DNA from: Glycomyces terrestris
GTDB taxonomy: Bacteria > Actinomycetota > Actinomycetes > Mycobacteriales > Micromonosporaceae
NCBI RefSeq assembly: GCF_003933745.1
Contig: NZ_RSEB01000005.1
Coordinates: 436,475 to 500,474 of the forward strand
Direction: 5' to 3'
DNA: 64,000 nucleotides
Both the position numbers and the translations under genes were made by a program. Shown piece by piece: positions 1-64,000 of the stretch; position 1 is the first letter of the stretch, and the number at the start of each line of letters is the position of its first letter. Below the pieces are notes generated by a model that worked only from the letters and a program-made list of their open reading frames with translations, had not been told where the DNA came from and ran no database searches.

Positions 1-1398
1 CGCGTGGTTCTTCGCGTTGAGGACGTTGTGCTTGATGCCGCGGCGCTTGAGCAGGCTCGAGAGCATCTCCGACTTCTCGACCGAGACGGTGCCGACCAGG
101 ACCGGCTGGCCGGTCTCGTGGCGCTCGGCGATGTCGTCGACGACGGCCTGGAACTTGGCCTCTTCGGTCTTGTAGATGACGTCGGGCTGGTCGCGGCGGA
201 TCATCGGCCGGTTCGTGGGGATCGGGACGACGCCCATGCCGTAGACGTTGTTGAACTCGGACGCCTCGGTCTGCGCCGTGCCGGTGATGCCGGCGAGCTT
301 CTCGTAGAGGCGGAAGTAGTTCTGGAGGGTGGTGGTGGCGAAGGTCTGGTTCTCCTGCTTGATCTCCACCTTCTCCTTGGCCTCGATGGCCTGGTGGATG
401 CCCTCGTTGAAGCGGCGGCCGGCCAGGACGCGGCCGGTGAACTCGTCGACGATGAGGACCTCGTCGCTGTCGGAGACGATGTACTCGCGGTTGCGCTCGA
501 ACAGCTCCTGGGCCTTGATGGCGTTGTTCAGGTAGCCGACCAGGGGGGTGTTCACCGAGTCGTAGAGGTTGTCGATCCCGAGGCGGTCCTCGACGCGGGC
601 GACGCCGGCCTCGGTGATCGCGATGGTGCGCTTGCCCTCGTCGACCTCGTAGTGCTCGTCGCGCTTCATGGTGCGGACGATGTTCGCGAACTCGGTGTAC
701 CAGCGCTTGGAGTGCTCGGCGGGCCCGGAGATGATGATCGGGGTGCGGGCCTCGTCCACGAGGATGGAGTCGACCTCGTCGACGAGCGCGAAGTGGTGGC
801 CGCGCTGCACGAGGTTGTCCTTGGAGCCGGTCATGTTGTCGCGCAGGTAGTCGAACGCGAGCTCGTTGTTCGTGGAGTACGTGATGTCGGCGGCGTACGC
901 CTCGCGGTGCTTCTCGGAGCCCTCGCCGGGGAGCACGATGCCCACGCTCAGGCCCAGGAAGCGGTGGATCTCGCCCATCCACTCCGCGTCGCGGCGGACC
1001 AGGTAGTCGTTGACGGTGACCTGGTGCACGCCCTTGCCGGTCAGCGCGTTCAGGTACACCGGGAGCGTCGAGACCAGGGTCTTGCCCTCACCGGTCTTCA
1101 TCTCGGCGATGTTGCCCTGGTGGAGCGCGGCGCCGCCCATGAGCTGCACGTGGTAGTGCCGCATGCCGCGGACGCGCCAGGCCGCCTCGCGGACCGTGGC
1201 GAACGCCTCGGGCAGCAGGTCGTCGGTGGTCTCGCCGTCCTTCAGCCGCTCCTTGTACTCGTCGGTGAGCGCGCGCAGCTCCGCGTCGGTCAGCGCCTTG
1301 TACTCGTCTTCCAAGGAGTCGATCGCGTCGGCGATCGCGTTGAGCCGCTTGAGCGCGCGGCCCTCGCCGGCCCGCAGTACCTTCTCGAACAACGACAC
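1..1398 (-). CDS. secA: SecA preprotein translocase ATPase, N-terminal 466 residues (runs off the window)
   Basis: This is the motor ATPase that drives unfolded preproteins through SecYEG at the cytoplasmic membrane. The reading frame starts with GTG at 1398 ([13 protein letters not shown]) behind a GGGAG about 10 nt upstream. Visible motifs are the Walker A segment [10 protein letters not shown], the DEAD-like [21 protein letters not shown] block (here ending TPIIISG), the preprotein cross-linking region, and the helicase motif [12 protein letters not shown]. The frame is open to base 1, so the C-terminal wing and scaffold domains lie outside. With the long DELL-free N-terminus and no gap in the motor motifs it looks like the housekeeping SecA1. 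It is transcribed away from the divergent acetyltransferase at 1511. Confidence 0.97.
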
Positions 1399-1510
1399 GG
1401 AAGATCAGCTCCCAGCAAGGTCTTGACCAGAACGGGTGGATTTCCCGGTCAATACTACGCGTACGCGGCGGCTGGTCCTGACGGCCGCTGGTGGGGCACA
1501 ATCGGTGCCT

Positions 1511-2629
1511 ATGGAACCCGTCACCCTCGACGCCGACGGCCTGCGGCTGACCGCCTGGGAGCAGCGGCACGTGCCCGATCTCGCGCGGATCTACGCCGAC
1601 CCGCTGATCGAGCGCTTCCTCGTGATGCCGCTGCCGTGGACCGGGCCGGCCCGCGACCGGTTCGTGGCGACGCAGCGCCGGCACTGGGAGGCGGGGAACC
1701 CGCGCTGGGCCGTCGAGGAGGACGGCCGGCTCGTCGGGTCCATGGCCCTGACGAAGTCGTTCCCCGGCGAGATGACCATCACCTACGTGACCGCGCCGTG
1801 GGCGCGCGGTCGCGGCGTCGCCCAGCGGGGCATCCGCGCCGCCGTCGCGTTCGGGTTCGAGCGCTTCGGGGCCCGCCGGATCGCGTGGGACGCGATCGTC
1901 GGCAACCACGCCTCGCGCCTGGCCGCGCTGCGCACCGGGTTCACCGTCGAGGGGATCGCCCGCGGCGGCGTCAACCAGCGCGGCGCCTCGCGCGACTGCT
2001 GGGTCGGCGGGATGCTCCCCGGCGGCGTGCGCGGGCCCGACGACCCGCCGCCGCACTACGCGGTCCTCAAGCGGCAGGCCGCGTTCTTCACCGCGGCGCA
2101 GCCGGAGCTGGAGACCGGCGCGGCCGGGCTGCGGCTGCGGGCGCTGCGCCGCGCCGACCTCGACGACGTCGCCGCGGCCTGCGCCGACGAGCGCACGCAG
2201 CGGTACACGACGGTGCCGCGCGGGTACACGCGCGCCGACGCCGAGGCGTGGCTCGAGACCTGCCGGCGCATGCGCGACGAGGGCGCCGGGGTCGTGTACG
2301 CGCTCGCCGACGAGCACGACCGCTACAGCGGCAGCGTGCAGCTCTCGCTGCGCGAGCCCGGCGAGGCCGAGGTCGGGTACCACGCGGCGCCGTGGGCGCG
2401 CGGGCGCGGCTGGACGACGGCCGCCCTCAGGCGCGTGGGCCGGCTCGGCTTCGAGGAGCTGGGTCTGGAGAAGATCGACTGGCGGGCCGTGGTCGGCAAC
2501 GAGGCGTCGCGCCGCGTCGCCGAGAAGGCCGGGTTCACGGTCGAGGGGACGCGCCGGCGCGTGCGCCACGGCCAGGACGGCCGGGTCGAGATGTGGATCG
2601 GGAGCCTGCTCCCCGAAGACCTCGCCTGA
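1511..2629 (+). CDS. Tandem-domain GNAT family N-acetyltransferase (372 aa)
   Basis: This is probably an acetyl-CoA dependent N-acetyltransferase of the RimJ/RimL type; its substrate is unknown. It contains two GNAT folds, about residues 1-185 and 200-370. Both keep the acetyl-CoA pyrophosphate loop: PWARGRGVAQRG in the first and PWARGRGWTTAAL in the second. Each is followed by a helix of the type IVGNHASRLAALRTGF or VVGNEASRRVAEKAGF, which is characteristic of RimJ/L-like enzymes. The ATG at 1511 follows the short divergent region upstream of secA. The next gene (2711) encodes another two-domain GNAT, so this looks like a local duplication. The acetylated target cannot be read from sequence. 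Confidence 0.85.
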   Translation: MEPVTLDADGLRLTAWEQRHVPDLARIYADPLIERFLVMPLPWTGPARDRFVATQRRHWEAGNPRWAVEEDGRLVGSMALTKSFPGEMTITYVTAPWARGRGVAQRGIRAAVAFGFERFGARRIAWDAIVGNHASRLAALRTGFTVEGIARGGVNQRGASRDCWVGGMLPGGVRGPDDPPPHYAVLKRQAAFFTAAQPELETGAAGLRLRALRRADLDDVAAACADERTQRYTTVPRGYTRADAEAWLETCRRMRDEGAGVVYALADEHDRYSGSVQLSLREPGEAEVGYHAAPWARGRGWTTAALRRVGRLGFEELGLEKIDWRAVVGNEASRRVAEKAGFTVEGTRRRVRHGQDGRVEMWIGSLLPEDLA

Positions 2630-2710
2630 GCCGCCCGGCACGGGGCAGATCGCGCAATTCAGACGGCGCAAACGGTTGACGCACCGCGCCCGGCCTGCTT
2701 GTCTGGGGAC

Positions 2711-3679
2711 GTGCAATTCTTCGAACCCGTCGAGACGACGGCGTTCGTGCTGCGTCCGGCCGATCCAGAGACGACTGTGGACTGCGGATTCGCGCCCGGC
2801 GCCGTCGCGGTCCCGCCCGAGGGCGAGGCGGTCTGGGGCGCCCTGGCCTTCGAGGGGGCCGGCGTCACCGGCGTCCGGTACTGGGTCGCGCCCGAGCGGC
2901 GCGGCAAGCACCTGGCGGCGGCGATGCTGCGAGCGGCGGCCCCGGTCGCCTTCCGGTCCGGGGCGCGCCGGCTCGAGGCCCGCCCGCCCGTGCGCGACCA
3001 GGCCGCGATCCGCACCGCGATGCGCGCGGGCTTCCGGCCCGACGGCGGGATCGCCCGCGGCGCCGCCTGGGACGGCACCGAGGCGCTGACGCTGGGCCTG
3101 CTGCCGGGCGACGGCGCCGGCCCCGCGCCGCGGGTGCTGCCGGACCTGCCGGGCGGGAGCCTCACCGACGGCGTGGTGTCCCTGCGGCCGCTCGCGCCCG
3201 GCGACTACGAGGCGCACCTGCGCCACCGCTCCAGCCCCGACGTGTACGCGGGGGCGGCGCTGCCGCTGCCGCCGAGCCCCGCCGAGGCCCGCGAGATGTG
3301 CGAGTGGCGGGCCGCGGTCGACTGGCTGCGCGGGCGCAGCGCGCTCATGGTCATCGACGACGGCACCGGCTACCAGGGCACCATCGGGCTCTACGACGTG
3401 GCGCGGGTCGTCGGCACCGGCATGATCGGCTACGACCTGCGCGCCTCGGTCCGCGGCCGCGGCTACGCGACCCGGGCCGTGAACCTGGTGCGGCAGTGGG
3501 CGTTCCACGAGGTCGGACTGGACCGGGTGTGGGCCGGGACCGACCTGCACAACACCGCCTCGCAGGCGGTGCTGCGCCGCGCGGGCTTCCGGCTCGAGGG
3601 CGTGGAGCGCGGCGGGCTGCCGACGCTGGCGGGCCGGCGCCGCGACACGTTGGTGTGGGCTGTGTTGAGCAGCGACTGA
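2711..3679 (+). CDS. Second tandem-domain GNAT acetyltransferase (322 aa), first domain degenerate
   Basis: This is a probable N-acetyltransferase. The N-terminal half (about 1-150) has a GNAT-like strand-helix pattern, but its cofactor loop reads APERRGKHLAAAM, less canonical than usual. The C-terminal half (about 155-320) has a good acetyl-CoA loop, SVRGRGYATRAV, followed by LHNTASQAVLRRAGFRLEG. I place the start at the GTG at 2711 (MQFFEPVET); an in-frame TTG at 2699 is the alternative. The gene follows the first tandem GNAT by 81 nt on the same strand. One plausible reading is that the N-terminal domain is non-catalytic, which I infer only from motif loss. Confidence 0.75.
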   Translation: MQFFEPVETTAFVLRPADPETTVDCGFAPGAVAVPPEGEAVWGALAFEGAGVTGVRYWVAPERRGKHLAAAMLRAAAPVAFRSGARRLEARPPVRDQAAIRTAMRAGFRPDGGIARGAAWDGTEALTLGLLPGDGAGPAPRVLPDLPGGSLTDGVVSLRPLAPGDYEAHLRHRSSPDVYAGAALPLPPSPAEAREMCEWRAAVDWLRGRSALMVIDDGTGYQGTIGLYDVARVVGTGMIGYDLRASVRGRGYATRAVNLVRQWAFHEVGLDRVWAGTDLHNTASQAVLRRAGFRLEGVERGGLPTLAGRRRDTLVWAVLSSD

Positions 3680-3755
3680 GGGTGCAACCCCAAGGGTGGG
3701 GCCGGGCGTCGAGGATATAGTTATCGCGTCGCTTCTCTTTGTGGAGGAACCCCCT

Positions 3756-4910
3756 TTGAAACGCCGGACCTTCGTCGCTGCCTCGGCGACGTCGCTGCTG
3801 CCGCTGGCCGCGTGCGCGGAACCCCAGCAGGGGACGTTCACGCCTGCCCCGATCGTGCCCGTGGTGTCGATGGACGCCGTCGACGACCACGACCCCGCCC
3901 AGCCGTTCAACCTGTCGGTGGTGGACGGCATCCTCGAAGAGGTCAACGTCACCTCCGACCGCTCCAAGACCATCGAGGGCGAGTTCGCCGAGGACCTGAC
4001 CACGTGGACCTCCAGCGGCGTGCTCGACGCGGGCTCCGTCCACACCGTCGTCGCGAAGGCCGTCAGCTCCGACGGCACCGTGACCGAGTTCGAGCAGACC
4101 TTCTCCACGCAGCGGCGCGAGGGCAGCGGCTTCGCCGTGGCCGACGTGACCCCGATCGTCGAGGGCGAGACGGTCGGCATCGGCGCGCCGATCATCGTGT
4201 TCTTCACCGAGGACGCGCCCGACCGCGCCGAGGTCGAGAAGAACCTCAAGGTCGAGTCCGAGCACGGCCACGAGGGCGCCTGGCACTGGATCAGCGACTC
4301 CCAGGTGATCTACCGGACCAAGGAGTACTGGCAGCCGTACCAGAAGGTCACCTTCACGGCGAACTTCGAGGGCGTCTTCCTCGGCGGCGACGTGTGGGGC
4401 GACGAGAACCACGAGTCCGTCATGGAGATCGGCCGCGCCCAGGAGTCGCACGCCGACCTCGAGACCCACACCATGACCGTGAAGTTCGACGGCGAGGTGG
4501 AGAAGGAGATCCCGATCTCCGGCGGGTCCGGCGAGGAGTGGGAGTACTACACCGCCACCGGCGTGCACCTGGTCATGGAGAAGTTCGCGGACAAGACGAT
4601 GGTCTCGCCCGGCCGCCAGGAGGGCGACGAGGGCTACTACTCGACCGACGTCAAGTGGGCCACGCGCATCAACGCCTCCGGCGAGTTCGTCCACGGCGCG
4701 CCGTGGAACGGGAGCCTCGGCTCGGCGAACCTCTCGCACGGCTGCCTGAACGCCAGCGACTCCGACGCCGAGTGGTTCTACGGGATCGCCCAGCGCGGCG
4801 ACCCGGTCGACGTCAGCGGCTCCCCGCGCGAGATGCCGTGGGACAACGGCTGGGGCTTCTGGATCATGTCCTGGGAGGACTGGAAGTCCGGCTCGGCCCT
4901 GGAGGCCTGA
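3756..4910 (+). CDS. L,D-transpeptidase lipoprotein (YkuD domain, Ig-like domains)
   Basis: This enzyme makes 3-3 peptidoglycan cross-links outside the membrane. The N-terminus is a lipoprotein signal peptide (KRRTF, hydrophobic core, lipobox LAAC with Cys near residue 18). Two beta-rich Ig-like domains (about 40-240) resemble those of mycobacterial LdtMt2-type proteins. The YkuD catalytic domain (about 245-350) ends in HGAPWNGSLGSANLSHGCLN, which contains the conserved His and the nucleophilic Cys of the SHGC motif. A GGAGG at 3743-3747 lies 8 nt before a TTG at 3756, which I take as the start; GTG 3741 overlaps the RBS. A strong terminator follows at 4921. The length of 384 aa is normal for the family. 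Confidence 0.92.
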   Translation: MKRRTFVAASATSLLPLAACAEPQQGTFTPAPIVPVVSMDAVDDHDPAQPFNLSVVDGILEEVNVTSDRSKTIEGEFAEDLTTWTSSGVLDAGSVHTVVAKAVSSDGTVTEFEQTFSTQRREGSGFAVADVTPIVEGETVGIGAPIIVFFTEDAPDRAEVEKNLKVESEHGHEGAWHWISDSQVIYRTKEYWQPYQKVTFTANFEGVFLGGDVWGDENHESVMEIGRAQESHADLETHTMTVKFDGEVEKEIPISGGSGEEWEYYTATGVHLVMEKFADKTMVSPGRQEGDEGYYSTDVKWATRINASGEFVHGAPWNGSLGSANLSHGCLNASDSDAEWFYGIAQRGDPVDVSGSPREMPWDNGWGFWIMSWEDWKSGSALEA

Positions 4911-4920
4911 ACGAGACGCG

Positions 4921-4955
4921 GGAAGGGGCCCGGGCGGATCGCCCGGGCCCCTTCC
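4921..4955. terminator. Strong bidirectional terminator hairpin
   Basis: A perfect 16-bp stem (GGAAGGGGCCCGGGCG paired with its complement) closes a 3-nt loop. It sits between the convergent L,D-transpeptidase and HPF genes, so it could serve both. Confidence 0.8.
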
Positions 4956-4972
4956 GCACGCCGGCGGTCGTC

Positions 4973-5647
4973 CTAGAGGTCGAGCCTGAGCAGGCCGTAG
5001 TCGAAGGCGCGGCGCCGGTACACGACGGACGGGCGGCCGGTCTCCTTGTCGTGGAACAGGTAGAAGTCGTGGCCGACGAGCTCCATGTTCTGGAGGGCGT
5101 CGTCGACGGTCATCGGCTCCCCCGGGTGGATCTTCTCGCGCACGATCCGGCCCGGCAGGTGGTCCTCGACGAGGCCGTCGAAGTGGTCGACGTCCTCGGA
5201 GATGAAGCGGGCCGTGGCGGCCTTGGCCTCGAGGCCGGGCTCGGCCAGGAGGGTGCCGCCGGTCGGGATGCGGCCGCCGCCGTTCGCGGTGGCCTCGGCC
5301 ACCGAGATCGGGGCCTTGGTGCCGCCGCGGCTGACGCGCTTGCGGTCGGAGGTCTTGCGGAGCTGGTGGCCGAGCTTGGTGACGGCCAGTTCGAACGCGG
5401 ACCGGAAGTCCCCCGCGCACGCCTCGGCGCGGATGACGGCGCCCTTGGTGCGGGCCGTGATCTCGACGCGCTGGGCGTGGTCGGCCTGGCGGGGGTTGGG
5501 CTCGTGATAGAGCTCGACGTCGATCCTGATCGCCTGCCCGTCGTAGCGGGCGAGGTACTTGGCGATCTTGCCTTCGATCTTCTCCTCGACGAGCTCGCGG
5601 TAGTGGTCGGGAACCTCCACGTTGCGGCCCTTGACGACGATGTCCAC
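4973..5647 (-). CDS. hpf: Ribosome hibernation promoting factor, long form (HPF/RaiA)
   Basis: HPF binds the 30S subunit near the decoding centre and drives 100S ribosome dimers in stationary phase. The N-terminal domain (about 1-105, VDIVVKGRNVEVPDHYRE...) has the S30AE fold. A linker with a basic GG-rich patch leads to a C-terminal dimerisation domain (about 165-224) carrying FDGLVEDHLPGRIVREK and the tail DFYLFHDKETGRPSVVYRRRAFDYGLL. I chose GTG 5647 because GGGAGG lies 7 nt upstream and homologues begin MDIVVKGR; ATG 5668 would add seven residues. It stands alone, transcribed away from a 400-nt leader region. The long form is normal for Actinobacteria. Confidence 0.93.
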   Translation of the reverse strand: MDIVVKGRNVEVPDHYRELVEEKIEGKIAKYLARYDGQAIRIDVELYHEPNPRQADHAQRVEITARTKGAVIRAEACAGDFRSAFELAVTKLGHQLRKTSDRKRVSRGGTKAPISVAEATANGGGRIPTGGTLLAEPGLEAKAATARFISEDVDHFDGLVEDHLPGRIVREKIHPGEPMTVDDALQNMELVGHDFYLFHDKETGRPSVVYRRRAFDYGLLRLDL

Positions 5648-6048
5648 CTCTGAACCTCCCAGGTGCATCCCCTGCTGCGGCGATGCTGACGTAGTTGCGT
5701 GTGCTGGGTCCGGAGCCGAAGATCCGGTACGGCGGATGGCACTCCTCCCTTCACGGACACGACGGCGCGGGGTGGGACGCCTACCCTCAAGGGGGCGTTC
5801 ACCTTTGGGCCAACTGGCCTCTGCCGTCTCGTTACCGATCTGAGATTTCGAGACTAACCCTTCGGTCACCGAAAGTCGACCCTTCGGCTACCGGAATTCT
5901 CCAATGCGAGCGGCCCGCTCCGCATGGAATCAGGGGGAACCGAGATAACTCTTCGCATTCACGCTCGAACCCTCCGATCGGGCTGTCGCCTACACGACAC
6001 GGACGGGGGTTCACCCCTCCGGCGTCGCGCAAACCCCTCGCGTCCGCC
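5648..6048. other. Gene-free region upstream of hpf with a small TTCGGT/ACCGAA palindrome
   Basis: About 400 nt without a convincing gene, between the hpf start and the comF stop. It must hold the hpf promoter and leader. A perfect 13-bp odd palindrome, TTCGGTCACCGAA (5861-5873), is followed after 7 nt by a related imperfect copy (TTCGGCTACCGGAA, 5883-5896), so the motif is partly duplicated. I could not recognise a clear sigma-factor hexamer pair on the minus strand. Confidence 0.4.
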
Positions 6049-6696
6049 TCACGCCGCGGCGAGCACGATCGCGGCCGGGACGGCGACGCCGGCGGCGCGC
6101 AGGGCCCGGGCGGCCGCGGCGAGGGTGGCGCCGGTGGTCACGACGTCGTCGACGAGGACCGCGGGCCGGCCGGCGGCGGCCAGGGCGCGGACGCGGCGGG
6201 AGGTGCGGAGGCTGCGTTCGGCGGCCTCGCGGCGCTGGGCGGGGGTGAGGCCGACGGAGTCGGGGCGGGGGCGGGCGCGCAGGCACGGGCGGAGGTCGCC
6301 GAGGCCCGCGCAGGCGGCGGCGACGTGGTCGAAGCCGCGGGCGCGGCGGGCCGCGGCGGTGGGCGGGACGGGGACGAGGACCGCGCCGGGGGCCTCGGGT
6401 GCGACGACGGCGAGCGCGCCGGCGAGGAGCGCGCCGAGGGCGGGGGCGAGTTCGCGGCGGGCGCGCTCCTTGTACTCGTTGAGCGCTTCGGCGAGCGCCC
6501 CGGCGTAGGGCCCGGCGGCGACCGTGGGCGGCGCGGCGTGCAGCGGTGCGGCCAGGCGGGGGCGCAGGGCCCGCAGCTCGGCGGCGCAGTCGGGGCACAG
6601 GCCCCGCCAGACGCCGCCGCCCGCCGCCCGGGCGCTCCGGCAGGGGGCGCAGGCGGCGGGCAGGAACAGGTCCCGGGCGTCCTCGATGAGGTTCAC
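6049..6696 (-). CDS. ComF family phosphoribosyltransferase-like protein (215 aa)
   Basis: This protein resembles ComFC, which supports single-stranded DNA handling during natural transformation in competent bacteria; in actinomycetes its role is unknown. The N-terminus has a four-cysteine zinc-ribbon pattern, CAPCRSARA followed by LCPDCAAEL. A type I phosphoribosyltransferase domain follows, with the PRPP loop VLVDDVVTTGATL near residue 180 and the upstream VLVPVPPT and ARGFDHV motifs typical of ComF. It lies 16 nt from the stop of the ABC permease gene and could be read through from it. Length matches the family. Confidence 0.85.
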   Translation of the reverse strand: MNLIEDARDLFLPAACAPCRSARAAGGGVWRGLCPDCAAELRALRPRLAAPLHAAPPTVAAGPYAGALAEALNEYKERARRELAPALGALLAGALAVVAPEAPGAVLVPVPPTAAARRARGFDHVAAACAGLGDLRPCLRARPRPDSVGLTPAQRREAAERSLRTSRRVRALAAAGRPAVLVDDVVTTGATLAAAARALRAAGVAVPAAIVLAAA

Positions 6697-6712
6697 GCCG
6701 GTCTAACGAGGA

Positions 6713-8086
6713 TCAGGTCCTCAGGGTGACCGCCGGCGGGATGCGGCTGGCGCGCCAGGCGGGGTAGACCCCGGCGACGACGCCGACGACGGCCCCGATG
6801 ACGGGCCCGGCGGCGAACAGCATCGGCTCGAACACGATCTGCCAGTCCCGGTAGAGGGAGACGACCGCGGTGACGTTCACGCCGAGGACGGTGCCGACGA
6901 GGCCGCCGATGAGGCCGATGAGCGTGGACTCCCAGACGAACTGCATCGCCACCGCGCGGCGGGCGGCGCCGACGGCGCGGCGCAGGCCGATCTCGCTGCG
7001 GCGCTCCATGACCGAGACGAGCGCGGTGTTGGAGACCGAGACGGCGCCGATGACGAGCGAGACGGCCGCGAGGCCGAGCAGGAGGGCCTGCATCTCGTTC
7101 TCGACGCCCTTGCGGAAGTCGCTCAGGTCCGGGGGCTTGGACACGGACAGGTTGTCGGGGCCTTCGGGGAAGACCGCGGTCGGGGCGGTGTCGGCGACCT
7201 TGTCGGCGGCGCCGAGGTCGGTGCGGATGTAGACCTGCGCGGGCCCGTAGTCGGCGTCGGCCTCCAGGCACGGGACCGGCGGGATGATCACGGCGCCGGT
7301 GAGCTTGGCCTCGCCCTCGGGGGCCCGGTAGACGCCGACGAGCGCGTACTCCTCGCCGCCGATGTAGATCATCGGGCCGCCTTGGAGCGAGTTGTAGCCC
7401 AGGTCGCGAGCGGCGGACTCGTCGACGACGGCGACCTGGTCGCCGCGGGCGACGTGGCCCTCGTCGAAGGCGGCGCCCATCGTGAACTCGAAGCCGTACG
7501 CGCCCATCGCGCCGGGCTCCATGCCGAAGACGGGGACCTCGCGGACGTAGTCCTGCTCCTCGGTGCGGGAGGCGGCGAGGTCCTGGCCGGAGGCGCACAC
7601 GATCCCGGCGTCGACGACGCCCTTGATGTCGCGGACCCGCTGGGAGGACTCGAGGGTCGGCGCGTACCCGGCGTCGCGCATGTTGTCGGAGAACGAGACG
7701 GTGACCTGGGTGGCCTCGGTCGCGTCGAAGCGCTCGGCGATCGCGGCGGCCGAGGTGGACGAGAGCCCGACGGTGGCGACCGTGGCGGCGATGCCGAGGG
7801 CGATGCCGATCGCGGTCATCCAGGTGCGCATCGAGCGCCCGCGCAGGGACTGGAACGCCTCGTAGGCGATGCCCATGCTGCGGACTCCGAAGCGGCCCTT
7901 GACCTTCGGGACGGCGTCCGGTTCGGCGCGGCGCTCGGCCCTCGCGGCCCGCGCGGCGGCGCGCCGCGCCCTGCGGCCCCGCGGCCCGTCGCCGCCCTCG
8001 CCGCCGTCCGCGCCGGGACCGTCCTCGGTGGAGACGTACTCCAGCAGCTCGGTGTCGGTCTCGGGCCGGCGGGGCTTGCGGGCCAT
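6713..8086 (-). CDS. MacB/FtsX-type ABC transporter permease (457 aa)
   Basis: This is a four-helix permease of the MacB/LolC type, likely exporting a peptide, lipid or drug, or transmitting force to the envelope. A charged Ala/Arg-rich cytoplasmic N-terminus (about 1-65) precedes TM1 (MTAIGIALGIAATVATVGL), a large extracytoplasmic MacB core domain (about 100-310), and three C-terminal helices with the FtsX signature around MERRSEIGLRRAVGA. It ends in PAWRASRIPPAVTLRT, the usual FtsX-family tail. The start ATG shares an A with the stop of the adaptor gene upstream (TGATG), so they are translationally coupled. No ABC ATPase gene is adjacent, which is unusual because the ATPase normally sits between adaptor and permease. 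Confidence 0.88.
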   Translation of the reverse strand: MARKPRRPETDTELLEYVSTEDGPGADGGEGGDGPRGRRARRAAARAARAERRAEPDAVPKVKGRFGVRSMGIAYEAFQSLRGRSMRTWMTAIGIALGIAATVATVGLSSTSAAAIAERFDATEATQVTVSFSDNMRDAGYAPTLESSQRVRDIKGVVDAGIVCASGQDLAASRTEEQDYVREVPVFGMEPGAMGAYGFEFTMGAAFDEGHVARGDQVAVVDESAARDLGYNSLQGGPMIYIGGEEYALVGVYRAPEGEAKLTGAVIIPPVPCLEADADYGPAQVYIRTDLGAADKVADTAPTAVFPEGPDNLSVSKPPDLSDFRKGVENEMQALLLGLAAVSLVIGAVSVSNTALVSVMERRSEIGLRRAVGAARRAVAMQFVWESTLIGLIGGLVGTVLGVNVTAVVSLYRDWQIVFEPMLFAAGPVIGAVVGVVAGVYPAWRASRIPPAVTLRT

Positions 8087-9363
8087 CAGCCGTTCTCCCG
8101 GTCGCGCCAGGCGATCACGACCTCGTCGCCGACGGCGAGCTCGCCCTCGACGGGCACGACGACGCCGCGGCCCTCGTGGCGGAGGGTCACGTCGACCTCG
8201 ACGTGGCGCTCCTCGCCGTCCTCGCCGAGGACGGTGATCATGGTCCGGTCGTCGCTGTCCGTCCACAGTGCCGAGAGCGGCACGATGAGGGCGTCCTCGG
8301 CGGAGCGGGCCCGCACGAGCGTGACCTCCTGCTCCTCGCCGGGCGCGAGGTCCTCGAGGCCCTCGATCGCCTCGGCGTCGAACTCGAAGACGGCGTACGT
8401 CACCTCGACGGGCTCGCCCTCCTCACCGGTCCACTCGTCGGTCTCGCCGGCCTCCTCGCGGACCTCGAGGTCCCAGCCGCCGACCTCCTGGCCCTCCATG
8501 GGGCCGTCGCCGTACTCGAGCTCGGCGTCGTCGCCGAGCTTGCTCAGCTCGGTGGCGGTCTCCTCGTCGAGCTTGGCCTCGAGCTTCCAGTCGCCGGAGG
8601 CGAGGACCATGACCGGCTGGTCGGCGGTGACGGGCGCGGACTGCTGCGCGTTGATCTTGGAGACCTGCATCGGCAGGTCCGGCAGGAACACGACCTCCGA
8701 GGCGGGCAGGACCACCCGCTCGACGGTGTCGACCTGGGCGCCGCCGGTGTTCTCGTCGCCCTCGGCGCCCTCGTCGCCGGCCCCGGTGTCGCCCTCGCCC
8801 TCGGGCTCCTCGGACTCGACCTCCTCGGTGGTGGTCGCGTGGTCGTAGCCGGCGTGGTCGTAGAGCTTCTTCAGGTCCGCGACCGTGCGCGCGTCGAACG
8901 TGCCGGTCTTCGGGGTGCCGTAGATCTGCTGGAGCGCCAGCTGGAGCTGCTCGACGTCGGGCCCGGTGTCGCCCTCGGTGAGGTCGCGGTAGGCCGGGAC
9001 CTCGCCTTCGAGCGCGATCATGGGCCGGCCGGACACCTCCAGGAGCACCGTCCCGGCCTTGACCTCGTCGCCGACCTCGACGGGGATGTCCGAGGCCAGG
9101 GCGGTCTCGATCCCCTCGGGGGCGCTCGGCGCGGGGACGTTGAAGTCGCCGGTGCGGTCGAGGACCGCGTCGAAGTCGATCGTGTCGACCAGTTGCTCCT
9201 GGTCGACCGGCACGGTGATGATGCTGTCGTCGGGTTCCTCGGTCTCCTCGGCCCGCTGGGCCGGGGTCCGGGCCTGCGCAGCGAAGTACCAGGCGGTGGC
9301 CGTCGCCCCGAGCAGCGCCAGCGCGAGCACCCCGCTGACGACATGGCTTTTCGTGAGCCGCAT
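8086..9363 (-). CDS. Membrane-fusion (HlyD-like) adaptor with a peptidoglycan-binding domain (425 aa)
   Basis: This is the envelope adaptor of an ABC exporter of the MacA type. One N-terminal helix (SGVLALALLGATATAWYFAA) anchors it outside the membrane. A biotinyl-lipoyl-like half (VEVGDEVKAGTVLLEVSGRPM) is interrupted by a peptidoglycan_binding_1 domain at about 125-170, with the signature GDTGPDVEQLQLAL and TGTFDARTVADLKKL. An acidic low-complexity linker (about 175-215) and beta-barrel domains follow. This architecture is common in actinobacterial efflux operons. The gene overlaps the permease start. The expected ATPase is missing from the pair. Confidence 0.85.
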   Translation of the reverse strand: MRLTKSHVVSGVLALALLGATATAWYFAAQARTPAQRAEETEEPDDSIITVPVDQEQLVDTIDFDAVLDRTGDFNVPAPSAPEGIETALASDIPVEVGDEVKAGTVLLEVSGRPMIALEGEVPAYRDLTEGDTGPDVEQLQLALQQIYGTPKTGTFDARTVADLKKLYDHAGYDHATTTEEVESEEPEGEGDTGAGDEGAEGDENTGGAQVDTVERVVLPASEVVFLPDLPMQVSKINAQQSAPVTADQPVMVLASGDWKLEAKLDEETATELSKLGDDAELEYGDGPMEGQEVGGWDLEVREEAGETDEWTGEEGEPVEVTYAVFEFDAEAIEGLEDLAPGEEQEVTLVRARSAEDALIVPLSALWTDSDDRTMITVLGEDGEERHVEVDVTLRHEGRGVVVPVEGELAVGDEVVIAWRDRENG

Positions 9364-9478
9364 GTTGAAGTCCTCCTCCGCCCCGAAGACGCGTGGAGCG
9401 GAGGATCCAGTTGCGGCCGTTTCGTCTCGATTCGGTAACGAGACTTGCGTTCGCCGTACGGGAGCGGTTACGGGACGC

Positions 9479-10162
9479 TCAGTTGTTCAGGCCGACGGAC
9501 TTCATGCGGTCCTGGTGGGCGCGGGTGAGGCGGCGCAGGAGCGCGTCGAGGGTGCCGCCGTCGCCGACGATGATGCCGGTGAGCCGCTCGTTGGCGGCGG
9601 CCACGCCCTGGGCGCGGTTGATGCCCTCGCCGACGAGGCGGCGGGCCCACAGCGAGAGGCGGCCGGTGACGGACTCGTCGGCCTCGACGGCGGCGCGGAT
9701 CTCGGCGGCGGCGAGGTCGGCGGCGCCGTTCTCGGCGAGGACGGTCTCGATGACCTCGCGGTCGGCGTCCTCGAGGCTCGAGGAGACGGCGCGGAAGAAG
9801 TCGTCGGCGACGGCGTCGCCGAGGTAGACCTTCACCAGCGCCTCGAGCCAGTCGCGGGGCGAGGTGGAGGCGTCGAAGGAGCGGAACGCCTCGCGGAAGG
9901 GCGCCATGGCCTCGGCGGGGTCCGCGCCGAGGGCGGTGAGCCGGTCGGCGATGAGGCGGTAGTTGCGAATCTCACCCACGGCCGCCTCCGAGAGGGCGGC
10001 GCGCCGGCCGAGGTCGGGGGCGAGGCGGGCGTCGAAGACCATGCGCTCGAACGCGAGCAGCTCCCCGAGGGCAAGCAGCCCAAGGAGTTCGACGACGGCC
10101 TCGCGGCTGGGGGCCTCCGGCGCCGGGGCCGGGGTCAAGTCGGGATCAGGAGTCTCGGACAC
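9479..10162 (-). CDS. Ferritin-like fold protein next to a DEAD-box helicase (227 aa)
   Basis: This is an all-helical protein with a ferritin-like core (about 20-215). Candidate metal-site residues lie in LLALGELLAFERMVFDARLAP and SEAAVGEIRNYRLI, which have an E...E-x-x-R/Y pattern, and later in ADREVIETVLAENG. The pairing of such a gene with a divergent RhlE-like helicase resembles Rv3210c/Rv3211 of Mycobacterium tuberculosis, from which I take the family assignment. Homologues have been linked to tRNA-modifying MiaE-like diiron enzymes, but I see no proof of catalysis here. It is transcribed divergently from the helicase with a 360-nt shared upstream region. Confidence 0.7.
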   Translation of the reverse strand: MSETPDPDLTPAPAPEAPSREAVVELLGLLALGELLAFERMVFDARLAPDLGRRAALSEAAVGEIRNYRLIADRLTALGADPAEAMAPFREAFRSFDASTSPRDWLEALVKVYLGDAVADDFFRAVSSSLEDADREVIETVLAENGAADLAAAEIRAAVEADESVTGRLSLWARRLVGEGINRAQGVAAANERLTGIIVGDGGTLDALLRRLTRAHQDRMKSVGLNN

Positions 10163-10522
10163 TGGGGCAGGTTACCACTGGACGGATGCGGCCCTCGCCT
10201 TCGCGTGGCCTTCGCGGATCGGGCGCTGAGGCGCGTCTTCGCAGGCCAGAAGGGGCGGATTCGGGTGGGCGGGTCCGCCGCGCGCCTCGCCGGGGAACGG
10301 CGCGCCGAGACGATGGTGGCGGGAGCGCGTAGGATGGAGGGGAAGGACCGCGGCCCCGAACGGGGCATCCCTGTATCAGCCGGTCCTCAAGCGGTACCGG
10401 TTTCTGCACCGGGCCGCTCCTGCGAAGCGGCGACTCACCGAATCCGGCGGTCGTCGCCGCTGTGTAACGAGACATGATGTGGCGCCGAGTTCCCCGGATC
10501 TGGTGACGTCCTCCGCCACGAG
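10163..10522. other. Shared upstream region of the ferritin-like gene and the DEAD-box helicase
   Basis: This 360-nt stretch lies between two divergent genes and holds no convincing ORF. It must contain both promoters and, for the helicase, a leader of up to about 200 nt. Several short GC-rich hairpins are possible, for example GGGCCGCT with its neighbourhood at 10412-10434, but I see no known riboswitch. The helicase reading frame opens with three in-frame GTG codons (10523, 10532, 10541). Confidence 0.35.
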
Positions 10523-12136
<1,614 letters not shown>

Positions 12137-12146
12137 GCGAACGAAC

Positions 12147-12196
12147 GACGCCGCGGGTGGTGTCGCCTCGATCGAGGCGACACCACCCGCGGCGTC
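12147..12196 (+). terminator. 50-nt perfect palindrome terminating the helicase gene
   Basis: The two 25-nt halves are exact reverse complements centred between 12171 and 12172, giving a stem of about 23 bp with a tiny loop. The left arm starts GACGCCGCGGGTGG. It begins 10 nt after the helicase stop codon. Confidence 0.8.
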
Positions 12197-12235
12197 TGGT
12201 CATATCCGCTCCGCGCCCGGCGCTACGCTTCCGTC

Positions 12236-12466
12236 ATGAGCGACAGCGAGGAGCCCTACACCGGTCCGCCGGTGAACGTGCCGCCGCCGCCCGGGTGGCG
12301 GGTCGAGGCCGTGGCGCTGCCCGGTGAGCCGCGGCGGATGCCGCCGCAGGACCACGCCGCGATCGACGCGGCCGAGCAGCGGGCGCGGCTGGTGACGCAG
12401 TGGATGACGCTGGTCGCCGTCGCCGCGATGTTCACCGTGCTCATCATCGGGCTCGTCGACTTCTGA
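12236..12466 (+). CDS. Small single-pass membrane protein of unknown function (76 aa)
   Basis: I do not recognise a family. The N-terminal half is proline-rich (VNVPPPPGW, LPGEPRRMPPQD) and hydrophilic. The C-terminus is one membrane helix (MTLVAVAAMFTVLIIGLVDF), so the protein is probably tail-anchored with its Pro-rich part in the cytoplasm. ATG 12236 follows the helicase terminator, and the gene has its own terminator at 12475, so it is monocistronic. Codon use is like its neighbours, which supports a real gene. Confidence 0.7.
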   Translation: MSDSEEPYTGPPVNVPPPPGWRVEAVALPGEPRRMPPQDHAAIDAAEQRARLVTQWMTLVAVAAMFTVLIIGLVDF

Positions 12467-12474
12467 GCGCGCGA

Positions 12475-12500
12475 AGGGCCCCGCCGCGCGGCGGGGCCCT
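12475..12500. terminator. Terminator hairpin between convergent genes
   Basis: An 11-bp stem, AGGGCCCCGCC paired with its complement, closes a GCGC loop. It starts 8 nt after the stop of the small membrane protein and faces the DUF2231 gene. Confidence 0.75.
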
Positions 12501-12513
12501 CGCTCGTCCCGGC

Positions 12514-13068
12514 TCAGGACTGGACGGTGCCGCCCCACACCATCTCGGCGCCCGTGTGCCCGGCCTTGAACAGCAGCCAGGCGGCCAGGACCAGGAGCCC
12601 GAGGGCGATCGCGCCGATGACGAACATGATGATCCTGCGGCCGGTCGCGGCCGGGTCGTCGGAGGACGCCGCCGGGGCCTCGCCGTCCTCCGAGCGGGCG
12701 GGCTTCGGGGCGTCGCCGTTGCGGAGCAGCGCGGCGCGGCGGCCGCGGTCGAGGCCGGCGAACAGGAACCACACGGGGATCAGGGCCACGAGCGTCCACA
12801 GGAGCCAGTAGCCGTAGTCGTGGTGCTGCCGGACCGCGTCGGGCCAGCCGTCGGGGTACAGGTAGTCCGCCAGCTGCTGGCCGGCGAAGATCGAGCCGTA
12901 CGCGGACGCGGGGGCGAGGAGCACCAGGACCGCCACGGCCCAGCCGACCCGCTGGCGCAGCGGGGGGATGAACAGGTAGCCGGCGCCCAGGATCGCGAGC
13001 AGGCCCACCAGGATGATCGGCGCGTGCACCGCCAGCGGGTGCAGCGGCAGGTCGAGAATCGTCGTCAT
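12514..13068 (-). CDS. DUF2231 family membrane protein (184 aa)
   Basis: This is an integral membrane protein with four predicted helices. The first, just after LPLHPLAVHAPIILVGLLAIL, carries the His-rich HPLAVHAP motif that marks DUF2231. A second His-rich region (QHHDYGYWLLW) near residue 80 could, with the first, bind heme or metal, but that is inference. A Glu/Ala/Ser-rich cytoplasmic loop (about 125-145) precedes the last helix. A perfect inverted repeat overlaps the start codon and its upstream region (13068-13086), which suggests local regulation. Function is unknown. It lies 24 nt from the marC stop and could be the second gene of that transcript. Confidence 0.75.
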   Translation of the reverse strand: MTTILDLPLHPLAVHAPIILVGLLAILGAGYLFIPPLRQRVGWAVAVLVLLAPASAYGSIFAGQQLADYLYPDGWPDAVRQHHDYGYWLLWTLVALIPVWFLFAGLDRGRRAALLRNGDAPKPARSEDGEAPAASSDDPAATGRRIIMFVIGAIALGLLVLAAWLLFKAGHTGAEMVWGGTVQS

Positions 13069-13086
13069 AGGGTTTATTGAACCCTA
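13068..13086. repeat. Inverted repeat TAGGGTT-N5-AACCCTA at the DUF2231 start
   Basis: Two perfect 7-bp arms flank TATTG. The repeat begins at the last base of the start codon of the downstream minus-strand gene, so it covers the position expected for its ribosome binding site. It could be an operator or an RNA hairpin; the AT content is locally high. Confidence 0.45.
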
Positions 13087-13092
13087 AAGTGA

Positions 13093-13725
13093 TCACCAGG
13101 CGGAAGCACCGGCAGAACTTTCGAAGAGTTCGACGTAGCTCATGACGGCGTCGGCGATGAGCTGCACCGCGATCGCGGCCAGCAGCACGCCCGCGATGCG
13201 CGTCAGGACCTCGATGCCGCCGCGCCGCAGGATCTTCACCAGCAGCCCCGAGAACCGCATCACCAGGTAGATCAGGAAGTGGATCACCACGATCGCGAGC
13301 GCGATCCACAGGTAGTCCCCAGAGGACGGCGCCTGCTGCACGAACAGGATCACCGCCACGATCGCGCCCGGCCCGGCCAGGAGCGGGGTCCCCAGCGGCA
13401 CGAGCGCGATGTTCGACGTCGCCGCCTCGTTCGGGTCGTCGGCCTTCCCCGTGAGGAGCTGGAGGGCGACCAGGAGCAGCAGGAGCCCGCCGGCGCCCTG
13501 GAGCGCGGCGAGGTCGATGTGGAGGTACGAGATGATCTGCTGCCCGAGCAGCGCGAACAGCGAGATCACGCCCAGCGACAGCAGGGTCGCCTGGAGCGCG
13601 GCCCGGTTCCGCTCGCGCTTGTCCATCGTCCCGGTCAGGGCCAGATAGATCGGCACGATGCCGGGCGGGTCCATGATGACGAAGAGCGTCACCATCACGG
13701 TCAGCAAGTATTCGAGTCCACCCAC
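13093..13725 (-). CDS. MarC family (UPF0056) integral membrane protein (210 aa)
   Basis: This protein has six predicted membrane helices. It carries the family's signature early motif (LFVIMDPPGIVPIYLALT) and the inverted partner LGTPLLAGPGAIVAVILF, which reflects the internal repeat of MarC proteins. Despite the name, MarC does not confer multidrug resistance, and its transported substrate is not established. Length and topology are normal for the family. It is read toward the DUF2231 gene 24 nt downstream, so the two may be co-transcribed. Confidence 0.88.
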   Translation of the reverse strand: MGGLEYLLTVMVTLFVIMDPPGIVPIYLALTGTMDKRERNRAALQATLLSLGVISLFALLGQQIISYLHIDLAALQGAGGLLLLLVALQLLTGKADDPNEAATSNIALVPLGTPLLAGPGAIVAVILFVQQAPSSGDYLWIALAIVVIHFLIYLVMRFSGLLVKILRRGGIEVLTRIAGVLLAAIAVQLIADAVMSYVELFESSAGASAW

Positions 13726-13821
13726 GCAGCGAGTATGTCAAGTCCGCCAGGTCACAGCCGCGGATTCGGCGCCTCGTGTTACGTGGGGCTCAGCGGGGCG
13801 TCACGCCGCCCCTCACCCCGG

Positions 13822-15051
13822 TCACTCCGGGGGCCGGAAGTCGAGCACCGGCCCGACCGCGCCCGCCGGGGGCGTCAGCATCGAGACGGCCGGCTCGGAT
13901 CCGGTGTAGTCCACCAGGATCCAGGTGGCGTCGCCGCGGCTGTAGCTCAGCTCCCAGCGCCCCGACGGGTCGTACTGGATGTAGTCGGCCTGGTAGAACC
14001 GGTCCTCGTACTCCCCCAGGTCGGCGGCTTCAGGAGTGGTGAACATGCTGTCGGTCGTGCCCGACAGTTTGGCGACGGCGGCGTCCACGAGGCCGACCGC
14101 CTCCTCGTCGCCCGAGGCCTCCAACAGCGAGGTCTGGACGAACTCCGAGCCGGACTCGCCGCAGTCCTCGCCGACCTGCGCCAGTCCGCCGCCCGGTTCG
14201 AGGTCCGCCACGCAGACGAACGTCGGGTTGGAGTGGTCCACGATCACCGCGGACTCGTACCCGGCCTGGCCCACCGAGGCCAGGTTCCAGTCGTACTGCT
14301 CGTCGAAGTGCCAGGTCTTCGACTCGCCCGCGGTCGTGGACCACAGGTCCGCCGTGAACACGGTGGTCGAGTCGCTCCAGTCGTTCAGGGTCAGCTCGAA
14401 ACTGGTGGTGAACTGGGTCGTCGTCGCCTCGCCGGAGATCAGCGCGCTGGTGATCTCGTAGTCCTCCTCGGTGACCTCCGCGTTCGGGGTCACCATCGCG
14501 AACTCGGTCGCGGCCCCGTTGACCACGTTGTACGTCGAGTCCGACGGCCAGGCCATGGCGATGCTCTCGGTCCCGTCGAGGGTCATGAGCTCGGTCGTCT
14601 GCGCGGCGTGCGACACGACGAGGTAGCCCTCCTCGAGGCGCCAGACCTCCTGCGAGGCGTCCTCGAGCGGCAGCACCTGGGCGGAGTCCGCCGCCTGCTG
14701 CGTCATCAGGTCGACGCGGTCGCCGTCCTCGTTGATGACCTGGTAGGCGCCGTCGCCGTCCTGGACCACGAACTCCATGCCGAGCTCGTTGCGGACCTCG
14801 GCGGTGGTCGTGTCGGCGGCGCTCGGGGCCTGGTCGTCGCCCTTCAGGAGCGGGTGGAGCACGAACGCGCCCGCGCCGAGCACGAGGAGGCCGGCGCCGC
14901 TCGCGGCCGCGGCCACGCGCCGGCGGCGCCGGATGCGGTGCGCGCCGGCGATGGCGAGGTCGGCCAGGGCCGGGTCGTCGACCGTCGCCGGGGCGCGCTC
15001 GGCCTGCTCGGCCAACCCGCTGCGCAGGAGGGCCTCGATGTCCCCGTTCAC
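13822..15051 (-). CDS. Membrane protein co-translated with an ECF sigma factor (409 aa), possible anti-sigma partner
   Basis: I do not recognise a named domain. Residues 1-45 form a short cytoplasmic segment that begins VNGDIEALLRSGLAEQAE and has a basic RRRRR stop-transfer edge. One membrane helix follows at about 48-68, then about 340 extracytoplasmic residues rich in Asp/Glu/Thr. The start GTG overlaps the stop of the ECF sigma gene (GTGA), so the two are translationally coupled. In SigE-type ECF loci such a partner often acts as an anti-sigma factor or as the main target. I see no zinc-binding HxxxCxxC in the cytoplasmic part, so a ZAS-type anti-sigma is unlikely. Confidence 0.6.
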   Translation of the reverse strand: MNGDIEALLRSGLAEQAERAPATVDDPALADLAIAGAHRIRRRRRVAAAASGAGLLVLGAGAFVLHPLLKGDDQAPSAADTTTAEVRNELGMEFVVQDGDGAYQVINEDGDRVDLMTQQAADSAQVLPLEDASQEVWRLEEGYLVVSHAAQTTELMTLDGTESIAMAWPSDSTYNVVNGAATEFAMVTPNAEVTEEDYEITSALISGEATTTQFTTSFELTLNDWSDSTTVFTADLWSTTAGESKTWHFDEQYDWNLASVGQAGYESAVIVDHSNPTFVCVADLEPGGGLAQVGEDCGESGSEFVQTSLLEASGDEEAVGLVDAAVAKLSGTTDSMFTTPEAADLGEYEDRFYQADYIQYDPSGRWELSYSRGDATWILVDYTGSEPAVSMLTPPAGAVGPVLDFRPPE

Positions 15052-15593
15052 GCAGCCTCCCTCGGTTCCATGGCGACGCCGAGCGCGGACGCGGGCGTGC
15101 CGAGCCGCTTGCGCATCCCCGCGAGCGCGCGGGACGCCTGGCTCTTGACGGTGCCGATCGAGATGCCGAGGATCTCGGCGATCTGGGCGTCGGAGCGGTT
15201 CTCGTAGTAGCGGAGGACGAGGACCGCGCGCTGGCGCTTGGGGAGGGCCGTGATGTGGCGCCACATGGCGTCGCGGACGGCGGAGTGCTCGGTGAAGTCG
15301 CGGGAGAGGTCGGCCCGGTCCTCGAAGACCTCGGTGGGCTTCTCGCGGTTGGACCGCTTGCGCCACCAGGAGGCGTTCGTGTTGTAGAGGATGCGGCGGG
15401 CGTAGGCGTCGATCGAATCAGTCGTCCTGATCCGGCTCCACGCCAGGTAGGTCTTCGTCAACGTCGTCTGCACCAGGTCCTCCGCTGTAGCCCAGTTGCC
15501 CGTCAGGAGATACGCCGCACGGTGCAGCGCGGCTGAGCGCGCCGCCACGTACTCGCGGAACTCCTCGTCCTGAGACGATTTGACCTCGCTCAC
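15048..15593 (-). CDS. SigE-family ECF RNA polymerase sigma factor (181 aa)
   Basis: This sigma factor redirects RNA polymerase to stress or envelope promoters. Region 2 (about 10-85) contains the DLVQTTLTKTYLAWSRI helix and the DAYARRILYNTNASWWRKR segment characteristic of the actinobacterial SigE family (ECF of the SigE_fam type). Region 4 (about 110-165) ends in LRYYENRSDAQIAEILGISIGTVKSQASRAL, a clear helix-turn-helix. I start at GTG 15593 because GGGAG lies just upstream; a longer frame exists but is not needed. The stop overlaps the start of the membrane partner. A candidate self-recognised promoter lies at 15620-15648. Confidence 0.9.
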   Translation of the reverse strand: MSEVKSSQDEEFREYVAARSAALHRAAYLLTGNWATAEDLVQTTLTKTYLAWSRIRTTDSIDAYARRILYNTNASWWRKRSNREKPTEVFEDRADLSRDFTEHSAVRDAMWRHITALPKRQRAVLVLRYYENRSDAQIAEILGISIGTVKSQASRALAGMRKRLGTPASALGVAMEPREAA

Positions 15594-15619
15594 GCGTCTC
15601 CCTGGGGGGGTCCGAACAA

Positions 15620-15648
15620 CAGACGACATACCCCCGGTGGAAAGTTGC
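15620..15648 (-). promoter_or_regulatory. Candidate ECF-type promoter of the sigE-like operon
   Basis: On the minus strand GCAACT (-35, 15648-15643) and CGTCTG (-10, 15625-15620) are separated by 17 nt. This fits the usual AAC / CGTC pattern of ECF promoters and suggests autoregulation. The -10 lies 26 nt before the GTG start. Confidence 0.4.
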
Positions 15649-15787
15649 CCCGTAGGGCGGAATTCTGCCAAAAGATGGGTGTCATCGGCAACCGAGGGCT
15701 GGTGCAAAGGCGAGTATACGAAGTAGGTGCAACCCGCCGCCTCCCGGATTCATGCCACGAGTCGCCCGTCTCCGGGCCGGGACGCGG

Positions 15788-15817
15788 CGCACCCGCCGGC
15801 GCGGGCCGGCGGGTGCG
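15788..15817 (-). terminator. Terminator hairpin after the PH-domain gene
   Basis: A 13-bp perfect stem (CGCACCCGCCGGC and its complement) closes a 4-nt loop. It starts 15 nt downstream of the stop of the minus-strand PH-domain gene. Confidence 0.7.
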
Positions 15818-15831
15818 GGTGCGGCGACGGG

Positions 15832-16668
15832 TCAGGCGCCCTCGGCCTTGGCGGGCGCGGCGGGCTCCTCTTCGGGGATGAGGTCCTCCTCGGGTTCGGC
15901 CATGCGCTCGTCGACGGCCTCGGGCTCGTACATCTCCTCGCACATCTGGAGGTAGAGCTCGTTCGGGTTCGGCAGGTGCGGGACGTTCCGCAGCGCCTGG
16001 TCCTGGCCGGCGGACTCGATGATGAACTCGCCGTAGTTGAGCATGCGGCCCATCGGCGTCTGCGAGTACTTCATGTCGGTGACGCGGCCGAGCGGCATCA
16101 TGGCGACCGAGCGGGTGATGACCCCCTGGATCAGCATGATCCGCTTGTTGGTGAGGATGAACCGGTCCATGTACCAGTCGAGGATCTTCCAGCCGACGAA
16201 GCCGAGGATCAGCAGCCAGACGATGACGGTGACGGACAGGGCCGTGTCGCGGTTCTCGTTGTCCCACTTCGTGAGCATGCCGGAGGCGAGGCCCATGATG
16301 AAGGTCGCGAGGGTGCCGATGATGTACCAGGGCATGAGGTGCACCCAGTGGCGGCGCCACTCGCCGCGGTACTTCTCGGTCGGGAAGAGGTAGCGGGCGG
16401 AGATCGGGGACGGGACGTCGGGGACGGCGGGGGCGCGCACACCGGAGAGCAGGCCCCCGGCGGGGCTGTCGTCGAAGCGGACGCCGTCGATGTCGGCGGC
16501 CGCGGACGCGGGGGCTCCCGGGGCGGCGACGCCGGGCGGGAACTGGAACTCGCGCGTGGGGGACTCGGCTCCCGGGGCGGGGCCGTCGGAGGGGGCGCGG
16601 GGGCTGGGAGGTTCCAGCGGCTCGGTGTCCTTCTTGTCCCCCGAGCCGCCTGCACCGGAATCGGTCAT
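15832..16668 (-). CDS. PH-domain (bPH2-like) membrane protein (278 aa)
   Basis: The protein begins with about 95 proline-, glycine- and serine-rich residues, then has two membrane helices (WYIIGTLATFIMGLASG and VTVIVWLLILGFVGWKIL). A bacterial PH domain follows at about 165-245, with the signature WYMDRFILTNKRIMLIQGVITRSVAMMPLGRVTDM. It ends in an acidic tail. Such proteins are widespread in Actinobacteria and their function is not established. It is the second gene of a two-gene unit: the 53-residue membrane protein ends 10 nt upstream. Confidence 0.85.
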   Translation of the reverse strand: MTDSGAGGSGDKKDTEPLEPPSPRAPSDGPAPGAESPTREFQFPPGVAAPGAPASAAADIDGVRFDDSPAGGLLSGVRAPAVPDVPSPISARYLFPTEKYRGEWRRHWVHLMPWYIIGTLATFIMGLASGMLTKWDNENRDTALSVTVIVWLLILGFVGWKILDWYMDRFILTNKRIMLIQGVITRSVAMMPLGRVTDMKYSQTPMGRMLNYGEFIIESAGQDQALRNVPHLPNPNELYLQMCEEMYEPEAVDERMAEPEEDLIPEEEPAAPAKAEGA

Positions 16669-16678
16669 GGTGCGACCG

Positions 16679-16840
16679 TCATCCAGTCACCAGGTTCGTG
16701 AAGAACGCTGCGAAACCGTTTGCGGCATCGAGGATTCCGCCGGCGAGCGATCCTACGACCCCGCTGGCTTCATCCGGCCTGAAGGCAACAAAGAAAACCA
16801 GGAACGCGAGCCCGCCCCAAGTCAGAATCTTCTTCACCAT
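16679..16840 (-). CDS. 53-residue membrane protein conserved upstream of PH-domain genes
   Basis: This small ORF begins MVKKILTWGGLAFLVFF and has two hydrophobic stretches, residues 5-20 and about 33-52, joined by RPDEASGVVGSL. The pattern MVKK-L-WGG-AFLVFF-AFRP is one I recognise from short actinobacterial membrane proteins found with bPH2-domain genes. The start ATG at 16840 has a GAGG upstream (at 16843-16850 on the minus strand). The stop lies 10 nt before the PH-domain start, so they form an operon. Function is unknown; a partner for the PH-domain protein is a reasonable guess. Confidence 0.75.
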   Translation of the reverse strand: MVKKILTWGGLAFLVFFVAFRPDEASGVVGSLAGGILDAANGFAAFFTNLVTG

Positions 16841-17158
16841 TCCTCACCCCTCCCGTCAAAGGGTCCTGGCCGAACGTTCGTCTGGCGCAGGCTGGCACGA
16901 GTCTACCGTACGAGCATGACTCGGCTTTCAGTTTTGCGACTGGCCCCGGAGGCGCGAGCCGAGGGGCCGATCGTCGGGGGCCAGTGTAACGACATCGTTC
17001 CACTTTCGCCCGACTCCGCCTATCTACCAGCGGAATAACCTATTCGTTTGTGACACCGGCGAGCTTACCCCAAGTCACGTTCCCTTGGCTCAATGTAGGC
17101 GCATCGCCCCCGCCGACCCCAGGGAAGCGTCAGGTATCCGACACTGCACGATCAGGAG
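16841..17158. other. Gene-free region between the PH-domain unit and the SPOUT methyltransferase
   Basis: This 318-nt stretch has no convincing gene on either strand. It is less GC-rich than its surroundings (for example 17020-17050). It must include the promoter of the two-gene PH-domain unit and the end of the methyltransferase transcript. I see no strong hairpin. Confidence 0.3.
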
Positions 17159-17800
17159 TCAGGAGGAGGGGCGCTGTCCGAACACGTGTTCCCTCACCCA
17201 CGCGTGCATGGCGATCCCGCTGGCGACGCCGGCGTTGATCGAGCGCGTCGATCCGAACTGGGTGATCGAGCAGACCATGGCGCACGCCTCGCGCACCGGC
17301 CCGGACAGGCCGGGGCCCTCCTGGCCGAAGACGAGGACGGCCTTGCGCGGCAAGGAGGCCGTCTCGATCGGGACCGAGCCGGGCAGGTTGTCGACGCCGA
17401 CGACGGCGAGGCCCTCGGCGCGGGCCCAGGCGGTGAAGTCCTCGACGGTGGCGTGGTGCTCGACGTGCTGGTAGCGGTCGGTGACCATCGCACCGCGGCG
17501 GTTCCAGCGGCGCTTGCCGACGATGTGGACGGTCTTCGCGAGGAAGGCGTTCGCGTTGCGCACGACGGTGCCGATGTTGAAGTCGTGCTGCCAGTTCTCG
17601 ATCGCCACGTGGAAGTCGTGGCGGCGCTCGTCGAGGTCGGCCACGATCGCCTCGCGGGTCCAGTAGCGGTAGCGGTCGACCACGTTGCGGCGGTCGCCTC
17701 CGCGCAGCAGGTCCGGGTCGTAGCGCTCGTCCTGCGGGAGCGGTCCCTCCCAGGGGCCGACCCCGACCTCCATGGCGTCCTCTTCGTTCACGCCGACCAT
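17159..17800 (-). CDS. SpoU/TrmH-family (SPOUT) RNA 2'-O-methyltransferase (213 aa)
   Basis: This enzyme transfers a methyl group from S-adenosylmethionine to the 2'-OH of a ribose in tRNA or rRNA. The three SpoU motifs are clear: NIGTVVRNANAF (motif 1, Arg/Asn), LVFGQEGPGLS (motif 2) and ITQFGSTRSINAGVASGIAMHAW (motif 3, which forms the knot). There is no N-terminal L30e-type substrate domain, so a tRNA target is as likely as an rRNA target. I start at ATG 17800 (MVGVNEEDAMEV); ATG 17773 would also be possible. The gene seems monocistronic. Confidence 0.88.
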   Translation of the reverse strand: MVGVNEEDAMEVGVGPWEGPLPQDERYDPDLLRGGDRRNVVDRYRYWTREAIVADLDERRHDFHVAIENWQHDFNIGTVVRNANAFLAKTVHIVGKRRWNRRGAMVTDRYQHVEHHATVEDFTAWARAEGLAVVGVDNLPGSVPIETASLPRKAVLVFGQEGPGLSGPVREACAMVCSITQFGSTRSINAGVASGIAMHAWVREHVFGQRPSS

Positions 17801-18015
17801 TGGAGCACAGCGCGGCACGCGGGGGCCGGGGCCCGGGAGCGGGAGTGCGCGGGGCATGGCGCCGCCCCGGCGGCTACGGGGGAAACCGACCGGGGCGACA
17901 CGAAACATACTAACGACCACACGGCTGCGATCGGGCACACACCCATTTGAATTCCCTTGCCGCAGAAGGAAAACGGGGTATCAGTGGCCCCACGTCACTC
18001 CGATTTCCACTCGTC

Positions 18016-19947
18016 TCAGCGCGCGGCCAGGAACGCGCGGAGCGCGTCGGGGTTGGCGAGGGCGTCGCGGGCGACGGCCTCGTCGGGCCGGACGCCTTTG
18101 AGGATCTTCTTGACGGGGACCTCGACCTTCTTGCCGGACAGGGTGCGCGGGATCTCGGGGACCTGGCGGACCTCGTCGGGCACGTGCCGGGGCGAGAGCT
18201 GCTCGCGCAGCGCCGACAGGAGGCGCCGGCGCAGGTCGTCGTCGAGCGTCGCGCCCTCCTTCAGGGCCACGAACAGCAGCAGCCGGTCCTTGTCGGCGTC
18301 GTCGAGGTGGACCACGAGGGAGTCGGCCACGCCCTCGACGGCCTCGACGACGGCGTAGAACTCGGCGGTGCCCATGCGCACGCCGCCGCGGTTCAGGGTC
18401 GCGTCCGAGCGGCCGGAGATGACCGCGGAGCCGCGCTCGGTGATGGTGATCCAGTCGCCGTGGCGCCAGATGCCCGGGAAGTCGGTGAGGTAGGTGTCGC
18501 GGTAGCGGTGCTTGAGCGGGTCGCCCCACAGGCCCACCGGCATCGACGGCATCGGGGAGGCGATGACGAGCTCGCCCTCGCGGCCGATCCCGGGGCGGCC
18601 CTCGGGGTCGAAGGACTGGACGTCGGCGCCCAGGCACCGGCAGGAGAGCTCGCCGCGCCAGACCGGGACCGTGGGGGCGCCGCCGACGAAGCCGGTGCAC
18701 AGGTCGGTGCCGCCCGAGAGCGACTGGAGCTGCGCGGTCGCGCTGACCGACTCGTACACGTAGTCGAAGCCGACGGCCGGGAGCGGGGCGCCGGTGGAGC
18801 CGATGCCGCGCAGGCGGGAGAGGTCGGCCTCCTCGGACGGCTTGATGCCGCGGGCGCGGCAGGCCATGAGGAACGGCGCGCTCGTGCCGAAGAAGGTGGT
18901 GCCCGACACCTCGGCGAGGCGCCACATGCCGGCCGGGTCGGGCATCCCGTCGAACAGGACCACGCCGGCGCCCACGATCGGCGCGGACACCAGGTAGTTC
19001 CACATCATCCAGCCGGTCGTGGAGTACCAGAAGAAGCGGTCCCCGACCCCGAGGTCGTGGTGGAGCGAGTGCATCTTCGCGTGCTCGATCGCCATGCCGC
19101 CGTGGGAGTGCACGATCGCCTTCGGCAGGCCCGTGGTGCCCGAGGAGTACAGGATGTAGAGCGGGTGGTCGAAGGTGAGCGCCTCGAACGCCACGCCCTC
19201 GTCGTAGGCGCAGAACCGGTCCCAGGGCTCGCCGTCGACGGCGGCCTCCGGGTCGAGGTACGGGAGCATCACGAGCGAGCCGAGCCCTTCGAGGCCGCGC
19301 ACGACGCGGCGCACGTCCTCGGTGCGGTCGACCGACTTGGGGCCGTACCGGTAGCCGTCGACGGCGACGAGGACCTTCGGCTCGATCTGCGCGAAGCGGT
19401 CGAGCACGGCCTTGGCGCCGAACTCGGGGGCGCAACTGGAGAAGACCGCGCCGAGGCTCGCGGCGGCGAGCATGAGCGCGAACGTCTCGGGGATGTTCGG
19501 CATCCAGGCCGCGACCCGGTCGCCGCGGCGCACCCCGTGGGCCACGAGCCCGGCGCGGGCGCGGGCGACGGCCTCGCGCAGCTCCGCAAGGGTCCACTCG
19601 ACCGGCTCGCGGGTGTCGGAGTAGGCGCGCACGAGCACGTCGTCCTCGGCGACGCCGGGGGCGGTGAGGACCGCGCGCGCGTAGTTGAAGGTCTCGTCGG
19701 GGAACCACACCGTGTCCGGCATGGCCTCGTCGGCGAGCACCCGGTGCTCCGGGACGGTGGCGCCGAGGCCGAAGTACTCCCACACCGCGCCCCAGAACGG
19801 GCGCAGGTGCTCGACCGAGTACCGCCACAGCGCCGGATAGGAGGTGAGGTCGCGCTCCTCCCGGCGCGACAGCCACTGGCCGAAGCGCCCGATGTTCGTC
19901 GACTCCACCGCGTCAGGGCGCGGCAGCCACAACACCTCGCTGGTCAC
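18016..19947 (-). CDS. Acetoacetyl-CoA synthetase (643 aa)
   Basis: This ligase activates acetoacetate with ATP and CoA to give acetoacetyl-CoA, feeding ketone-body and polyketide or terpenoid precursors. The adenylate-forming domain carries the P-loop LYSSGTTGLPKAIVHSHGG near residue 275, and the C-terminal subdomain carries GRSDATLNRGGVRMGTAEFY and the catalytic Lys region IPRTLSGKKVEVPVKKILKG. The N-terminal segment resembling RFGQWLSRRE and the 640-residue length match acetoacetyl-CoA synthetases rather than acetyl-CoA synthetases. Its GTG start overlaps the stop of the MFS transporter (GTGA), so they are one operon controlled by the adjacent GntR. Confidence 0.9.
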   Translation of the reverse strand: MTSEVLWLPRPDAVESTNIGRFGQWLSRREERDLTSYPALWRYSVEHLRPFWGAVWEYFGLGATVPEHRVLADEAMPDTVWFPDETFNYARAVLTAPGVAEDDVLVRAYSDTREPVEWTLAELREAVARARAGLVAHGVRRGDRVAAWMPNIPETFALMLAAASLGAVFSSCAPEFGAKAVLDRFAQIEPKVLVAVDGYRYGPKSVDRTEDVRRVVRGLEGLGSLVMLPYLDPEAAVDGEPWDRFCAYDEGVAFEALTFDHPLYILYSSGTTGLPKAIVHSHGGMAIEHAKMHSLHHDLGVGDRFFWYSTTGWMMWNYLVSAPIVGAGVVLFDGMPDPAGMWRLAEVSGTTFFGTSAPFLMACRARGIKPSEEADLSRLRGIGSTGAPLPAVGFDYVYESVSATAQLQSLSGGTDLCTGFVGGAPTVPVWRGELSCRCLGADVQSFDPEGRPGIGREGELVIASPMPSMPVGLWGDPLKHRYRDTYLTDFPGIWRHGDWITITERGSAVISGRSDATLNRGGVRMGTAEFYAVVEAVEGVADSLVVHLDDADKDRLLLFVALKEGATLDDDLRRRLLSALREQLSPRHVPDEVRQVPEIPRTLSGKKVEVPVKKILKGVRPDEAVARDALANPDALRAFLAAR

Positions 19948-21353
19948 GATCGCCTCCCGGTCTCCACCGCACTGTGGTCCACGGCACTATCGTGGCACGG
20001 TTCGGGTTTCGGCCCGCCCGCGGGGGATCGTTTGCGCGCTTTCGTCGATAAGCCCGTTTTCGCCTGGGGCAGTTCGTCCTCGATGTACCGCTCGCGCGTG
20101 ACGTACAGGCCGGAGAGGAACAGGACGACCGCCAGGACGGCGAGCAGCGTGAACGGGACCGTCCAGGACGCGGTGAGGCCGTAGACCCAGCCGACCGCGA
20201 GCGGTCCGGCCCCGGCGAGCAGGTAGCCGCCCGACTGCGCGAAGGAGGACAGCGCGCTGGTCCCGGCCGGGGTGCGGGCGCGCAGCCCGAACAGGGTCAG
20301 GATCAGCGGGAACACCGAGGTGCCGATGCCGAACAGCACCATCCACAACCACGTGAGCGGGCCGCCGCCGGCCAGCCACAGGCCCGCGATCGCGGGCGGG
20401 TAGCAGGCCATGAGCACCAGGAACGTCGGGCGCGGGCCCCAGCGGACGGTGAGGATCGGGACGACGACCGACACGGGGATCTGCACCATCGTGAGCAGGC
20501 CGAGCATCGAGCCGGCCGCGGCCGCGGACATGCCGTCGGCCGCGAGGATCGTCGTCGTCCAGCCCATGAGGATGTACGCGATCGCCGACTGCGCGCCGAA
20601 GAGGAGGAGCATCGTCCACGCCAGGCGCGAGCGGCGGGCGCCGTCGAGGTGCGCGACCGGCTGGGCGCCGGGTGCGGCCGGGGCCGGCCGCCACAGCAGC
20701 CACGGGACGATCGCGACGAGCGCGGGCAGCGCCCACGCGGCGAGCGCGAGCCGCCAGTCGCCGGCCAGGTGCTCGATCGGGGCCGTGGCCGCGGCGGCGA
20801 CGGCGGTGCCGACCGCGAGCGTCGTCGAGTACGCGGTGGTCATGACCCCGATGCGGTCGGGGAAGTAGCGCTTCACGATGACCGGGACCGCGACGTTCCC
20901 GATCGCGCCCGCGGCCAGCGCGAACAGGCTGAACAGCAGGAACAGGGCGGTGTTCGGGGCGTACGCGCGGGCGACGAGGCCGGCGCTCATCGCCAGGAGC
21001 GCGCCGGTGAGCAGCGCCCGGGGCCCGAAGCGGCGGGCCAGGCGCGGGGCGAGCGCGCCGAGGCCGGCGAACGCGAGCACCGGGAGGGTGGTGAGGAGCC
21101 CGGCGACGGTCTCGGACATGCCGAGGCCCCCGCGCAGTTCGGCGAGGATCGCGCCGACGCTGGTGACGGCGGTGCGGAAGTTGAAGGCGGCGAGGACGAC
21201 GCCGGCGACCAGGAGCCATGCAAACTGACGGCCCGCGGGCGTCGCCGCGGGGCCCGCTGCGGGGTCCGGGGCGGCGATCTCGGCCGCGGGCGGGGGGACG
21301 GGGTGCTCGGCGGCGTCGCCGGGGCGCGCGTGGGCGGTGGCATCGGTCGTCAC
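19944..21353 (-). CDS. MFS transporter, CynX/NimT type (469 aa)
   Basis: This protein has twelve predicted helices and the LPVLAFAGLGALAPRLARRFGPRALL loop (helix 2-3) characteristic of the CynX/NimT cyanate-nitroimidazole branch of the MFS. Its cytoplasmic N-terminus is about 45 residues and Ala/Pro-rich. I take GTG 21353 with an AAGGAG upstream. The gene overlaps acetoacetyl-CoA synthetase, which suggests it imports or exports a small carboxylate such as acetoacetate, although this is inferred only from operon context. It is divergent from the GntR gene, and a palindrome lies in the shared region. Confidence 0.85.
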   Translation of the reverse strand: MTTDATAHARPGDAAEHPVPPPAAEIAAPDPAAGPAATPAGRQFAWLLVAGVVLAAFNFRTAVTSVGAILAELRGGLGMSETVAGLLTTLPVLAFAGLGALAPRLARRFGPRALLTGALLAMSAGLVARAYAPNTALFLLFSLFALAAGAIGNVAVPVIVKRYFPDRIGVMTTAYSTTLAVGTAVAAAATAPIEHLAGDWRLALAAWALPALVAIVPWLLWRPAPAAPGAQPVAHLDGARRSRLAWTMLLLFGAQSAIAYILMGWTTTILAADGMSAAAAGSMLGLLTMVQIPVSVVVPILTVRWGPRPTFLVLMACYPPAIAGLWLAGGGPLTWLWMVLFGIGTSVFPLILTLFGLRARTPAGTSALSSFAQSGGYLLAGAGPLAVGWVYGLTASWTVPFTLLAVLAVVLFLSGLYVTRERYIEDELPQAKTGLSTKARKRSPAGGPKPEPCHDSAVDHSAVETGRRS

Positions 21354-21504
21354 GGAGGACGGCTCCTTCCGAGGCCGGGGTGTTCACGGTAGGCAGGTGC
21401 CGGCAATCGCTGTCCAAGCCGCCGGGAGGAGTGCCGGGGCGTCGAGGCTGAACCGATTCACGGCAGGCCGGGCAGGGTCCTCGGCAGCCGGGATAGAATC
21501 GAGA

Positions 21505-21523
21505 CAATTCATAGGATGAATTG
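21505..21523. promoter_or_regulatory. 19-bp palindrome, candidate GntR/FadR operator
   Basis: Perfect 8-bp arms CAATTCAT and ATGAATTG flank AGG. It lies between the divergent MFS-acetoacetyl-CoA synthetase operon and the GntR gene, 71 nt before the latter's ATG. Its AT-rich sequence stands out against the GC-rich background. Confidence 0.55.
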
Positions 21524-21593
21524 ACGGCCTGTCAACGGTATCGCGACGGCTGTCTGCTTTAATCCTCCTAGTGTCAGGAAACACGCACCCCCC

Positions 21594-22313
21594 ATGGCGG
21601 GCCCCCGCAAGCCATGGCAGCGATCCGGAAGGTCAGGTCCGCCAGTGGCATTGCAGTCGACACGCAAGTCCGCCCTCGTCGATCAGGTGATCGAGCAGCT
21701 GCGGCAGCAGATCAGCGACGGCGAGTGGGGCCTCGGATCGCGCATCCCGACCGAGAGCGAACTCGCCGAGCTCCTCGGCGTCGGCCGCAACACCATCCGC
21801 GAAGGCGTCCGCGCGCTCGCCCACGCCGGACTCCTGGAGATCCGGCAGGGCGCCGGGACGTTCGTGGTCGGCCGCAGCGAGGTCACCGCGGCCGTGCGCC
21901 GCCGCATCGCCGCCAGCCCGGCCTCCGACGCGATGGAGGTCCGCCGCGGCCTCGAGGTCGAGGCCGCCCGCCTCGCCGCCCACCGCCGCGACGAAGCCGA
22001 CATCACCCGCCTGCGCATCCTCCTGTCCGAGCGCGAGGCCACGCACGAGGTCAACGACACCGAGGCGTTCATAGCGGCCGACATCGCCCTCCACCAGGCC
22101 GTGGCCGAGGCCAGCCACAACAAGCTCCTCGCCGAGCTCTACTCCGAGCTGGCCGACTCGCTGCGCGAGACCGTCCGCGCCGGCCTGGGGCCGAACCTGG
22201 CCGAGGAGCCCCACATCGACCACACCCGCGCGATCGAGGCGATCATCGCCGGGGACGCCGACCTCGCCGCGGCCGAGACCGCCGCGTACCTCCGGCTGCT
22301 CGTGGACGACTGA
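21594..22313 (+). CDS. FadR-subfamily GntR transcriptional regulator (239 aa)
   Basis: The N-terminal winged helix (about 25-92) has the GntR pattern LVDQVIEQLRQQISDGEWGLGSRIPTESELAELLGVGRNTIREGVRALAHAGLLEIRQGAGTFV in shortened form, here quoted by its start and end only: SALVDQVIEQL and GAGTFVVG. The C-terminal FCD all-helical ligand domain (about 105-235) carries DIALHQAVAEASHNKLL, with Asp and His residues that bind metal in this family. It is transcribed away from the MFS/acetoacetyl-CoA synthetase operon and probably represses it at the palindrome 21505-21523. The start could also be the GTG near 21648, giving a shorter tail. Confidence 0.88.
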   Translation: MAGPRKPWQRSGRSGPPVALQSTRKSALVDQVIEQLRQQISDGEWGLGSRIPTESELAELLGVGRNTIREGVRALAHAGLLEIRQGAGTFVVGRSEVTAAVRRRIAASPASDAMEVRRGLEVEAARLAAHRRDEADITRLRILLSEREATHEVNDTEAFIAADIALHQAVAEASHNKLLAELYSELADSLRETVRAGLGPNLAEEPHIDHTRAIEAIIAGDADLAAAETAAYLRLLVDD

Positions 22314-22416
22314 TCGCCCTGAACTTCACAGCCGCCCCGCGAACCGCGGGAAGGCGACGGACCGGGAGATAGAGTCGACACTGCCGTTCGAACGACCGGC
22401 ACCGAGAGGAGCCCCA

Positions 22417-22875
22417 ATGCGCCTGTCCGCCCGCGTCGACTACGCCCTGCGCGCCGCCGTGGCCCTGGCCGGATACGGGGACCGGTGGGTGTCGGCCGAG
22501 CAGATCGCCGAGGACCAGGGGATTCCGCGCAAGTTCCTCGAGTCGATCCTGCTCCAGCTGCGCCGCGGCGGCATCGCCACCTCCAAGCGCGGCTCCGAGG
22601 GCGGCCACCAGCTCGCCAGGTCCGGCGACCAGATCAGCCTCGCCGACGTCATCCGGGCCGTGGACGGCCCCCTCGTCGGCGTCCGCGGCGAGCGCCCCGA
22701 GCAGGTCGCCTACACCGGGACCGCGGCCGCGCTCACGAACGTGTGGATCGCCCTGCGCGTCTCCGAGCGGAACATCCTCGAGTCCGTCTCGCTCGCCGCG
22801 GTCGCCGGCGACGACCTGCCCACCTCGGTGACGAAGCTCCTCGAAGACCCGGACGCCTGGGTCATCCGCGACTGA
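22417..22875 (+). CDS. Rrf2-family transcriptional regulator without cysteines (152 aa)
   Basis: The winged helix begins MRLSARVDYALRAAVALA and runs to about residue 80, with the QLRRGGIATSKRGSEGGHQLAR wing typical of Rrf2. The C-terminal helices are AALTNVWIALRVSERNILESVSLAAV. I count no Cys anywhere, so it lacks the three-cysteine Fe-S site of IscR/NsrR/RsrR and cannot bind a cluster that way. That makes it CymR-like in type or a protein responding to a different ligand. It starts 103 nt after the GntR gene and 42 nt before the BrkB gene, all on the plus strand. Confidence 0.85.
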   Translation: MRLSARVDYALRAAVALAGYGDRWVSAEQIAEDQGIPRKFLESILLQLRRGGIATSKRGSEGGHQLARSGDQISLADVIRAVDGPLVGVRGERPEQVAYTGTAAALTNVWIALRVSERNILESVSLAAVAGDDLPTSVTKLLEDPDAWVIRD

Positions 22876-22917
22876 CCAAGCGCCCCGCGCCCGCACCGGC
22901 TCTGCCAGAATCGGGGC

Positions 22918-23859
22918 GTGAAGATCCCTGACCTGGGGGCCTGGTGGGACCGGACGCTGCTGTCCATGCGGACGCGGTCCAACCTGGTCGACCACGCCTG
23001 GCGCGCGGGCGAGCGCTACGGCGAGGTCCACTGCGGCCAGCTCGCGGCCGCCATCTCCTACTACGCGTTCTTCGCGGCGTTCTCGATGTCGCTCCTGGCG
23101 CTGGCGATCTTCGGCTACCTGCTGAACTTCCCCGACATCTACCGGTCCGTGGAGCAGTGGCTGTCGACGAACCTGCCGGTGATCGACATCGGGGTCCTGG
23201 AGAGCTCGCGGCGCTCGGTGACGATCTTCGCCGCGGTGGCGCTGGTGGTGGCCGGCGTGGCGTGGGTGCAGTCGGTGCGGGCCTCGATCCGGCTGGTGTG
23301 GGGGCTGGACGCGCAGCCGGGGAACCCGTTCCTGCGGTGGGCGATCGACCTGGCGATCCTCATCGGCGTCTCGATCCTGCTGCTCATCACGATCGGCGCG
23401 ACCGCGGGCGCGGAGTTCGTGCTCGCGTGGCTGGACTGGGACGAGGCGACCGGGAACCTGGCGCTGCCGGTGCGCGCGGTCTCGGTCCTGGTGGGCCTCA
23501 TCGCGAACGCGCTCCTGGCGGCGGTGCTGCTCCAGGCGCTCCCGCGCGTGGTGATGCTGCCGCGCCGGGTGGTGTGGGTGTCGATCGCGGTGTCGGTCGG
23601 GATGGAGCTGCTCAAGACCGTGGGGCGCATCTACGTGCTGCACGTCTCCGACCGGCCGGCCTACCAGGCGGTGACGACCGCGGTCGGCCTCCTCCTGTTC
23701 CTGTACCTGTTCAACGTGATGCTCCTGGCGGCCGCGGCGTGGACGGCGACATCCTTGCGCGGCAAGGCGATCGACCTGTACGAGCGGGCCGCGATCCCGA
23801 ACGGGGCCGGGCGGCTGTTCGGGACCGGGGAGCACCGGCGCGTCGACGACGACGGCTGA
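22918..23859 (+). CDS. YihY/BrkB-family inner membrane protein (313 aa)
   Basis: This integral membrane protein has six predicted helices and the family's early motif QLAAAISYYAFFAAFSMSLLALAIFGYLL. A second conserved segment is YQAVTTAVGLLLFLYLFNVMLL. The family was misnamed as tRNA ribonuclease BN, and BrkB-type proteins are membrane proteins of unknown transport function. GTG 22918 is used as the start. It may be co-transcribed with the Rrf2 gene. A hairpin begins immediately after the stop codon. Confidence 0.88.
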   Translation: MKIPDLGAWWDRTLLSMRTRSNLVDHAWRAGERYGEVHCGQLAAAISYYAFFAAFSMSLLALAIFGYLLNFPDIYRSVEQWLSTNLPVIDIGVLESSRRSVTIFAAVALVVAGVAWVQSVRASIRLVWGLDAQPGNPFLRWAIDLAILIGVSILLLITIGATAGAEFVLAWLDWDEATGNLALPVRAVSVLVGLIANALLAAVLLQALPRVVMLPRRVVWVSIAVSVGMELLKTVGRIYVLHVSDRPAYQAVTTAVGLLLFLYLFNVMLLAAAAWTATSLRGKAIDLYERAAIPNGAGRLFGTGEHRRVDDDG

Positions 23860-23885
23860 CGGCCCGGGCGCTCGCGCCCGGGCCG
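23860..23885. terminator. Terminator hairpin between convergent genes
   Basis: An 11-bp perfect stem (CGGCCCGGGCG and its complement) closes a CTCG loop. It starts right after the BrkB stop and faces the rhamnogalacturonan lyase gene, so it can serve both strands. Confidence 0.75.
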
Positions 23886-23902
23886 CCGGTGTCGCGGTGC
23901 GC

Positions 23903-26900
23903 CTAGGCGACGGCGCAGACGCGCCCGTTCATGAGGAACATGCCCGGGTCGTGCGGGTCGCCGGTGCCCTGGAAGCCGATCTGCCTCGTCTGGCCGGGCT
24001 TGAGCGGGAAGTTCCAGAACGCCGGGTCGGCCGCCATGGCCCCGCCGTCGATCGCGATCTCGCCGCCCCAGTCGTGCTGGACGGACTCGACGCCGCCGGA
24101 CCTCCAGCGCAGGTCCCACTCGTCGATGTCCGCGTCGCCGGTGTTGGTCACCTTGATCTGGACGACGAAGCCGGTGTCCCAGTCGGCGGCGACCCGGTAG
24201 TCGACCTCGCAGGAGGCCGCGGCGTACGGCGCGGCGGCCGCGTCGCGGGTCGGCCCGTAGGCGACGGCCTCGTGGTCGGGGGCCGCCATGTCGTAGCCGA
24301 TGAAGTAGCTCGGCCACGGCGGCTGGTTGTACGAGACGTTCTGCCAGGAGACCGCGAGGCGGTACTGCGGGTCGTGCATGAGGGTCGGGAGCGCGTGCTC
24401 GGTCGGGATGGTGGTGGTGAAGATCCGCACGCCGTCGTTGGACTCCTTGCGGAGGACCACCTCCTCGCGCCAGTCGCCGAGGAGGTCGGCGCTGAGGACC
24501 GGGTTGCCCTTGGTGCCGTTGTTGGTGTGGACCCCTTCGGGGGTGAAGATCTCCTCCTGGGTCCCGGTCGCGGGGTCCCATTCGGCGATGAACGGGTACA
24601 GCGGCGTGTAGTTCGGCTCGTCGAAGACGTGGTCGAGGATCTCGCGGCCGAGGTCGCCGTCCCACCAGACCATGAAGTTCGCGGAGGGGATCGTGTTCCC
24701 GATGAGGGTGCCGTCGGCCGCGTGCAGCGCGCCTTCGCGGGAGTTCCATGCGCCCGTGGTCGACACGGTCCAGCACTCGGCCCCGGGGTAGGCGGGGTCG
24801 ATGTCGCCGCAGGCGCCGCGCCCGGTGTCGCGGGTGCCCGGGACCGACCAGAGGAGCTCGGCGGTGTCGGCGTCGCGGAAGACCGCGGCGCGGTCGCCCG
24901 AGCAGCTCATACACTCGAAGGGGCTGAAGATCTCCAGGCCCTCGTTCGACGGGTCGAAGTCGGAGACGTGGAGGGCGTCGCCGTGGCCCAGGCGCGTCGA
25001 GTACAGCGGGGTGCCGTCGTCGTTGATCGTCATGGCGCCGAACACGATCTCGTCGCGCCCGTCGCCGTCCACATCGGCCACGGACAGGTTGTGGTTGCCC
25101 TGGCCGGCGTAGGCGCCGCCCCAGCGGTCGGAGCTGAAGGTCCAGCGCTTGGGCAGGTTGTCGCCGTCCCAGTCCCAGGCGGTGATCTCGGTCTTGGCGT
25201 AGATGCCGCGGTTGGTGATGAGGGACGGGTGGACGCCGTCGAGGTAGGCGACGGCGGCCATGAGCCGGTCGCCGCGGTTGCCGTAGCAGTCGCCCCACGA
25301 GCAGATGTCGCCGCGCGCCGGGGAGAAGTCGACCGTCTCCATGGCGGCGCCGGTCTGGCCGTTGAAGACCGTGAGGAACTCCGGGCCTTCGAGGATGCGG
25401 CCGGAGGCGTTGCGCCAGTCCGCGTCGGCGTCGCCGATCACGGCCCCTTCGCCGTCGACGGTGCCGTCGGCGGTCTTGAGCGCCACCTCGGCCCGGCCGT
25501 CGGAGTCGAGGTCGTAGGCGACGAGCTGCGTGTAGTGGGCCCCGGCGCGGATGTTGCGGCCGAGGTCGATGCGCCACAGCAGCTCCCCGGCGAGCGTGTA
25601 CGCGTCGACGTAGACGTTCCCGGTGTAGCCGCTGTGGGAGTTGTCCTTCGCGTTCGAGGGGTCCCACTTCTGGACGAGCTCCACGGCGCCGTCGCCGTCG
25701 AGGTCGGCCACGGTGGCGTCGGTGGGCGCGTACGTGTAGGCGACGCCGTCGGGGGTGGTGCCGCCGGCGGGGCGCTGCATGTCGACGTCGACGTACTGGT
25801 CGCCCCACACCGTGAACGCCGCGGTGTACCCGGTCTCGACGCCTTCGGCGACGGTCGCGATCCAGTAGGTGGAGTTGGCGGTGCCGCCGGCGTCGGTGAG
25901 GTTCGTCAGCGCGGTGGGCTCGGGCGTGAGGAGCCGGCCGTCGCGGTAGACGTTGAACGCGGTGCCCGCCGGGTCGTTCGCGAGGCTGCGCCAGGAGACG
26001 TAGTTCCCGTCCTCGACGGCGACGGCGACCGGCGCGCGGTCAAGGCTCTCGACCCGCTCGGCGCAGTCGGCGCACGGCTCGTCGGGGCCTTCGCCGCCGG
26101 AGCCGGGGACGTCGCCGATCCTGGTGAGCTCCAGGCCGTTCAGGTGCCCGGTCTGGCCGGAGACGGTGACGTCGAGCCGGCCGTCCTCGACGACGATGCC
26201 CTCGAAGTCCTTGGTGAGGACCGACCGCGAGGCGGCGTTCGCGGCGCCGTAGTCGACGCCCTCGAACGCGAGGTTGGAGCGGGCGGAGCCGATGTAGTCG
26301 CCGGTGAAGACGCGCGCGGTGTAGAGGCCGTCGGCGACGTCGACCGCGAACTCGTAGCTCCCGCCGAACCAGGCCACGAAGTCGCTGCCGACCGGGTCGG
26401 CCGCGACGCCGCGGTCGCGGTCGATCGCGCTGGTCATGTCCGTGGTGAAGCCGTAGCCGCGCTCGGCGGTGTACGCGGTGCCGCGGTTGACCTCGGTGTA
26501 GCCGGGGGCCACGGTCTGGCTCGCGGGCCCGAAGTCGTACTTGAAGCCGGCGGTCGCGGTCGTGACCTGGAGCGTCTCGGAGTGGGCGGACTCGCCGCGG
26601 CCGTTGACGGCGGCCACGGCGAACTCGTAGGCGGTCTCCTCGGCGAGGCCGGAGACGCGGCCGGTGCCGACGGTGGCGGTGGAGCCGAGGCGCCATTCTC
26701 CGCCCGGTTCGCGCACGTAGACGCGGTAGATGTCGGCGTCGTCCTGGTCGGTCCAGGTGAGGGTGACGCTGGCGTTGGCGATCACGGCGGCGGTCAGGCC
26801 GGTGGGCGCGGCCGGGACGTCGGCCGGGGGCGCGACGTCGACCACGTGCTCGCTCAAGGGGAGTCCCAGGGTCGCGGTCTCCTCGGCGACGAGCCGGGCC

Positions 26901-27634
26901 ATCTGGATGGCGCCGTACTCCTGGAAGTGGGTGTCGTCGGCGGTGCCGTTGGGCCGGTTCGGGTAGACGCCCGCGGGGACGTGCAGGAACACCGACTTGG
27001 CCTCTTCGGGGCCGATCTCGTTCAGGTAGGCGCGGGAGGAGGCCGAGAGGTCGACCATGGCGACGCCGGTCTCCTCGTGGAGCTCGTGGACCTTCTGCAC
27101 GTACTCGGGGAAGGACGTGTTGAACTCGCCGGTCCCGGCATCGAAGCTGCGCCGCGACACGGGGGTCACGAGGACCGGGATGGCGCCCTTGGCGATCGCG
27201 CCCGCGATGTAGTGGTCGCGCAGGTAGGTCTTGTAGTCCTCGGGCGGGGTGTACCGCTCGGGGACCGAGGCGGTGGCGTCGTTGTGCCCGAACTGGACGA
27301 AGAGGTAGTCGCCGGGCTGGATCTCGTCCAGGATGGCGTCGAGGCGGCCCTGCTCGATGAAGGAGCGCGAGGAGCGGCCGCCGATCGCGTGGTTCGCGAT
27401 GGTGACCTCCTCGTCGAAGTAGCGGTCGATCACCTGGCCCCACCCGGCCTGCGGCTCCCAGTAGGGGTCGTAGGTCTGGACGGTGGAGTCGGAGGCGAGG
27501 TAGACGGTGATGCCGTCGTCGTCCTGGGCCTGGGACGGGGAGCCCGCCGAGAGGACGCCGGCGAGGGCGGTCGCGCCGGCCGCGACGAGCGCCGCCGCGC
27601 GGCGCCAGGGGGGTCGAGGAGTCATGGGCCTCAT
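23903..27634 (-). CDS. Secreted CE12 esterase - Fn3 - PL11 rhamnogalacturonan lyase - CBM2 fusion (1243 aa)
   Basis: This secreted multi-enzyme attacks pectin. A Sec signal peptide spans residues 1-37 (PPWRRAAALVAAGATALAG). A CE12 rhamnogalacturonan acetylesterase domain (about 40-265) has SDST (48-51), GGRSSR (about 85), FGHND (115-119) and DDTH (233-236), the SGNH catalytic blocks. An Fn3 domain (about 274-359) and a beta-sandwich domain (about 365-507) follow; the latter is like those in rhamnogalacturonan acetylesterases. PL11 rhamnogalacturonan lyase occupies about 527-1130, with repeated calcium-type DLDGDG, DVDGDG and DIDPAYPG loops. A CBM2 (about 1141-1243) binds cellulose. ATG 27634 has GGAAG five nt upstream. 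The esterase would deacetylate the substrate of the lyase. Confidence 0.9.
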   Translation of the reverse strand: MRPMTPRPPWRRAAALVAAGATALAGVLSAGSPSQAQDDDGITVYLASDSTVQTYDPYWEPQAGWGQVIDRYFDEEVTIANHAIGGRSSRSFIEQGRLDAILDEIQPGDYLFVQFGHNDATASVPERYTPPEDYKTYLRDHYIAGAIAKGAIPVLVTPVSRRSFDAGTGEFNTSFPEYVQKVHELHEETGVAMVDLSASSRAYLNEIGPEEAKSVFLHVPAGVYPNRPNGTADDTHFQEYGAIQMARLVAEETATLGLPLSEHVVDVAPPADVPAAPTGLTAAVIANASVTLTWTDQDDADIYRVYVREPGGEWRLGSTATVGTGRVSGLAEETAYEFAVAAVNGRGESAHSETLQVTTATAGFKYDFGPASQTVAPGYTEVNRGTAYTAERGYGFTTDMTSAIDRDRGVAADPVGSDFVAWFGGSYEFAVDVADGLYTARVFTGDYIGSARSNLAFEGVDYGAANAASRSVLTKDFEGIVVEDGRLDVTVSGQTGHLNGLELTRIGDVPGSGGEGPDEPCADCAERVESLDRAPVAVAVEDGNYVSWRSLANDPAGTAFNVYRDGRLLTPEPTALTNLTDAGGTANSTYWIATVAEGVETGYTAAFTVWGDQYVDVDMQRPAGGTTPDGVAYTYAPTDATVADLDGDGAVELVQKWDPSNAKDNSHSGYTGNVYVDAYTLAGELLWRIDLGRNIRAGAHYTQLVAYDLDSDGRAEVALKTADGTVDGEGAVIGDADADWRNASGRILEGPEFLTVFNGQTGAAMETVDFSPARGDICSWGDCYGNRGDRLMAAVAYLDGVHPSLITNRGIYAKTEITAWDWDGDNLPKRWTFSSDRWGGAYAGQGNHNLSVADVDGDGRDEIVFGAMTINDDGTPLYSTRLGHGDALHVSDFDPSNEGLEIFSPFECMSCSGDRAAVFRDADTAELLWSVPGTRDTGRGACGDIDPAYPGAECWTVSTTGAWNSREGALHAADGTLIGNTIPSANFMVWWDGDLGREILDHVFDEPNYTPLYPFIAEWDPATGTQEEIFTPEGVHTNNGTKGNPVLSADLLGDWREEVVLRKESNDGVRIFTTTIPTEHALPTLMHDPQYRLAVSWQNVSYNQPPWPSYFIGYDMAAPDHEAVAYGPTRDAAAAPYAAASCEVDYRVAADWDTGFVVQIKVTNTGDADIDEWDLRWRSGGVESVQHDWGGEIAIDGGAMAADPAFWNFPLKPGQTRQIGFQGTGDPHDPGMFLMNGRVCAVA

Positions 27635-27680
27635 GTTCACTTCCGTAGTGAGAGGAGGGTGCTCGCCCGGCGCACCTGAA

Positions 27681-27692
27681 TGAATCGTTTCA
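27681..27692. promoter_or_regulatory. LacI-type operator candidate upstream of the pectinolytic fusion gene
   Basis: TGAATCGTTTCA is a nearly symmetric LacI-family core; the arms TGAA/TTCA are exact and only the central four bases break symmetry. It lies 47 nt before the fusion gene start, within its probable leader. A related CAAGCG half-site is at 27714. Confidence 0.45.
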
Positions 27693-27734
27693 ATCGTGCG
27701 GGAGACGGCGGGGCAAGCGTTTACTACTTCCGGG

Positions 27735-27763
27735 ACGGTACCGAGTGGATCGGAGAAAGTCAA
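27735..27763 (-). promoter_or_regulatory. Candidate sigma-70 promoter of the pectinolytic fusion gene
   Basis: On the minus strand TTGACT (27763-27758) is separated by 17 nt from TACCGT (27740-27735). The -35 matches five of six consensus bases while the -10 is weak. The transcript would begin about 95 nt before the ATG at 27634 and run across the LacI-type site. Confidence 0.4.
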
Positions 27764-27845
27764 TACATGTCGATACCTGTCGGGCCTCGCGCCTGGTCGC
27801 GGGGTCCGGGCTCACGGCCCGAAGCCGGGCAGGCCCGCCGCGGGT

Positions 27846-28925
27846 CTAGGCGGACCCGGCGGGCAGGAGCGGGGCGAGCCGCGCCTCGGCGGCGGCGAGG
27901 TCGATGCCCTGCTCGGCGAGCCACTCGTCGTTGAAGTAGGTGGTGGCGTAGCGCTGGCCCGAGTCGCACAGGAGGGTGACGACGCTGCCGCCGCGCCCGG
28001 CGTCGCGCATCTCGGCGATGAGGGCGAGGGCGGCGACCAGGTTCGTGCCGGTGGAGCCGCCGAGGGGCCGCCCGAGCCGCTGCGAGGCCCAGCGCAGGCA
28101 CGCGATCGACTCGGCGTCGTCCACTTTGACCATCCGGTCGACGAGGCCGGGGATGAAGGAGGGCTCCACGCGCGGCCGCCCGATGCCCTCGATGCGCGAG
28201 CCGCGGGCGCTCACCGCCTCCGGGTCGCCGTCGCGCCAGCCGGCGAAGAACGCCGAGTGCTCGGGGTCGACGACGCACAGGTGCGTGGCGTGGCGGCGGT
28301 AGCGCACGTAGCGGCCGATGGTGGCCGAGGTGCCGCCGGTGCCGGCGCCGACCACGATCCAGGCCGGAACGGGGTGGCGCTCCAGGCGCATCTGCTCGAA
28401 CACGGACTCGGCGATGTTGTTGTTCCCGCGCCAGTCGGTGGCCCGCTCGGCGTAGGTGAACTGGTCCATGAAGTGGCCGCCGGTCTCGGCGGCGAGGCGC
28501 TCGGCCTCCGCGCAGACGGCGGCGGCGTCGCGCACCAGGTGGGCCTTGCCGCCGTAGAACTCGATCTGGCGGATCTTGGCGCGGCTGGTGGACTCGGGCA
28601 TGACGGCGGTGAACGGCAGGCCGAGCATCCGCGCGAAGTACGCCTCGCTCACGGCGGTCGAGCCGCTGGACGCCTCGATGACGGGGGTGCCCTCGTCGAT
28701 CCAGCCGTTGCAGATCGCGTACAGGAACAGCGAGCGGGCGAGGCGGTGCTTGAGCGAGCCGGTCGGGTGGGCCGACTCGTCCTTCAGGTAGAGGTCCACG
28801 CCCCATTCGGGCGGGAGGGGGAAGGGCAGCAGGTGGGTGTCGGCCGAGCGGTTCGCGTCGGCCTCCACAGTGGTGATCGCCCAGTCGGTCCAGCCGCGGT
28901 CGCGGGTGCGGTCAATCGACTCCAT
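27846..28925 (-). CDS. PLP-dependent cysteine synthase-family protein, Cds1-like (359 aa)
   Basis: This is a fold-type II PLP enzyme. The PLP Lys lies in the motif [13 protein letters not shown] (about residue 55), and the substrate loop [17 protein letters not shown] follows, as in mycobacterial L-cysteine desulfhydrase Cds1 (Rv3684), which releases H2S, pyruvate and ammonia. The extended length of about 360 aa and the [26 protein letters not shown] segment (here [17 protein letters not shown]) match that subgroup rather than CysK/CysM. Its start overlaps the stop of the Lrp gene by 14 nt, so the two are an operon and Lrp is the likely regulator. Confidence 0.85.
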
Positions 28926-29385
28926 GGTCGTCCCCGTCCATGGGGATCGGCTGCTGCCGGTCCTCCCATTTGGTCGAGAGGGTGATGGTGGTGCGGGTCT
29001 GGGCGACGCCGGGGATCGCGCCGACGCGGTGGATCAGGCGTTCGAGGTCGGCCATCTTGGGGACGCGGACCTTGAGCTGGTAGCACTCGACGCCGGCGAG
29101 GAAATAGCACGACTCGATCTGCGGAATGGCGCGGAGGCGTTCGCAGATGTCCTGGTGGTCCGCCGAATTGTCGGGAATGATGCCGATGAGGGCGGTGATG
29201 CCGAGCCCGATCGCCTCGGAGTCGATGACCGCCTTGTAGCCGGCGATGACGCCGTTGCGCTCGAGTTTGACCACCCGGTCCTGCACCGAAGGCGCGGTGA
29301 GACCGACCCTGCGCGCCAGTTCGGCGTAGGAGGTGCGCCCGTCGGCGCGCAGCAGGTTCACGATGGTCCGGTCGATCTCGTCCAC
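28912..29385 (-). CDS. Lrp/AsnC-family transcriptional regulator (157 aa)
   Basis: The N-terminal helix-turn-helix (about 1-50) has the AsnC pattern [38 protein letters not shown] in shortened form: [11 protein letters not shown] and [20 protein letters not shown]/AsnC ligand domain (about 65-140) has the alternating beta-alpha pattern and the segment [16 protein letters not shown]. It is co-transcribed with the cysteine desulfhydrase-like gene (14-nt overlap), so it probably senses an amino acid such as cysteine; the same arrangement is known for decR-cyuA in enterobacteria. GTG 29385 is the start. Confidence 0.9.
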
Positions 29386-29611
29386 TAGACGAGGATAACG
29401 GGAGTTACCGCTTGGGTCCTGTGCCTACCTCATCCCCGCAAACTCCTAGAGCGCCGGAATCAGCTCAGAGCGCCGTTGACATACGCGTGGTACGTTCAGG
29501 CAATACCTACCGACCGAAAGTATGTCCAAGAACTCATGGCAGGTTTGACTGAATAGTGGTGTAATGGGTTTAACGCACGAAGTGAGTCTTCATCACGGGG
29601 AGGAAGAAATC

Positions 29612-29827
29612 ATGGAGACCGAGGACCGCCTACTCACACCTGGCGAAGTGGCCTCGCTGTTCCGCGTCGATCCGAAGACGGTGACGCGCTGGGCCGCGGC
29701 CGGCCGGATCGGGAGCATTCGCACGCCGGGCGGTCACCGTCGGTTCCGCGAGTCCGAGGTCCGGGCCCTGCTCGAAGGGGACGCCGGAGCCCAGGCCACG
29801 TTCGAATCCGGGAACGCACCGTCGTAG
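29612..29827 (+). CDS. bldC: BldC-type MerR-like developmental regulator (71 aa)
   Basis: The segment LLTPGEVASLFRVDPKTVTRWAAAGRIGSIRTPGGHRRFRESEVRALLEG is a single MerR-like winged-helix domain; I quote only LLTPGEVASLFRVDPKTV and GGHRRFRESEVRALLEG as key parts. It matches Streptomyces BldC, which binds cooperatively to AT-rich direct repeats and holds back sporulation. There is no effector domain, as expected. The start is ATG 29612 with GGGGAGGAAG at 29597. It is monocistronic and divergent from the Lrp gene. Its presence supports a mycelial actinomycete host. Confidence 0.93.
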   Translation: METEDRLLTPGEVASLFRVDPKTVTRWAAAGRIGSIRTPGGHRRFRESEVRALLEGDAGAQATFESGNAPS

Positions 29828-30174
29828 CGGCCACCGCCGCCGACCGCATCATCCGCCTGGCACGAGCCGGTCCAGCGCAGCGCACCACGGCCTTCGGGCC
29901 GCGGGAGGACGCGCGCACGGACCGGCTTTTCGCTTGCCCGGGAATTCCATCCTTGGCATTTACGAAGATCAATTCCACTTCGGAGTGGATTTGTTCCATT
30001 TAGGGCAATTACCCACTCTTCGAAGTCGGATCGACACCGTGAGTCGCCATCAATGCCGCAAATCTATTTTTCCGGATGATCCGGTCGCAGGACCACTGCC
30101 GCCACCCCCGTACCCGGCGCCGAAAGTTCTCCGCCCCGATCCTTCCGATGGACGCGGGAGCGTTTTCACTGTTT

Positions 30175-30184
30175 CAAGCGCTTG
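30175..30184. promoter_or_regulatory. CAAGCGCTTG palindrome, LacI-type operator candidate
   Basis: A perfect 10-bp palindrome within TTTCAAGCGCTTGCC. It shares the central AGCGCT core with the CebR-like box at 30297 and lies 80 nt upstream of the -35 element of the cellobiohydrolase promoter. Confidence 0.45.
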
Positions 30185-30254
30185 CCGCGCGGCCAGTCGC
30201 CCGTGAAAGCGGTGGCCTGAGAGGCTCCATGCAGGAAATATCCTGGCGGACCTC

Positions 30255-30284
30255 TTGACAGTCCATCTATATATCGGAGATTAT
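30255..30284 (+). promoter_or_regulatory. Candidate promoter of the cellobiohydrolase gene
   Basis: TTGACA (30255-30260, perfect -35) and GATTAT (30279-30284, 4 of 6 for the -10) are 18 nt apart. The CebR-like operator starts 12 nt after the -10, so a bound repressor would block initiation. Confidence 0.5.
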
Positions 30285-30296
30285 CAATGCACATCT

Positions 30297-30310
30297 TGGG
30301 AGCGCTTCCC
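30297..30310. promoter_or_regulatory. CebR-like operator upstream of the GH6 cellobiohydrolase gene
   Basis: TGGGAGCGCTTCCC differs by two or three bases from the CebR consensus TGGGAGCGCTCCCA, which represses cellulase genes in Streptomyces until cellobiose accumulates. It sits just past the predicted -10. Confidence 0.65.
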
Positions 30311-30372
30311 TTGATGGACACCCGTTCCGGGCTGCATTCGGGCGGCCCATCGACTCCGAAGGACATCGAACA

Positions 30373-32127
30373 ATGCAAGTACCTCGAAGACGAAGGAGAC
30401 TGGCCATCGCGGGCCTCGCGGTAGCCGCGCTCGCCGCCACCGGGCTGACCTTCGCTTCGGCGAACCAGGCACTCGCCGAAGAAGGCTGCAAGGTCGACTA
30501 CAAGGTCGTCAGCAGCTGGGGCTCAGGCTTCCAGGCCAACGTCACCATCACCGCTCAGGAGCCGATCAACGGCTGGGAGCTCAAGTGGAACTTCCCCACC
30601 GGGACCACCGTCACCAGCGCGTGGAACGTGAGCTACACCCAGAGCGGCACCGCCTTCACCGGCAAGGACGTCGGCTGGAACGCCTCGATCGGCTCCGGTC
30701 AGAGCCGCGAGGTCTTCGGCTTCATCGGCTCCGGCTCCTCGACCGCCCCCGCCCAGTTCACCGTCAACGGCGACGTCTGCAACGGGGTCACCCAGCCGCC
30801 CACCAGCGAGCCTCCGACCAGTGAGGACCCGGGCGGGCCCGGCGACAAGGCCGACAACCCCTACGCCGGCGCGCAGGTCTACGTCAACCCGATCTGGTCC
30901 GCGAACGCCGCGGCCGAGCCGGGCGGCGACGCGATCGCCGACCAGCCCACGGGCGTGTGGCTCGACCGCACCTCGGCGATCTACGGCAACGGCTCCCCGA
31001 CGACCGGCTCCATGGGCCTCGAGGACCACCTCGACGAGGCGCTCGCGCAGGGCGCGGACGTCATCCAGGTCGTCATCTACAACCTGCCCGGCCGCGACTG
31101 CGCCGCGCTGGCGTCGAACGGCGAGCTCGCCGCCGACGAGATCGACGAGTACAAGAACGACTACATCGACCCGATCGTCGACATCATGGGCCAGTCCAAG
31201 TACGCGGACCTCAAGATCGTCAACGTCATCGAGATCGACTCGCTGCCGAACCTGGTCACCAACGTGTCGCCCCGCGCCACCGCGACGGACAACTGCAACA
31301 CGATGAAGGCCAACGGCAACTACATCGACGGCATCTCGTACGCGACGGCCGAGCTCGGCGCCCTGCCGAACACGTACAACTACCTCGACGCCGGCCACCA
31401 CGGCTGGATCGGGTGGACGAACGACGACCCGCAGTACGACAACTTCCACGCTTCGGCGGAGCTGTGGGGCTCGCTCATCGGCGAGAACGGCATGACCGCC
31501 GACGACGTCCACGGCTTCATCACGAACACCGCGAACTACTCGGTGCTCGAGGAGCCCTACTGGGAGGTCGACCAGGTCGTGGGCGGCCGGCCGATCAACC
31601 AGAACGGCGACGTGAAGTGGGTCGACTGGAACTCCTACAACGGTGAGATCGACTTCGCCACGGCGTTGCGCCAGGAGCTGATCGACAACGGGTTCAACAG
31701 CGACATCGGCATGCTGATCGACACCAGCCGCAACGGCTGGGGCGGCGACTACCGCCCGACCGGCCCGTCGACCTCGACGAACCCGATCGAGTTCGTGGAC
31801 GAGTCCAGGCTCGACCAGCGCTACAACAAGGGCAACTGGTGCAACCAGGCCGGCGCGGGCCTCGGCGAGCGGCCGCAGGCCAACCCCGAGCCGGGCATCG
31901 ACGCCTACGTCTGGATCAAGCCCCCGGGCGAGTCCGACGGCGCGTCGGAGGAGATCCCGAACAACGAGGGCAAGGGCTTCGACGAGATGTGCGACCCCGA
32001 CTACCAGGGCAACATCCGCAACGGGAACAACCCCTCCGGGGCCCGCGACGACATGCCCCTGTCGGGCCACTGGTCCTCGGAGCAGTTCGCCGAACTCCTG
32101 GCGAACGCCTACCCGCCGCTGAACTAG
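30373..32127 (+). CDS. CBM2 - GH6 exo-beta-1,4-cellobiohydrolase (584 aa), secreted
   Basis: This enzyme releases cellobiose from the non-reducing ends of cellulose. A signal peptide covers about 1-35 (RRLAIAGLAVAALAATGL). CBM2 (about 38-136) binds crystalline cellulose through its exposed Trp residues (SSWGSGFQ, GWELKWNF). A Pro/Thr/Ser linker (about 137-158) leads to the GH6 catalytic domain (about 160-580), with the substrate-loop motif YNLPGRDCAALASNGEL and the later DTSRNGWGG segment. The long tunnel-forming loops place it with Cel6B-type exo-enzymes rather than endoglucanases. The ATG at 30373 is preceded by AAGGAC. A CebR-like operator controls it, and a terminator follows at 32206. 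Confidence 0.93.
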   Translation: MQVPRRRRRLAIAGLAVAALAATGLTFASANQALAEEGCKVDYKVVSSWGSGFQANVTITAQEPINGWELKWNFPTGTTVTSAWNVSYTQSGTAFTGKDVGWNASIGSGQSREVFGFIGSGSSTAPAQFTVNGDVCNGVTQPPTSEPPTSEDPGGPGDKADNPYAGAQVYVNPIWSANAAAEPGGDAIADQPTGVWLDRTSAIYGNGSPTTGSMGLEDHLDEALAQGADVIQVVIYNLPGRDCAALASNGELAADEIDEYKNDYIDPIVDIMGQSKYADLKIVNVIEIDSLPNLVTNVSPRATATDNCNTMKANGNYIDGISYATAELGALPNTYNYLDAGHHGWIGWTNDDPQYDNFHASAELWGSLIGENGMTADDVHGFITNTANYSVLEEPYWEVDQVVGGRPINQNGDVKWVDWNSYNGEIDFATALRQELIDNGFNSDIGMLIDTSRNGWGGDYRPTGPSTSTNPIEFVDESRLDQRYNKGNWCNQAGAGLGERPQANPEPGIDAYVWIKPPGESDGASEEIPNNEGKGFDEMCDPDYQGNIRNGNNPSGARDDMPLSGHWSSEQFAELLANAYPPLN

Positions 32128-32205
32128 CCGCCTGAGTCGGGCCCGGCGCTTCCGGGAGGCGGAACGCCGGGCCCCCATCCGACCAGATCCTCGGTTCCTT
32201 CCGGA

Positions 32206-32237
32206 GACCGGGCCCCGCGGGACGGCGGGGCCCGGTC
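32206..32237 (+). terminator. Terminator of the GH6 gene
   Basis: A 13-bp perfect stem (GACCGGGCCCCGC with its complement) closes a 6-nt loop, 78 nt after the cellobiohydrolase stop codon. Confidence 0.7.
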
Positions 32238-32250
32238 GCACCACATGCGA

Positions 32251-32295
32251 CGCGCGGCAGGGCCCCGGTCGATTCGACCGGGGCCCTGCCGCGCG
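32251..32295. terminator. 45-nt near-perfect palindrome terminating the TetR gene
   Basis: Two perfect 22-nt arms surround a single central T. It begins 3 nt after the TetR stop on the minus strand and 14 nt after the previous hairpin, so two convergent genes each have their own terminator. Confidence 0.75.
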
Positions 32296-32297
32296 CG

Positions 32298-32957
32298 TCA
32301 GGGGTTGCGGGTCTCGCAGAGCGGGCCGCCGAGGCCGCGCAGAAGGTTGTCGACGAAGCGCTCGACGGTGTCCTCGGCCTGGAGGTGCGCGTAGTGCCCG
32401 TAGACGAAGATCGTCAGGAGCGGGCTGATGAACATCGCGACGGCCAGGTCGAGGTCGAGGTCGGGGGCGACCTCGCCGCGGTCGGCCCAGTGCGCGAAGG
32501 TGTCGCGCACGAACCGCCGGCGCCGCTCCACGAGCCGCTCGTGGTGCCGCTGGTACTCGGGGTCGTCCTGGACGAGCGACATCATGCACTTGACGACCTT
32601 CGTGTCGCGCGGACCGTGGGTGCGGCGCATGGTGTTCCCGAGGTGGACGAGGTCGTCGCGCAGCGAGGTGCGCGGCATCGTCTCCGGGAGCGGGGCCTTG
32701 ATGCTCTCGAAGGCCGCGGCGATGAGCTCCTCCTTGGAGGACCAGCGCCGGTAGATGGTGGCCTTCGAGACGCCCGAGAGCTCCGCGATGCCCTCGACGC
32801 TGACGTCGGCGACCGTCCCGTGCTCCGCGATGAGGTCCAGCGCCGCCTCCAGGATGGAGTGGCTCACCGCCTCGCTGCGGGGCCGCCCCTTGGCGGGGAC
32901 CGCCGCGGGCGCCGTGGCGCGGGGGTGTGCTGTGGCATCGCGGAGCTCGGGTCGCAT
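32298..32957 (-). CDS. TetR-family repressor of an adjacent MFS drug exporter (219 aa)
   Basis: The N-terminal helix-turn-helix (about 25-85) contains AELSGVSKATIYRRWSSKEELIAAAF, the TetR recognition helix and cap. The C-terminal all-helical domain (about 90-215) has the shape of AcrR/QacR-type ligand domains. The gene stops right at the palindromic terminator 32251-32295. The exporter gene ends 14 nt upstream, so the exporter and repressor form an operon (exporter first). The 22-bp palindrome at 34785-34806 is its most likely operator, implying induction by the exported compound. Confidence 0.88.
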   Translation of the reverse strand: MRPELRDATAHPRATAPAAVPAKGRPRSEAVSHSILEAALDLIAEHGTVADVSVEGIAELSGVSKATIYRRWSSKEELIAAAFESIKAPLPETMPRTSLRDDLVHLGNTMRRTHGPRDTKVVKCMMSLVQDDPEYQRHHERLVERRRRFVRDTFAHWADRGEVAPDLDLDLAVAMFISPLLTIFVYGHYAHLQAEDTVERFVDNLLRGLGGPLCETRNP

Positions 32958-32971
32958 GGGTCGATTGTCCC

Positions 32972-34582
32972 TCAGACCTCGGCCAGGGCGGGTTCGGCCG
33001 CCTCGGGCTCGGCGCCGGCGTCCTCGCGGCGCTGCCGCCCGGGGAAGAACAGCGCGATGATGACCAGTCCGGCGACGCCGACCGCGATCGCGGCGAACGC
33101 GGTGGTGTGCAGGGCGTTGATGAACGCGTCGTTCGCCGCCTGGCTGATCTGCGCGGCGGCCTCGGGCGTGATCAGTCCGCTCTGGACGCCGGTCTCGAGC
33201 GCGCCGTAGGTCGCGGAGTAGGACTCCTGCGCGGCCGCGGGCAGGTCGGGGGCGGTGTCGGCGATGTGGCCCTGGTAGGACTGGGCCATGATCGTGCCGA
33301 GCACGGCCACGCCGAGCGCGCCGCCGACCTGGCGGAGGGTGTTGGCGAGCGCCGAGCCGACGCCGGCCTTCTCGCGGGGCACCGAGGACATGAGCGTGTT
33401 CATCGCGGGCGGCATGAGGTTGGCCATGCCGGCGCCGGTGATGAAGAACAGGGCGATGACGACCCAGACCGAGGTGTCGGCCTCGTAGACGAACGCCGTG
33501 ACCGCGAAGTTGGTGATGACCAGGAGCATCGCGACGATGCCGACGGCCTTGGCGCCGAAGCGGTTGACGAGCGTGTTCGAGAGCGGCGCGAAGACGAGCA
33601 TCGAGGCGCCGAACGGCAGGAACAGCAGGCCGGTCTCGAGCGGCGAGTACGCCTTCAGGATCTGGAGGTAGAAGGTCATGAAGAACATCAGGCCCATCAT
33701 CCCGAAGAAGGTGAGCGTGATGATGGCCGAGGACGCCGAGAAGCGGGTGCTCTTGAACAGCTTCATGTCGAGCGAGGCGTGCGGGATGCGCCGCTCCCAC
33801 AGGACGAAGGCGGCCAGGACGACCACGCCGAGGGCGATGGTCCCCCAGACCTCGACGCCGGTCCAGGAGCCGGCGTCGCCGGCCTCGATGATGCCGTAGG
33901 TGAGGCTGACGAGGCCGATCATGGACAGGGCCATGCCGACGAGGTCGGCCTTGGCCTGGCTGCCCTTGGACTCGGGCGCGAGGATCGTGATGGCGACGAG
34001 GCCGAAGAGGACGATCGGCACGTTGATGAGGAAGACCGAGCCCCACCAGAAGTGGTCGAGGAGGGCGCCGCCGACGATCGGGCCGATGGCGCCGCCGATG
34101 CCGACCGCGCCGGTCCAGATGCCGAGGGCCTTCGGGAACTCCTTGGCGGAGAAGACGTTGCGCAGGAGCGACAGCGTGGAGGGCATCATGATCGCGGCGC
34201 CGGCACCCATGAGGGCGCGGTACCAGATGAGCTGGTCGGGGGTGGTCGAGTAGGCCGACAGCAGCGAGGCGGCGCCGAAGACGACGAGGCCCGCCAGGAG
34301 CATGCGCTTGCGGCCGATGCGGTCGCCGATGATGCCGGCGGCGAAGAGCAGGCCCGCGAACACGAGCGTGTAGGAGTTGATCATCCAGGCGAGGTCGCTC
34401 TGGCTCGCGCCGACGCCCTGCTCGGGGTCGGCGAGGGTCTTCATGGCGACGTTCAGGACGGTGTTGTCGAGGACGACCACGATGAGGCTGAGGACCAGCA
34501 CGCCGAGGATGGCCCACCGGCGCGGGTGTCCTTGCTCTGCTGCCTCGGTCCCGGGGACCGGTTCGGAACGGGTTTCGCTCAC
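32972..34582 (-). CDS. DHA2 (EmrB/QacA)-type multidrug MFS exporter (536 aa)
   Basis: This protein has fourteen predicted helices, the DHA2 hallmark. Motif A is present between helices 2 and 3 (AGIIGDRIGRKRMLLAG), and motif C lies in helix 5 (GAVGIGGAIGPIVGGALLDHFWW). It probably exports cationic or hydrophobic drugs by proton antiport. I start at GTG 34582 (VSETRSEPV) because GGAAA lies upstream; the ORF could extend to GTG 34606. It is transcribed with the downstream tetR gene, and a 22-bp palindrome lies 200 nt upstream. Length is normal for the family. Confidence 0.9.
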   Translation of the reverse strand: MSETRSEPVPGTEAAEQGHPRRWAILGVLVLSLIVVVLDNTVLNVAMKTLADPEQGVGASQSDLAWMINSYTLVFAGLLFAAGIIGDRIGRKRMLLAGLVVFGAASLLSAYSTTPDQLIWYRALMGAGAAIMMPSTLSLLRNVFSAKEFPKALGIWTGAVGIGGAIGPIVGGALLDHFWWGSVFLINVPIVLFGLVAITILAPESKGSQAKADLVGMALSMIGLVSLTYGIIEAGDAGSWTGVEVWGTIALGVVVLAAFVLWERRIPHASLDMKLFKSTRFSASSAIITLTFFGMMGLMFFMTFYLQILKAYSPLETGLLFLPFGASMLVFAPLSNTLVNRFGAKAVGIVAMLLVITNFAVTAFVYEADTSVWVVIALFFITGAGMANLMPPAMNTLMSSVPREKAGVGSALANTLRQVGGALGVAVLGTIMAQSYQGHIADTAPDLPAAAQESYSATYGALETGVQSGLITPEAAAQISQAANDAFINALHTTAFAAIAVGVAGLVIIALFFPGRQRREDAGAEPEAAEPALAEV

Positions 34583-34784
34583 AGGGTTTCCATTCTGCGC
34601 TGGCACCTGCGGAGGTGCCGGACTTGGCCGCGGCGCCGATACCGCGGACGGGATCTTGCGGGTGTCGTCGTGATGACGTGCCGCGGGCGGGATATGTGAC
34701 GGCCCGGGCGCGGCTGCCGCTCGCCGGGAGCGCGCGGGCTCCGCGGGGCGGCGTGGTGTTGCGTACGACTCTACGCCTTTCCGA

Positions 34785-34806
34785 AACGATACGGTACCGT
34801 ATCGTT
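34785..34806. promoter_or_regulatory. Perfect 22-bp palindrome, candidate TetR operator
   Basis: AACGATACGGT followed directly by its exact reverse complement. It lies between the divergent exporter-tetR operon (start 34582) and ubiD (start 34936). The GC content and symmetry match operators of TetR proteins that regulate EmrB-type exporters. Confidence 0.75.
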
Positions 34807-34935
34807 GAACAGATCACAGGAAGCCTAGCGCGGGGGTGTGACAGGGGGCGGGCCGGCCGCCGTGCGGACCGGGAGCGAAGGGCCGTGTTCACTCCGCAGC
34901 CGCCTCGCCGGGCGGTCCCGGCCCCGGGTGGTTGA

Positions 34936-36405
34936 ATGGGTTTCGTGGCACCCAAGTTCCCGTACGACGACCTCCAGTCGTTCCTGGCCGCCCTCGAAGC
35001 CGACGGCGACCTCAAGCGGATCTCCGCCGAGGTGGACCCCCACCTGGAGATCTCCGAGATCACGCAGCGGGTGATCCGCGAGGGCGGGCCCGCGCTCCTG
35101 TTCGAGCGCCCCGCGGGCAGCGACATCCCGCTCGCGATCAACCTGTTCGGGACCACGAGCCGCACGGCGAGGGCCCTCGGCGTGGGCGACCTCGACGAGA
35201 TCGGGCAGCGCATCGGCGAGCTCGCCAAGCCCGAGCTCCCCGTCGGCTGGGCCGGCATCCGCGACGGCCTCGGCAAGCTCATGCAGCTGAAGTCCGTGCC
35301 GCCCAAGCGGATCAAGAAGGCCCCCTGCCAGGAGGTGGTCTTCACCGGCGACGACGTCGACCTGAACATGCTCCCGGGCCTCCAGGTGTGGCCCGGCGAC
35401 GGCGGCGTCTTCCACAACTTCGGGCTCACCCACACCAAGCACCCCGAGACCGGCAAGCGGAACGTCGGCCTCTACCGGCTCCAGCAGCACGACGAGCGCT
35501 CGATCGGCCTGCACTGGCAGATCCACAAGAACTCCACGGGCCACTACGCCGAGGCCGAGCGCCGCGGCGAGCGGCTGCCGGTCGCGGTCGCGATCGGCCC
35601 CGACCCGGTGATGGCGTACGCGGCCACCGCGCCGCTGCCGCCGGACATCGACGAGTACCTGTTCGCGGGCTTCCTGCGCGGCGAGCGGGTCGAGATGGTC
35701 GACTGCCTGACGGTGCCGCTCCAGGTGCCCGCGAACTCGCAGATCGTCCTCGAGGGCTGGGCCGAGCCCGGCGAGCGCCTCCCCGAGGGGCCCTTCGGGG
35801 ACCACACCGGGTTCTACACCCCGGTGGAGCCGTTCCCGGTGATGCGCGTCGAGGCGATGACCATGCGCCAGAACCCGATCTACCACACCATCATCACCTC
35901 GGCCCCGCCCCAGGAGGACCACGGCCTCGGCAAGGCGACCGAGCGGATCTTCCTGCCGCTGGTCAAGATCATGATCCCCGAGATCGTGGACTACGACATG
36001 CCGGCCGAGGGCGTCTTCCACAACTGCGTGATCGTCTCGATCGACAAGAAGTTCCCGAAGCAGGCGCAGAAGGTCATGAGCGCGATCTGGGGCCTCCAGA
36101 TGATGAGCCTGACGAAGCTCATCGTGGTCGTCGACGCCGACTGCGACGTGCACGACTACCGCGAGGTGGCCTGGCGGGCGCTCGGGAACGTCGACTACTC
36201 GCGGGACCTGCTGCTCACCGAGGGCCCGGTCGACCACCTCGACCACGCCTCGTACCACCAGTTCTGGGGCGGCAAGGCCGGCATCGACGCGACCGCGAAG
36301 TGGCCCGAGGAGGGCTACACGCGCGGCTGGCCCGAGGCCATGCGCATGAGCGCCTCCGTGAAGGCCACCGTGGACCGGCGCTGGAAGGAGTACGGCCTTG
36401 ACTGA
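34936..36405 (+). CDS. UbiD-family decarboxylase, menaquinone (futalosine) pathway type (489 aa)
   Basis: UbiD enzymes use prenylated FMN to decarboxylate aromatic acids. Here the substrate is probably the naphthoate intermediate of the futalosine pathway (MqnL role), because the next gene is a UbiA-type prenyltransferase overlapping it by 8 nt. The N-terminal FMN-type domain begins YDDLQSFLAALEADGDL. Conserved segments include HNFGLTHTKHPETG (prFMN binding) and GPFGDHTGFYTPVEPFPV (the E-x-P region). The UbiX partner is not in the window. ATG 34936 is chosen; GTG 34945 is possible. The alternative, UbiD in ubiquinone synthesis, is unlikely in an actinomycete. Confidence 0.88.
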   Translation: MGFVAPKFPYDDLQSFLAALEADGDLKRISAEVDPHLEISEITQRVIREGGPALLFERPAGSDIPLAINLFGTTSRTARALGVGDLDEIGQRIGELAKPELPVGWAGIRDGLGKLMQLKSVPPKRIKKAPCQEVVFTGDDVDLNMLPGLQVWPGDGGVFHNFGLTHTKHPETGKRNVGLYRLQQHDERSIGLHWQIHKNSTGHYAEAERRGERLPVAVAIGPDPVMAYAATAPLPPDIDEYLFAGFLRGERVEMVDCLTVPLQVPANSQIVLEGWAEPGERLPEGPFGDHTGFYTPVEPFPVMRVEAMTMRQNPIYHTIITSAPPQEDHGLGKATERIFLPLVKIMIPEIVDYDMPAEGVFHNCVIVSIDKKFPKQAQKVMSAIWGLQMMSLTKLIVVVDADCDVHDYREVAWRALGNVDYSRDLLLTEGPVDHLDHASYHQFWGGKAGIDATAKWPEEGYTRGWPEAMRMSASVKATVDRRWKEYGLD

Positions 36406-37282
36406 CACCCTCCCGAGGTCCAATCCCGTCAAGGACTTCCTGAAGCTCGTCGCCTTCGAGCACTCGGTGTTCGCGCTGCCGTTCGCGTACCTCTCGACGC
36501 TCACGGTCATGGCCCTGGAGGACGCGTTCAGCTGGACCGTGCTGGTCCTGGTCACGCTCGCGATGGTCGGGGCCCGCACGCTCGCCATGGCCGCCAACCG
36601 GATCATCGACCGGGGGATCGACGCGAGGAACCCGCGCACCGCCCAGCGCGAGCTGGTGACGGGGAAGGTCTCGCTGCGGACGGCGTACGCCGGCTGCGCG
36701 GTGAGCCTCGCCGTGCTCCTCGCCTCGGCGTTCCTGCTCAACCCGCTCTGCTTCTATCTGAGCCCCCTGGCGGTCGCGCCGCTGGTCGTCTACCCGTACG
36801 CGAAGCGCTTCACGGACTACCCGCACGCGGTCCTGGGCCTGGCGCAGATGGTCGCGCCGGTGGGCGCGTGGCTGGCGGTGACCGGGACGTTCGCGGGCTC
36901 GGGCCCGGCGATCGTCCTCGGTGCGGCCGTGGGCCTGTGGATCGGCGGGTTCGACCTCATCTACGCGTGCCAGGACGCCGAGGTCGACCGCGAGATCGGC
37001 GTGCGCTCCACACCGGCGCGCTGGGGCGTGGCGGCCGCGCTGCACGCCTCCTCGGCCACCCACGTGGCCGCCGTCGGGCTGTTCGCGTGGTTCGGGCTGC
37101 TCACCGGGTTCGGGCTCCTGTACTGGATCGGCCTGGGCCTGGTGGCGGTGGCGCTGGTGTACGAGCACGCGATCGTGCGGCCCGGCGACCTGTCGAAGGT
37201 CAACCGGGCCTTCTTCACCGCGAACGGGTTCGTGGCGGTGGCGCTGTTCGCGTTCGCGCTCGGGGACCTGCTGCTGCGCTAG
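36398..37282 (+). CDS. UbiA-family prenyltransferase, probable MqnP role (294 aa)
   Basis: This enzyme attaches the prenyl side chain to the aromatic head group of menaquinone within the membrane. It has eight or nine predicted helices and two Asp-rich motifs: NRIIDRGIDARNP near residue 68 and YACQDAEVDREIG near residue 190, which bind the prenyl diphosphate through Mg. The start TTG lies 8 nt inside the ubiD stop, so translation is coupled. Its stop overlaps the stop of the convergent SDR-like gene by 4 nt. UbiD-UbiA pairing supports the futalosine rather than the Men route. Confidence 0.9.
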   Translation: MTDTLPRSNPVKDFLKLVAFEHSVFALPFAYLSTLTVMALEDAFSWTVLVLVTLAMVGARTLAMAANRIIDRGIDARNPRTAQRELVTGKVSLRTAYAGCAVSLAVLLASAFLLNPLCFYLSPLAVAPLVVYPYAKRFTDYPHAVLGLAQMVAPVGAWLAVTGTFAGSGPAIVLGAAVGLWIGGFDLIYACQDAEVDREIGVRSTPARWGVAAALHASSATHVAAVGLFAWFGLLTGFGLLYWIGLGLVAVALVYEHAIVRPGDLSKVNRAFFTANGFVAVALFAFALGDLLLR

Positions 37283-37995
37283 GCCGCGCCGCCGGCGTGG
37301 GCGAGCGCCGAGGGGGTGAGCCGGCCGTTGATGGCGGGCGCCTCGCGGACGAGCGCGTCGTCCTCGGCGGCGGCGACCATGAACAGGGCGAAGTCGGTGC
37401 GGCGGGTCAGGTTGCTCTCCAGGACCGGGTCGCCGACGTGGCGGCTCCACACCGGCAGGCCCTGGCTGGGGCCCTCTTCGAGGTCGCTGCCGCGCACGAG
37501 GGTCCAGCGGGTGTCGCTGCGGAAGATGAGGTCGGCGGCGCGGTACTGGTCGTCGAGGTCGATGAGGCGGGTGATCCGCATGAACCTGGCGAAGTGCACG
37601 GCGGCCCGGAGGCCGCGCGAGTACCTGTCGAGGCCGTCGCGGGTGATGTGCCAGCCGCAGGAGAAGATCAGGCGCGCATCGGGTTCCGCGAAGTCGATCA
37701 CGGCCTTGGCGGTGCCCGAGGAGTAGTCGTTCACGCCCCAGGGGACGAGCACGGTGAGGACGGCGTCGCAGCCCTCGACGGCGCGGGCGACGACGTCGCG
37801 GTCGTTGGTGAAGCCGGGGTGGATCGTGATGCGGTCGGCGTAGTCGTCGAGCTTGCGGACGCTCTTCTCGCGGCAGACGCCGACGACCTCGTAGCCGCGG
37901 TCGAGGGCGTGCCGGACCATGTGGCGCCCCAGTTTGCCGGAGGCGCCGACGATGCAGATGCGCTTGCCGGCGCCGGTCTGCGGGATGAATTCCAT
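37279..37995 (-). CDS. NAD(P)-binding atypical SDR-like protein (238 aa)
   Basis: The N-terminal Rossmann motif is IVGASGKLGRHMVRHAL (GxxGxxG, about residues 17-33), followed by VVGVCREKSVRKL, which is NADP-type. There is no YxxxK catalytic pair in the usual place, so this looks like an NmrA/atypical SDR that may act as a redox-sensor or reductase. It is divergent from a TetR regulator and shares a 33-bp inverted repeat with it, so the regulator probably controls it. It ends against ubiA, overlapping by 4 nt. The substrate cannot be inferred. Confidence 0.75.
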   Translation of the reverse strand: MEFIPQTGAGKRICIVGASGKLGRHMVRHALDRGYEVVGVCREKSVRKLDDYADRITIHPGFTNDRDVVARAVEGCDAVLTVLVPWGVNDYSSGTAKAVIDFAEPDARLIFSCGWHITRDGLDRYSRGLRAAVHFARFMRITRLIDLDDQYRAADLIFRSDTRWTLVRGSDLEEGPSQGLPVWSRHVGDPVLESNLTRRTDFALFMVAAAEDDALVREAPAINGRLTPSALAHAGGAA

Positions 37996-38027
37996 GAGGT
38001 GCTCCTCGGTCGAAGGGTGCTTGCTCC

Positions 38028-38060
38028 TTTACACTGTACAGGAAAACTGTACGGTGTAAA
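38028..38060. promoter_or_regulatory. 33-bp inverted repeat, candidate TetR operator between divergent genes
   Basis: TTTACACTGTACAG and CTGTACGGTGTAAA are inverted 14-bp arms with one mismatch around GAAAA. It lies between the SDR-like gene (start 37995) and the TetR gene (start 38098), 37 nt before the latter. Confidence 0.7.
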
Positions 38061-38097
38061 GTACAGTCGGCCGACGACCGGATGAACAGGAGCCGAC

Positions 38098-38772
38098 GTG
38101 AGCGACGAACCCGCGACCCCGTCCGCCCGGGGCACGCTCAGCCGCGAGAAGGTGCTGCGCGCGGCGGTGGCGATGGCCGACGAGGCCGGCGGCGCGGTGC
38201 CGAGCACCCGCAAGCTCGCCGAGCGGCTCGGCGTGCGGGCGATGGCGCTCTACCACCACTTCAAGAACAAGGACGAGCTCCTCGACGGCATGGTCGACCT
38301 GGTGTTCGCGGAGGTGGCGCTGCCGGAGCCGGGCGAGGGCTGGCGGGAGGGGATGCGGCGCCGCGCCGACTCGATGCGCGCGGCCCTGGGCCGGCACCCG
38401 TGGGCGGTCGGGCTCATGGACTCGCGGGTGCACCCCGGCGCGGCGACGCTGCGCCACCACGACGCGGTCATCGGCTGCCTGCGCGCGGACGGCTTCACCA
38501 TCGCCGGTGCGGCCCATGCGTTCTCGCTGCTCGACTCCTACATCTACGGGTTCGCGATCCAGGAGGCGGCGCTGCCGTTCGACTCCTCCGGCGGGGACGA
38601 CATGGAGGCGGTCGCCGCGGGCGTCATGGCGCAGGCCGCGGGCCGGTTCCCGCACCTGACCGAGATGGCGGTCGAGCACGCGATGCGGCCGGGCTACGCG
38701 TACGGCGAGGAGTTCGCGATCGGCCTCGACCTCATCCTCGACGGCATGGAGCGCCGCCGCGCCGACTGGTGA
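38098..38772 (+). CDS. TetR-family regulator, TetR_C type (224 aa)
   Basis: The helix-turn-helix (about 15-60) contains [32 protein letters not shown], quoted here as [20 protein letters not shown]. The C-terminal domain (about 75-210) is the Class A tetracycline-repressor type, with [17 protein letters not shown]. It probably represses the divergent SDR-like gene and itself at the inverted repeat 38028-38060. GTG 38098 is the start. It abuts the convergent acyltransferase gene with no intervening base. Confidence 0.85.
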
Positions 38773-40830
38773 CTACCAGCCGGTGGCCTCGCGCACGAGG
38801 TCGCCGACGTACGGCGCGAGCGTCGCCGAGTACGTGGCCGTCAGGTGCGAGTGGTCGCGGAAGGTGAGGACGTTCCCGATGACGGCCGGGCAGGTGCCCT
38901 CGGGGCACACGTAGTCGACGAGGTCCCCGAAGGTCACGTTCGCGGGCAGGTCGGCGTACTCGCCGGTGGGGTCCTCGGGCGCGCGGGTGAGGCTCACCGG
39001 CGTGGCGCACTCCTCGACCGTCCGCTGCTCGAGGCATTCGGGCAGCGGCTCGGCCAGGCGCGGCAGGTCGCGCAGCGCGAGGACCTCCACGCCCCACTCG
39101 TCGAGGGTCCGCCACCGGTCGGCGAACCCCGGGTAGGTGCCGTCGCCGCCCTCGAACGCCCGGGTCGAGAGCGTCACGACCAGGTCGGGGCGCAGCTCCA
39201 CGAGCACGCCGAGGACCTGCTCGTTCCACTCGACGCAGGACGCGGCCTCCTCGGCGTCGTCGTTGCGGGGCGCCTCGGTCGAGAACTGGCAGCCGGACTT
39301 GGTGATCGACACGACCTGCCAGCCGGACTCGAGCGCGGCCTCGTGGAACGCCGGGAACCAGTGCGCGATGCGCGAGCCGCCGACGAGCGCGATCGTGTGC
39401 TCGGCGCCCGGGTCGCCGTACGCGCACGGCGTCGCCTCGCTCCCGGCCAGGCCCGCGTCGCAGCCGTCGGCGTAGATCACCGGCATGTCCTGGACGTTGT
39501 CGAGCGGCGGGATGAACGGCGCCTCCTCCAGGGACGCCGCGAGCGCCGGGTCGGACAGGACCGCCGCGCCCGGGTACGTCTCCCGGTCGGCGGCCAGCTC
39601 GGCGAGCGCGGCGCCCGCGTTCGCGTTGCGCTGCAAGTAGACGTGCTGCGCGGCGAGGGTCACCGCGAGCAGCGGGACCGCGAACGCCGCGGCGGCGGCC
39701 AGCGACCAGCGGCGGCCGGGCCGGCGCTTCGCGAACGCGCTCACGCCGCCCTCCACGGCCCACGTGGTGACCGCGGCGAGGACGAGCGCGGCCCCGAGGA
39801 CGGCGGCCCCGCCCGCGAGCGTCGCCGTCTCGCGCCCGGTGCGGTGCAGGTAGACCACGAGGATCGGCCAGTGCCACAGGTACAGGGCGTACGACCACGC
39901 GCCGAGCCGCACCACCGGCTTCCAGGTGAGCAGCCGGTCGGCGGCGTACGGCAGCCCCGTCGTCCCGGCGAGGATCACGCACGCCGCCGCGCCGACCGGC
40001 CACAGCGCGATCGCGCCCGGGAACAGCGTCGACACCTCCAGCAGCGCACCGCAGGAGAGGAGGGCCGCGAGCCCGAACCAGCCGAGCGGCACCCGCAGTC
40101 CGACCGGCAGGCGCAGGTACGGGAGCGCGAGCGCGAACATGCCGCCGAACGCGAGCTCCCACAGCCGCGCGCCGGTGTCGAAGTACGCCCACGCCTGCCG
40201 GGTGTCCGTCGTGACCACCGAGTACGTGAGCGACACGGCGAACACCATGGCGCACAGCAGGAACACGGCCTCGCGCAGCCGCACGCCCCGCGTGCGCGCC
40301 AGCAGCGCCGCGACCGCGACCAGGACCAGCCACGCCAGGTAGAACTGGCCCTGGATCGACAGGGACCAGAAGTGCTGGAGCGGGCTCGGCGCGCCGTCGC
40401 GGGCGAGGTAGTCGACGGCCTTCGCCGCCAGCGCCCAGTTCTCGTAGTACAGCAGCGAGGCGGCGGTCTCGTCGAACACCGCGGGCCAGCGCGACCTCGG
40501 CAGCCACAGGTACGCGGCGGCGAGCGTCCCGGCCATGACCACGGCGGCCGTCGGCACGAGCCGGCGGGCGAGCCGCGGCAGGAAGTGCGTCGCGCGCACC
40601 CCGCCGGTGCGCTCCACCGACCGCGTCAGGGACGCGGTGATGAAGAAGCCGGTCAGGAACAGGAAGACGTCGACGCCGCCGGAGACCCGGTTGAACCAGA
40701 TGTGGTAGACGGCGACGAGGAGGACCGCGACGGCCCGCAGGCCCTCGACCTCGGGTCGGAACCCGGCGTCGGGGCGGGCGGGCGCGGCGGCGCGGACTGG
40801 GGCGCGTGCGGTGGTGGTGGTCGCGGACAT
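38773..40830 (-). CDS. OafA-type membrane acyltransferase with C-terminal SGNH domain (685 aa)
   Basis: This enzyme likely O-acetylates a cell-surface polysaccharide. Residues about 25-400 form an acyltransferase_3 membrane domain with ten helices; the catalytic His region is VEGLRAVAVLLVAVYHIWF near residue 40. A periplasmic SGNH domain follows (about 460-685), with IALVGGSRIAHWFP as block I (the usual GDSH reads GGSR here) and FRDHSHLTATYSATL carrying the terminal Asp-x-x-His pair. The two-domain layout matches OafA/YrhL-SGNH proteins. ATG 40830 is the start. It runs away from the nuo operon across about 300 nt. Confidence 0.88.
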   Translation of the reverse strand: MSATTTTARAPVRAAAPARPDAGFRPEVEGLRAVAVLLVAVYHIWFNRVSGGVDVFLFLTGFFITASLTRSVERTGGVRATHFLPRLARRLVPTAAVVMAGTLAAAYLWLPRSRWPAVFDETAASLLYYENWALAAKAVDYLARDGAPSPLQHFWSLSIQGQFYLAWLVLVAVAALLARTRGVRLREAVFLLCAMVFAVSLTYSVVTTDTRQAWAYFDTGARLWELAFGGMFALALPYLRLPVGLRVPLGWFGLAALLSCGALLEVSTLFPGAIALWPVGAAACVILAGTTGLPYAADRLLTWKPVVRLGAWSYALYLWHWPILVVYLHRTGRETATLAGGAAVLGAALVLAAVTTWAVEGGVSAFAKRRPGRRWSLAAAAAFAVPLLAVTLAAQHVYLQRNANAGAALAELAADRETYPGAAVLSDPALAASLEEAPFIPPLDNVQDMPVIYADGCDAGLAGSEATPCAYGDPGAEHTIALVGGSRIAHWFPAFHEAALESGWQVVSITKSGCQFSTEAPRNDDAEEAASCVEWNEQVLGVLVELRPDLVVTLSTRAFEGGDGTYPGFADRWRTLDEWGVEVLALRDLPRLAEPLPECLEQRTVEECATPVSLTRAPEDPTGEYADLPANVTFGDLVDYVCPEGTCPAVIGNVLTFRDHSHLTATYSATLAPYVGDLVREATGW

Positions 40831-41131
40831 CGTCACATCAATGAGGAGGGTCGGGCGGTATCCCGGGAGCGTAGAAGCGCCCCGCGACCCCGCGGGGAAG
40901 CGGAGGGGCCCGGGAGGTGTCGGCGCGGTGAACCGCCGGTGAACCGCACCCGGGGCGCGGTGGGGCTGGGGCGCACGGGGCCCCGGGGGCGCGCCGGACG
41001 CCGGCCGCCCCGCCGGCGACCGTTTCCCCTGGATCGACACGGCCCCGGGTCTGGACTTTCGCAGGCCGCGTGGTCCAAGATGGGGCCATGTGGCCCCGAT
41101 CGACCGATCCCCTCCCTCCGGGGAGGATCCA

Positions 41132-41452
41132 GTGCATCCGCTGATCGGGTACCTGATCGCCGTGGGGCTCTTCGCGATCGGCCTCTACGGGGTCCTCACG
41201 CGCCGCAACGCGGTCCTCCAGCTCGCCGCCGCCGAGCTCATGCTCGGCGGCGTCCACCTCGTCCTCGTCACCACCGACCTCGTCGCCGGCCTGCGCACCG
41301 GGCAGAGCTTCGCGCTGTTCATCGTGGTCGTCGCCGCCGCGGAGGTCGGCGTCGGCCTCGCCCTGGTGCTCAACCTGTGGCGCGAGCGCGCCTCCATCGA
41401 CACCGACGCACTGCCCGAAGAGGACGACGCCGGCGCGGAGGCGCGCCGGTGA
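41132..41452 (+). CDS. nuoK: NADH-quinone oxidoreductase subunit K-like
   Basis: NuoK is a three-helix membrane subunit of complex I that helps transmit conformational change to the antiporter subunits. Two conserved membrane Glu residues are visible, in LAAAELMLGGV and VVAAAEVGVGLAL. I start at GTG 41132 (VHPLIGYLIAVG), with GGGAGGA at 41121. It is 106 aa long, as usual. The stop overlaps the nuoL start (GTGA). It opens the four-gene operon nuoKLMN; no nuoJ or other nuo gene precedes it, only the divergent acyltransferase. Confidence 0.9.
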   Translation: MHPLIGYLIAVGLFAIGLYGVLTRRNAVLQLAAAELMLGGVHLVLVTTDLVAGLRTGQSFALFIVVVAAAEVGVGLALVLNLWRERASIDTDALPEEDDAGAEARR

Positions 41453-43251
41453 CCGCCGCTTGGATCCTCATCGCCGCCCCGGCCGCCGCCGGGCTCGCCG
41501 GGCTCCTGGTGCGCCGCCGCGCGGCCGCCGCCTGGCTCGGGTACGCGGGCCCCGCGGCCGCGCTCGCGTGCGCGGTCGCCGCCGCCACCGCGAACCCGCG
41601 CACCGCGGTCGTGCTCGCCGACTTCGGGACCGTGCGCGTCTGGGCCGCCCTCGACCTCGCCCCCGGCGCGTGCGCCGTCGCGGTCGCCGCCGCGGCCGTG
41701 TCGCTCCTGGTGCAGCTGTACTCGGCCGCGTACCTGCGCGACGACCCGCGCTACGCGCCGTTCGCGGCCCAGGTCAACCTGTTCTGCGCCGCGATGCTCC
41801 TGGTCGTGGCCGCCGACGACCTCGTGCTCCTCCTCATCGGCTGGGAGGTCATGGGCGCCTGCTCGTACCTCCTCATCGCCCACTACGCGACGCTGCCGCA
41901 GGCGCCGGGCGCGGCCGCGAAGGCGTTCCTGGTGACGCGCTTCGGGGACGTGGCGTTCGTCCTCGGCGTCATGGTCCTCGGGACCGCGGCCGGGACGTTC
42001 CGCATCAGCGCCCTGACGGCCGTGCCCGAGGGCGCGGCGGCCGCCGCGATGCTCCTGATCCTGTTCGGCTGCATCGGGAAGTCGGCGCAGTTCCCGCTCC
42101 AGATCTGGCTGCCCCCGGCGATGGCCGGCCCGACCCCGGTGAGCGCGCTCATCCACGCGGCCACCATGGTCGCCGCGGGCGCGTACGTGCTCACCCGGCT
42201 GCTGCCGGTGTGGCCGCCCGGGCTGCTCCTGGTGGTCGCGGTCGTGGCGGCGGTGACGATGGTCGGCGCGGGCCTGTGCGCGCTCGCGGCGCGCGACGTC
42301 AAGGGCGTGCTCGCGTGGTCGACGGTGAGCCAGGTCGGGTTCATGTTCGCGGCCGTCGCGGTCGCGGCCGGGGACTCGGCGCTGTTCCACCTCGTGTCGC
42401 ACGCGGCGTTCAAGGGCCTGCTGTTCCTGACGGCGGGCGTGGTGATCGCGCTGGCGGGCACGGACGGGTCGCTGGCGCGGACGCGGCTGCGGCCGGGCGA
42501 TTCGCGGCTGGTGTTCTGGGCCATGACGATCGGGCTCGCGGCGATGGCGGGCCTGCCGCCGCTGGGCGGGTTCTACTCGAAGGAGGCGGTGCTGGGCGCG
42601 GCCTACGAGGCGGCGACGCCGGCGGGCGTGGTCGTGTTCTGGGCGGGCACCGGGGCGAGCATCCTGACGGCGGCGTACGCGGCGCGGCTGTGGCTGCTGC
42701 TGTTCTGGCGCGGCGGGAGCGGCGAGGCCCGGCCGGCGGTGCCGCGCGCGGAGTCGTTCAGCCTGTGGGCGTTGACGGTCGCGACGGTCGCGGTCGGGGC
42801 GCTGTACTACGCGGGGCCGTTCGAGGTGCCGGTGCTGCACCTGGACTTGATGGCGCTGCTGCTGCTGGCGACGCTCGGCGGGTTCGCGATCACGGGCGAC
42901 TCGTGGTGGCGCGACCGGCCGGGGCGGCGCACGGGCGAGCCGGTCGGGGACCGCGACCCGGCGCGGGTCCTGGGGCGGGCGCGCGAGGCGTTCGCGGAGG
43001 GCCTGTACGCGGAGCGGTTGGCGGCCAAGGCGACCGTGGGGCTCGCCGCGGCGGCGAGCGCGGCGGCGACGGCGCTCGACGTGCGGCTCGTGGACCGGAC
43101 GGCCGTGGAGGGCTCGGCGCGGGCGGCCCTCGCGGCGGCCGACGGCACGGCGGCCGGCCACCGGGGCGGCCTGGTCCGGTACCTGCGCCTGAGCGCGGCC
43201 GGCACGCTCGTGGTGGCGGTGGTCGCGATCGGGGTGGGCCTGTGGACGTGA
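41449..43251 (+). CDS. nuoL: NADH-quinone oxidoreductase subunit L-like (600 aa)
   Basis: NuoL is the distal antiporter-like proton-pumping subunit. The proton-path Glu lies in LLIGWEVMGACSYLLIAHY and the central Lys in GKSAQFPLQIWLPPAMAGP, followed by PVSALIHAATMVAAG. The C-terminal part shows the amphipathic long helix region, then a final membrane helix (GTLVVAVVAIGVGLWT). Its length of 600 aa is a little short. It overlaps nuoK by 4 nt and nuoM by 1 to 4 nt, so the operon is tightly coupled. The soluble NADH-dehydrogenase subunits are absent nearby. Confidence 0.92.
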   Translation: MTAAWILIAAPAAAGLAGLLVRRRAAAAWLGYAGPAAALACAVAAATANPRTAVVLADFGTVRVWAALDLAPGACAVAVAAAAVSLLVQLYSAAYLRDDPRYAPFAAQVNLFCAAMLLVVAADDLVLLLIGWEVMGACSYLLIAHYATLPQAPGAAAKAFLVTRFGDVAFVLGVMVLGTAAGTFRISALTAVPEGAAAAAMLLILFGCIGKSAQFPLQIWLPPAMAGPTPVSALIHAATMVAAGAYVLTRLLPVWPPGLLLVVAVVAAVTMVGAGLCALAARDVKGVLAWSTVSQVGFMFAAVAVAAGDSALFHLVSHAAFKGLLFLTAGVVIALAGTDGSLARTRLRPGDSRLVFWAMTIGLAAMAGLPPLGGFYSKEAVLGAAYEAATPAGVVVFWAGTGASILTAAYAARLWLLLFWRGGSGEARPAVPRAESFSLWALTVATVAVGALYYAGPFEVPVLHLDLMALLLLATLGGFAITGDSWWRDRPGRRTGEPVGDRDPARVLGRAREAFAEGLYAERLAAKATVGLAAAASAAATALDVRLVDRTAVEGSARAALAAADGTAAGHRGGLVRYLRLSAAGTLVVAVVAIGVGLWT

Positions 43252-45062
43252 TGCTGGTGCTCGCGGTGGCGCTGCCGGCGGTCGGGGCGCTCGCCGTGTG
43301 GGGGCTGCGGCGGCGGCCGGAGGCGCACTGGATCGGGGCGGGCGCGGCCGGTTTCGGGTTCGCGGCGGTGGCGCTGCTGCCGGTGGGCCGCGGCAGCGGG
43401 GCGTGGTTCGCCGCGGACGGCGAGCTGACCGGTGGCTGGTGGCACCAGGTCGCGATCGACTGGGCGCCTTCGCTGCACCTCGAGTTCTCGCTCGCGGTCG
43501 ACGGCATCTCCTGGACCCTGGCCCTCCTCACCGCCCTACTCGGGGTCCTGTGCTGCGTGCACAACGCGATCGGCGCGGAGCGCCGCGCGGCCGACCTCCT
43601 CGGCGCCGACCGGTCCGCTTCAGCTCCCCTTCAGGTCCCCGCCGGTACCTTCGAAACTGGGGGCCCACCCCAGGGCCCGGACCGGGTCCTCGGGCTGCGC
43701 ACCGGCGACCGCGCTTCAGCTCCCCTTCAGGAACCCCCGGCTACCGTGGAAACCGAGGGCCCTTCCCCGGCCGCGAGCCGGGCCGGCGGCGTGCCCGCCG
43801 GGCGGGACCCCGCTTCAGGTTCCCTTCAGGAACCCCCGGGTAGCTTCGCAACCGGGGGCCCTTTCCCAGCGGCGGCGCCGGTCCACGGCGTGCCCGCCGG
43901 AGCCGCCGGGGACGGCCCCGAGTCGACCGAGTGGCACTCCCCCGTCCTCACCGCGCTGCTCCTCGCCGTGCAGGCCGCCTCCACGCTCGTGTTCCTCGCC
44001 GACAACCTCGTGCTCTTCTTCATCGCGTTCGAAGCGGTGCTCCTGCCGATGTGGGCGATCATCCACCGCTACGGCGACCCCGCCGCGCGGCGGCGGGCCG
44101 CCGCGAAGTTCGCGCTGTTCACCGTCGCCGGATCGCTCCTCATGGCGACCGGCCTGTTCGCCGCGGTCGCCGACACCGGCACCGCCGACCTCGGCGCGAT
44201 CATCCTCCACGGCGGCGTGAGCGGCGACGCCTCCCTCCTCGTGTTCGCCCTCCTCGCCCTCGGCTTCGCCGTCAAGGCGCCGCTGTGGCCGCTGCACTCG
44301 TGGCTGCCGGACGCGCACACCGCCGCGCCCACCGTCGGCTCGGTCCTCCTCGCGGGCGTGCTCCTCAAACTCGGCACGTACGGCCTCATCCGCGTCGCGG
44401 GCGGCCTCGCGCCCGACGGGGCCGCCGCCGCGGCGCCCGTCCTCGCCGTCCTCGCCGCGCTCGGCATCCTCGTCGCCGGCCTGGTGTGCCTGCGCCTGCC
44501 CGAGATCAAACGGCTCATCGCGTACTCCTCGGTGGGCCACATGGGATTCGTGGTCCTCGCGTTCGCGGCCGGCACCGAGGCCGGCATCCGCGCGGCCCTG
44601 TTCGGGAACCTCGCGCACGGCCTCGTCACGCCCCTCCTGTTCTTCCTCGCCGGCGCCCTCAAGGCCCGCACCCACACCGGCAGCCTCGCCGCCCTCGGCG
44701 GGCTCCGCCTCGCCGCGCCCGCGCTCGCCGGCCTCCTCGGCTTCGCCGCCCTCGCCTCCCTCGGCCTGCCCGGCCTGGCCGGGTTCTGGGGCGAGGCGTT
44801 CACCGTGTACGCGGCGGCCGAACGCGGCGGCGCCTGGCTCGCCCTCGCCGCGGCGGCCGCGTTCGGCGCGTTCCTCGCCGCCGCCTACCTGCTGCGGATG
44901 CTCCGGCACGTCAGCCACGGCCCGGTCGCGCCCGCCGCGCTCGGCATCGGCGACGTCTCAGGCGCCGAAGCCGCCGTCTGGGCCCCGCTCGTGGCCGGGA
45001 CGCTCCTCCTCGGACTCGTCCCCGGCCCGCTCCTCGACCTGTTCTCGGAGGGGCTGCTCTGA
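43251..45062 (+). CDS. nuoM: NADH-quinone oxidoreductase subunit M-like with a ~100-aa repeat insertion (603 aa)
   Basis: NuoM is an antiporter-like subunit. The conserved Glu lies in LFFIAFEAVLLPMW and the Lys in GFAVKAPLWPLHSWLPDAHT, so the pump residues are intact. Between helix 2 (ALLGVLCCVHNAIG) and helix 3 (SPVLTALLLAVQAAS) there is an insertion of about 100 residues (about 120-223) made of three tandem copies of a roughly 33-residue unit rich in Pro, Gly, Ala and Ser. The three DNA copies (43616, 43712, 43811) are close in sequence and use unusual A/T-ending codons. The operon overlap uses TGATG with nuoL, or GTG 43248. Confidence 0.9.
   Translation: MLVLAVALPAVGALAVWGLRRRPEAHWIGAGAAGFGFAAVALLPVGRGSGAWFAADGELTGGWWHQVAIDWAPSLHLEFSLAVDGISWTLALLTALLGVLCCVHNAIGAERRAADLLGADRSASAPLQVPAGTFETGGPPQGPDRVLGLRTGDRASAPLQEPPATVETEGPSPAASRAGGVPAGRDPASGSLQEPPGSFATGGPFPAAAPVHGVPAGAAGDGPESTEWHSPVLTALLLAVQAASTLVFLADNLVLFFIAFEAVLLPMWAIIHRYGDPAARRRAAAKFALFTVAGSLLMATGLFAAVADTGTADLGAIILHGGVSGDASLLVFALLALGFAVKAPLWPLHSWLPDAHTAAPTVGSVLLAGVLLKLGTYGLIRVAGGLAPDGAAAAAPVLAVLAALGILVAGLVCLRLPEIKRLIAYSSVGHMGFVVLAFAAGTEAGIRAALFGNLAHGLVTPLLFFLAGALKARTHTGSLAALGGLRLAAPALAGLLGFAALASLGLPGLAGFWGEAFTVYAAAERGGAWLALAAAAAFGAFLAAAYLLRMLRHVSHGPVAPAALGIGDVSGAEAAVWAPLVAGTLLLGLVPGPLLDLFSEGLL
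43616..43671. repeat. nuoM in-frame repeat, copy 1
   Basis: A 56-nt copy that opens CGCTTCAGCTCCCCTTCAGG, identical over these 20 nt to copy 2. It contains eight A/T-ending codons of eighteen (TCA, GCT, CTT, GGT, GAA, ACT, CCA among them), unlike its GC3-rich surroundings. The core can fold back (CCGGT with ACTGG). Confidence 0.75.
43712..43768. repeat. nuoM in-frame repeat, copy 2
   Basis: A 57-nt copy starting 96 nt (32 codons) after copy 1. The hairpin core is CCCCCGG with CCGAGGG (one mismatch) around CTACCGTGGAAA. Confidence 0.75.
43811..43867. repeat. nuoM in-frame repeat, copy 3
   Basis: A 57-nt copy starting 99 nt (33 codons) after copy 2. Its hairpin core CCCCCGG-N12-CCGGGGG is perfect. 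The segment GCAACCGGGGGCCC (43848-43861) resembles the core of the nuoN repeats. Confidence 0.75.
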
Positions 45063-46759
45063 TGCGCGTCCAGGCGATCGACCACGCGGCCATGCTGCCG
45101 CTCTACCTCGCGGCCGCCGCCGCGGTCACCGCCCTGTTCGCGGGCCGGTTCGCGAAGGGCGCCTGCGCGATCGGCCTCGCCGCGGCCGCGGCCGCCGCCG
45201 TCTGGGTCGGCCTCGGCCCCGACCGGGCCACGTTCGCGGTCGGCGAATGGCACTCCTACGTCGCCGACGACGCCGCCATGGGCGCGGCCGCGCTCTTCGC
45301 CGCCCTCGCCGTCCTCGTCGCGGCCCTGAGCGGGCGGCGCGGCGAGGAGTACTGGTTCCTCCTCGCGGCCTCCGCGGCCGGCGGCGTCGCGCTCGCCGGC
45401 GCCCGCGACCTCATCACGCTCATCGTCGCCCTCGAGACGCTCACGCTGCCGCTGTACGTCCTCGTGACCCGGCCCGGCCGCGACGGCGCCGAAGCCGGCG
45501 CCGTCTTCCTCATCGCGTCCGTGACGTCCTCGGCGACCGCGCTCATGGGCGCGGCGCTCCTGTACGCCGCGAGCGGCACCGTGCACCTCGGGGGCCTCGC
45601 CGCCGGGCTCGGCGGCGCGCACGCCGGCCTGACCGCCGCCGGGGCCGCCCTCCTCCTCGCCGGCCTCGCGTTCAAACTCGCGGCCGCCCCGCTCCACGCC
45701 TGGGCGCCGCTCGTGCTCGAACGCGCCCCGCTCCCGGTCGCAACCTACCTCGCCAGCGCCTCGAAGCTCGGCGGCGCCGTCGCGGTCACCTGGGTCGTCC
45801 ACTTCGGCCTGTCCGGGACGGCGAGCGCGGGGGTCGTCGTCGCGGTGCTCAGCACCGCGTCGATCGCGGTCGGGAACCTCGGGGCGCTCGTGCAGCGCCG
45901 CACCGTGTCCCTGCTCGCCTGGTCGGGCATCGCCCACGCCGGGTACGCCCTCGCCCCGCTCGCGGTCATCGCGACCGCCGCCGGCCGCGACCAGGCCGGC
46001 CCCGCCGCCTCGGCCGCGTTCGCGTACGCGGTGTTCTTCGTGCTCCTCGAAGCGGGCGCCTTCGCGGCCCTCACCGCCGTCCGCCCCGACACCGAGGGCG
46101 GCCTCGCCGCCGCGACCGGTCGCCCGCTCCGCCCCGCGACCGCGAACGGCACCGCCTCCGGCACCGCAGACTTCCCCTCCGACACCGGGCTCCCCTCCGG
46201 CACCGGAGACCTCCTCGCGTCCGGGGAGCGTCGGACCCCCGGGGCAGGATTGCAGCCGGGGGGCCCACCCGAGTCCGGTTTGCAGGCAAGCGCCGGAAAT
46301 GCCGCCCCACTGGACCCGCCGCGTCGGACCCCGCTGGCAGCATTGCAATCGGGGGGTCCCCGGGAGTCCGTTTTGCAGGCTGACGCCGTGAATGTCGGCC
46401 CCGGTGGGCGCATCGCCGAGCTCGCCGGGCTCTGGAAGGCCGCGCCGCTGCCGGCGGCTGTGCTCCTGTTCGCCGTCATCGGCCTGGCCGGGCTGCCGCC
46501 CGCGCTCGCCGGGACGTTCGCCAAGGTCGCGGTCCTCGAGGTGCTCGCGTCCTCCGCGGTGTGGCTGGCCGTCGTCGTCGCGGCCGGGGCCGTCGTCGGG
46601 CTCGCGTACTACCTGCCGCTCGCGCGGGTCCTCCTCGTCGGCCGCGCCGGGCGCGCGCCGCGCCGCTTCGCGGTCGCGGTGGCCCTCGCCGGGCTCGCCC
46701 TCGCCGCGGTGTCGCTCGCGCCGCAGGTCGTGCTGGACTTCACGGCGCTTTCTCGGTAA
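45062..46759 (+). CDS. nuoN: NADH-quinone oxidoreductase subunit N-like with a ~100-aa repeat insertion (565 aa)
   Basis: NuoN is the third antiporter-like subunit. The Glu is in LIVALETLTLPLYVLV and the Lys in GLAFKLAAAPLHAWAPLVLE, both conserved. The start ATG shares one base with the nuoM stop (TGATG). Residues about 350-448, in the loop before the conserved RIAELAGLWKAAPLPA helix, are an insertion not normally present. It holds an 18-nt tandem motif (CCTCCGGCACCG-like) and two 81-82-nt copies of a second repeat, 93 nt apart and in frame. Codons such as GCA, CAA, TTG, GTT and AAT cluster there. Confidence 0.9.
   Translation: MRVQAIDHAAMLPLYLAAAAAVTALFAGRFAKGACAIGLAAAAAAAVWVGLGPDRATFAVGEWHSYVADDAAMGAAALFAALAVLVAALSGRRGEEYWFLLAASAAGGVALAGARDLITLIVALETLTLPLYVLVTRPGRDGAEAGAVFLIASVTSSATALMGAALLYAASGTVHLGGLAAGLGGAHAGLTAAGAALLLAGLAFKLAAAPLHAWAPLVLERAPLPVATYLASASKLGGAVAVTWVVHFGLSGTASAGVVVAVLSTASIAVGNLGALVQRRTVSLLAWSGIAHAGYALAPLAVIATAAGRDQAGPAASAAFAYAVFFVLLEAGAFAALTAVRPDTEGGLAAATGRPLRPATANGTASGTADFPSDTGLPSGTGDLLASGERRTPGAGLQPGGPPESGLQASAGNAAPLDPPRRTPLAALQSGGPRESVLQADAVNVGPGGRIAELAGLWKAAPLPAAVLLFAVIGLAGLPPALAGTFAKVAVLEVLASSAVWLAVVVAAGAVVGLAYYLPLARVLLVGRAGRAPRRFAVAVALAGLALAAVSLAPQVVLDFTALSR
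46228..46308. repeat. nuoN in-frame repeat, copy A
   Basis: An 81-nt unit starting GCGTCGGACCCC and containing GCAGCCGGGGGGCCC (46252-46266), close to a segment of nuoM copy 3. It encodes a Pro/Gly/Gln-rich stretch in the NuoN insertion. Confidence 0.75.
46321..46402. repeat. nuoN in-frame repeat, copy B
   Basis: An 82-nt unit 93 nt (31 codons) after copy A. It shares GCGTCGGACCCC, the TTGCA...GGGGGG core, GAGTCCG and TTTTGCAGGC (copy A: TTTGCAGGC). Many codons end in A or T (CGT, GCA, GCA, CAA, GGT, GTT, GCT, AAT). Confidence 0.75.
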
Positions 46760-46833
46760 ATCCCCAGCCGCCGGGGAAATACTGGCCGTAACCAGGATGT
46801 TGCTTTTCCCACCAGGAGGGAAACCCAACCACC

Positions 46834-47694
46834 ATGAAGCACCACAACGGCCTCAAGACGGCGGTGCTGCTCGGCGCGATGTCGGCGATCGTGATCGCCA
46901 TCGGCTACGCCTTCGGCGGCTCCACCGGCGTCGTCATCGCCGCGGTGATCGCCGTCGGCATGAACGCCTACGCCTACTTCAACTCCGACAAGATCGCGCT
47001 GCGCACCATGCGCGCGCGGCCCGTCTCCGAGGCGGAGGCGCCGCAGCTGTACGGCATGGTGCGCGAGCTCGCGCAGCGCGCCGGCCAGCCGATGCCGCGG
47101 CTCTACGTCTCGCCCACCATGCAGCCGAACGCGTTCGCGACCGGCCGCAACCCGCAGAACGCGGCCGTCGCGGTCACCGAGGGCATCCTGCACCTGCTCA
47201 CGCCCGCCGAGCTGCGGGCCGTGATCGGGCACGAGCTGTCGCACGTCTACAACCGCGACATCCTCATCTCCTCGGTCGCCGGCGCGCTCGCCAGCATGAT
47301 CACGATGATCGCGAACCTCGCGATCTTCCTCCCGCTCGGCTCGTCCGACGACGACCGGCCCAACCCGCTGGTGCTGCTGCTGACGATGATCCTCGGCCCC
47401 GTCGCGGCCGGGATGATCCAGATGGCGGTCTCGCGCTCCCGCGAGTACGAGGCCGACGCCGACGGCGCCCGCCTCACCGGCGACCCGCTCGCGCTCGCGA
47501 GCGCCCTGGAGAAGATCGCTGCGGGCGTCGACCGGATGCCGGCCCGCGCCGACAGCCGGGTCGCCGAGCAGTCGCACCTGATGATCGAGTCGCCGCTGCG
47601 CGGCGGGGGCCTGGCGGGCCTGTTCTCGACGCACCCGCCGACCGAGCAGCGCGTCAAGCGGCTCCGCGAGATGGCCCGCGGCGTCGTCCGCTAG
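46834..47694 (+). CDS. htpX: HtpX-type membrane zinc metalloprotease (286 aa)
   Basis: HtpX degrades misfolded membrane proteins. Two N-terminal helices (about 10-55) precede the zinc motif VIGHELSHVYN near residue 133 (HExxH), and the third ligand Glu lies in RSREYEADADGARL near residue 205. Two further helices lie between. Length is standard. It starts 74 nt after nuoN and may share its transcript. An AGGAGG at 46814 lies partly in the loop of a TTTCCC/GGGAAA hairpin. A strong terminator follows. Confidence 0.92.
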   Translation: MKHHNGLKTAVLLGAMSAIVIAIGYAFGGSTGVVIAAVIAVGMNAYAYFNSDKIALRTMRARPVSEAEAPQLYGMVRELAQRAGQPMPRLYVSPTMQPNAFATGRNPQNAAVAVTEGILHLLTPAELRAVIGHELSHVYNRDILISSVAGALASMITMIANLAIFLPLGSSDDDRPNPLVLLLTMILGPVAAGMIQMAVSRSREYEADADGARLTGDPLALASALEKIAAGVDRMPARADSRVAEQSHLMIESPLRGGGLAGLFSTHPPTEQRVKRLREMARGVVR

Positions 47695-47715
47695 CGGAAG
47701 TCCAACGGGCACACC

Positions 47716-47748
47716 GAAAGCCGCGCCAGCTCGGCTGGCGCGGCTTTC
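47716..47748. terminator. Terminator hairpin between htpX and the DUF2516 gene
   Basis: A 15-bp perfect stem (GAAAGCCGCGCCAGC) closes a TCG loop. It begins 21 nt after the htpX stop, between convergent genes. Confidence 0.8.
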
Positions 47749-47781
47749 CGCAAGTCAGATGTCGCTCCGGCGTTCGCGGCG

Positions 47782-48096
47782 CTAGTAGATGCTGCCGCCG
47801 ATGTCCTTGATGCCCGTCCGGACGTCGAGGAGGTAGATCAGCGACGCCGCGATGGAGACGAGGGCGAACAGGTTGAGCCCGGCGTAGCCGCCGAAGAGGA
47901 GCGACAGGACGAGGCTCACCACGAGGAGCCCGATCCAGGTGCCCTTCGAGAGGGTGCCGACGGCGTTGAACGCCTCCGGTTTCTGCACCGCGCAGTGGAT
48001 GACGGCGATCAGGGACAGCAGAGCGCCCCCGTACCCGATGATCTGCGAGACCACGCCTCGGACCTCGAAGGCGAACACGGCATCGAACTCTGGCAT
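47782..48096 (-). CDS. DUF2516 family membrane protein (104 aa)
   Basis: This small membrane protein has three hydrophobic segments (VSQIIGYGGALLSLIAVIHCAV, GTWIGLLVVSLVLSLLFG and LFALVSIAASLIYLLDV). The pattern and length match actinobacterial DUF2516, whose function is unknown. The start is ATG 48096. The C-terminus ends RTGIKDIGGSIY. It lies upstream of htpX in the opposite direction and downstream of the bS22 gene, from which it may be read through. Confidence 0.8.
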   Translation of the reverse strand: MPEFDAVFAFEVRGVVSQIIGYGGALLSLIAVIHCAVQKPEAFNAVGTLSKGTWIGLLVVSLVLSLLFGGYAGLNLFALVSIAASLIYLLDVRTGIKDIGGSIY

Positions 48097-48140
48097 GTGG
48101 CCCAGCCTACCCGCAGGTGCTCTGAAGCCGGTCGGCTCGG

Positions 48141-48242
48141 CTACTTGCCGAGCTTGCGACGCTGAACGCGGGTCTTGCGGAGCAGCTTGCGGTGCTTCTT
48201 CTTCGCCATGCGCTTGCGCCGCTTCTTGATGACCGAGCCCAT
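48141..48242 (-). CDS. Small ribosomal protein bS22 (AURKAIP1/COX24 domain), 33 aa
   Basis: The whole protein is 33 residues and begins [19 protein letters not shown]; it ends in VQRRKLGK. This Lys/Arg-rich peptide is the actinobacterial bS22 protein seen on the mycobacterial 30S subunit, and it carries the AURKAIP1/COX24 C-terminal motif. It is far too short for ordinary gene calling. The adjacent minus-strand excisionase-like HTH gene is its common neighbour in Actinobacteria. Confidence 0.93.
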
Positions 48243-48386
48243 AGAGCTTCCTCACAGGTGTTGACTAGACGATACTTTGAGCCCGACCAGCCTAGCTCGT
48301 CGTCCCGGCGGCCCCCTCGCCGGGCGAGTTCGAGCGAAGGCCCCGTCACAGCTTCCGCGTGGCGGGGCCAGAGCCGGCGGGCGGGG

Positions 48387-48590
48387 TCATTCGTCCGTCT
48401 GGAGGGCCTCGGAGAGGTAGGTCTTGACAGCGCTCTCGGGGACGCGGAAGGAGCGCCCCACCCGCACCGCCGCGATCTCACCGTTGTGGACGAGCCGGTA
48501 CACCGTCATCTTCGAGACGCGCATCAACTCGGCCACTTCCGTCACCGTCAAGAACTTGACCTCGTCGAGGAGGTCCCCGGGTTCGCTCAT
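48387..48590 (-). CDS. Excisionase-type helix-turn-helix DNA-binding protein (67 aa)
   Basis: This MerR-like HTH_17 domain has the pattern FLTVTEVAELMRVSKMTVYRLVHNGEIAAVRVGRSFRVP; the key segment is LTVTEVAELMRVSKMTVYRL. It resembles BldC and phage excisionases but has no mobile element around it. In actinobacterial chromosomes this gene normally stands beside the bS22 gene, 144 nt away here, so it is a host gene and probably a transcriptional regulator. Start ATG 48590. Confidence 0.88.
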   Translation of the reverse strand: MSEPGDLLDEVKFLTVTEVAELMRVSKMTVYRLVHNGEIAAVRVGRSFRVPESAVKTYLSEALQTDE

Positions 48591-48793
48591 GTGTCTCACC
48601 GTTCTGTCGAGGGCTGTTGCGAGCACTATTGCCTGTGCAAGGACGTGGGGTTGTGTGATGTGTTAGAGGTGCGGTGGACGCGAATGCCCTATGAACCGAA
48701 ACAAGTCGGTCGTCACGAAGCGTGACGTTGATGTCTTTCGATTGGGATGTTGCTCATGTTACGGCAGTCCGCGCCACCCGGCAACACCCGATC

Positions 48794-50554
48794 TCACACC
48801 GTCTGGGCAATGAATGCCGTAATCTCCTCCATCAGCGCGGCGTAGTCCTTTCCGTACACCGTCTGCGCGGCGTCGACCGCCGGGGTGCCCTCGCGCGCGG
48901 TCATGCCGAAGAACTCGGCGAACGCGTCCACCCCGTAGGTGTCGATCATGTAGTGCACGCCGAGGAAGCCGCAGCCGTACTTGCCGGAGCCGGCGAGCGT
49001 GTCGTCGTCCTCGTCGGGCGGCAGGATGTCGGTCGCGCAGCCGCCGGTCGCCACGTAGTCGCGCACGTCCCACAGGCGGTCGTACTCCTCGAGCGTGCGG
49101 TCGCCGTGGTCGATGTACTCGGCGACGCCCTCGACCATCCACCAGGTGTCGTCCGCGTACCGCTCGGACGGCGCGGCCCACAGGGTCACGGCGTGGCCGA
49201 GCTCGTGGCGGATGACGGACACGAGCCCGTCGCCCCAGCCGGTGCGGTCGACGCCCATGACGGTGGCGTACGTCGACGGCTGGCGCTCGCCGTCGATGGT
49301 CCCGTTGAGCGGCAGGGCGAACCCGAGGACGTCCTCGGAGTCCCACATGCCGCCGAACCAGAGGTCGAACTCCTCGTCGCTGGCGATGTAGATGACGTAC
49401 CGGTCCGGCTTCTCCCAGTACGCCCACTGGTCGGCGTTCTCGGCGGCGGCCTCGGAGATCTCCAGGGCCTCGTCGAGGCGGGCCTCCATCGAGGCCGGGA
49501 CGGCGGTGACGGTGCGCTCCCCGACCGCGGCGACGAGGTCGGTGACCTCCCACGGGTGCGGGCCCTCGCCGAACTCGGAGTTGGCGACCTCGATCATCCG
49601 CATGCCGCTGTCGTCGGCGCGCCAGCGCGTGTCGAACACGATGTCGGCGGCCTTGCAGGTGTCGGCGGGCTCGACGAAGCAGTAGGAGAGCGCGATCGAG
49701 ATGTCGTAGAGCGGGACGGCGCCGGAGGCGTCCTCGATCGGCCCGGAGGCGATCTGGTAGTCCCAGCGGGAGACCTGCATCTGGGTGAGCGACTCGAACC
49801 GGCCGGTCATCTGGGGGTGCAGGGTCGGGTCGTAGGCGGCGAGCCAGCCGTCGAGGCTGCCGTTGAGGAGCGACTCGGACTGGGCGCCGAGCACGAGCTC
49901 GGCCTGCTCGCGCAGGTAGGCGAGGATTTCGGACTGGGTGGCGTCCGGGCCGGGGCTGGGGACGGTGCCCTCGCCGGGCTCGACCGCGAGGCCCTCGATG
50001 GTGCCGGTGTCGCCCTCGATGAAGCCGGGCCGCCAGCCGTTGACGAGCGCGCCGGCGAGGACCGAGGAGGCGACCAGGGCGACGACGACCAGGAAGGTGA
50101 CGAAGTGGTTCCGCTTCGGCTCGGGCCGCGGCTGGTAGTAGGGGGCGGGGCCGCCGGGCCAGGGCGGCATGGCGCTGACCGGGACGGGGCCGGGGGGAAT
50201 CGGTCCGGGAGGCATCTGCCCAGGGTGGCCGTAGCCGGGCGGGACGGCTCCCGGCGGGACCATGGCAGGGGCGCCCATCGGCGCGCCGGGGGGCATCATG
50301 CCGGGCGGGGCCATGTCGACCGGGAGGGCCGACGGCGGCTGCGTGGGCTCGATGAGCGGCGGCATGGGCGCGGGCTGCGGGAGGGCGGTCTGGGCCCCTT
50401 CGGCCTGCGGCAGGACCGGCCCGGCGGCGCGGGGCGCGTCGGCGGCGCCGCGCTGCTCCGGCACGAGCGGCGGCGCGGGCGGGCCCGCCTCGGCGGGCTC
50501 GGCCGCGGAGTGCTCGGGCGTTGCCGGGGGGAAGTCCTCGGGGGCTTGAGTCAC
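48794..50554 (-). CDS. Membrane-anchored HExxH metalloprotease-like protein with Pro-rich cytoplasmic region (586 aa)
   Basis: The first about 145 residues are Pro/Gly/Ala-rich and lie in the cytoplasm. One membrane helix follows (FVTFLVVVALVASSVLAGALV, about 150-170). The extracytoplasmic part ends in a gluzincin-like domain: VIRHELGHAVTLW near residue 440 gives the two zinc His, and WWMVEGVAEYIDH supplies the third ligand Glu. The pattern matches peptidase_MA-like proteins of Actinobacteria. It may process surface proteins or peptidoglycan-linked peptides; the substrate is unknown. A GTG start at 50554 is used. It precedes proline dehydrogenase's end by 134 nt. Confidence 0.82.
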   Translation of the reverse strand: MTQAPEDFPPATPEHSAAEPAEAGPPAPPLVPEQRGAADAPRAAGPVLPQAEGAQTALPQPAPMPPLIEPTQPPSALPVDMAPPGMMPPGAPMGAPAMVPPGAVPPGYGHPGQMPPGPIPPGPVPVSAMPPWPGGPAPYYQPRPEPKRNHFVTFLVVVALVASSVLAGALVNGWRPGFIEGDTGTIEGLAVEPGEGTVPSPGPDATQSEILAYLREQAELVLGAQSESLLNGSLDGWLAAYDPTLHPQMTGRFESLTQMQVSRWDYQIASGPIEDASGAVPLYDISIALSYCFVEPADTCKAADIVFDTRWRADDSGMRMIEVANSEFGEGPHPWEVTDLVAAVGERTVTAVPASMEARLDEALEISEAAAENADQWAYWEKPDRYVIYIASDEEFDLWFGGMWDSEDVLGFALPLNGTIDGERQPSTYATVMGVDRTGWGDGLVSVIRHELGHAVTLWAAPSERYADDTWWMVEGVAEYIDHGDRTLEEYDRLWDVRDYVATGGCATDILPPDEDDDTLAGSGKYGCGFLGVHYMIDTYGVDAFAEFFGMTAREGTPAVDAAQTVYGKDYAALMEEITAFIAQTV

Positions 50555-50688
50555 GTTCGCAACTGTAGTCGCCGTTCGCTAGTCGCGCGAGCCGCGGACG
50601 GGGGCCGTGCGCTGGGCGTCCATCGGTTCCGGCGCAGGTTGGGGCGGCCGGCGGCGGTGATCTCCGCCTCCGGCCGCGCGCGGGTCCG

Positions 50689-51609
50689 CTAGGACTTGGT
50701 CCACAGTGAGCGGAGGAACACGGCGAGGTTGGCGGGGCGCTCGGCCATGCGGCGCATGAGGTAGCCGTACCACTGGTCGCCGTAGGGCACGTAGACGCGC
50801 ATGCGGTAGCCCTCGGCGGCGAGGCGGAGCTGCTCGGAGGTGCGGATGCCGTAGAGCATCTGGAACTCGAAGGAGTCCTTGCCGCGGTCGTACCAGCGGG
50901 CGCGGTCGATGCCGATCTCGATGAGGCGCGGGTCGTGGGTGGCGAGCATCGGGTAGCCGTCGCCGGCCATGAGCGCGTTGATGCAGCGCACGTAGGAGCG
51001 GTCGACGTCGAGGCCCTTCTGGTAGGCGACGGACTCGGGCTCCTTGTAGGCGCCCTTGCACAGGCGGATGCGCGAGTCGGCGACGGCGAGGGACTTGCAG
51101 TCGTCCTCGGTGCGGCGCAGGTAGGCCTGGAGGACGGCGCCGGTGTGCTCGAACTCGCCGCGGAGGCGCTGCACGATCTCCAGGGTGGAGTCGGTGACGG
51201 TGTGGTCCTCCATGTCGACGGTGACCGTGGTGCCGGCGTCGGCGGCGGCGGTGCAGATCTCGCGGGCGCGGTCGTACGCGAGCTCGGCGTCGATGCGCTG
51301 GCCGAGGGCGGAGAGCTTGACGCTGACCTCGGCGGCCTTCGAGAGGCCCTCGCCCTTGAGGGCGGCGAGGAGGTTCAGGTACTCGTCGCGGGTGGCGTCG
51401 GCCTGCTCGACGACGACGGTGTCCTCGCCGAGGTAGTCGAGCGTGGCGAGCAGTCCGTCGGCGGCGAGCGCCCGGGTGGTGGCGACCGCCTCGGCCGTGG
51501 TCTCGCCCGCGACGTAGCGGCGCACGAGCGACCGGGACACGGGCGCGGTGCCGACGAGGCGCTCGATCTTCGATGACCTGGCGGCGGCGAGGATGACAGA
51601 ACGCAGCAT
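50689..51609 (-). CDS. Proline dehydrogenase (PutA PRODH domain), monofunctional (306 aa)
   Basis: This FAD enzyme oxidises proline to 1-pyrroline-5-carboxylate and passes electrons to the membrane quinone pool. The TIM-barrel motifs are all present: SVKLSALG, VTVDMEDH, RLCKGAYKE, ATHDPRLIE, EFQMLYGIR, and the substrate-binding tail GDQWYGYLMRRMAERPAN with the R-R-x-x-E pair. It is the short, P5CDH-free form common in Actinobacteria. ATG 51609 is the start. No P5C dehydrogenase gene is within the window. Confidence 0.93.
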   Translation of the reverse strand: MLRSVILAAARSSKIERLVGTAPVSRSLVRRYVAGETTAEAVATTRALAADGLLATLDYLGEDTVVVEQADATRDEYLNLLAALKGEGLSKAAEVSVKLSALGQRIDAELAYDRAREICTAAADAGTTVTVDMEDHTVTDSTLEIVQRLRGEFEHTGAVLQAYLRRTEDDCKSLAVADSRIRLCKGAYKEPESVAYQKGLDVDRSYVRCINALMAGDGYPMLATHDPRLIEIGIDRARWYDRGKDSFEFQMLYGIRTSEQLRLAAEGYRMRVYVPYGDQWYGYLMRRMAERPANLAVFLRSLWTKS

Positions 51610-51759
51610 GAGTGCAGCGTAGCCTCCCACGGACCGGGATCAGGTCACGGTGGCATAACGCAAGGGCATCGACATTGGAAACCAAGCCTGAACGAATGAA
51701 CAGTGCTCAGCTTCCAAGGCGCGAGCCGCGACCTGACCCCGGTTCACATTGGCCGAAGG

Positions 51760-52407
51760 TCACAGCTGGGTGTACGGCCGCTCCAGCCGGGCGGGATCGA
51801 AGCCCTGCTCGGGGGCGGGGTCGGTGACCGGCAGCGGCTCGTAGGCGCTGACGTCCATCGCCCGGGTCACCTCCAGGTCCGGTCGGCGGCGCGCCAGGCT
51901 CCAGCCGAACGGGACGGCCGCGGTGTCGGCGATGACGACGCGCCGGGCGTCCTCCAGGCGCAGCGCCTCCAGGCGCCGCAGCGCGATCCGGCGGAGGCTG
52001 TGCCCGCGCACCGCCTTGTAGCCGCGCCAGAAGAACCACTTGCGGATGAGGCGCACGGCCTTGGCGTGCGCGCGCACCAGCCGGCGGCCGGCGCCGCCGG
52101 CGGGGCCGGGGAGGCGCGCGGCGCGGCGGAGGACGCCGCCGGGGCCGCGCTCGACCAGGAGCGTGTACGTCCACACGAACGGCTGCCGGTTCTCGCGCCG
52201 CGCGAGCGACAGGACCTCGGCGCGCGGGTCGAACCGCGGGGCCTGCTTCCAGCCCTGGCCGTCGGCGACGAGCACCGTCACCGGCACCCCGCGGGAGAGG
52301 AGGTAGTCGAGGTAGCCGTTCACCCGGGGGACCGCGGCCTTCCGGAAGGCCACCACCACGATGCGCTCGCGGGCGGGCGCCGCCTGCACGGTGTCCACGG
52401 CGGTCAC
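51760..52407 (-). CDS. Stand-alone glycosyltransferase N-domain-like protein (215 aa)
   Basis: I do not see a catalytic GT4 C-domain. Residues 1-60 look like the N-terminal Rossmann half of a GT4 enzyme (RIVVVAFRKAAVPRVNGYLDYLLSRGVPVTVLVADG), quoted here as YLDYLLSRGVPVTVLVADG. The middle is Arg/Ala-rich and the end contains RRPDLEVTRAMDVSAYEPL. It overlaps the upstream GT4 gene by 4 nt (GTGA) and is the last gene of the five-gene glycan operon. Its layout resembles the gene at 53719, so both may be regulatory or accessory. Function is unknown. Confidence 0.65.
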   Translation of the reverse strand: MTAVDTVQAAPARERIVVVAFRKAAVPRVNGYLDYLLSRGVPVTVLVADGQGWKQAPRFDPRAEVLSLARRENRQPFVWTYTLLVERGPGGVLRRAARLPGPAGGAGRRLVRAHAKAVRLIRKWFFWRGYKAVRGHSLRRIALRRLEALRLEDARRVVIADTAAVPFGWSLARRRPDLEVTRAMDVSAYEPLPVTDPAPEQGFDPARLERPYTQL

Positions 52408-53726
52408 CGCCCCTTGCCCACGAGGTCGCGGGCCCACTGCTCGAACGGGGCGAGCGCGGCCTCCCGCGTGAACGACCGCGCGTACTCGCGGGCGCGGGCC
52501 GCGGTCCCGGGGTCGGCCTTGCGGGCGGCGTCCCCGGCGTCGGCCATCGCGGCGGCGACGTCGGCCGGGTCGAGGCTCGCGGGCTCGAACCACAGCGGGT
52601 AGTCCCGCAGCAGCTCCTCGGCGGCGCAGCCGCGCTCGTGGACCGAGACGATCGGTTTGCCGGTCGCCATGTACTCGAACACCTTCCCGGTGGTGACGTA
52701 CTTGGATCCGCCGTTGAGGAACACGAGGACGTCGCTGGCGGCGTAGGCGGTCCCGATCTCGGACTTGGGGACCGGCCCGCGGTAGGTCACGCCCTCGATC
52801 TCCTTGTCGAGGCCGAGCTCGGCGCGGAGCTTCATCTCCTGCGCGGAGAAGAACCCGATGTGGCCGAAGAAGTCGAGGCGCGCGCCCGGGTGGGACCCGG
52901 CCGCGGCCATGAGCCGGTAGCCCTCCAGGAGGGAGCCGATCGGCTGCACGTGGGTGAGCGTGCCGACGAACGCGAAGGTGAGCGGCCGCGACTCGTCCGG
53001 CGCGGAGGAGAACGCCTCGGCGTCCATGACGTCGGGGTCCCAGCCGTTGAGCACGACCTGCATCCGGTCGGCCGCGTACGGGTACTTCGCGGCGTGCCAG
53101 TCGCGCAGCGCCTCGTTGACGTGGACGGCCGCGGCCGCGGTGCGGTGGATCTCCGCCTCCCACTTCCAGGCCGCGTGCCCGGGCGGGAACTTCTCGGTGT
53201 TCTCGAACTGGTCGAGCGTCCACGAGTCGCGGTAGTCGATGACGAACGGCACCTTGGTGCGCCGCTCCAGCTGCCAGGCGGCCCAGAAGGACGCGAACGG
53301 GTTGCCGGTGGCGATCACGAGGTCGAACGGGCGCTCGCGGTGCAGGCGCCGCCCGGTCCGCACCGCGCTTTCGGCCCAGGTGACGTAGTGCTCGGGGAAG
53401 GTCGTGTCGAGGCGGCGCTGGTACCGCCGCTGGGCGAGGACGGGGAAGTTCCCGCGCCAGAAGGAGTAGTTGCGCAGGTCGTTGTCCCACGCGAAGAAGT
53501 CCATCTCGGGCTGGAGCACCTCGACGCGCGGGTCGACCGTGTCGACGAGCGCCTCGTCGACGGAGCGGACGAACTCGTAGAAGAACCGGTCGGGGGCGCG
53601 CAGGACGGTGACGTCCCAGCCCTGCTCCGCGAAGTGGTTCGCGGTCGCCCGGGCGCGGAAGACGCCGCTGGCGCGCGAGGGCGGGAAGTAGTACGCCAGG
53701 TAGAGCAGGCGCGGGCGCTCAGGCAC
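52404..53726 (-). CDS. GT4-family glycosyltransferase, probable (440 aa)
   Basis: This is a retaining glycosyltransferase with two Rossmann domains (GT-B). The N-terminus RLLYLAYYFPPSRASGVFRARATANHFAEQGWDVTVL is the acceptor side; only the key part LAYYFPPSRASGVFRA is quoted. The C-domain begins near residue 245 (LTFAFVGTLTHVQPIGSLLEGYRLM) and ends in the donor-binding GKVFEYMATGKPIVSV with the Glu of the E-x7-E type pattern. It shares 8 nt with the preceding gene (53719) and 4 nt with the following one, as part of a five-gene run. GTG 53726 is the start. Confidence 0.85.
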   Translation of the reverse strand: MPERPRLLYLAYYFPPSRASGVFRARATANHFAEQGWDVTVLRAPDRFFYEFVRSVDEALVDTVDPRVEVLQPEMDFFAWDNDLRNYSFWRGNFPVLAQRRYQRRLDTTFPEHYVTWAESAVRTGRRLHRERPFDLVIATGNPFASFWAAWQLERRTKVPFVIDYRDSWTLDQFENTEKFPPGHAAWKWEAEIHRTAAAAVHVNEALRDWHAAKYPYAADRMQVVLNGWDPDVMDAEAFSSAPDESRPLTFAFVGTLTHVQPIGSLLEGYRLMAAAGSHPGARLDFFGHIGFFSAQEMKLRAELGLDKEIEGVTYRGPVPKSEIGTAYAASDVLVFLNGGSKYVTTGKVFEYMATGKPIVSVHERGCAAEELLRDYPLWFEPASLDPADVAAAMADAGDAARKADPGTAARAREYARSFTREAALAPFEQWARDLVGKGR

Positions 53727-54243
53727 GGGCGGCCTCCGCTCGGGTCTCGAAGGAGAAGGTGGTGACGAGGTCGGGCCGCGCCTCCAGGAGCGCGGGGAGC
53801 GCGGCGGCGCTCAGCTCGACCGCCTGCGGCTCGTGGAGGACGAGCCAGTCGAAGTCCCCTTCGGCGAGGACCGCCTCGACGGCCGCGCGGCGGTGCGCCT
53901 CGCGCAGCGCCTGCGTCTGGGGCCAGCGGCGGCGCGTGATCGGGCCGAGGACGGTGCGCCGCCACCAGGACGGCAGCCCGCGCAGCGGCCCGCGGCCGAG
54001 GCGGCGCAGGATCGCGAGCGGGATGCGGCGCAGCACGATCGCGACGAACGTCGGCTCCGGGGCGCGGATCTCGCTCGCCCCGGTCCAGGCGACCTCGACG
54101 CGCTCGTCGAGCGGGGTCAGCTCCCAGTCGGGGTGCTCCTCGGCGAGGAGGCGGACGCGGTGCCCGGCGTCGGCCGCGGCGCGCGTCTCGGCGGCGAGCG
54201 CGCGGCGCCAGGCGCTCTTGGGGGCCACGAACAGGACGGTCAT
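53719..54243 (-). CDS. Short glycosyltransferase-like accessory protein (174 aa)
   Basis: This protein starts MTVLFVAPKSAWRRALAAE, like the first strand-helix of a GT4 N-domain, and runs to FDWLVLHEPQAVELSAAALPALLEARPDLVTTF, quoted here as WLVLHEPQAVELSAAALP. There is no C-terminal nucleotide-sugar domain. Its length and the RRPDL/ARPDL tail pattern resemble the gene at 51760, so the two may be distant paralogues. It overlaps its upstream GT4 by ATGA and its downstream GT4 by 8 nt, so stoichiometric production with them is likely. Confidence 0.65.
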   Translation of the reverse strand: MTVLFVAPKSAWRRALAAETRAAADAGHRVRLLAEEHPDWELTPLDERVEVAWTGASEIRAPEPTFVAIVLRRIPLAILRRLGRGPLRGLPSWWRRTVLGPITRRRWPQTQALREAHRRAAVEAVLAEGDFDWLVLHEPQAVELSAAALPALLEARPDLVTTFSFETRAEAARA

Positions 54244-55448
54244 CGGCGTGCTCCCTGGTCCCAGACCTCGAAGTGGCGGCGGGCCACGGTCTCGTACGAG
54301 TACTTGGCGCGCAGGTGCTCCCGGGCGGCCGGCACGTTGGTCCGCTCGGGGTACCGCTCGCGCAGGTCCCGGTAGGCGGCGACGAGGACCTCCGGGTCGT
54401 CGTCGACGTCGTACAGCCGCCCGGCCGCGTCCTCGATGCCGCGCAGGACCTGGTCGGAGCCGCCGCAGCGGCTCACCAGGACCGGGGTGCCGGCGGCCAG
54501 GGCCTCGACCACGACGACGCCGAACGTCTCGTGGCGGCTGGTGTGGACGAACAGGTCGTGGGCGGCCATGAGGGCGGGGACCTCGGCGGGGTCGACGGAG
54601 CCGAGGAACTCGACCGAGCCGGAGAGCCCCAGCTCCTCGGCGAGCGCCTCGAGGTTCGCGCGGAGCTTCCCGTCGCCGGCGAGGGTGAGCGTCAGCCCCG
54701 GGTCCTCCTCCCGGCACCGCCGGAACGCCTCCAGGAGGTAGTCGATCCGCTTGCGCTCGTTCAGGGCCGCGACCGACAGCCAGCGGCGCAGCGCGGTCGG
54801 GGCCGCGGCGCGCGGGGCGCCGAAGTCGATCGGGTTGGCGATGTACTCGAGCTTCCCGGCGTGGTGCGGGAACTCGGCGGCGATGAGGCGGTGCAGCGGC
54901 TCCCCGACGACGAAGAAGCCGTCGGCGCGCTCCAGGACCTCGTCGTACCGGGCGCGGGCGGCCGGCTGCTCCAGCAGCTGCGCGAGGAACGAGGAGTGCT
55001 CGGTCATGTGGACGCGCGCGCCGGGCGCGGCGTTCTCCAGGGCGGCCCAGCCGCCGGTGATGGGGACGTGCGCGTGGACGATCGGCGCCTTGAGCGGCGC
55101 GCCGCCGAGGAAGGCCCGCAGCCAGCGCGCCGAGGCGTCGGAGTGGGTGATCCACTCCGGGTCGCGGGGCGTGAGGGTCGGGACCCGGTGCAGGACGGCG
55201 CCGCCGGCGGTCGCCAGGGGCACGTCGGAGCGGGCCAGGAGGCGGGCGTGGAGTTCGACGACCGCCGGGTCGGCGTCCAGCGGCGCCCCGGGGGCCCCGA
55301 CCGGCCAGCTCTTCAGGTGGTACACGTCCAGTTCCGCGCACCCCCCGGCGACGGCCTCCACCTGGGCCCGGACGAAGGCCCCCGCGTAGGTCACCTCCGG
55401 GTCCGGGTACCAGGGCGTCACCACGGCGACGTGCCGGTCTGCGTTCAC
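54240..55448 (-). CDS. GT4-family glycosyltransferase (402 aa)
   Basis: This retaining GT-B enzyme begins VAVVTPWYPDPEVTYAGAFVRAQVEAVAG, quoted as VVTPWYPDPEVTYAG. The C-domain has HTSRHETFGVVVVEALAAGTPVLV (about 290-310), the E-x7-E donor motif of GT4. The first-domain sentence HVPITGGWAAL recalls alpha-mannosyl or glucosyltransferases of exopolysaccharide pathways, but the sugar cannot be assigned. It is the second gene of the five-gene operon (55468 ends 19 nt before its start) and overlaps the short 53719 gene. Confidence 0.92.
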   Translation of the reverse strand: MNADRHVAVVTPWYPDPEVTYAGAFVRAQVEAVAGGCAELDVYHLKSWPVGAPGAPLDADPAVVELHARLLARSDVPLATAGGAVLHRVPTLTPRDPEWITHSDASARWLRAFLGGAPLKAPIVHAHVPITGGWAALENAAPGARVHMTEHSSFLAQLLEQPAARARYDEVLERADGFFVVGEPLHRLIAAEFPHHAGKLEYIANPIDFGAPRAAAPTALRRWLSVAALNERKRIDYLLEAFRRCREEDPGLTLTLAGDGKLRANLEALAEELGLSGSVEFLGSVDPAEVPALMAAHDLFVHTSRHETFGVVVVEALAAGTPVLVSRCGGSDQVLRGIEDAAGRLYDVDDDPEVLVAAYRDLRERYPERTNVPAAREHLRAKYSYETVARRHFEVWDQGARR

Positions 55449-55467
55449 GGTGTCCGGTGTTCCTTTC

Positions 55468-56949
55468 TCAGGCGCCGAGCTGGCGCGCGTAGAGGTCGGT
55501 GAGGCGCTTCGCCTGGCCGTCCCACGTCCACTCGTCGAGGGGGACCTGCTCGGCGTACGCCTTGCGGTAGGTCTCCGGATCGGCGAGCACGCGCTCGACG
55601 GCGCGCGTGAAGTCGGCGGTGTCCTCGGCGGTGAAGACCTCGCCCTGGCCGGTGCGGCGCACCAGCGCCGACATCGTCTTCACGTCGGAGACGACGATCG
55701 GGATGCGCGCGTGGCTGTACTCGAAGAACTTGGTGATGAGGGAGATCTCGTGGTTGCCCCAGTGGTGGATGGGGATGACGCCGAGGTCGGCCTCGGCGAG
55801 GAACGGCACGACCTGCCGGTGCGGCACGTACTCGAGGACGTGGACGCGGTCGGCGACGCCGAGCTCGGCGGCCCGCTCCCGGGTGCGCTGGACGTAGCGC
55901 CAGTGCGGGTAGGACACGATGAGCGCGGCGTGGACCTCCGGGAGCGCGGGGAGGGCCTCGACGAGGATGTGCAGGCCGCGCTGCTCCAGCGGGGCGCCGC
56001 TGTAGACCATGAGGGGCGTGGCGGGGCCGATGCCGCAGCGCTCGCGCAGGCCGGGGACGGGCCGCTCGACCGCGCCGCCGGTGTCGGGCACGTTCATGAC
56101 GACCTCGGGGAGCTCGGGGAGGCCGTGGCGTTCGCGCATCATCTCGGCGAGCGTGTCGGAGACGGTGACGACCGCGTCGGCGTGCGGCGCGAACTCGCGC
56201 TCGTGGCGCAGCTGGGCGTCCTTCCACCACGGGTGGTTCTTCCACGCCTTCATGCCGGGCAGGTACTCGTGGGCGTCCCACACGAGCTTGACGTCCCGAC
56301 CGGCGGCCTTCGCGCGGAGCTTCGCGCGGGCGCCGACGCCGAGCATCTGGAAGTCGTTGGCGTGGATGAGGTCGGGCCGCAGCTCGTCGACGACGGGCCC
56401 GAAGGACAGCTCGAGGTCCCACAGGGCCGGGTCGAGGCGCCGCCAGGCGCGGTCGCCCATGACGGCCTTCCAGTAGGACGCGGCGAGCCGGTCGACGCCG
56501 CCCGCGGCGGCGGCCCGGTCGGCCTCGAGCTTCCGGGTCGCCTTGCGGCGCAGGCCGGTCCAGGCCCAGAACAGGCGGTAGGCGGCCTCGCGGGGGGCGA
56601 GCGCGAGCGGCGCGGCCCCGCGGGCCCGGTCGGTGTCGAGGTCGGCGCGCCAGGCGCGGGCCTGCCGGTGCCGGTAGGCCGCGAGCGGGCCGGGCGGGTA
56701 GGCGAGCGGGGAGCGCAGCCAGCCGCGGCGCATCTCGTGGCGGCGGCGGTCGAAGACGCGGTTGACGGGGACGAGCCGCACGGTCGCGCCCCCGAGCGCC
56801 CACTCCTCGGCCTTCCCGGTCGGCGAGGCGCCCAGGAGGACGACCTCGTAGCCGGCGGCGGCGGCCGACTCGGCCTCCTTCTGCACGCGCGAATCACCGG
56901 TGACGCCGTTCTGCACGAGCATCACGATCCGCCGGGCGCGCTCCGCCAT
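55468..56949 (-). CDS. GT4-family glycosyltransferase, GDSRVQK subgroup (493 aa)
   Basis: The N-terminus RIVMLVQNGVTGDSRVQKEAESAAAAGYEVVLLG (key motif GDSRVQKEAES) and the inserted Arg-rich region (about 85-180) are shared with the products of 57213 and 59520. The C-domain is a GT4 half with PLMVYSGAPLEQRGLHILVEAL and FEYSHARIPIVVSDV (acceptor-side and donor-side). It is the first gene of the five-gene glycan operon, divergent from the paralogue at 57213. Substrate unknown; the shared N-terminal motif suggests that the three act on related acceptors. Confidence 0.9.
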   Translation of the reverse strand: MAERARRIVMLVQNGVTGDSRVQKEAESAAAAGYEVVLLGASPTGKAEEWALGGATVRLVPVNRVFDRRRHEMRRGWLRSPLAYPPGPLAAYRHRQARAWRADLDTDRARGAAPLALAPREAAYRLFWAWTGLRRKATRKLEADRAAAAGGVDRLAASYWKAVMGDRAWRRLDPALWDLELSFGPVVDELRPDLIHANDFQMLGVGARAKLRAKAAGRDVKLVWDAHEYLPGMKAWKNHPWWKDAQLRHEREFAPHADAVVTVSDTLAEMMRERHGLPELPEVVMNVPDTGGAVERPVPGLRERCGIGPATPLMVYSGAPLEQRGLHILVEALPALPEVHAALIVSYPHWRYVQRTRERAAELGVADRVHVLEYVPHRQVVPFLAEADLGVIPIHHWGNHEISLITKFFEYSHARIPIVVSDVKTMSALVRRTGQGEVFTAEDTADFTRAVERVLADPETYRKAYAEQVPLDEWTWDGQAKRLTDLYARQLGA

Positions 56950-57212
56950 GGTTCCTCCGAGTTCACCTTACGTCGGCCGGGCGGTCGCGGGCTTCCCGGC
57001 GGGGCCCATCGTACGAGACGAACTGCTTCACCTCGCGTTTCCCTGACGTTGGGCGGCCGTACCCCGCGCATTCGCTGCGGATTCGCGCGCGCCGGCCGGT
57101 TCGGCCCGCCGCCTCCCGGGAGCCGCCGGATGCGCTAGCGTTGGACCGCCGCCGGCCGCCCACCTGCGCGTCCGGCGCGCGTGCGAGTCCCGAACCGATC
57201 CCGAGGAGACCA
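56950..57212. other. Divergent promoter region of the glycan cluster
   Basis: A 263-nt region between the five-gene operon (minus) and the paralogous glycosyltransferase (plus). No gene or strong palindrome was found; it must hold both promoters. Confidence 0.4.
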
Positions 57213-58805
57213 GTGAGCAATCCCCGGCCGCGCATCGTCATGCTGGTGCAGAACCACGTCAAGGGCGACTCCCGGGTGCAGAAGCAGGCCAGGTCCATCG
57301 CCGCCCTGGGATGGGACGTGACGCTCCTGGGCGTCTCCCCCAACCGGCGCGAGCACACCGGCACCCTCGGCGGCGCGGCCGTCCGCCTCATCCCCCTGGA
57401 GCCGGGGCTCCACCAGCGCCCGCACGAGTTCCGCACCAGCTTCCCCCGCGACCCGCTCGCCTACGGCAACGCGCTCAAGGCCCGGTGGAAGACCCAGCAG
57501 CTCGAGGCGAAGCGGGCCGACGTGACGGCCGCCAAAGCGGACTACGCGCACTACGGCCGCCGGCTGCCCGCGGTCCGCCGCGCCGGGCGCTGGGCCGCGC
57601 TCCAGGCGCACCGCGCCGCGTTCAAGCTCGGTGCGAAGTGGACGCGGATGCGCGTGCGGCGCACCGACGCGCTCCTGGAGCGGCGCAAGCGGTGCGACGC
57701 CCCGCTCGACCGGGCGGCCGCGTTCTTCTGGAATGCCGTCATGGGCGACCGCGCCTGGCGGCGGCTCGACCCCGACCTGTGGCGCTACGAACTCGCGTTC
57801 GGGAAGGTCATCGACCGGCTCGCGCCCGACGTCATCCACGCCAACGACTTCCCGGTCCTCGGCGTGGGGGCGCGGGCGAAGCTGCGCGGCCTCGCGAAGG
57901 GGCGCGACGTCAAGCTCGTGTGGGACGCCCACGAGTACCTCGCGGGCATCAAGCCGTGGCGGATCCACCCCCGCTGGCACCCCGCGCAACTCGCCCACCA
58001 GCGCGAGTACGCCCCGTACGCCGACGCCGTCGTCACCGTCTCCGCCGAACTCGGCGCGCTCCTCCAGCGCGACTTCAAGCTCGCCGAGCCCCCCGCGGTC
58101 GTGCTCAACGCGCCCGGGGACCCGTCCTCGGCCGGAGCCGACGAGGAGCTCGTGGTCGCCGACTCCAAGGGCCGGCCGCCCTGGCCGGCCGCCGAGACCG
58201 GCGGCGAGGCGGCCGTGCCGAGCCTCCGCGGGCGCTGCGGCCTCGGCCCGGACGTCCCGCTCATGGTCTACAGCGGCGGCGACGCCCCGCAGCGGGGCCT
58301 CGACACCATGATCGACGCGCTCCCCGCGCTGGCGGGCGTCCACGCCGCGTTCGTGGTCCCCCGGCCCGAGGGCGCCTACGCGGGGACGCTCCGCGACCGC
58401 GCCGCCGCGCTCGGCGTCGGGGACCGGGTGCACTTCCTGCCGTACGTCGACTACTTCCAGGTGGTGCCGCACCTCGCCGAGGCCGACCTCGGGGTCATCC
58501 CGATCCACCACTGGCCCAACCACGAGATCGCGCTCATCACGAAGTTCTTCGAGTACAGCCACGCGCGCCTGCCGATCGTCGTCTCCGACGTCGAGGCCAT
58601 GGCCGCGATGGTCCGGTCGACCGGGCAGGGCGAGGTGTTCACCGCCGAGGACACCGCCGACTTCACCCGCGCGGTGGAGGCGGTCCTGGCCGATCCCGGC
58701 CGCTACCGGAAGGCGTACGCCGGGCCCGTCGACCTCGACGCGTGGACGTGGGAGCGGCAGGCCGAGGTCCTGGAGGGCGTGTACCGGCGCACGCTGGGGC
58801 GCTGA
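57213..58805 (+). CDS. GT4-family glycosyltransferase, GDSRVQK subgroup (530 aa)
   Basis: The N-terminus reads RIVMLVQNHVKGDSRVQKQARSIAALGW (key motif GDSRVQKQARS), nearly as in the divergent gene at 55468. The catalytic C-half contains LMVYSGGDAPQRGLDTMIDAL, followed by FFEYSHARLPIVVSDVEAM and the motif TGQGEVFTAEDTADF, almost identical to its paralogue. GTG 57213 is the start, with GAGGA about 6 nt upstream. A short insertion (about 310-330) contains a polar KGRPPWPAAETGGE stretch. It is followed after 72 nt by the hexapeptide acetyltransferase gene, probably co-transcribed. Confidence 0.9.
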   Translation: MSNPRPRIVMLVQNHVKGDSRVQKQARSIAALGWDVTLLGVSPNRREHTGTLGGAAVRLIPLEPGLHQRPHEFRTSFPRDPLAYGNALKARWKTQQLEAKRADVTAAKADYAHYGRRLPAVRRAGRWAALQAHRAAFKLGAKWTRMRVRRTDALLERRKRCDAPLDRAAAFFWNAVMGDRAWRRLDPDLWRYELAFGKVIDRLAPDVIHANDFPVLGVGARAKLRGLAKGRDVKLVWDAHEYLAGIKPWRIHPRWHPAQLAHQREYAPYADAVVTVSAELGALLQRDFKLAEPPAVVLNAPGDPSSAGADEELVVADSKGRPPWPAAETGGEAAVPSLRGRCGLGPDVPLMVYSGGDAPQRGLDTMIDALPALAGVHAAFVVPRPEGAYAGTLRDRAAALGVGDRVHFLPYVDYFQVVPHLAEADLGVIPIHHWPNHEIALITKFFEYSHARLPIVVSDVEAMAAMVRSTGQGEVFTAEDTADFTRAVEAVLADPGRYRKAYAGPVDLDAWTWERQAEVLEGVYRRTLGR

Positions 58806-58877
58806 CGCCCTCCGTACAATCGTCGCGGCGACCCCGCCACGACATCCCCCGTCCCCGAGTTCAGGTGGAAGCAGCAG

Positions 58878-59477
58878 ATGCACTACAGGGTCCAGGAAAC
58901 CGCGCAGGTCCACGAGAGCGCGACGGTCGGCGAGGGCAGCTCCGTGTGGGAGCTGGCCCAGATCCGCGAGCACGCCGAGCTCGGCGCGAACTGCGTGGTG
59001 GGCCGCGGCGCCTACATCGGCACCGGCGTGCGCATCGGCGACAACGTGAAGATCCAGAACTACGCGCTCGTGTACGAGCCCGCGCGGCTCGCCGACGGCG
59101 TGTTCGTCGGCCCCGCGGCCGTGTTCACCAACGACCACAATCCGCGCGCGGTCGCGACCGACGGGTCGCTCAAGCGCGCGCACGACTGGGAGGCCGTGGG
59201 CGTGGACGTCGCCGAGGGCGCCTCCATCGGGGCCCGCGCCGTCTGCGTCGCCCCGGTCCGCATCGGCCGCTGGGCGATGGTCGCCGCCGGCGCCGTCGTC
59301 ACCAAGGACGTGCCGGACTTCGCGCTCGTCATGGGCGTGCCCGCCCGCCGCGCCGGATGGGTCGGCCGCACCGGCGAGCGCCTGCGCGACCTCGGCGGCG
59401 GCGTGTGGGAGGACCCGAAGAACGGCGACCGCTTCCGCGAGGAGGACGGGGTCCTCGCCGAGGACGGCAGGCGCTGA
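58878..59477 (+). CDS. Left-handed beta-helix (hexapeptide) sugar N-acetyltransferase, WbpD/WlbB type (199 aa)
   Basis: This enzyme acetylates an amino group on a UDP-sugar. Its hexapeptide coils are visible in ESATVGEGSSVWELAQIREHAELGANCVVG and ARAVCVAPVRIGRWAMVAAGAVV (only key parts: VGEGSSVWELAQIREHA). The active-site loop VFTNDHNPRAVA and a His are typical of WbpD, which makes UDP-GlcNAc3NAcA. With the UDP-sugar dehydrogenase at 62603 this suggests a uronic acid-diaminosugar in the glycan. A C-terminal extension (about 155-199) is polar. Confidence 0.85.
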   Translation: MHYRVQETAQVHESATVGEGSSVWELAQIREHAELGANCVVGRGAYIGTGVRIGDNVKIQNYALVYEPARLADGVFVGPAAVFTNDHNPRAVATDGSLKRAHDWEAVGVDVAEGASIGARAVCVAPVRIGRWAMVAAGAVVTKDVPDFALVMGVPARRAGWVGRTGERLRDLGGGVWEDPKNGDRFREEDGVLAEDGRR

Positions 59478-59519
59478 GGCGCCCGGCGTGACCCGGCCGC
59501 GGGCTTCGGGGCCGGGCCG

Positions 59520-62500
59520 TCAGCGTTCGAGGAAGGGCCGCAGCGCCTCGGCGGCGGCCCTGCCGTCGTGCACGCGGCGGGCGAACCGCCGCGACTCGGC
59601 GCCGAGTTCACGGGCCCGGTCGGGGTCCTCGACGAGCGCGACGACGGCCGCTTCGAGCGCGGGCGCCGCGGCGCGGACGACCGGCGGCTCCTCCCCCGTG
59701 CGCGCCGCCGCGGACTCGTGCAGGTCGGCGAGCACGGGCCGGCCCGCCGCCATGGCCGCGACCGCGAAGGGGCCGTAGCAGCCGAGCCCGAACCGGTCGA
59801 CCACGAGGTCGGCCCCGCGCACCAGGTCGCGCACGCGCGCGGGCGGAAGCCCCTCGACCGGGCGGTACGCGATCTTCCCGGCCGCGTCGAGCCGTTCGAG
59901 CACCGCGGCGACGTCGTCGCCCGCCGGGAGGTCCGACGGGGCGCGGAGCACGACCGGGCGGGCCCGCTCCATCACGGGCGCGTCGGAGTGCCAGCGGTCG
60001 ACGTCCGCGGTCAGCGGCAGCCAGACCGCTTCGGGCAGGTCGTCCAGGAGGTCGGGCGCGGTCGCGAACAGCGGCAGCCCGGACGCGCGGGCGAGCTCGC
60101 GGGCCTGCGCCGCCGTCGTCAGCAGCCGCTCCCGGACCTCCTCCGGAAGGTCCCGGTACACCGAGTGCGCGTGGCGGGCGGCGTGCCCCTCGGGGTCGCG
60201 GAGACCGCCGCCGTGGAGCAGCAGCGCCGCGCGGACCCCGGCGCTCCGCAGCGACGGCAGGTCGCCCAGGAGGTCGCCGCGCCCGCCGAGCACCGGACCG
60301 CCCCAGTCGGCGAGGAGGTGCGTGTACCCGAGGACCTGCGCCGCACGGCGCTCCCGGTGGCCCGGGTCGCCGAGTTCGGCGGCGGTGAAGGTCTCGTCGG
60401 CGGGGTGGCCGGGGACGCCGCGCGACCGGAGGGCGACCACCTCGACGCCCGTGTCCGGGAAGTGCCAGGCGACGGCCTTCGCGAGCGCCGCCAGCTGCCC
60501 GTCGCCGTCGACCGGGCCCAGGCCGAGGCGCACGGCGTCGCCGGGGTCGAGCCGGGGCCACGGCGTCGCGGACCCGAGGCGGGCGCGGGCGCGGACGTGC
60601 CGCACCCGGTCCGGGTCGGCGAGGAGCTGCTTGACCGCGGCGGTGACGGCGGCCGGGTCGTCGGCCCGCGCCGTCTGGCCGACGCGGTGCCGTTCGCAGT
60701 ACCGCTCGGTCGCGGGGGTCGCGGGGAGCAGCACCGGGACGCCCGCCTCGAGCGCAAGCGGCAGCTGCGGGGGCAGCGTGTCCTCGCGGGCCGGCGCGGG
60801 CAGCACCACGGCCGCCGCGGTGGACAGGAACGCGCCGACCGGGCCGGTCGGGACGACCGCGTCGGCGAACGCCGCGGTCCGCGCCGGGTCGGGGCAGACG
60901 ACGACGGTGCGGACCTCGGTGAGCCCGGCGAGGCCGCGGACGGCGGTCGCGGTCCACTCGTCGCCGGGACCGCCGTCGAGGACGGCGACGACCGGCTGGT
61001 CCGCGGGCGCGCCGGCGCGCTCGCGCAGCTCGTCGCGGGCGGGCTCGGGGGCCGCGGCCCGGGCCGGCGCGGGCCCCAGGAGCTCCTCGTAGAGCGCGGT
61101 GTAGTGCCGGGCCTGCCGCTCCCAGCTGTACTCGGACAGGATCGCCGGGTCCCGGTACGCGCGCCGGTACGCCGCCGGGTCGGCGAGGATGCGGCGGACG
61201 GCGGCGGCGAGCCCCTCGGCGTCCCCCGAGGTGTAGACCTCGCCGCTGCCGAGGCGCCGGACCTCCGCCGACATGGCGGCGACGTTCGACACGACCATCG
61301 GCAGCCGCGCGTGGCTGTACTCGAAGTACTTGTTCGGCAGCGACACCTCGTGGTTGACCGGGCCCGTCTGGAGCGGGTACACGCCGATGTCGGCCGTCTC
61401 CAGGAACCGGGGCAGGTCCGCGTAGTCGACGTAGCCGCGGAAGTGGACCCGGTCCCCGATCCCCAGGGACTCGGCGAGGGCCTTGAGCGACTGCACGTAG
61501 GGGTTGCGGTGGCGGCTGACGACCAGCGCCAGGTGCAGGTCCGGCACGAGGCGCGCGGCCTCGATCATCTCCTCGAGGCGGCGCTCCGGGGAGGCCCAGC
61601 CCGCGTACACCGCCAGCGGCACGGCCGCGTCGAGCCCGCAGGAGCTGCGGATGTCGCCCGGGTGCGGCCGGTCCGGGTCGGGCCGCAGGGGCGCGTTGAG
61701 GACCACCGCCGGGAGCCGGTCGAGGCCGTGGGTGTCCCGCAGCAGCTCGGCGAGCGGCTCGGAGACCGTGACCACCGCGTCGGCGTGCGGCAGGTAGCGG
61801 CGCTCGTAGCCGGTGAGCGCGATCCGCTGCGCGGGCGGCTGCGCGTCGAAGCCCGGGCGGAACTCGTGCGCGTCGTACACGAGCTTGACGTCGCGGCCCC
61901 TGCTCCGCAGGTGCGCGGCCGCCCGGGCGCAGATCCCCAGCGGGTACACGTCGTGGGCGTGCAGCAGGTCCGGCTTCAACCGGATGATCTTGAGCCGCAG
62001 CGCCAGCTCGATGCGGGTCGCGTTCAGGTCCAGGCGCTTCCAGGCGCGGTCGCCGAGCAGCGCCGTCCACCAGCGGCGCTCCAGGCGCTCGAGGTCGCCC
62101 TCCTCGACCTCCGTGAAGCGCACGCGCTTCTCGGTCGAGGCCGCACGGCGCTCCAGCCACTCGCGCTCGACCCTGCGGCCGAGGCGGCGCACCCCGCGCG
62201 CCGCGCGCAGCAGCCCGTCGTCGCGCGCACGGGACCGCTCCAGGCGGTCGGCCTCCAGGTCGATGCGGGCCGCCCGGACCCGGTGCGGCACCTCCAGGGC
62301 CCGGTCGGCGTCGGCGTAGGCGAGCGGGAACCGCAGCCGGGCGACGCGATCGCGCAGCCGCGGCGGCTCGGTCAGCTCCGGGAGGGGGCAGCGGTGGACG
62401 GTGTACCCGCCCCGGCGGTGCCGCTCCTCCTTGCCCGAGACGGAGAACCCGACGAGGTGGACGTCCCAGCCGTCCTCGGCCATCGACTGCGCCGCCTTCT

Positions 62501-62573
62501 GGACCCGCGAGTCCCCGTCGATCCGGTTGGCGACCACCATGACGACACGGGGAGGACGGGTCTGGGTCTCCAT
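59520..62573 (-). CDS. Multi-module glycosyltransferase with three GT-B-like sections (1017 aa)
   Basis: Residues about 1-490 are a full GT4 enzyme of the GDSRVQK subgroup (DGDSRVQKAAQSMAEDGW), with the donor-side EMIEAARLVPDLHLALVVSR and FEYSHARLPMVVSNV. Residues about 500-650 resemble an incomplete second GT4 C-domain (PPQLPLALEAGVPVLLPA). Residues about 660-1017 form a third GT-like pair with DAVRLGLGPVDGDGQL and GCYGPFAVAAMAAGRPVLADL. I infer sequential or bifunctional transfer. The start (ATG 62573) follows the UDP-sugar dehydrogenase by 29 nt, so they are co-transcribed. Confidence 0.85.
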   Translation of the reverse strand: METQTRPPRVVMVVANRIDGDSRVQKAAQSMAEDGWDVHLVGFSVSGKEERHRRGGYTVHRCPLPELTEPPRLRDRVARLRFPLAYADADRALEVPHRVRAARIDLEADRLERSRARDDGLLRAARGVRRLGRRVEREWLERRAASTEKRVRFTEVEEGDLERLERRWWTALLGDRAWKRLDLNATRIELALRLKIIRLKPDLLHAHDVYPLGICARAAAHLRSRGRDVKLVYDAHEFRPGFDAQPPAQRIALTGYERRYLPHADAVVTVSEPLAELLRDTHGLDRLPAVVLNAPLRPDPDRPHPGDIRSSCGLDAAVPLAVYAGWASPERRLEEMIEAARLVPDLHLALVVSRHRNPYVQSLKALAESLGIGDRVHFRGYVDYADLPRFLETADIGVYPLQTGPVNHEVSLPNKYFEYSHARLPMVVSNVAAMSAEVRRLGSGEVYTSGDAEGLAAAVRRILADPAAYRRAYRDPAILSEYSWERQARHYTALYEELLGPAPARAAAPEPARDELRERAGAPADQPVVAVLDGGPGDEWTATAVRGLAGLTEVRTVVVCPDPARTAAFADAVVPTGPVGAFLSTAAAVVLPAPAREDTLPPQLPLALEAGVPVLLPATPATERYCERHRVGQTARADDPAAVTAAVKQLLADPDRVRHVRARARLGSATPWPRLDPGDAVRLGLGPVDGDGQLAALAKAVAWHFPDTGVEVVALRSRGVPGHPADETFTAAELGDPGHRERRAAQVLGYTHLLADWGGPVLGGRGDLLGDLPSLRSAGVRAALLLHGGGLRDPEGHAARHAHSVYRDLPEEVRERLLTTAAQARELARASGLPLFATAPDLLDDLPEAVWLPLTADVDRWHSDAPVMERARPVVLRAPSDLPAGDDVAAVLERLDAAGKIAYRPVEGLPPARVRDLVRGADLVVDRFGLGCYGPFAVAAMAAGRPVLADLHESAAARTGEEPPVVRAAAPALEAAVVALVEDPDRARELGAESRRFARRVHDGRAAAEALRPFLER

Positions 62574-62602
62574 GCTCGGGCGGGTCCTTCCAGGCGTTCG
62601 GC

Positions 62603-63886
62603 CTAACTGCCGAGGACGATGTGGCGCCGGCCGGCCCAGGCGTGGGGGTCGGTGACGCGACGACCGTCGAGCAGGACCGTCACCCCGGGCAGGTCGGAGG
62701 GGGTCAGACCACGGTACTCGTCATGGTCGGCCTGGACGACGGCGGCCGTCACCTCTTCGCCCCGGTGCGCCGGCAGTCCCTCGGCCTCCAGTTCGGCCGG
62801 GGTGTACAGCGGGTCGGACACGAACGGCTCGGCGCCGCGCTCGCGCAGGGCCTCGACGAGCGGGAACACGCCCGAGAACGCGGTCTCCTTGACCCCGCCC
62901 CGGTAGGCGGCGCCCAGGACGAGCACCCGGCGTCCTTCGAGGCCGTCGCAGGCGGCGGCGAGGACGTCCACGGCGTACGAGGGCATGGCGCGGTTCGCGG
63001 CGCGGGCCGCGCGCACGACCGTCGCCTCCGGGTCGTTCCACAGGTACATCTGCGGGTAGATCGGGATGCAGTGGCCGCCGACGGCGATGCCGGGGCGGTG
63101 GATGTGGCTGTACGGCTGCGAGTTGCACGCCTCGATGACCTTCATGACGTCGAGGCCGCGCTGGTCGGCGAACCGCGCGAACTGGTTCGCGAGGCCGATG
63201 TTGACGTCGCGGTACGTGGTCTCGGCGAGCTTCGCCATCTCGGACGCCTCGGCGCTCCCGAGGTCCCACACGCCGTTGGGGCGCGGCAGGTCCGCGCGCT
63301 CGTCGAAGTCGAGGACGCGCTCGTAGAACGCGACGCCCGCGGCGGCCGAGGCGGCGTCGACGCCGCCGACCAGCTTCGGGTAGCGGCGCAGGTCGGCGAA
63401 GACCCGGCCGGTGAGGACCCGCTCGGGGCTGAAGACGAGGTGGAAGTCCGTGCCGACCGTCAGGCCCGACCCGGCCTCGAGCATCGGGCCGAACCGGTCG
63501 CGGGTGGTGCCGACTGGGAGCGTCGTCTCGTAGGAGACGAGCGTGCCGGGCTTGAGGCCCTTGGCGACGGCCTCGGTGGCGGCGTCCATCCAGCCGAAGT
63601 CGGGGACCCCTTCGGCGTCCACGAACAGCGGCACGACGAGCACCACGGCGTCGGACTCGGCGACGGCCGCGGTCGTGTCGGTGGTGGCGCGCAGGCGGCC
63701 CGCCGCGACGTTCTCCTTCAGGAGTTCGGCGAGGCGGTGCTCGCCCGGGAAGGGCTCGACGCCGTCGTTGACGGCCTGGACGGTCCGGGGGTTGACGTCG
63801 GCGCCGACGACCCGGTGCCCCTTCGAGGCGAACTGGACCGCCAGCGGCAGCCCGATCTTCCCCAGCGCGACCACACAGATGTTCAT
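62603..63886 (-). CDS. UDP-sugar 6-dehydrogenase, WecC/WbpA/WbpO type (427 aa)
   Basis: This NAD-dependent enzyme oxidises the C6 alcohol of a UDP-(acetamido)hexose to the uronic acid in two steps. The N-terminal Rossmann motif is VVALGKIGLPLAVQFASKGH (GxGxxG-like). The catalytic Cys lies in AVGGHCIPIYP near residue 255, and the third domain is present (RVLVLGAAYRGGVKETAFS). The WecC/WbpO-like length of about 425 aa favours an N-acetylated substrate such as UDP-ManNAc or UDP-GalNAc over UDP-Glc. It heads the two-gene unit with the 1017-residue glycosyltransferase. ATG 63886 is the start. Confidence 0.92.
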   Translation of the reverse strand: MNICVVALGKIGLPLAVQFASKGHRVVGADVNPRTVQAVNDGVEPFPGEHRLAELLKENVAAGRLRATTDTTAAVAESDAVVLVVPLFVDAEGVPDFGWMDAATEAVAKGLKPGTLVSYETTLPVGTTRDRFGPMLEAGSGLTVGTDFHLVFSPERVLTGRVFADLRRYPKLVGGVDAASAAAGVAFYERVLDFDERADLPRPNGVWDLGSAEASEMAKLAETTYRDVNIGLANQFARFADQRGLDVMKVIEACNSQPYSHIHRPGIAVGGHCIPIYPQMYLWNDPEATVVRAARAANRAMPSYAVDVLAAACDGLEGRRVLVLGAAYRGGVKETAFSGVFPLVEALRERGAEPFVSDPLYTPAELEAEGLPAHRGEEVTAAVVQADHDEYRGLTPSDLPGVTVLLDGRRVTDPHAWAGRRHIVLGS

Positions 63887-64000
63887 GGGCTCTCTTTCTG
63901 ACGAGTTGCGTTGCGCCTTTAGCTACGCAGCCGAGAGTGAACAGCGCCCGAACGCCAGGAGGCGTGTCGATGTCGGATTGGGGCATCGACGGTGCAGGGC

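Follow-up and report, generated by a model that had tools for sequence, protein, structure and literature searches.

Dispersed repeats with promoter-type layouts inserted in frame in nuoM and nuoN of Glycomyces, candidate regulator-dependent promoter cassettes

Repeat copies in nuoM and nuoN and their conserved layout

The window, i.e., the whole 64,000-nucleotide stretch of DNA analysed here from a Glycomyces genome (G000), carries adjacent nuoM and nuoN genes, both of which harbor tandem repeats within the coding sequence:

43251..45062, plus strand: nuoM, 603 aa, PF00361, host of family A elements
43617..43712, plus strand: family A element, copy 1 in nuoM; CTTCAG half-sites at 43618 and 43629, -10-like TACCTT at 43646, core continuing to GGGGGCCC
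43713..43811, plus strand: family A element, copy 2 in nuoM; half-sites at 43714 and 43725, -10-like TACCGT at 43742, GTGCCC at 43791
43812..43898, plus strand: family A element, copy 3 in nuoM; half-sites at 43813 and 43824, -10-like TAGCTT at 43841, GTGCCC at 43890
45062..46759, plus strand: nuoN, 565 aa, PF00361, host of family B elements
46228..46308, plus strand: family B element, copy 1 in nuoN; box CGTCGGAC at 46229, CAGGAT at 46245, CGGGGG core
46321..46401, plus strand: family B element, copy 2 in nuoN; box CGTCGGAC at 46322, CAGCAT at 46338, CGGGGG core
46834..47694, plus strand: gene following nuoN, with a HELSH motif; possible read-through target

From its HELSH motif, we take the product of the last gene to be HtpX-like (M48 protease). 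A repeat search recovered three copies of 95 nt in nuoM (starts at 43611, 43707, and 43806, spaced by 96 and 99 nt; TRF score of 291) and two copies of 81 nt in nuoN (starts at 46228 and 46321, spaced by 93 nt, with 78% identity), in agreement with the copy numbers and spacings of the original prediction. All copies are open in the reading frames of their host genes, and the first 20 nt of nuoM copies 1 and 2 are identical, both as predicted. The best local alignments to solved NuoM and NuoN chains fall outside the inserted loops.

The nuoM units (family A) have the layout CTTCAG-N5-CTTCAG, about 11 nt, and TANNNT, while the nuoN units (family B) consist of a TGTC box, 8 nt, and CANNNT; both families run into AACCGGGGG. 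A single element family had been proposed from the core GCA(A/G)CCGGGGG(G)CCC. This core is indeed shared by both genes, but the upstream boxes differ and two families are to be distinguished. In 16 A copies, gathered via the half-site boxes with the -10 box left unused, the invariant columns comprise both CTTCAG half-sites, the T-A...T positions, the greater part of the G run, and isolated positions in the start region. Of 31 units with a GTGC, 28 carry it at a constant distance; a role as start codon was considered, but on inspection by eye, intergenic copies showed neither a ribosome site nor a following frame. Intergenic family B copies read TGTC(A/G)NAC followed by CANNNT, and the first base of CGTCGGAC is T in those found by pattern. 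The nuoN copies in G000 read CGTC instead of TGTC, so that the B box is imperfect there.

The hairpin of the original prediction fared less well. The CCCCCGG and CCGGGGG arms are present in nuoM DNA, but they are not conserved, an arm being found in under half of the copies. Counting elements with at least five spacer bases complementary to the arm gives 24 of 56 in family A, where shuffling predicts 7.6, and 19 of 67 in family B, where it predicts 9.3. These numbers exceed shuffles but cover a minority of copies, which rules out the hairpin as the defining feature. The ends of 25 A units were compared for terminal inverted repeats, and none turned up (the longest end-to-end match was 2.6, versus 3.0 after shuffling). 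In the loops, the flanking sequence has diverged too far for the element ends, and with them any target-site duplication, to be located. Thus, of the suggested resemblance to Rickettsia-type palindromic elements, in-frame insertion stands, whereas a conserved palindrome is missing and the conserved columns correspond to two promoter-type layouts. A structured small RNA was also considered. By single-sequence energy, the predicted transcripts of 31 units are at the level of shuffles (mean z 0.01), and no Rfam family was reached in eight loci, which gave two sub-threshold matches only. For 28 tails, a consensus fold scores z -2.7 when columns are shuffled, but the columns behind it hardly vary, and this candidate was rejected. 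As judged from aligned copies, the conserved feature is a promoter-like layout rather than a hairpin.

The family B layout recalls the actinobacterial RecA-NDp/PafBC promoters, for which the part of the source consulted gives the consensus tTGTCRgtg-8nt-TannnT (PMC5656591). The recA gene of G000 has TTGTCGGGG-N8-TACCGT and fits this published geometry. Intergenic family B copies share TGTCR and the 16-nt distance from it to the -10 box, but NAC and CANNNT stand in place of gtg and TannnT. Furthermore, 60 sites of the family B pattern occur in G000 and only 0-5 in six other Glycomyces genomes, a scarcity not to be expected if a universal PafBC were the regulator.

Dispersal, turnover, and constraint

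Both families are dispersed across this genome and one clade of the genus. In the whole genome, the A box has 32 matches (one for the pattern read backwards), the B box 33 (none), and the shared core 37 (none); at least two of the core matches lie within genes with neither box and look like chance. When two mismatches were allowed in a 400 kb sample, the count for A was uninformative (0 versus 4 for the reversed pattern), while B gave 5 versus 0 and a loose core 5 versus 2. Searches with the two units, for which 40 of 330 and 40 of 136 candidates were scored, also found both elsewhere in the genome as dispersed families, which rules out local linker expansion. Nor do relatives outside the clade have the equally long loops that such expansion would leave: between fixed motifs, the nuoM loop is 15-16 aa in the five measured outside-clade genomes and 49-149 aa in 11 clade genomes (the loop was not closed in G010 and not recovered in G003, G011, and G020), with 19 aa in another clade member, G015. 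Short outside-clade loops together with dispersed families indicate that the nuoM and nuoN units are in-frame insertions of a repeat; the nuoN cores in relatives were chosen by eye among loose matches. One A unit is also present at the 3′ end of nuoK in two genomes, G003 and G012.

Among 30 pattern-found loci with a full element in 110 G000 stretches, nuoM is the only intragenic one; nuoN, with its CGTC box, is known separately. The 29 intergenic loci, by gene calls from a codon-usage script, comprise 11 in convergent gaps, nine antisense in tandem gaps, five sense, and four divergent. The cassettes rarely face a gene, and therefore most of them cannot serve as ordinary gene promoters. The share of convergent gaps is enriched (p 0.003 against base-pair share and 0.02 against gap share). 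Of 40 element loci from four related genomes, selected for holding the core, 19 correspond to a total of 11 distinct element loci in G000, and the other 21 have no matching G000 element, so copies turn over. The family is identical at orthologous sites in all 17 loci readable by pattern, and the boxes of A and B elements stay invariant while the spacers drift.

The nuoM elements are also distinct in codon usage. As had been noted from the window, their codons often end in A or T: third-position GC is 84/195 (0.43) in 17 nuoM elements of 12 genomes and 9789/10438 (0.94) in the remaining sequence of 20 called nuoM genes, or 0.43 versus 0.86 on stop-to-stop frames. The box codons TCA and CTT are used in 15 of 15 aligned nuoM copies, although TCA makes up 3.0% of Ser codons and CTT 1.2% of Leu codons in nuoL, nuoM, and nuoN, elements included. 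By this codon evidence, the nuoM element is under DNA-level constraint, beyond the peptide alone.

Co-occurrence with an OmpR-type response regulator

The A box flanks the gene for an OmpR-type response regulator (RR) and its divergent PepSY gene. Of six examined box sites without the GGGGG core, five precede a gene (L110, L111, L119, L124, and L125), including the two at either edge of the gap between the RR and PepSY genes, while the sixth (L126) is in a convergent gap; the -10 spacing is absent at L110. Opposed box pairs 107-119 bp apart are found beside the RR gene in at least seven other genomes, and 31 bp apart in G006. CutRS was rejected as the regulator of family A by motif mismatch: the binding motif of Streptomyces CutR, TAWATAAA in the part of the source consulted (PMC12802291), differs from CTTCAG.

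The number of CTTCAG-N5-CTTCAG sites follows the regulator. There are 12-32 sites in each of 13 genomes with an intact RR and 0-1 in eight without an RR match at E 1e-60 (Mann-Whitney p 8.5e-5, uncorrected for phylogeny; reversed-pattern controls gave 0-2 per genome). G016, with a truncated RR, is partly discordant, having nine sites; its RR match begins at residue 53 and its own box has lost one half-site. In nuoM, all 12 clade genomes with an intact RR have kept intact boxes, and none of the three without it has (Fisher p 0.002). These three genomes, with RR absent or 5′-truncated, represent three separate branches, in which the nuoM loop is gone (G015) or remnants are left (G016 and G017). 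G006 lacks an A element in nuoM even though it carries the RR and 17 boxes. On the tree, the nuoM element is a single ancestral in-frame gain (clade support of 86, 78 for the G006 node, and 50-66 for some inner nodes; G018, whose nuoM was not recovered, was left out, and the one outgroup is long-branched and did not pass the composition test of an initial run). Thus, A sites co-occur with the regulator, and the nuoM element is lost or decayed where the regulator is absent or truncated.

Candidate promoter cassettes and other explanations

Probably, these repeats are regulator-dependent promoter cassettes, with predicted RR binding and promoter activity. In the PhoB box, of the OmpR/PhoB type, two direct half-sites 11 nt apart precede the -10 box by roughly 10-11 nt. 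Family A half-sites are likewise direct, 11 nt apart, and at a similar distance from the -10 box, but they read CTTCAG, and the copies have spread as cassettes, some of them inside genes. Family A would be a tandem site for the RR encoded divergently from the PepSY gene; a TANNNT -10 box follows some 11 nt downstream, and the predicted start is at AACC immediately before GGGGGCCC. Family B would be a TGTC-box promoter with RecA-NDp/PafBC-like geometry feeding a like start region. The cassettes may have multiplied within one Glycomyces clade, chiefly in intergenic DNA, and one A unit would have entered nuoM and a B unit nuoN, in frame and in loops tolerant of extra residues, followed by tandem duplication in some genomes. 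The RR-bound nuoM element would then act as an internal promoter in the sense orientation, directed at the end of nuoM and at nuoN and htpX. Selection keeps the nuoM DNA and not just the peptide, most simply, we propose, because the regulator still binds there.

Alternatively, the elements may be selfish or passively spreading palindromic repeats of the RPE, REP, or MITE type residing in tolerant loops, their promoter resemblance being a by-product. We consider this unlikely: dispersal, tandem copies, convergent-gap enrichment (11/29), hairpin potential above shuffles, RPE-like in-frame insertion, and turnover at 21 of 40 relatives' loci would suit it, but it would leave unexplained the family matches at 17/17 readable orthologous sites, the boxes kept while spacers drift, the loss that follows the regulator on three branches, and the lack of terminal inverted repeats among the 25 A units. 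Such terminal repeats are a feature of Correia elements. These elements and other promoter-bearing MITEs are, like the present ones, small dispersed repeats with promoter sequences, but in G000 most loci have a convergent or antisense placement, and their boxes are specific to a regulator; Correia elements lie mainly upstream of genes, according to the part of a review consulted (PMC10969869). The same part describes RPEs as in-frame insertions of short repeats within metabolic proteins (PMC10969869), similarly to the Glycomyces elements in protein-coding genes. However, RPEs are palindromes in many unrelated genes, whereas the intragenic elements observed here are those in nuoM and nuoN of G000 and, for G003 and G012, also in nuoK; their hairpin is not conserved, and their conservation follows a regulator. 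No earlier description of such repeats in Glycomyces or NDH-1 was found among the matches listed from open-licence PMC papers, a weak absence.

Slightly less probable still is a regulator sponge, in which arrays titrate the RR and transcription is unneeded; tandem box arrays located where promoters would serve no gene, and many sites per genome, fit such a role, but binding alone would not call for the conservation also seen in the -10 box and its distance, in the GGGGGCCC core, and in the fixed-distance GTGC of 28/31 units. That the loops were selected as peptide linkers, with the DNA likeness following from the conserved peptide SAPLQVP..ETGGP, is very improbable despite a similar peptide in 15 nuoM copies, given the same DNA in intergenic regions, synonymous positions fixed to rare codons, and a clade member, G015, that manages without the loop.

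Extending the promoter-cassette reading, we tentatively picture a stress-switched non-coding transcription network, in which the OmpR-type RR and a putative TGTC-box activator would drive interchangeable cassettes starting with a common ACCGGGGG RNA end, and the copies in nuoM, nuoN, and, in two genomes, nuoK would be internal stress promoters for distal complex I genes and htpX. If true, promoter repeats have been domesticated within the genes for core membrane proteins, where selection on the regulatory DNA retains them. The three regulator losses or truncations would serve as natural gene-loss experiments to test this, and the system would offer a handle on the spread of regulator sites, on the role of transcription units in convergent gaps, and on how the end of the nuo operon may be controlled separately from its start.

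Dispersal and turnover of the elements

The repeats predicted in nuoM and nuoN were found where they had been placed and with all copies in frame (repeat search, TRF, and translations), and the idea that their units are dispersed elements was borne out by whole-genome BLAST and pattern counts in the Glycomyces terrestris genome (G000; 5.24 Mb, 15 contigs). With 40 first-look candidates scored per query, the nuoM stretch gave at least 11 non-self matches at E ≤ 1e-5 (best 1.2e-33) and the nuoN stretch at least four (best 1.1e-10); when the cutoff is relaxed to E = 10, these become at least 52 and 41 matches, respectively. Exact patterns for the box of family A (nuoM type), the box of family B (nuoN type), and the core, a G-run start region shared by both, occur 32, 33, and 37 times in G000, the reversed controls numbering 1, 0, and 0; a second B pattern gave 60 against 0. 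The core is present in 18 of the 22 genus genomes by pattern search. Among 150 genomes sampled across the order, 33 of the 146 outside the genus have one to three core matches; the reversed control is matched in 32 of 146, so these are taken as background. Sites of the form TANNNTGGAAACCGGGGGC are seen in two genomes of another family of the order, G137 (three) and G035 (one), and may represent chance or a related start region. The best matches of nuoM itself are three Glycomyces contigs (83–84%), in a collection that may omit the window's own genome.

When full elements were counted in 110 G000 stretches, they formed 30 loci: nuoM and 29 intergenic ones, of which 11 lie in convergent, 4 in divergent, 5 in tandem-sense, and 9 in tandem-antisense positions. 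In a 400 kb sample, 15% of the intergenic sequence belongs to convergent gaps, giving p values for convergent location of 0.003 by intergenic bases and 0.02 by number of gaps. Among 40 element loci of four relatives (G001, G005, G007, and G014), 19 map to G000 element loci at 11 distinct places, with the same family in all 17 whose family is readable by pattern; of the other two, L252 and L271, the former has a CGTC box and was assigned to family B by eye. The remaining 21 have no known G000 element counterpart, and therefore turnover is taking place too. At one locus (L004, contig C1, 922.9–923.5 kb), near-identical 112-bp tandem family A units lie in a convergent gap, probably through recent amplification. 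In the window itself, positions 30373–32127 encode a glycosyl hydrolase that, as judged by eye from the translation, is secreted and begins with a cellulose-binding-like domain at its N terminus.

Architecture of families A and B

The two families are common from the −10 box downstream and different upstream. In 16 family A copies, both CTTCAG half-sites, the T-A....T of the −10 box, single start-region positions, and most of the G run are invariant, while the invariant columns of 14 family B copies are GTC..AC, G..A, TTG, and GGGGG. A GTGC tail is found within the searched range in 25 of 56 A elements; 28 of 31 tail units have GTGC at one and the same distance from CCGGGG, and six of the 31 combine this A-type tail with a B box. 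B elements at two loci (L149 and L150) have a different common tail, ACCGGTGG..ATCACATGTCACATGGC or close to it, suggesting additional tail types. The hairpin predicted in the cores exceeds the shuffle level but is found in under half of the copies.

The response regulator and the elements in complex I genes

Six A-box sites without the GGGGG core were examined, two further box matches lying outside this set. Five are located upstream of genes, the exception being L126; at L110 the −10 spacing is absent. The clearest case is found between two genes, where opposed A boxes point toward an OmpR-type response regulator, RR (PF00072 + PF00486), and a PepSY protein (PF03413). Of the 22 genomes, 13 have a full-length RR with an identity of at least 84%, and no match at E 1e-60 was found in eight. 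In G016 the match begins at residue 53, so that aspartate 51, read as the phosphorylation site, is absent, and one half-site is missing from the gene's own promoter box (L315). A boxes number 12–32 in the 13 genomes with full RR, 0–1 in the eight without it, and 9 in G016.

Comparison with relatives supports insertion: measured between fixed motifs, the nuoM loop spans 49–149 aa in eleven genomes of the clade, the Glycomyces subgroup in which the nuoM element occurs, 19 aa in its member G015, and 15–16 aa in five genomes beyond it, lengths that leave out G010 (not closed) and three genomes unrecovered by motif, including G020 outside the clade. Exact A boxes lie within nuoM in 12 genomes, every one in sense orientation. 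The 15 aligned nuoM copies from 11 genomes share a single frame and all have TCA and CTT at the box codons, which account for 48 of 1584 Ser and 59 of 5096 Leu codons in nuoL/M/N, elements included. Third-position GC is 84/195 in nuoM elements vs. 9789/10438 in the rest of the gene. The nuoM element is under DNA-level constraint, and its loss accompanies loss of RR. On a NuoL/M/N tree built from 1527 columns, with 21 genomes plus a single distant outgroup, it would most simply have been gained once in the 15-genome clade (support 86) and lost or decayed separately in G015, G016, and G017, the three clade genomes without intact RR.

B-type cores in nuoN were recognized in G000, G006, G007, G008, G010, G011, G014, and G015 (loose DNA matches, chosen by eye); G002 and G003 show a peptide that matches. 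The gene 3′ of nuoN, probably htpX, is similar in 21 of 21 loci. Scoring recorded its HELSH motif at 20 of these; in G000, whose scored stretch ended early, the motif can be read in the window's translation. The 3′ end of nuoK has an in-frame A element in G003 (L223:2966) and G012 (L232 near 3409, reverse strand), at the C-terminus of NuoK, making nuoK a third complex I gene that carries an element.

G015 keeps 53 B sites without RR, and therefore family B answers to another factor. Its spacing matches the RecA-NDp consensus given in PMC5656591, while it differs from that consensus after TGTCR and in the −10 box; recA of G000 has its own RecA-NDp-type site. PafBC as the factor is a guess.

Known relatives and proposed function

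The elements are dispersed cassettes with a promoter layout that includes a conserved activator-type site, and with in-frame ancestry. The likeness to Rickettsia palindromic elements originally proposed stands for in-frame insertion, and Correia-type MITEs carry promoters as these do (both from PMC10969869), but the defining features of neither are wholly present. Searches of open-licence papers found no prior description.

For the intergenic copies, the fixity of the downstream layout points to a short non-coding transcript, but folding (31 units) and Rfam (8 loci) gave no structure or family in support of an RNA function; the main alternative is that these copies act as a sponge. In nuoM, RR would bind the A box and RNA polymerase would start at AACC ahead of the G run. 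This would probably yield a sense transcript from within the gene, covering the remainder of nuoM, then nuoN, and perhaps htpX.
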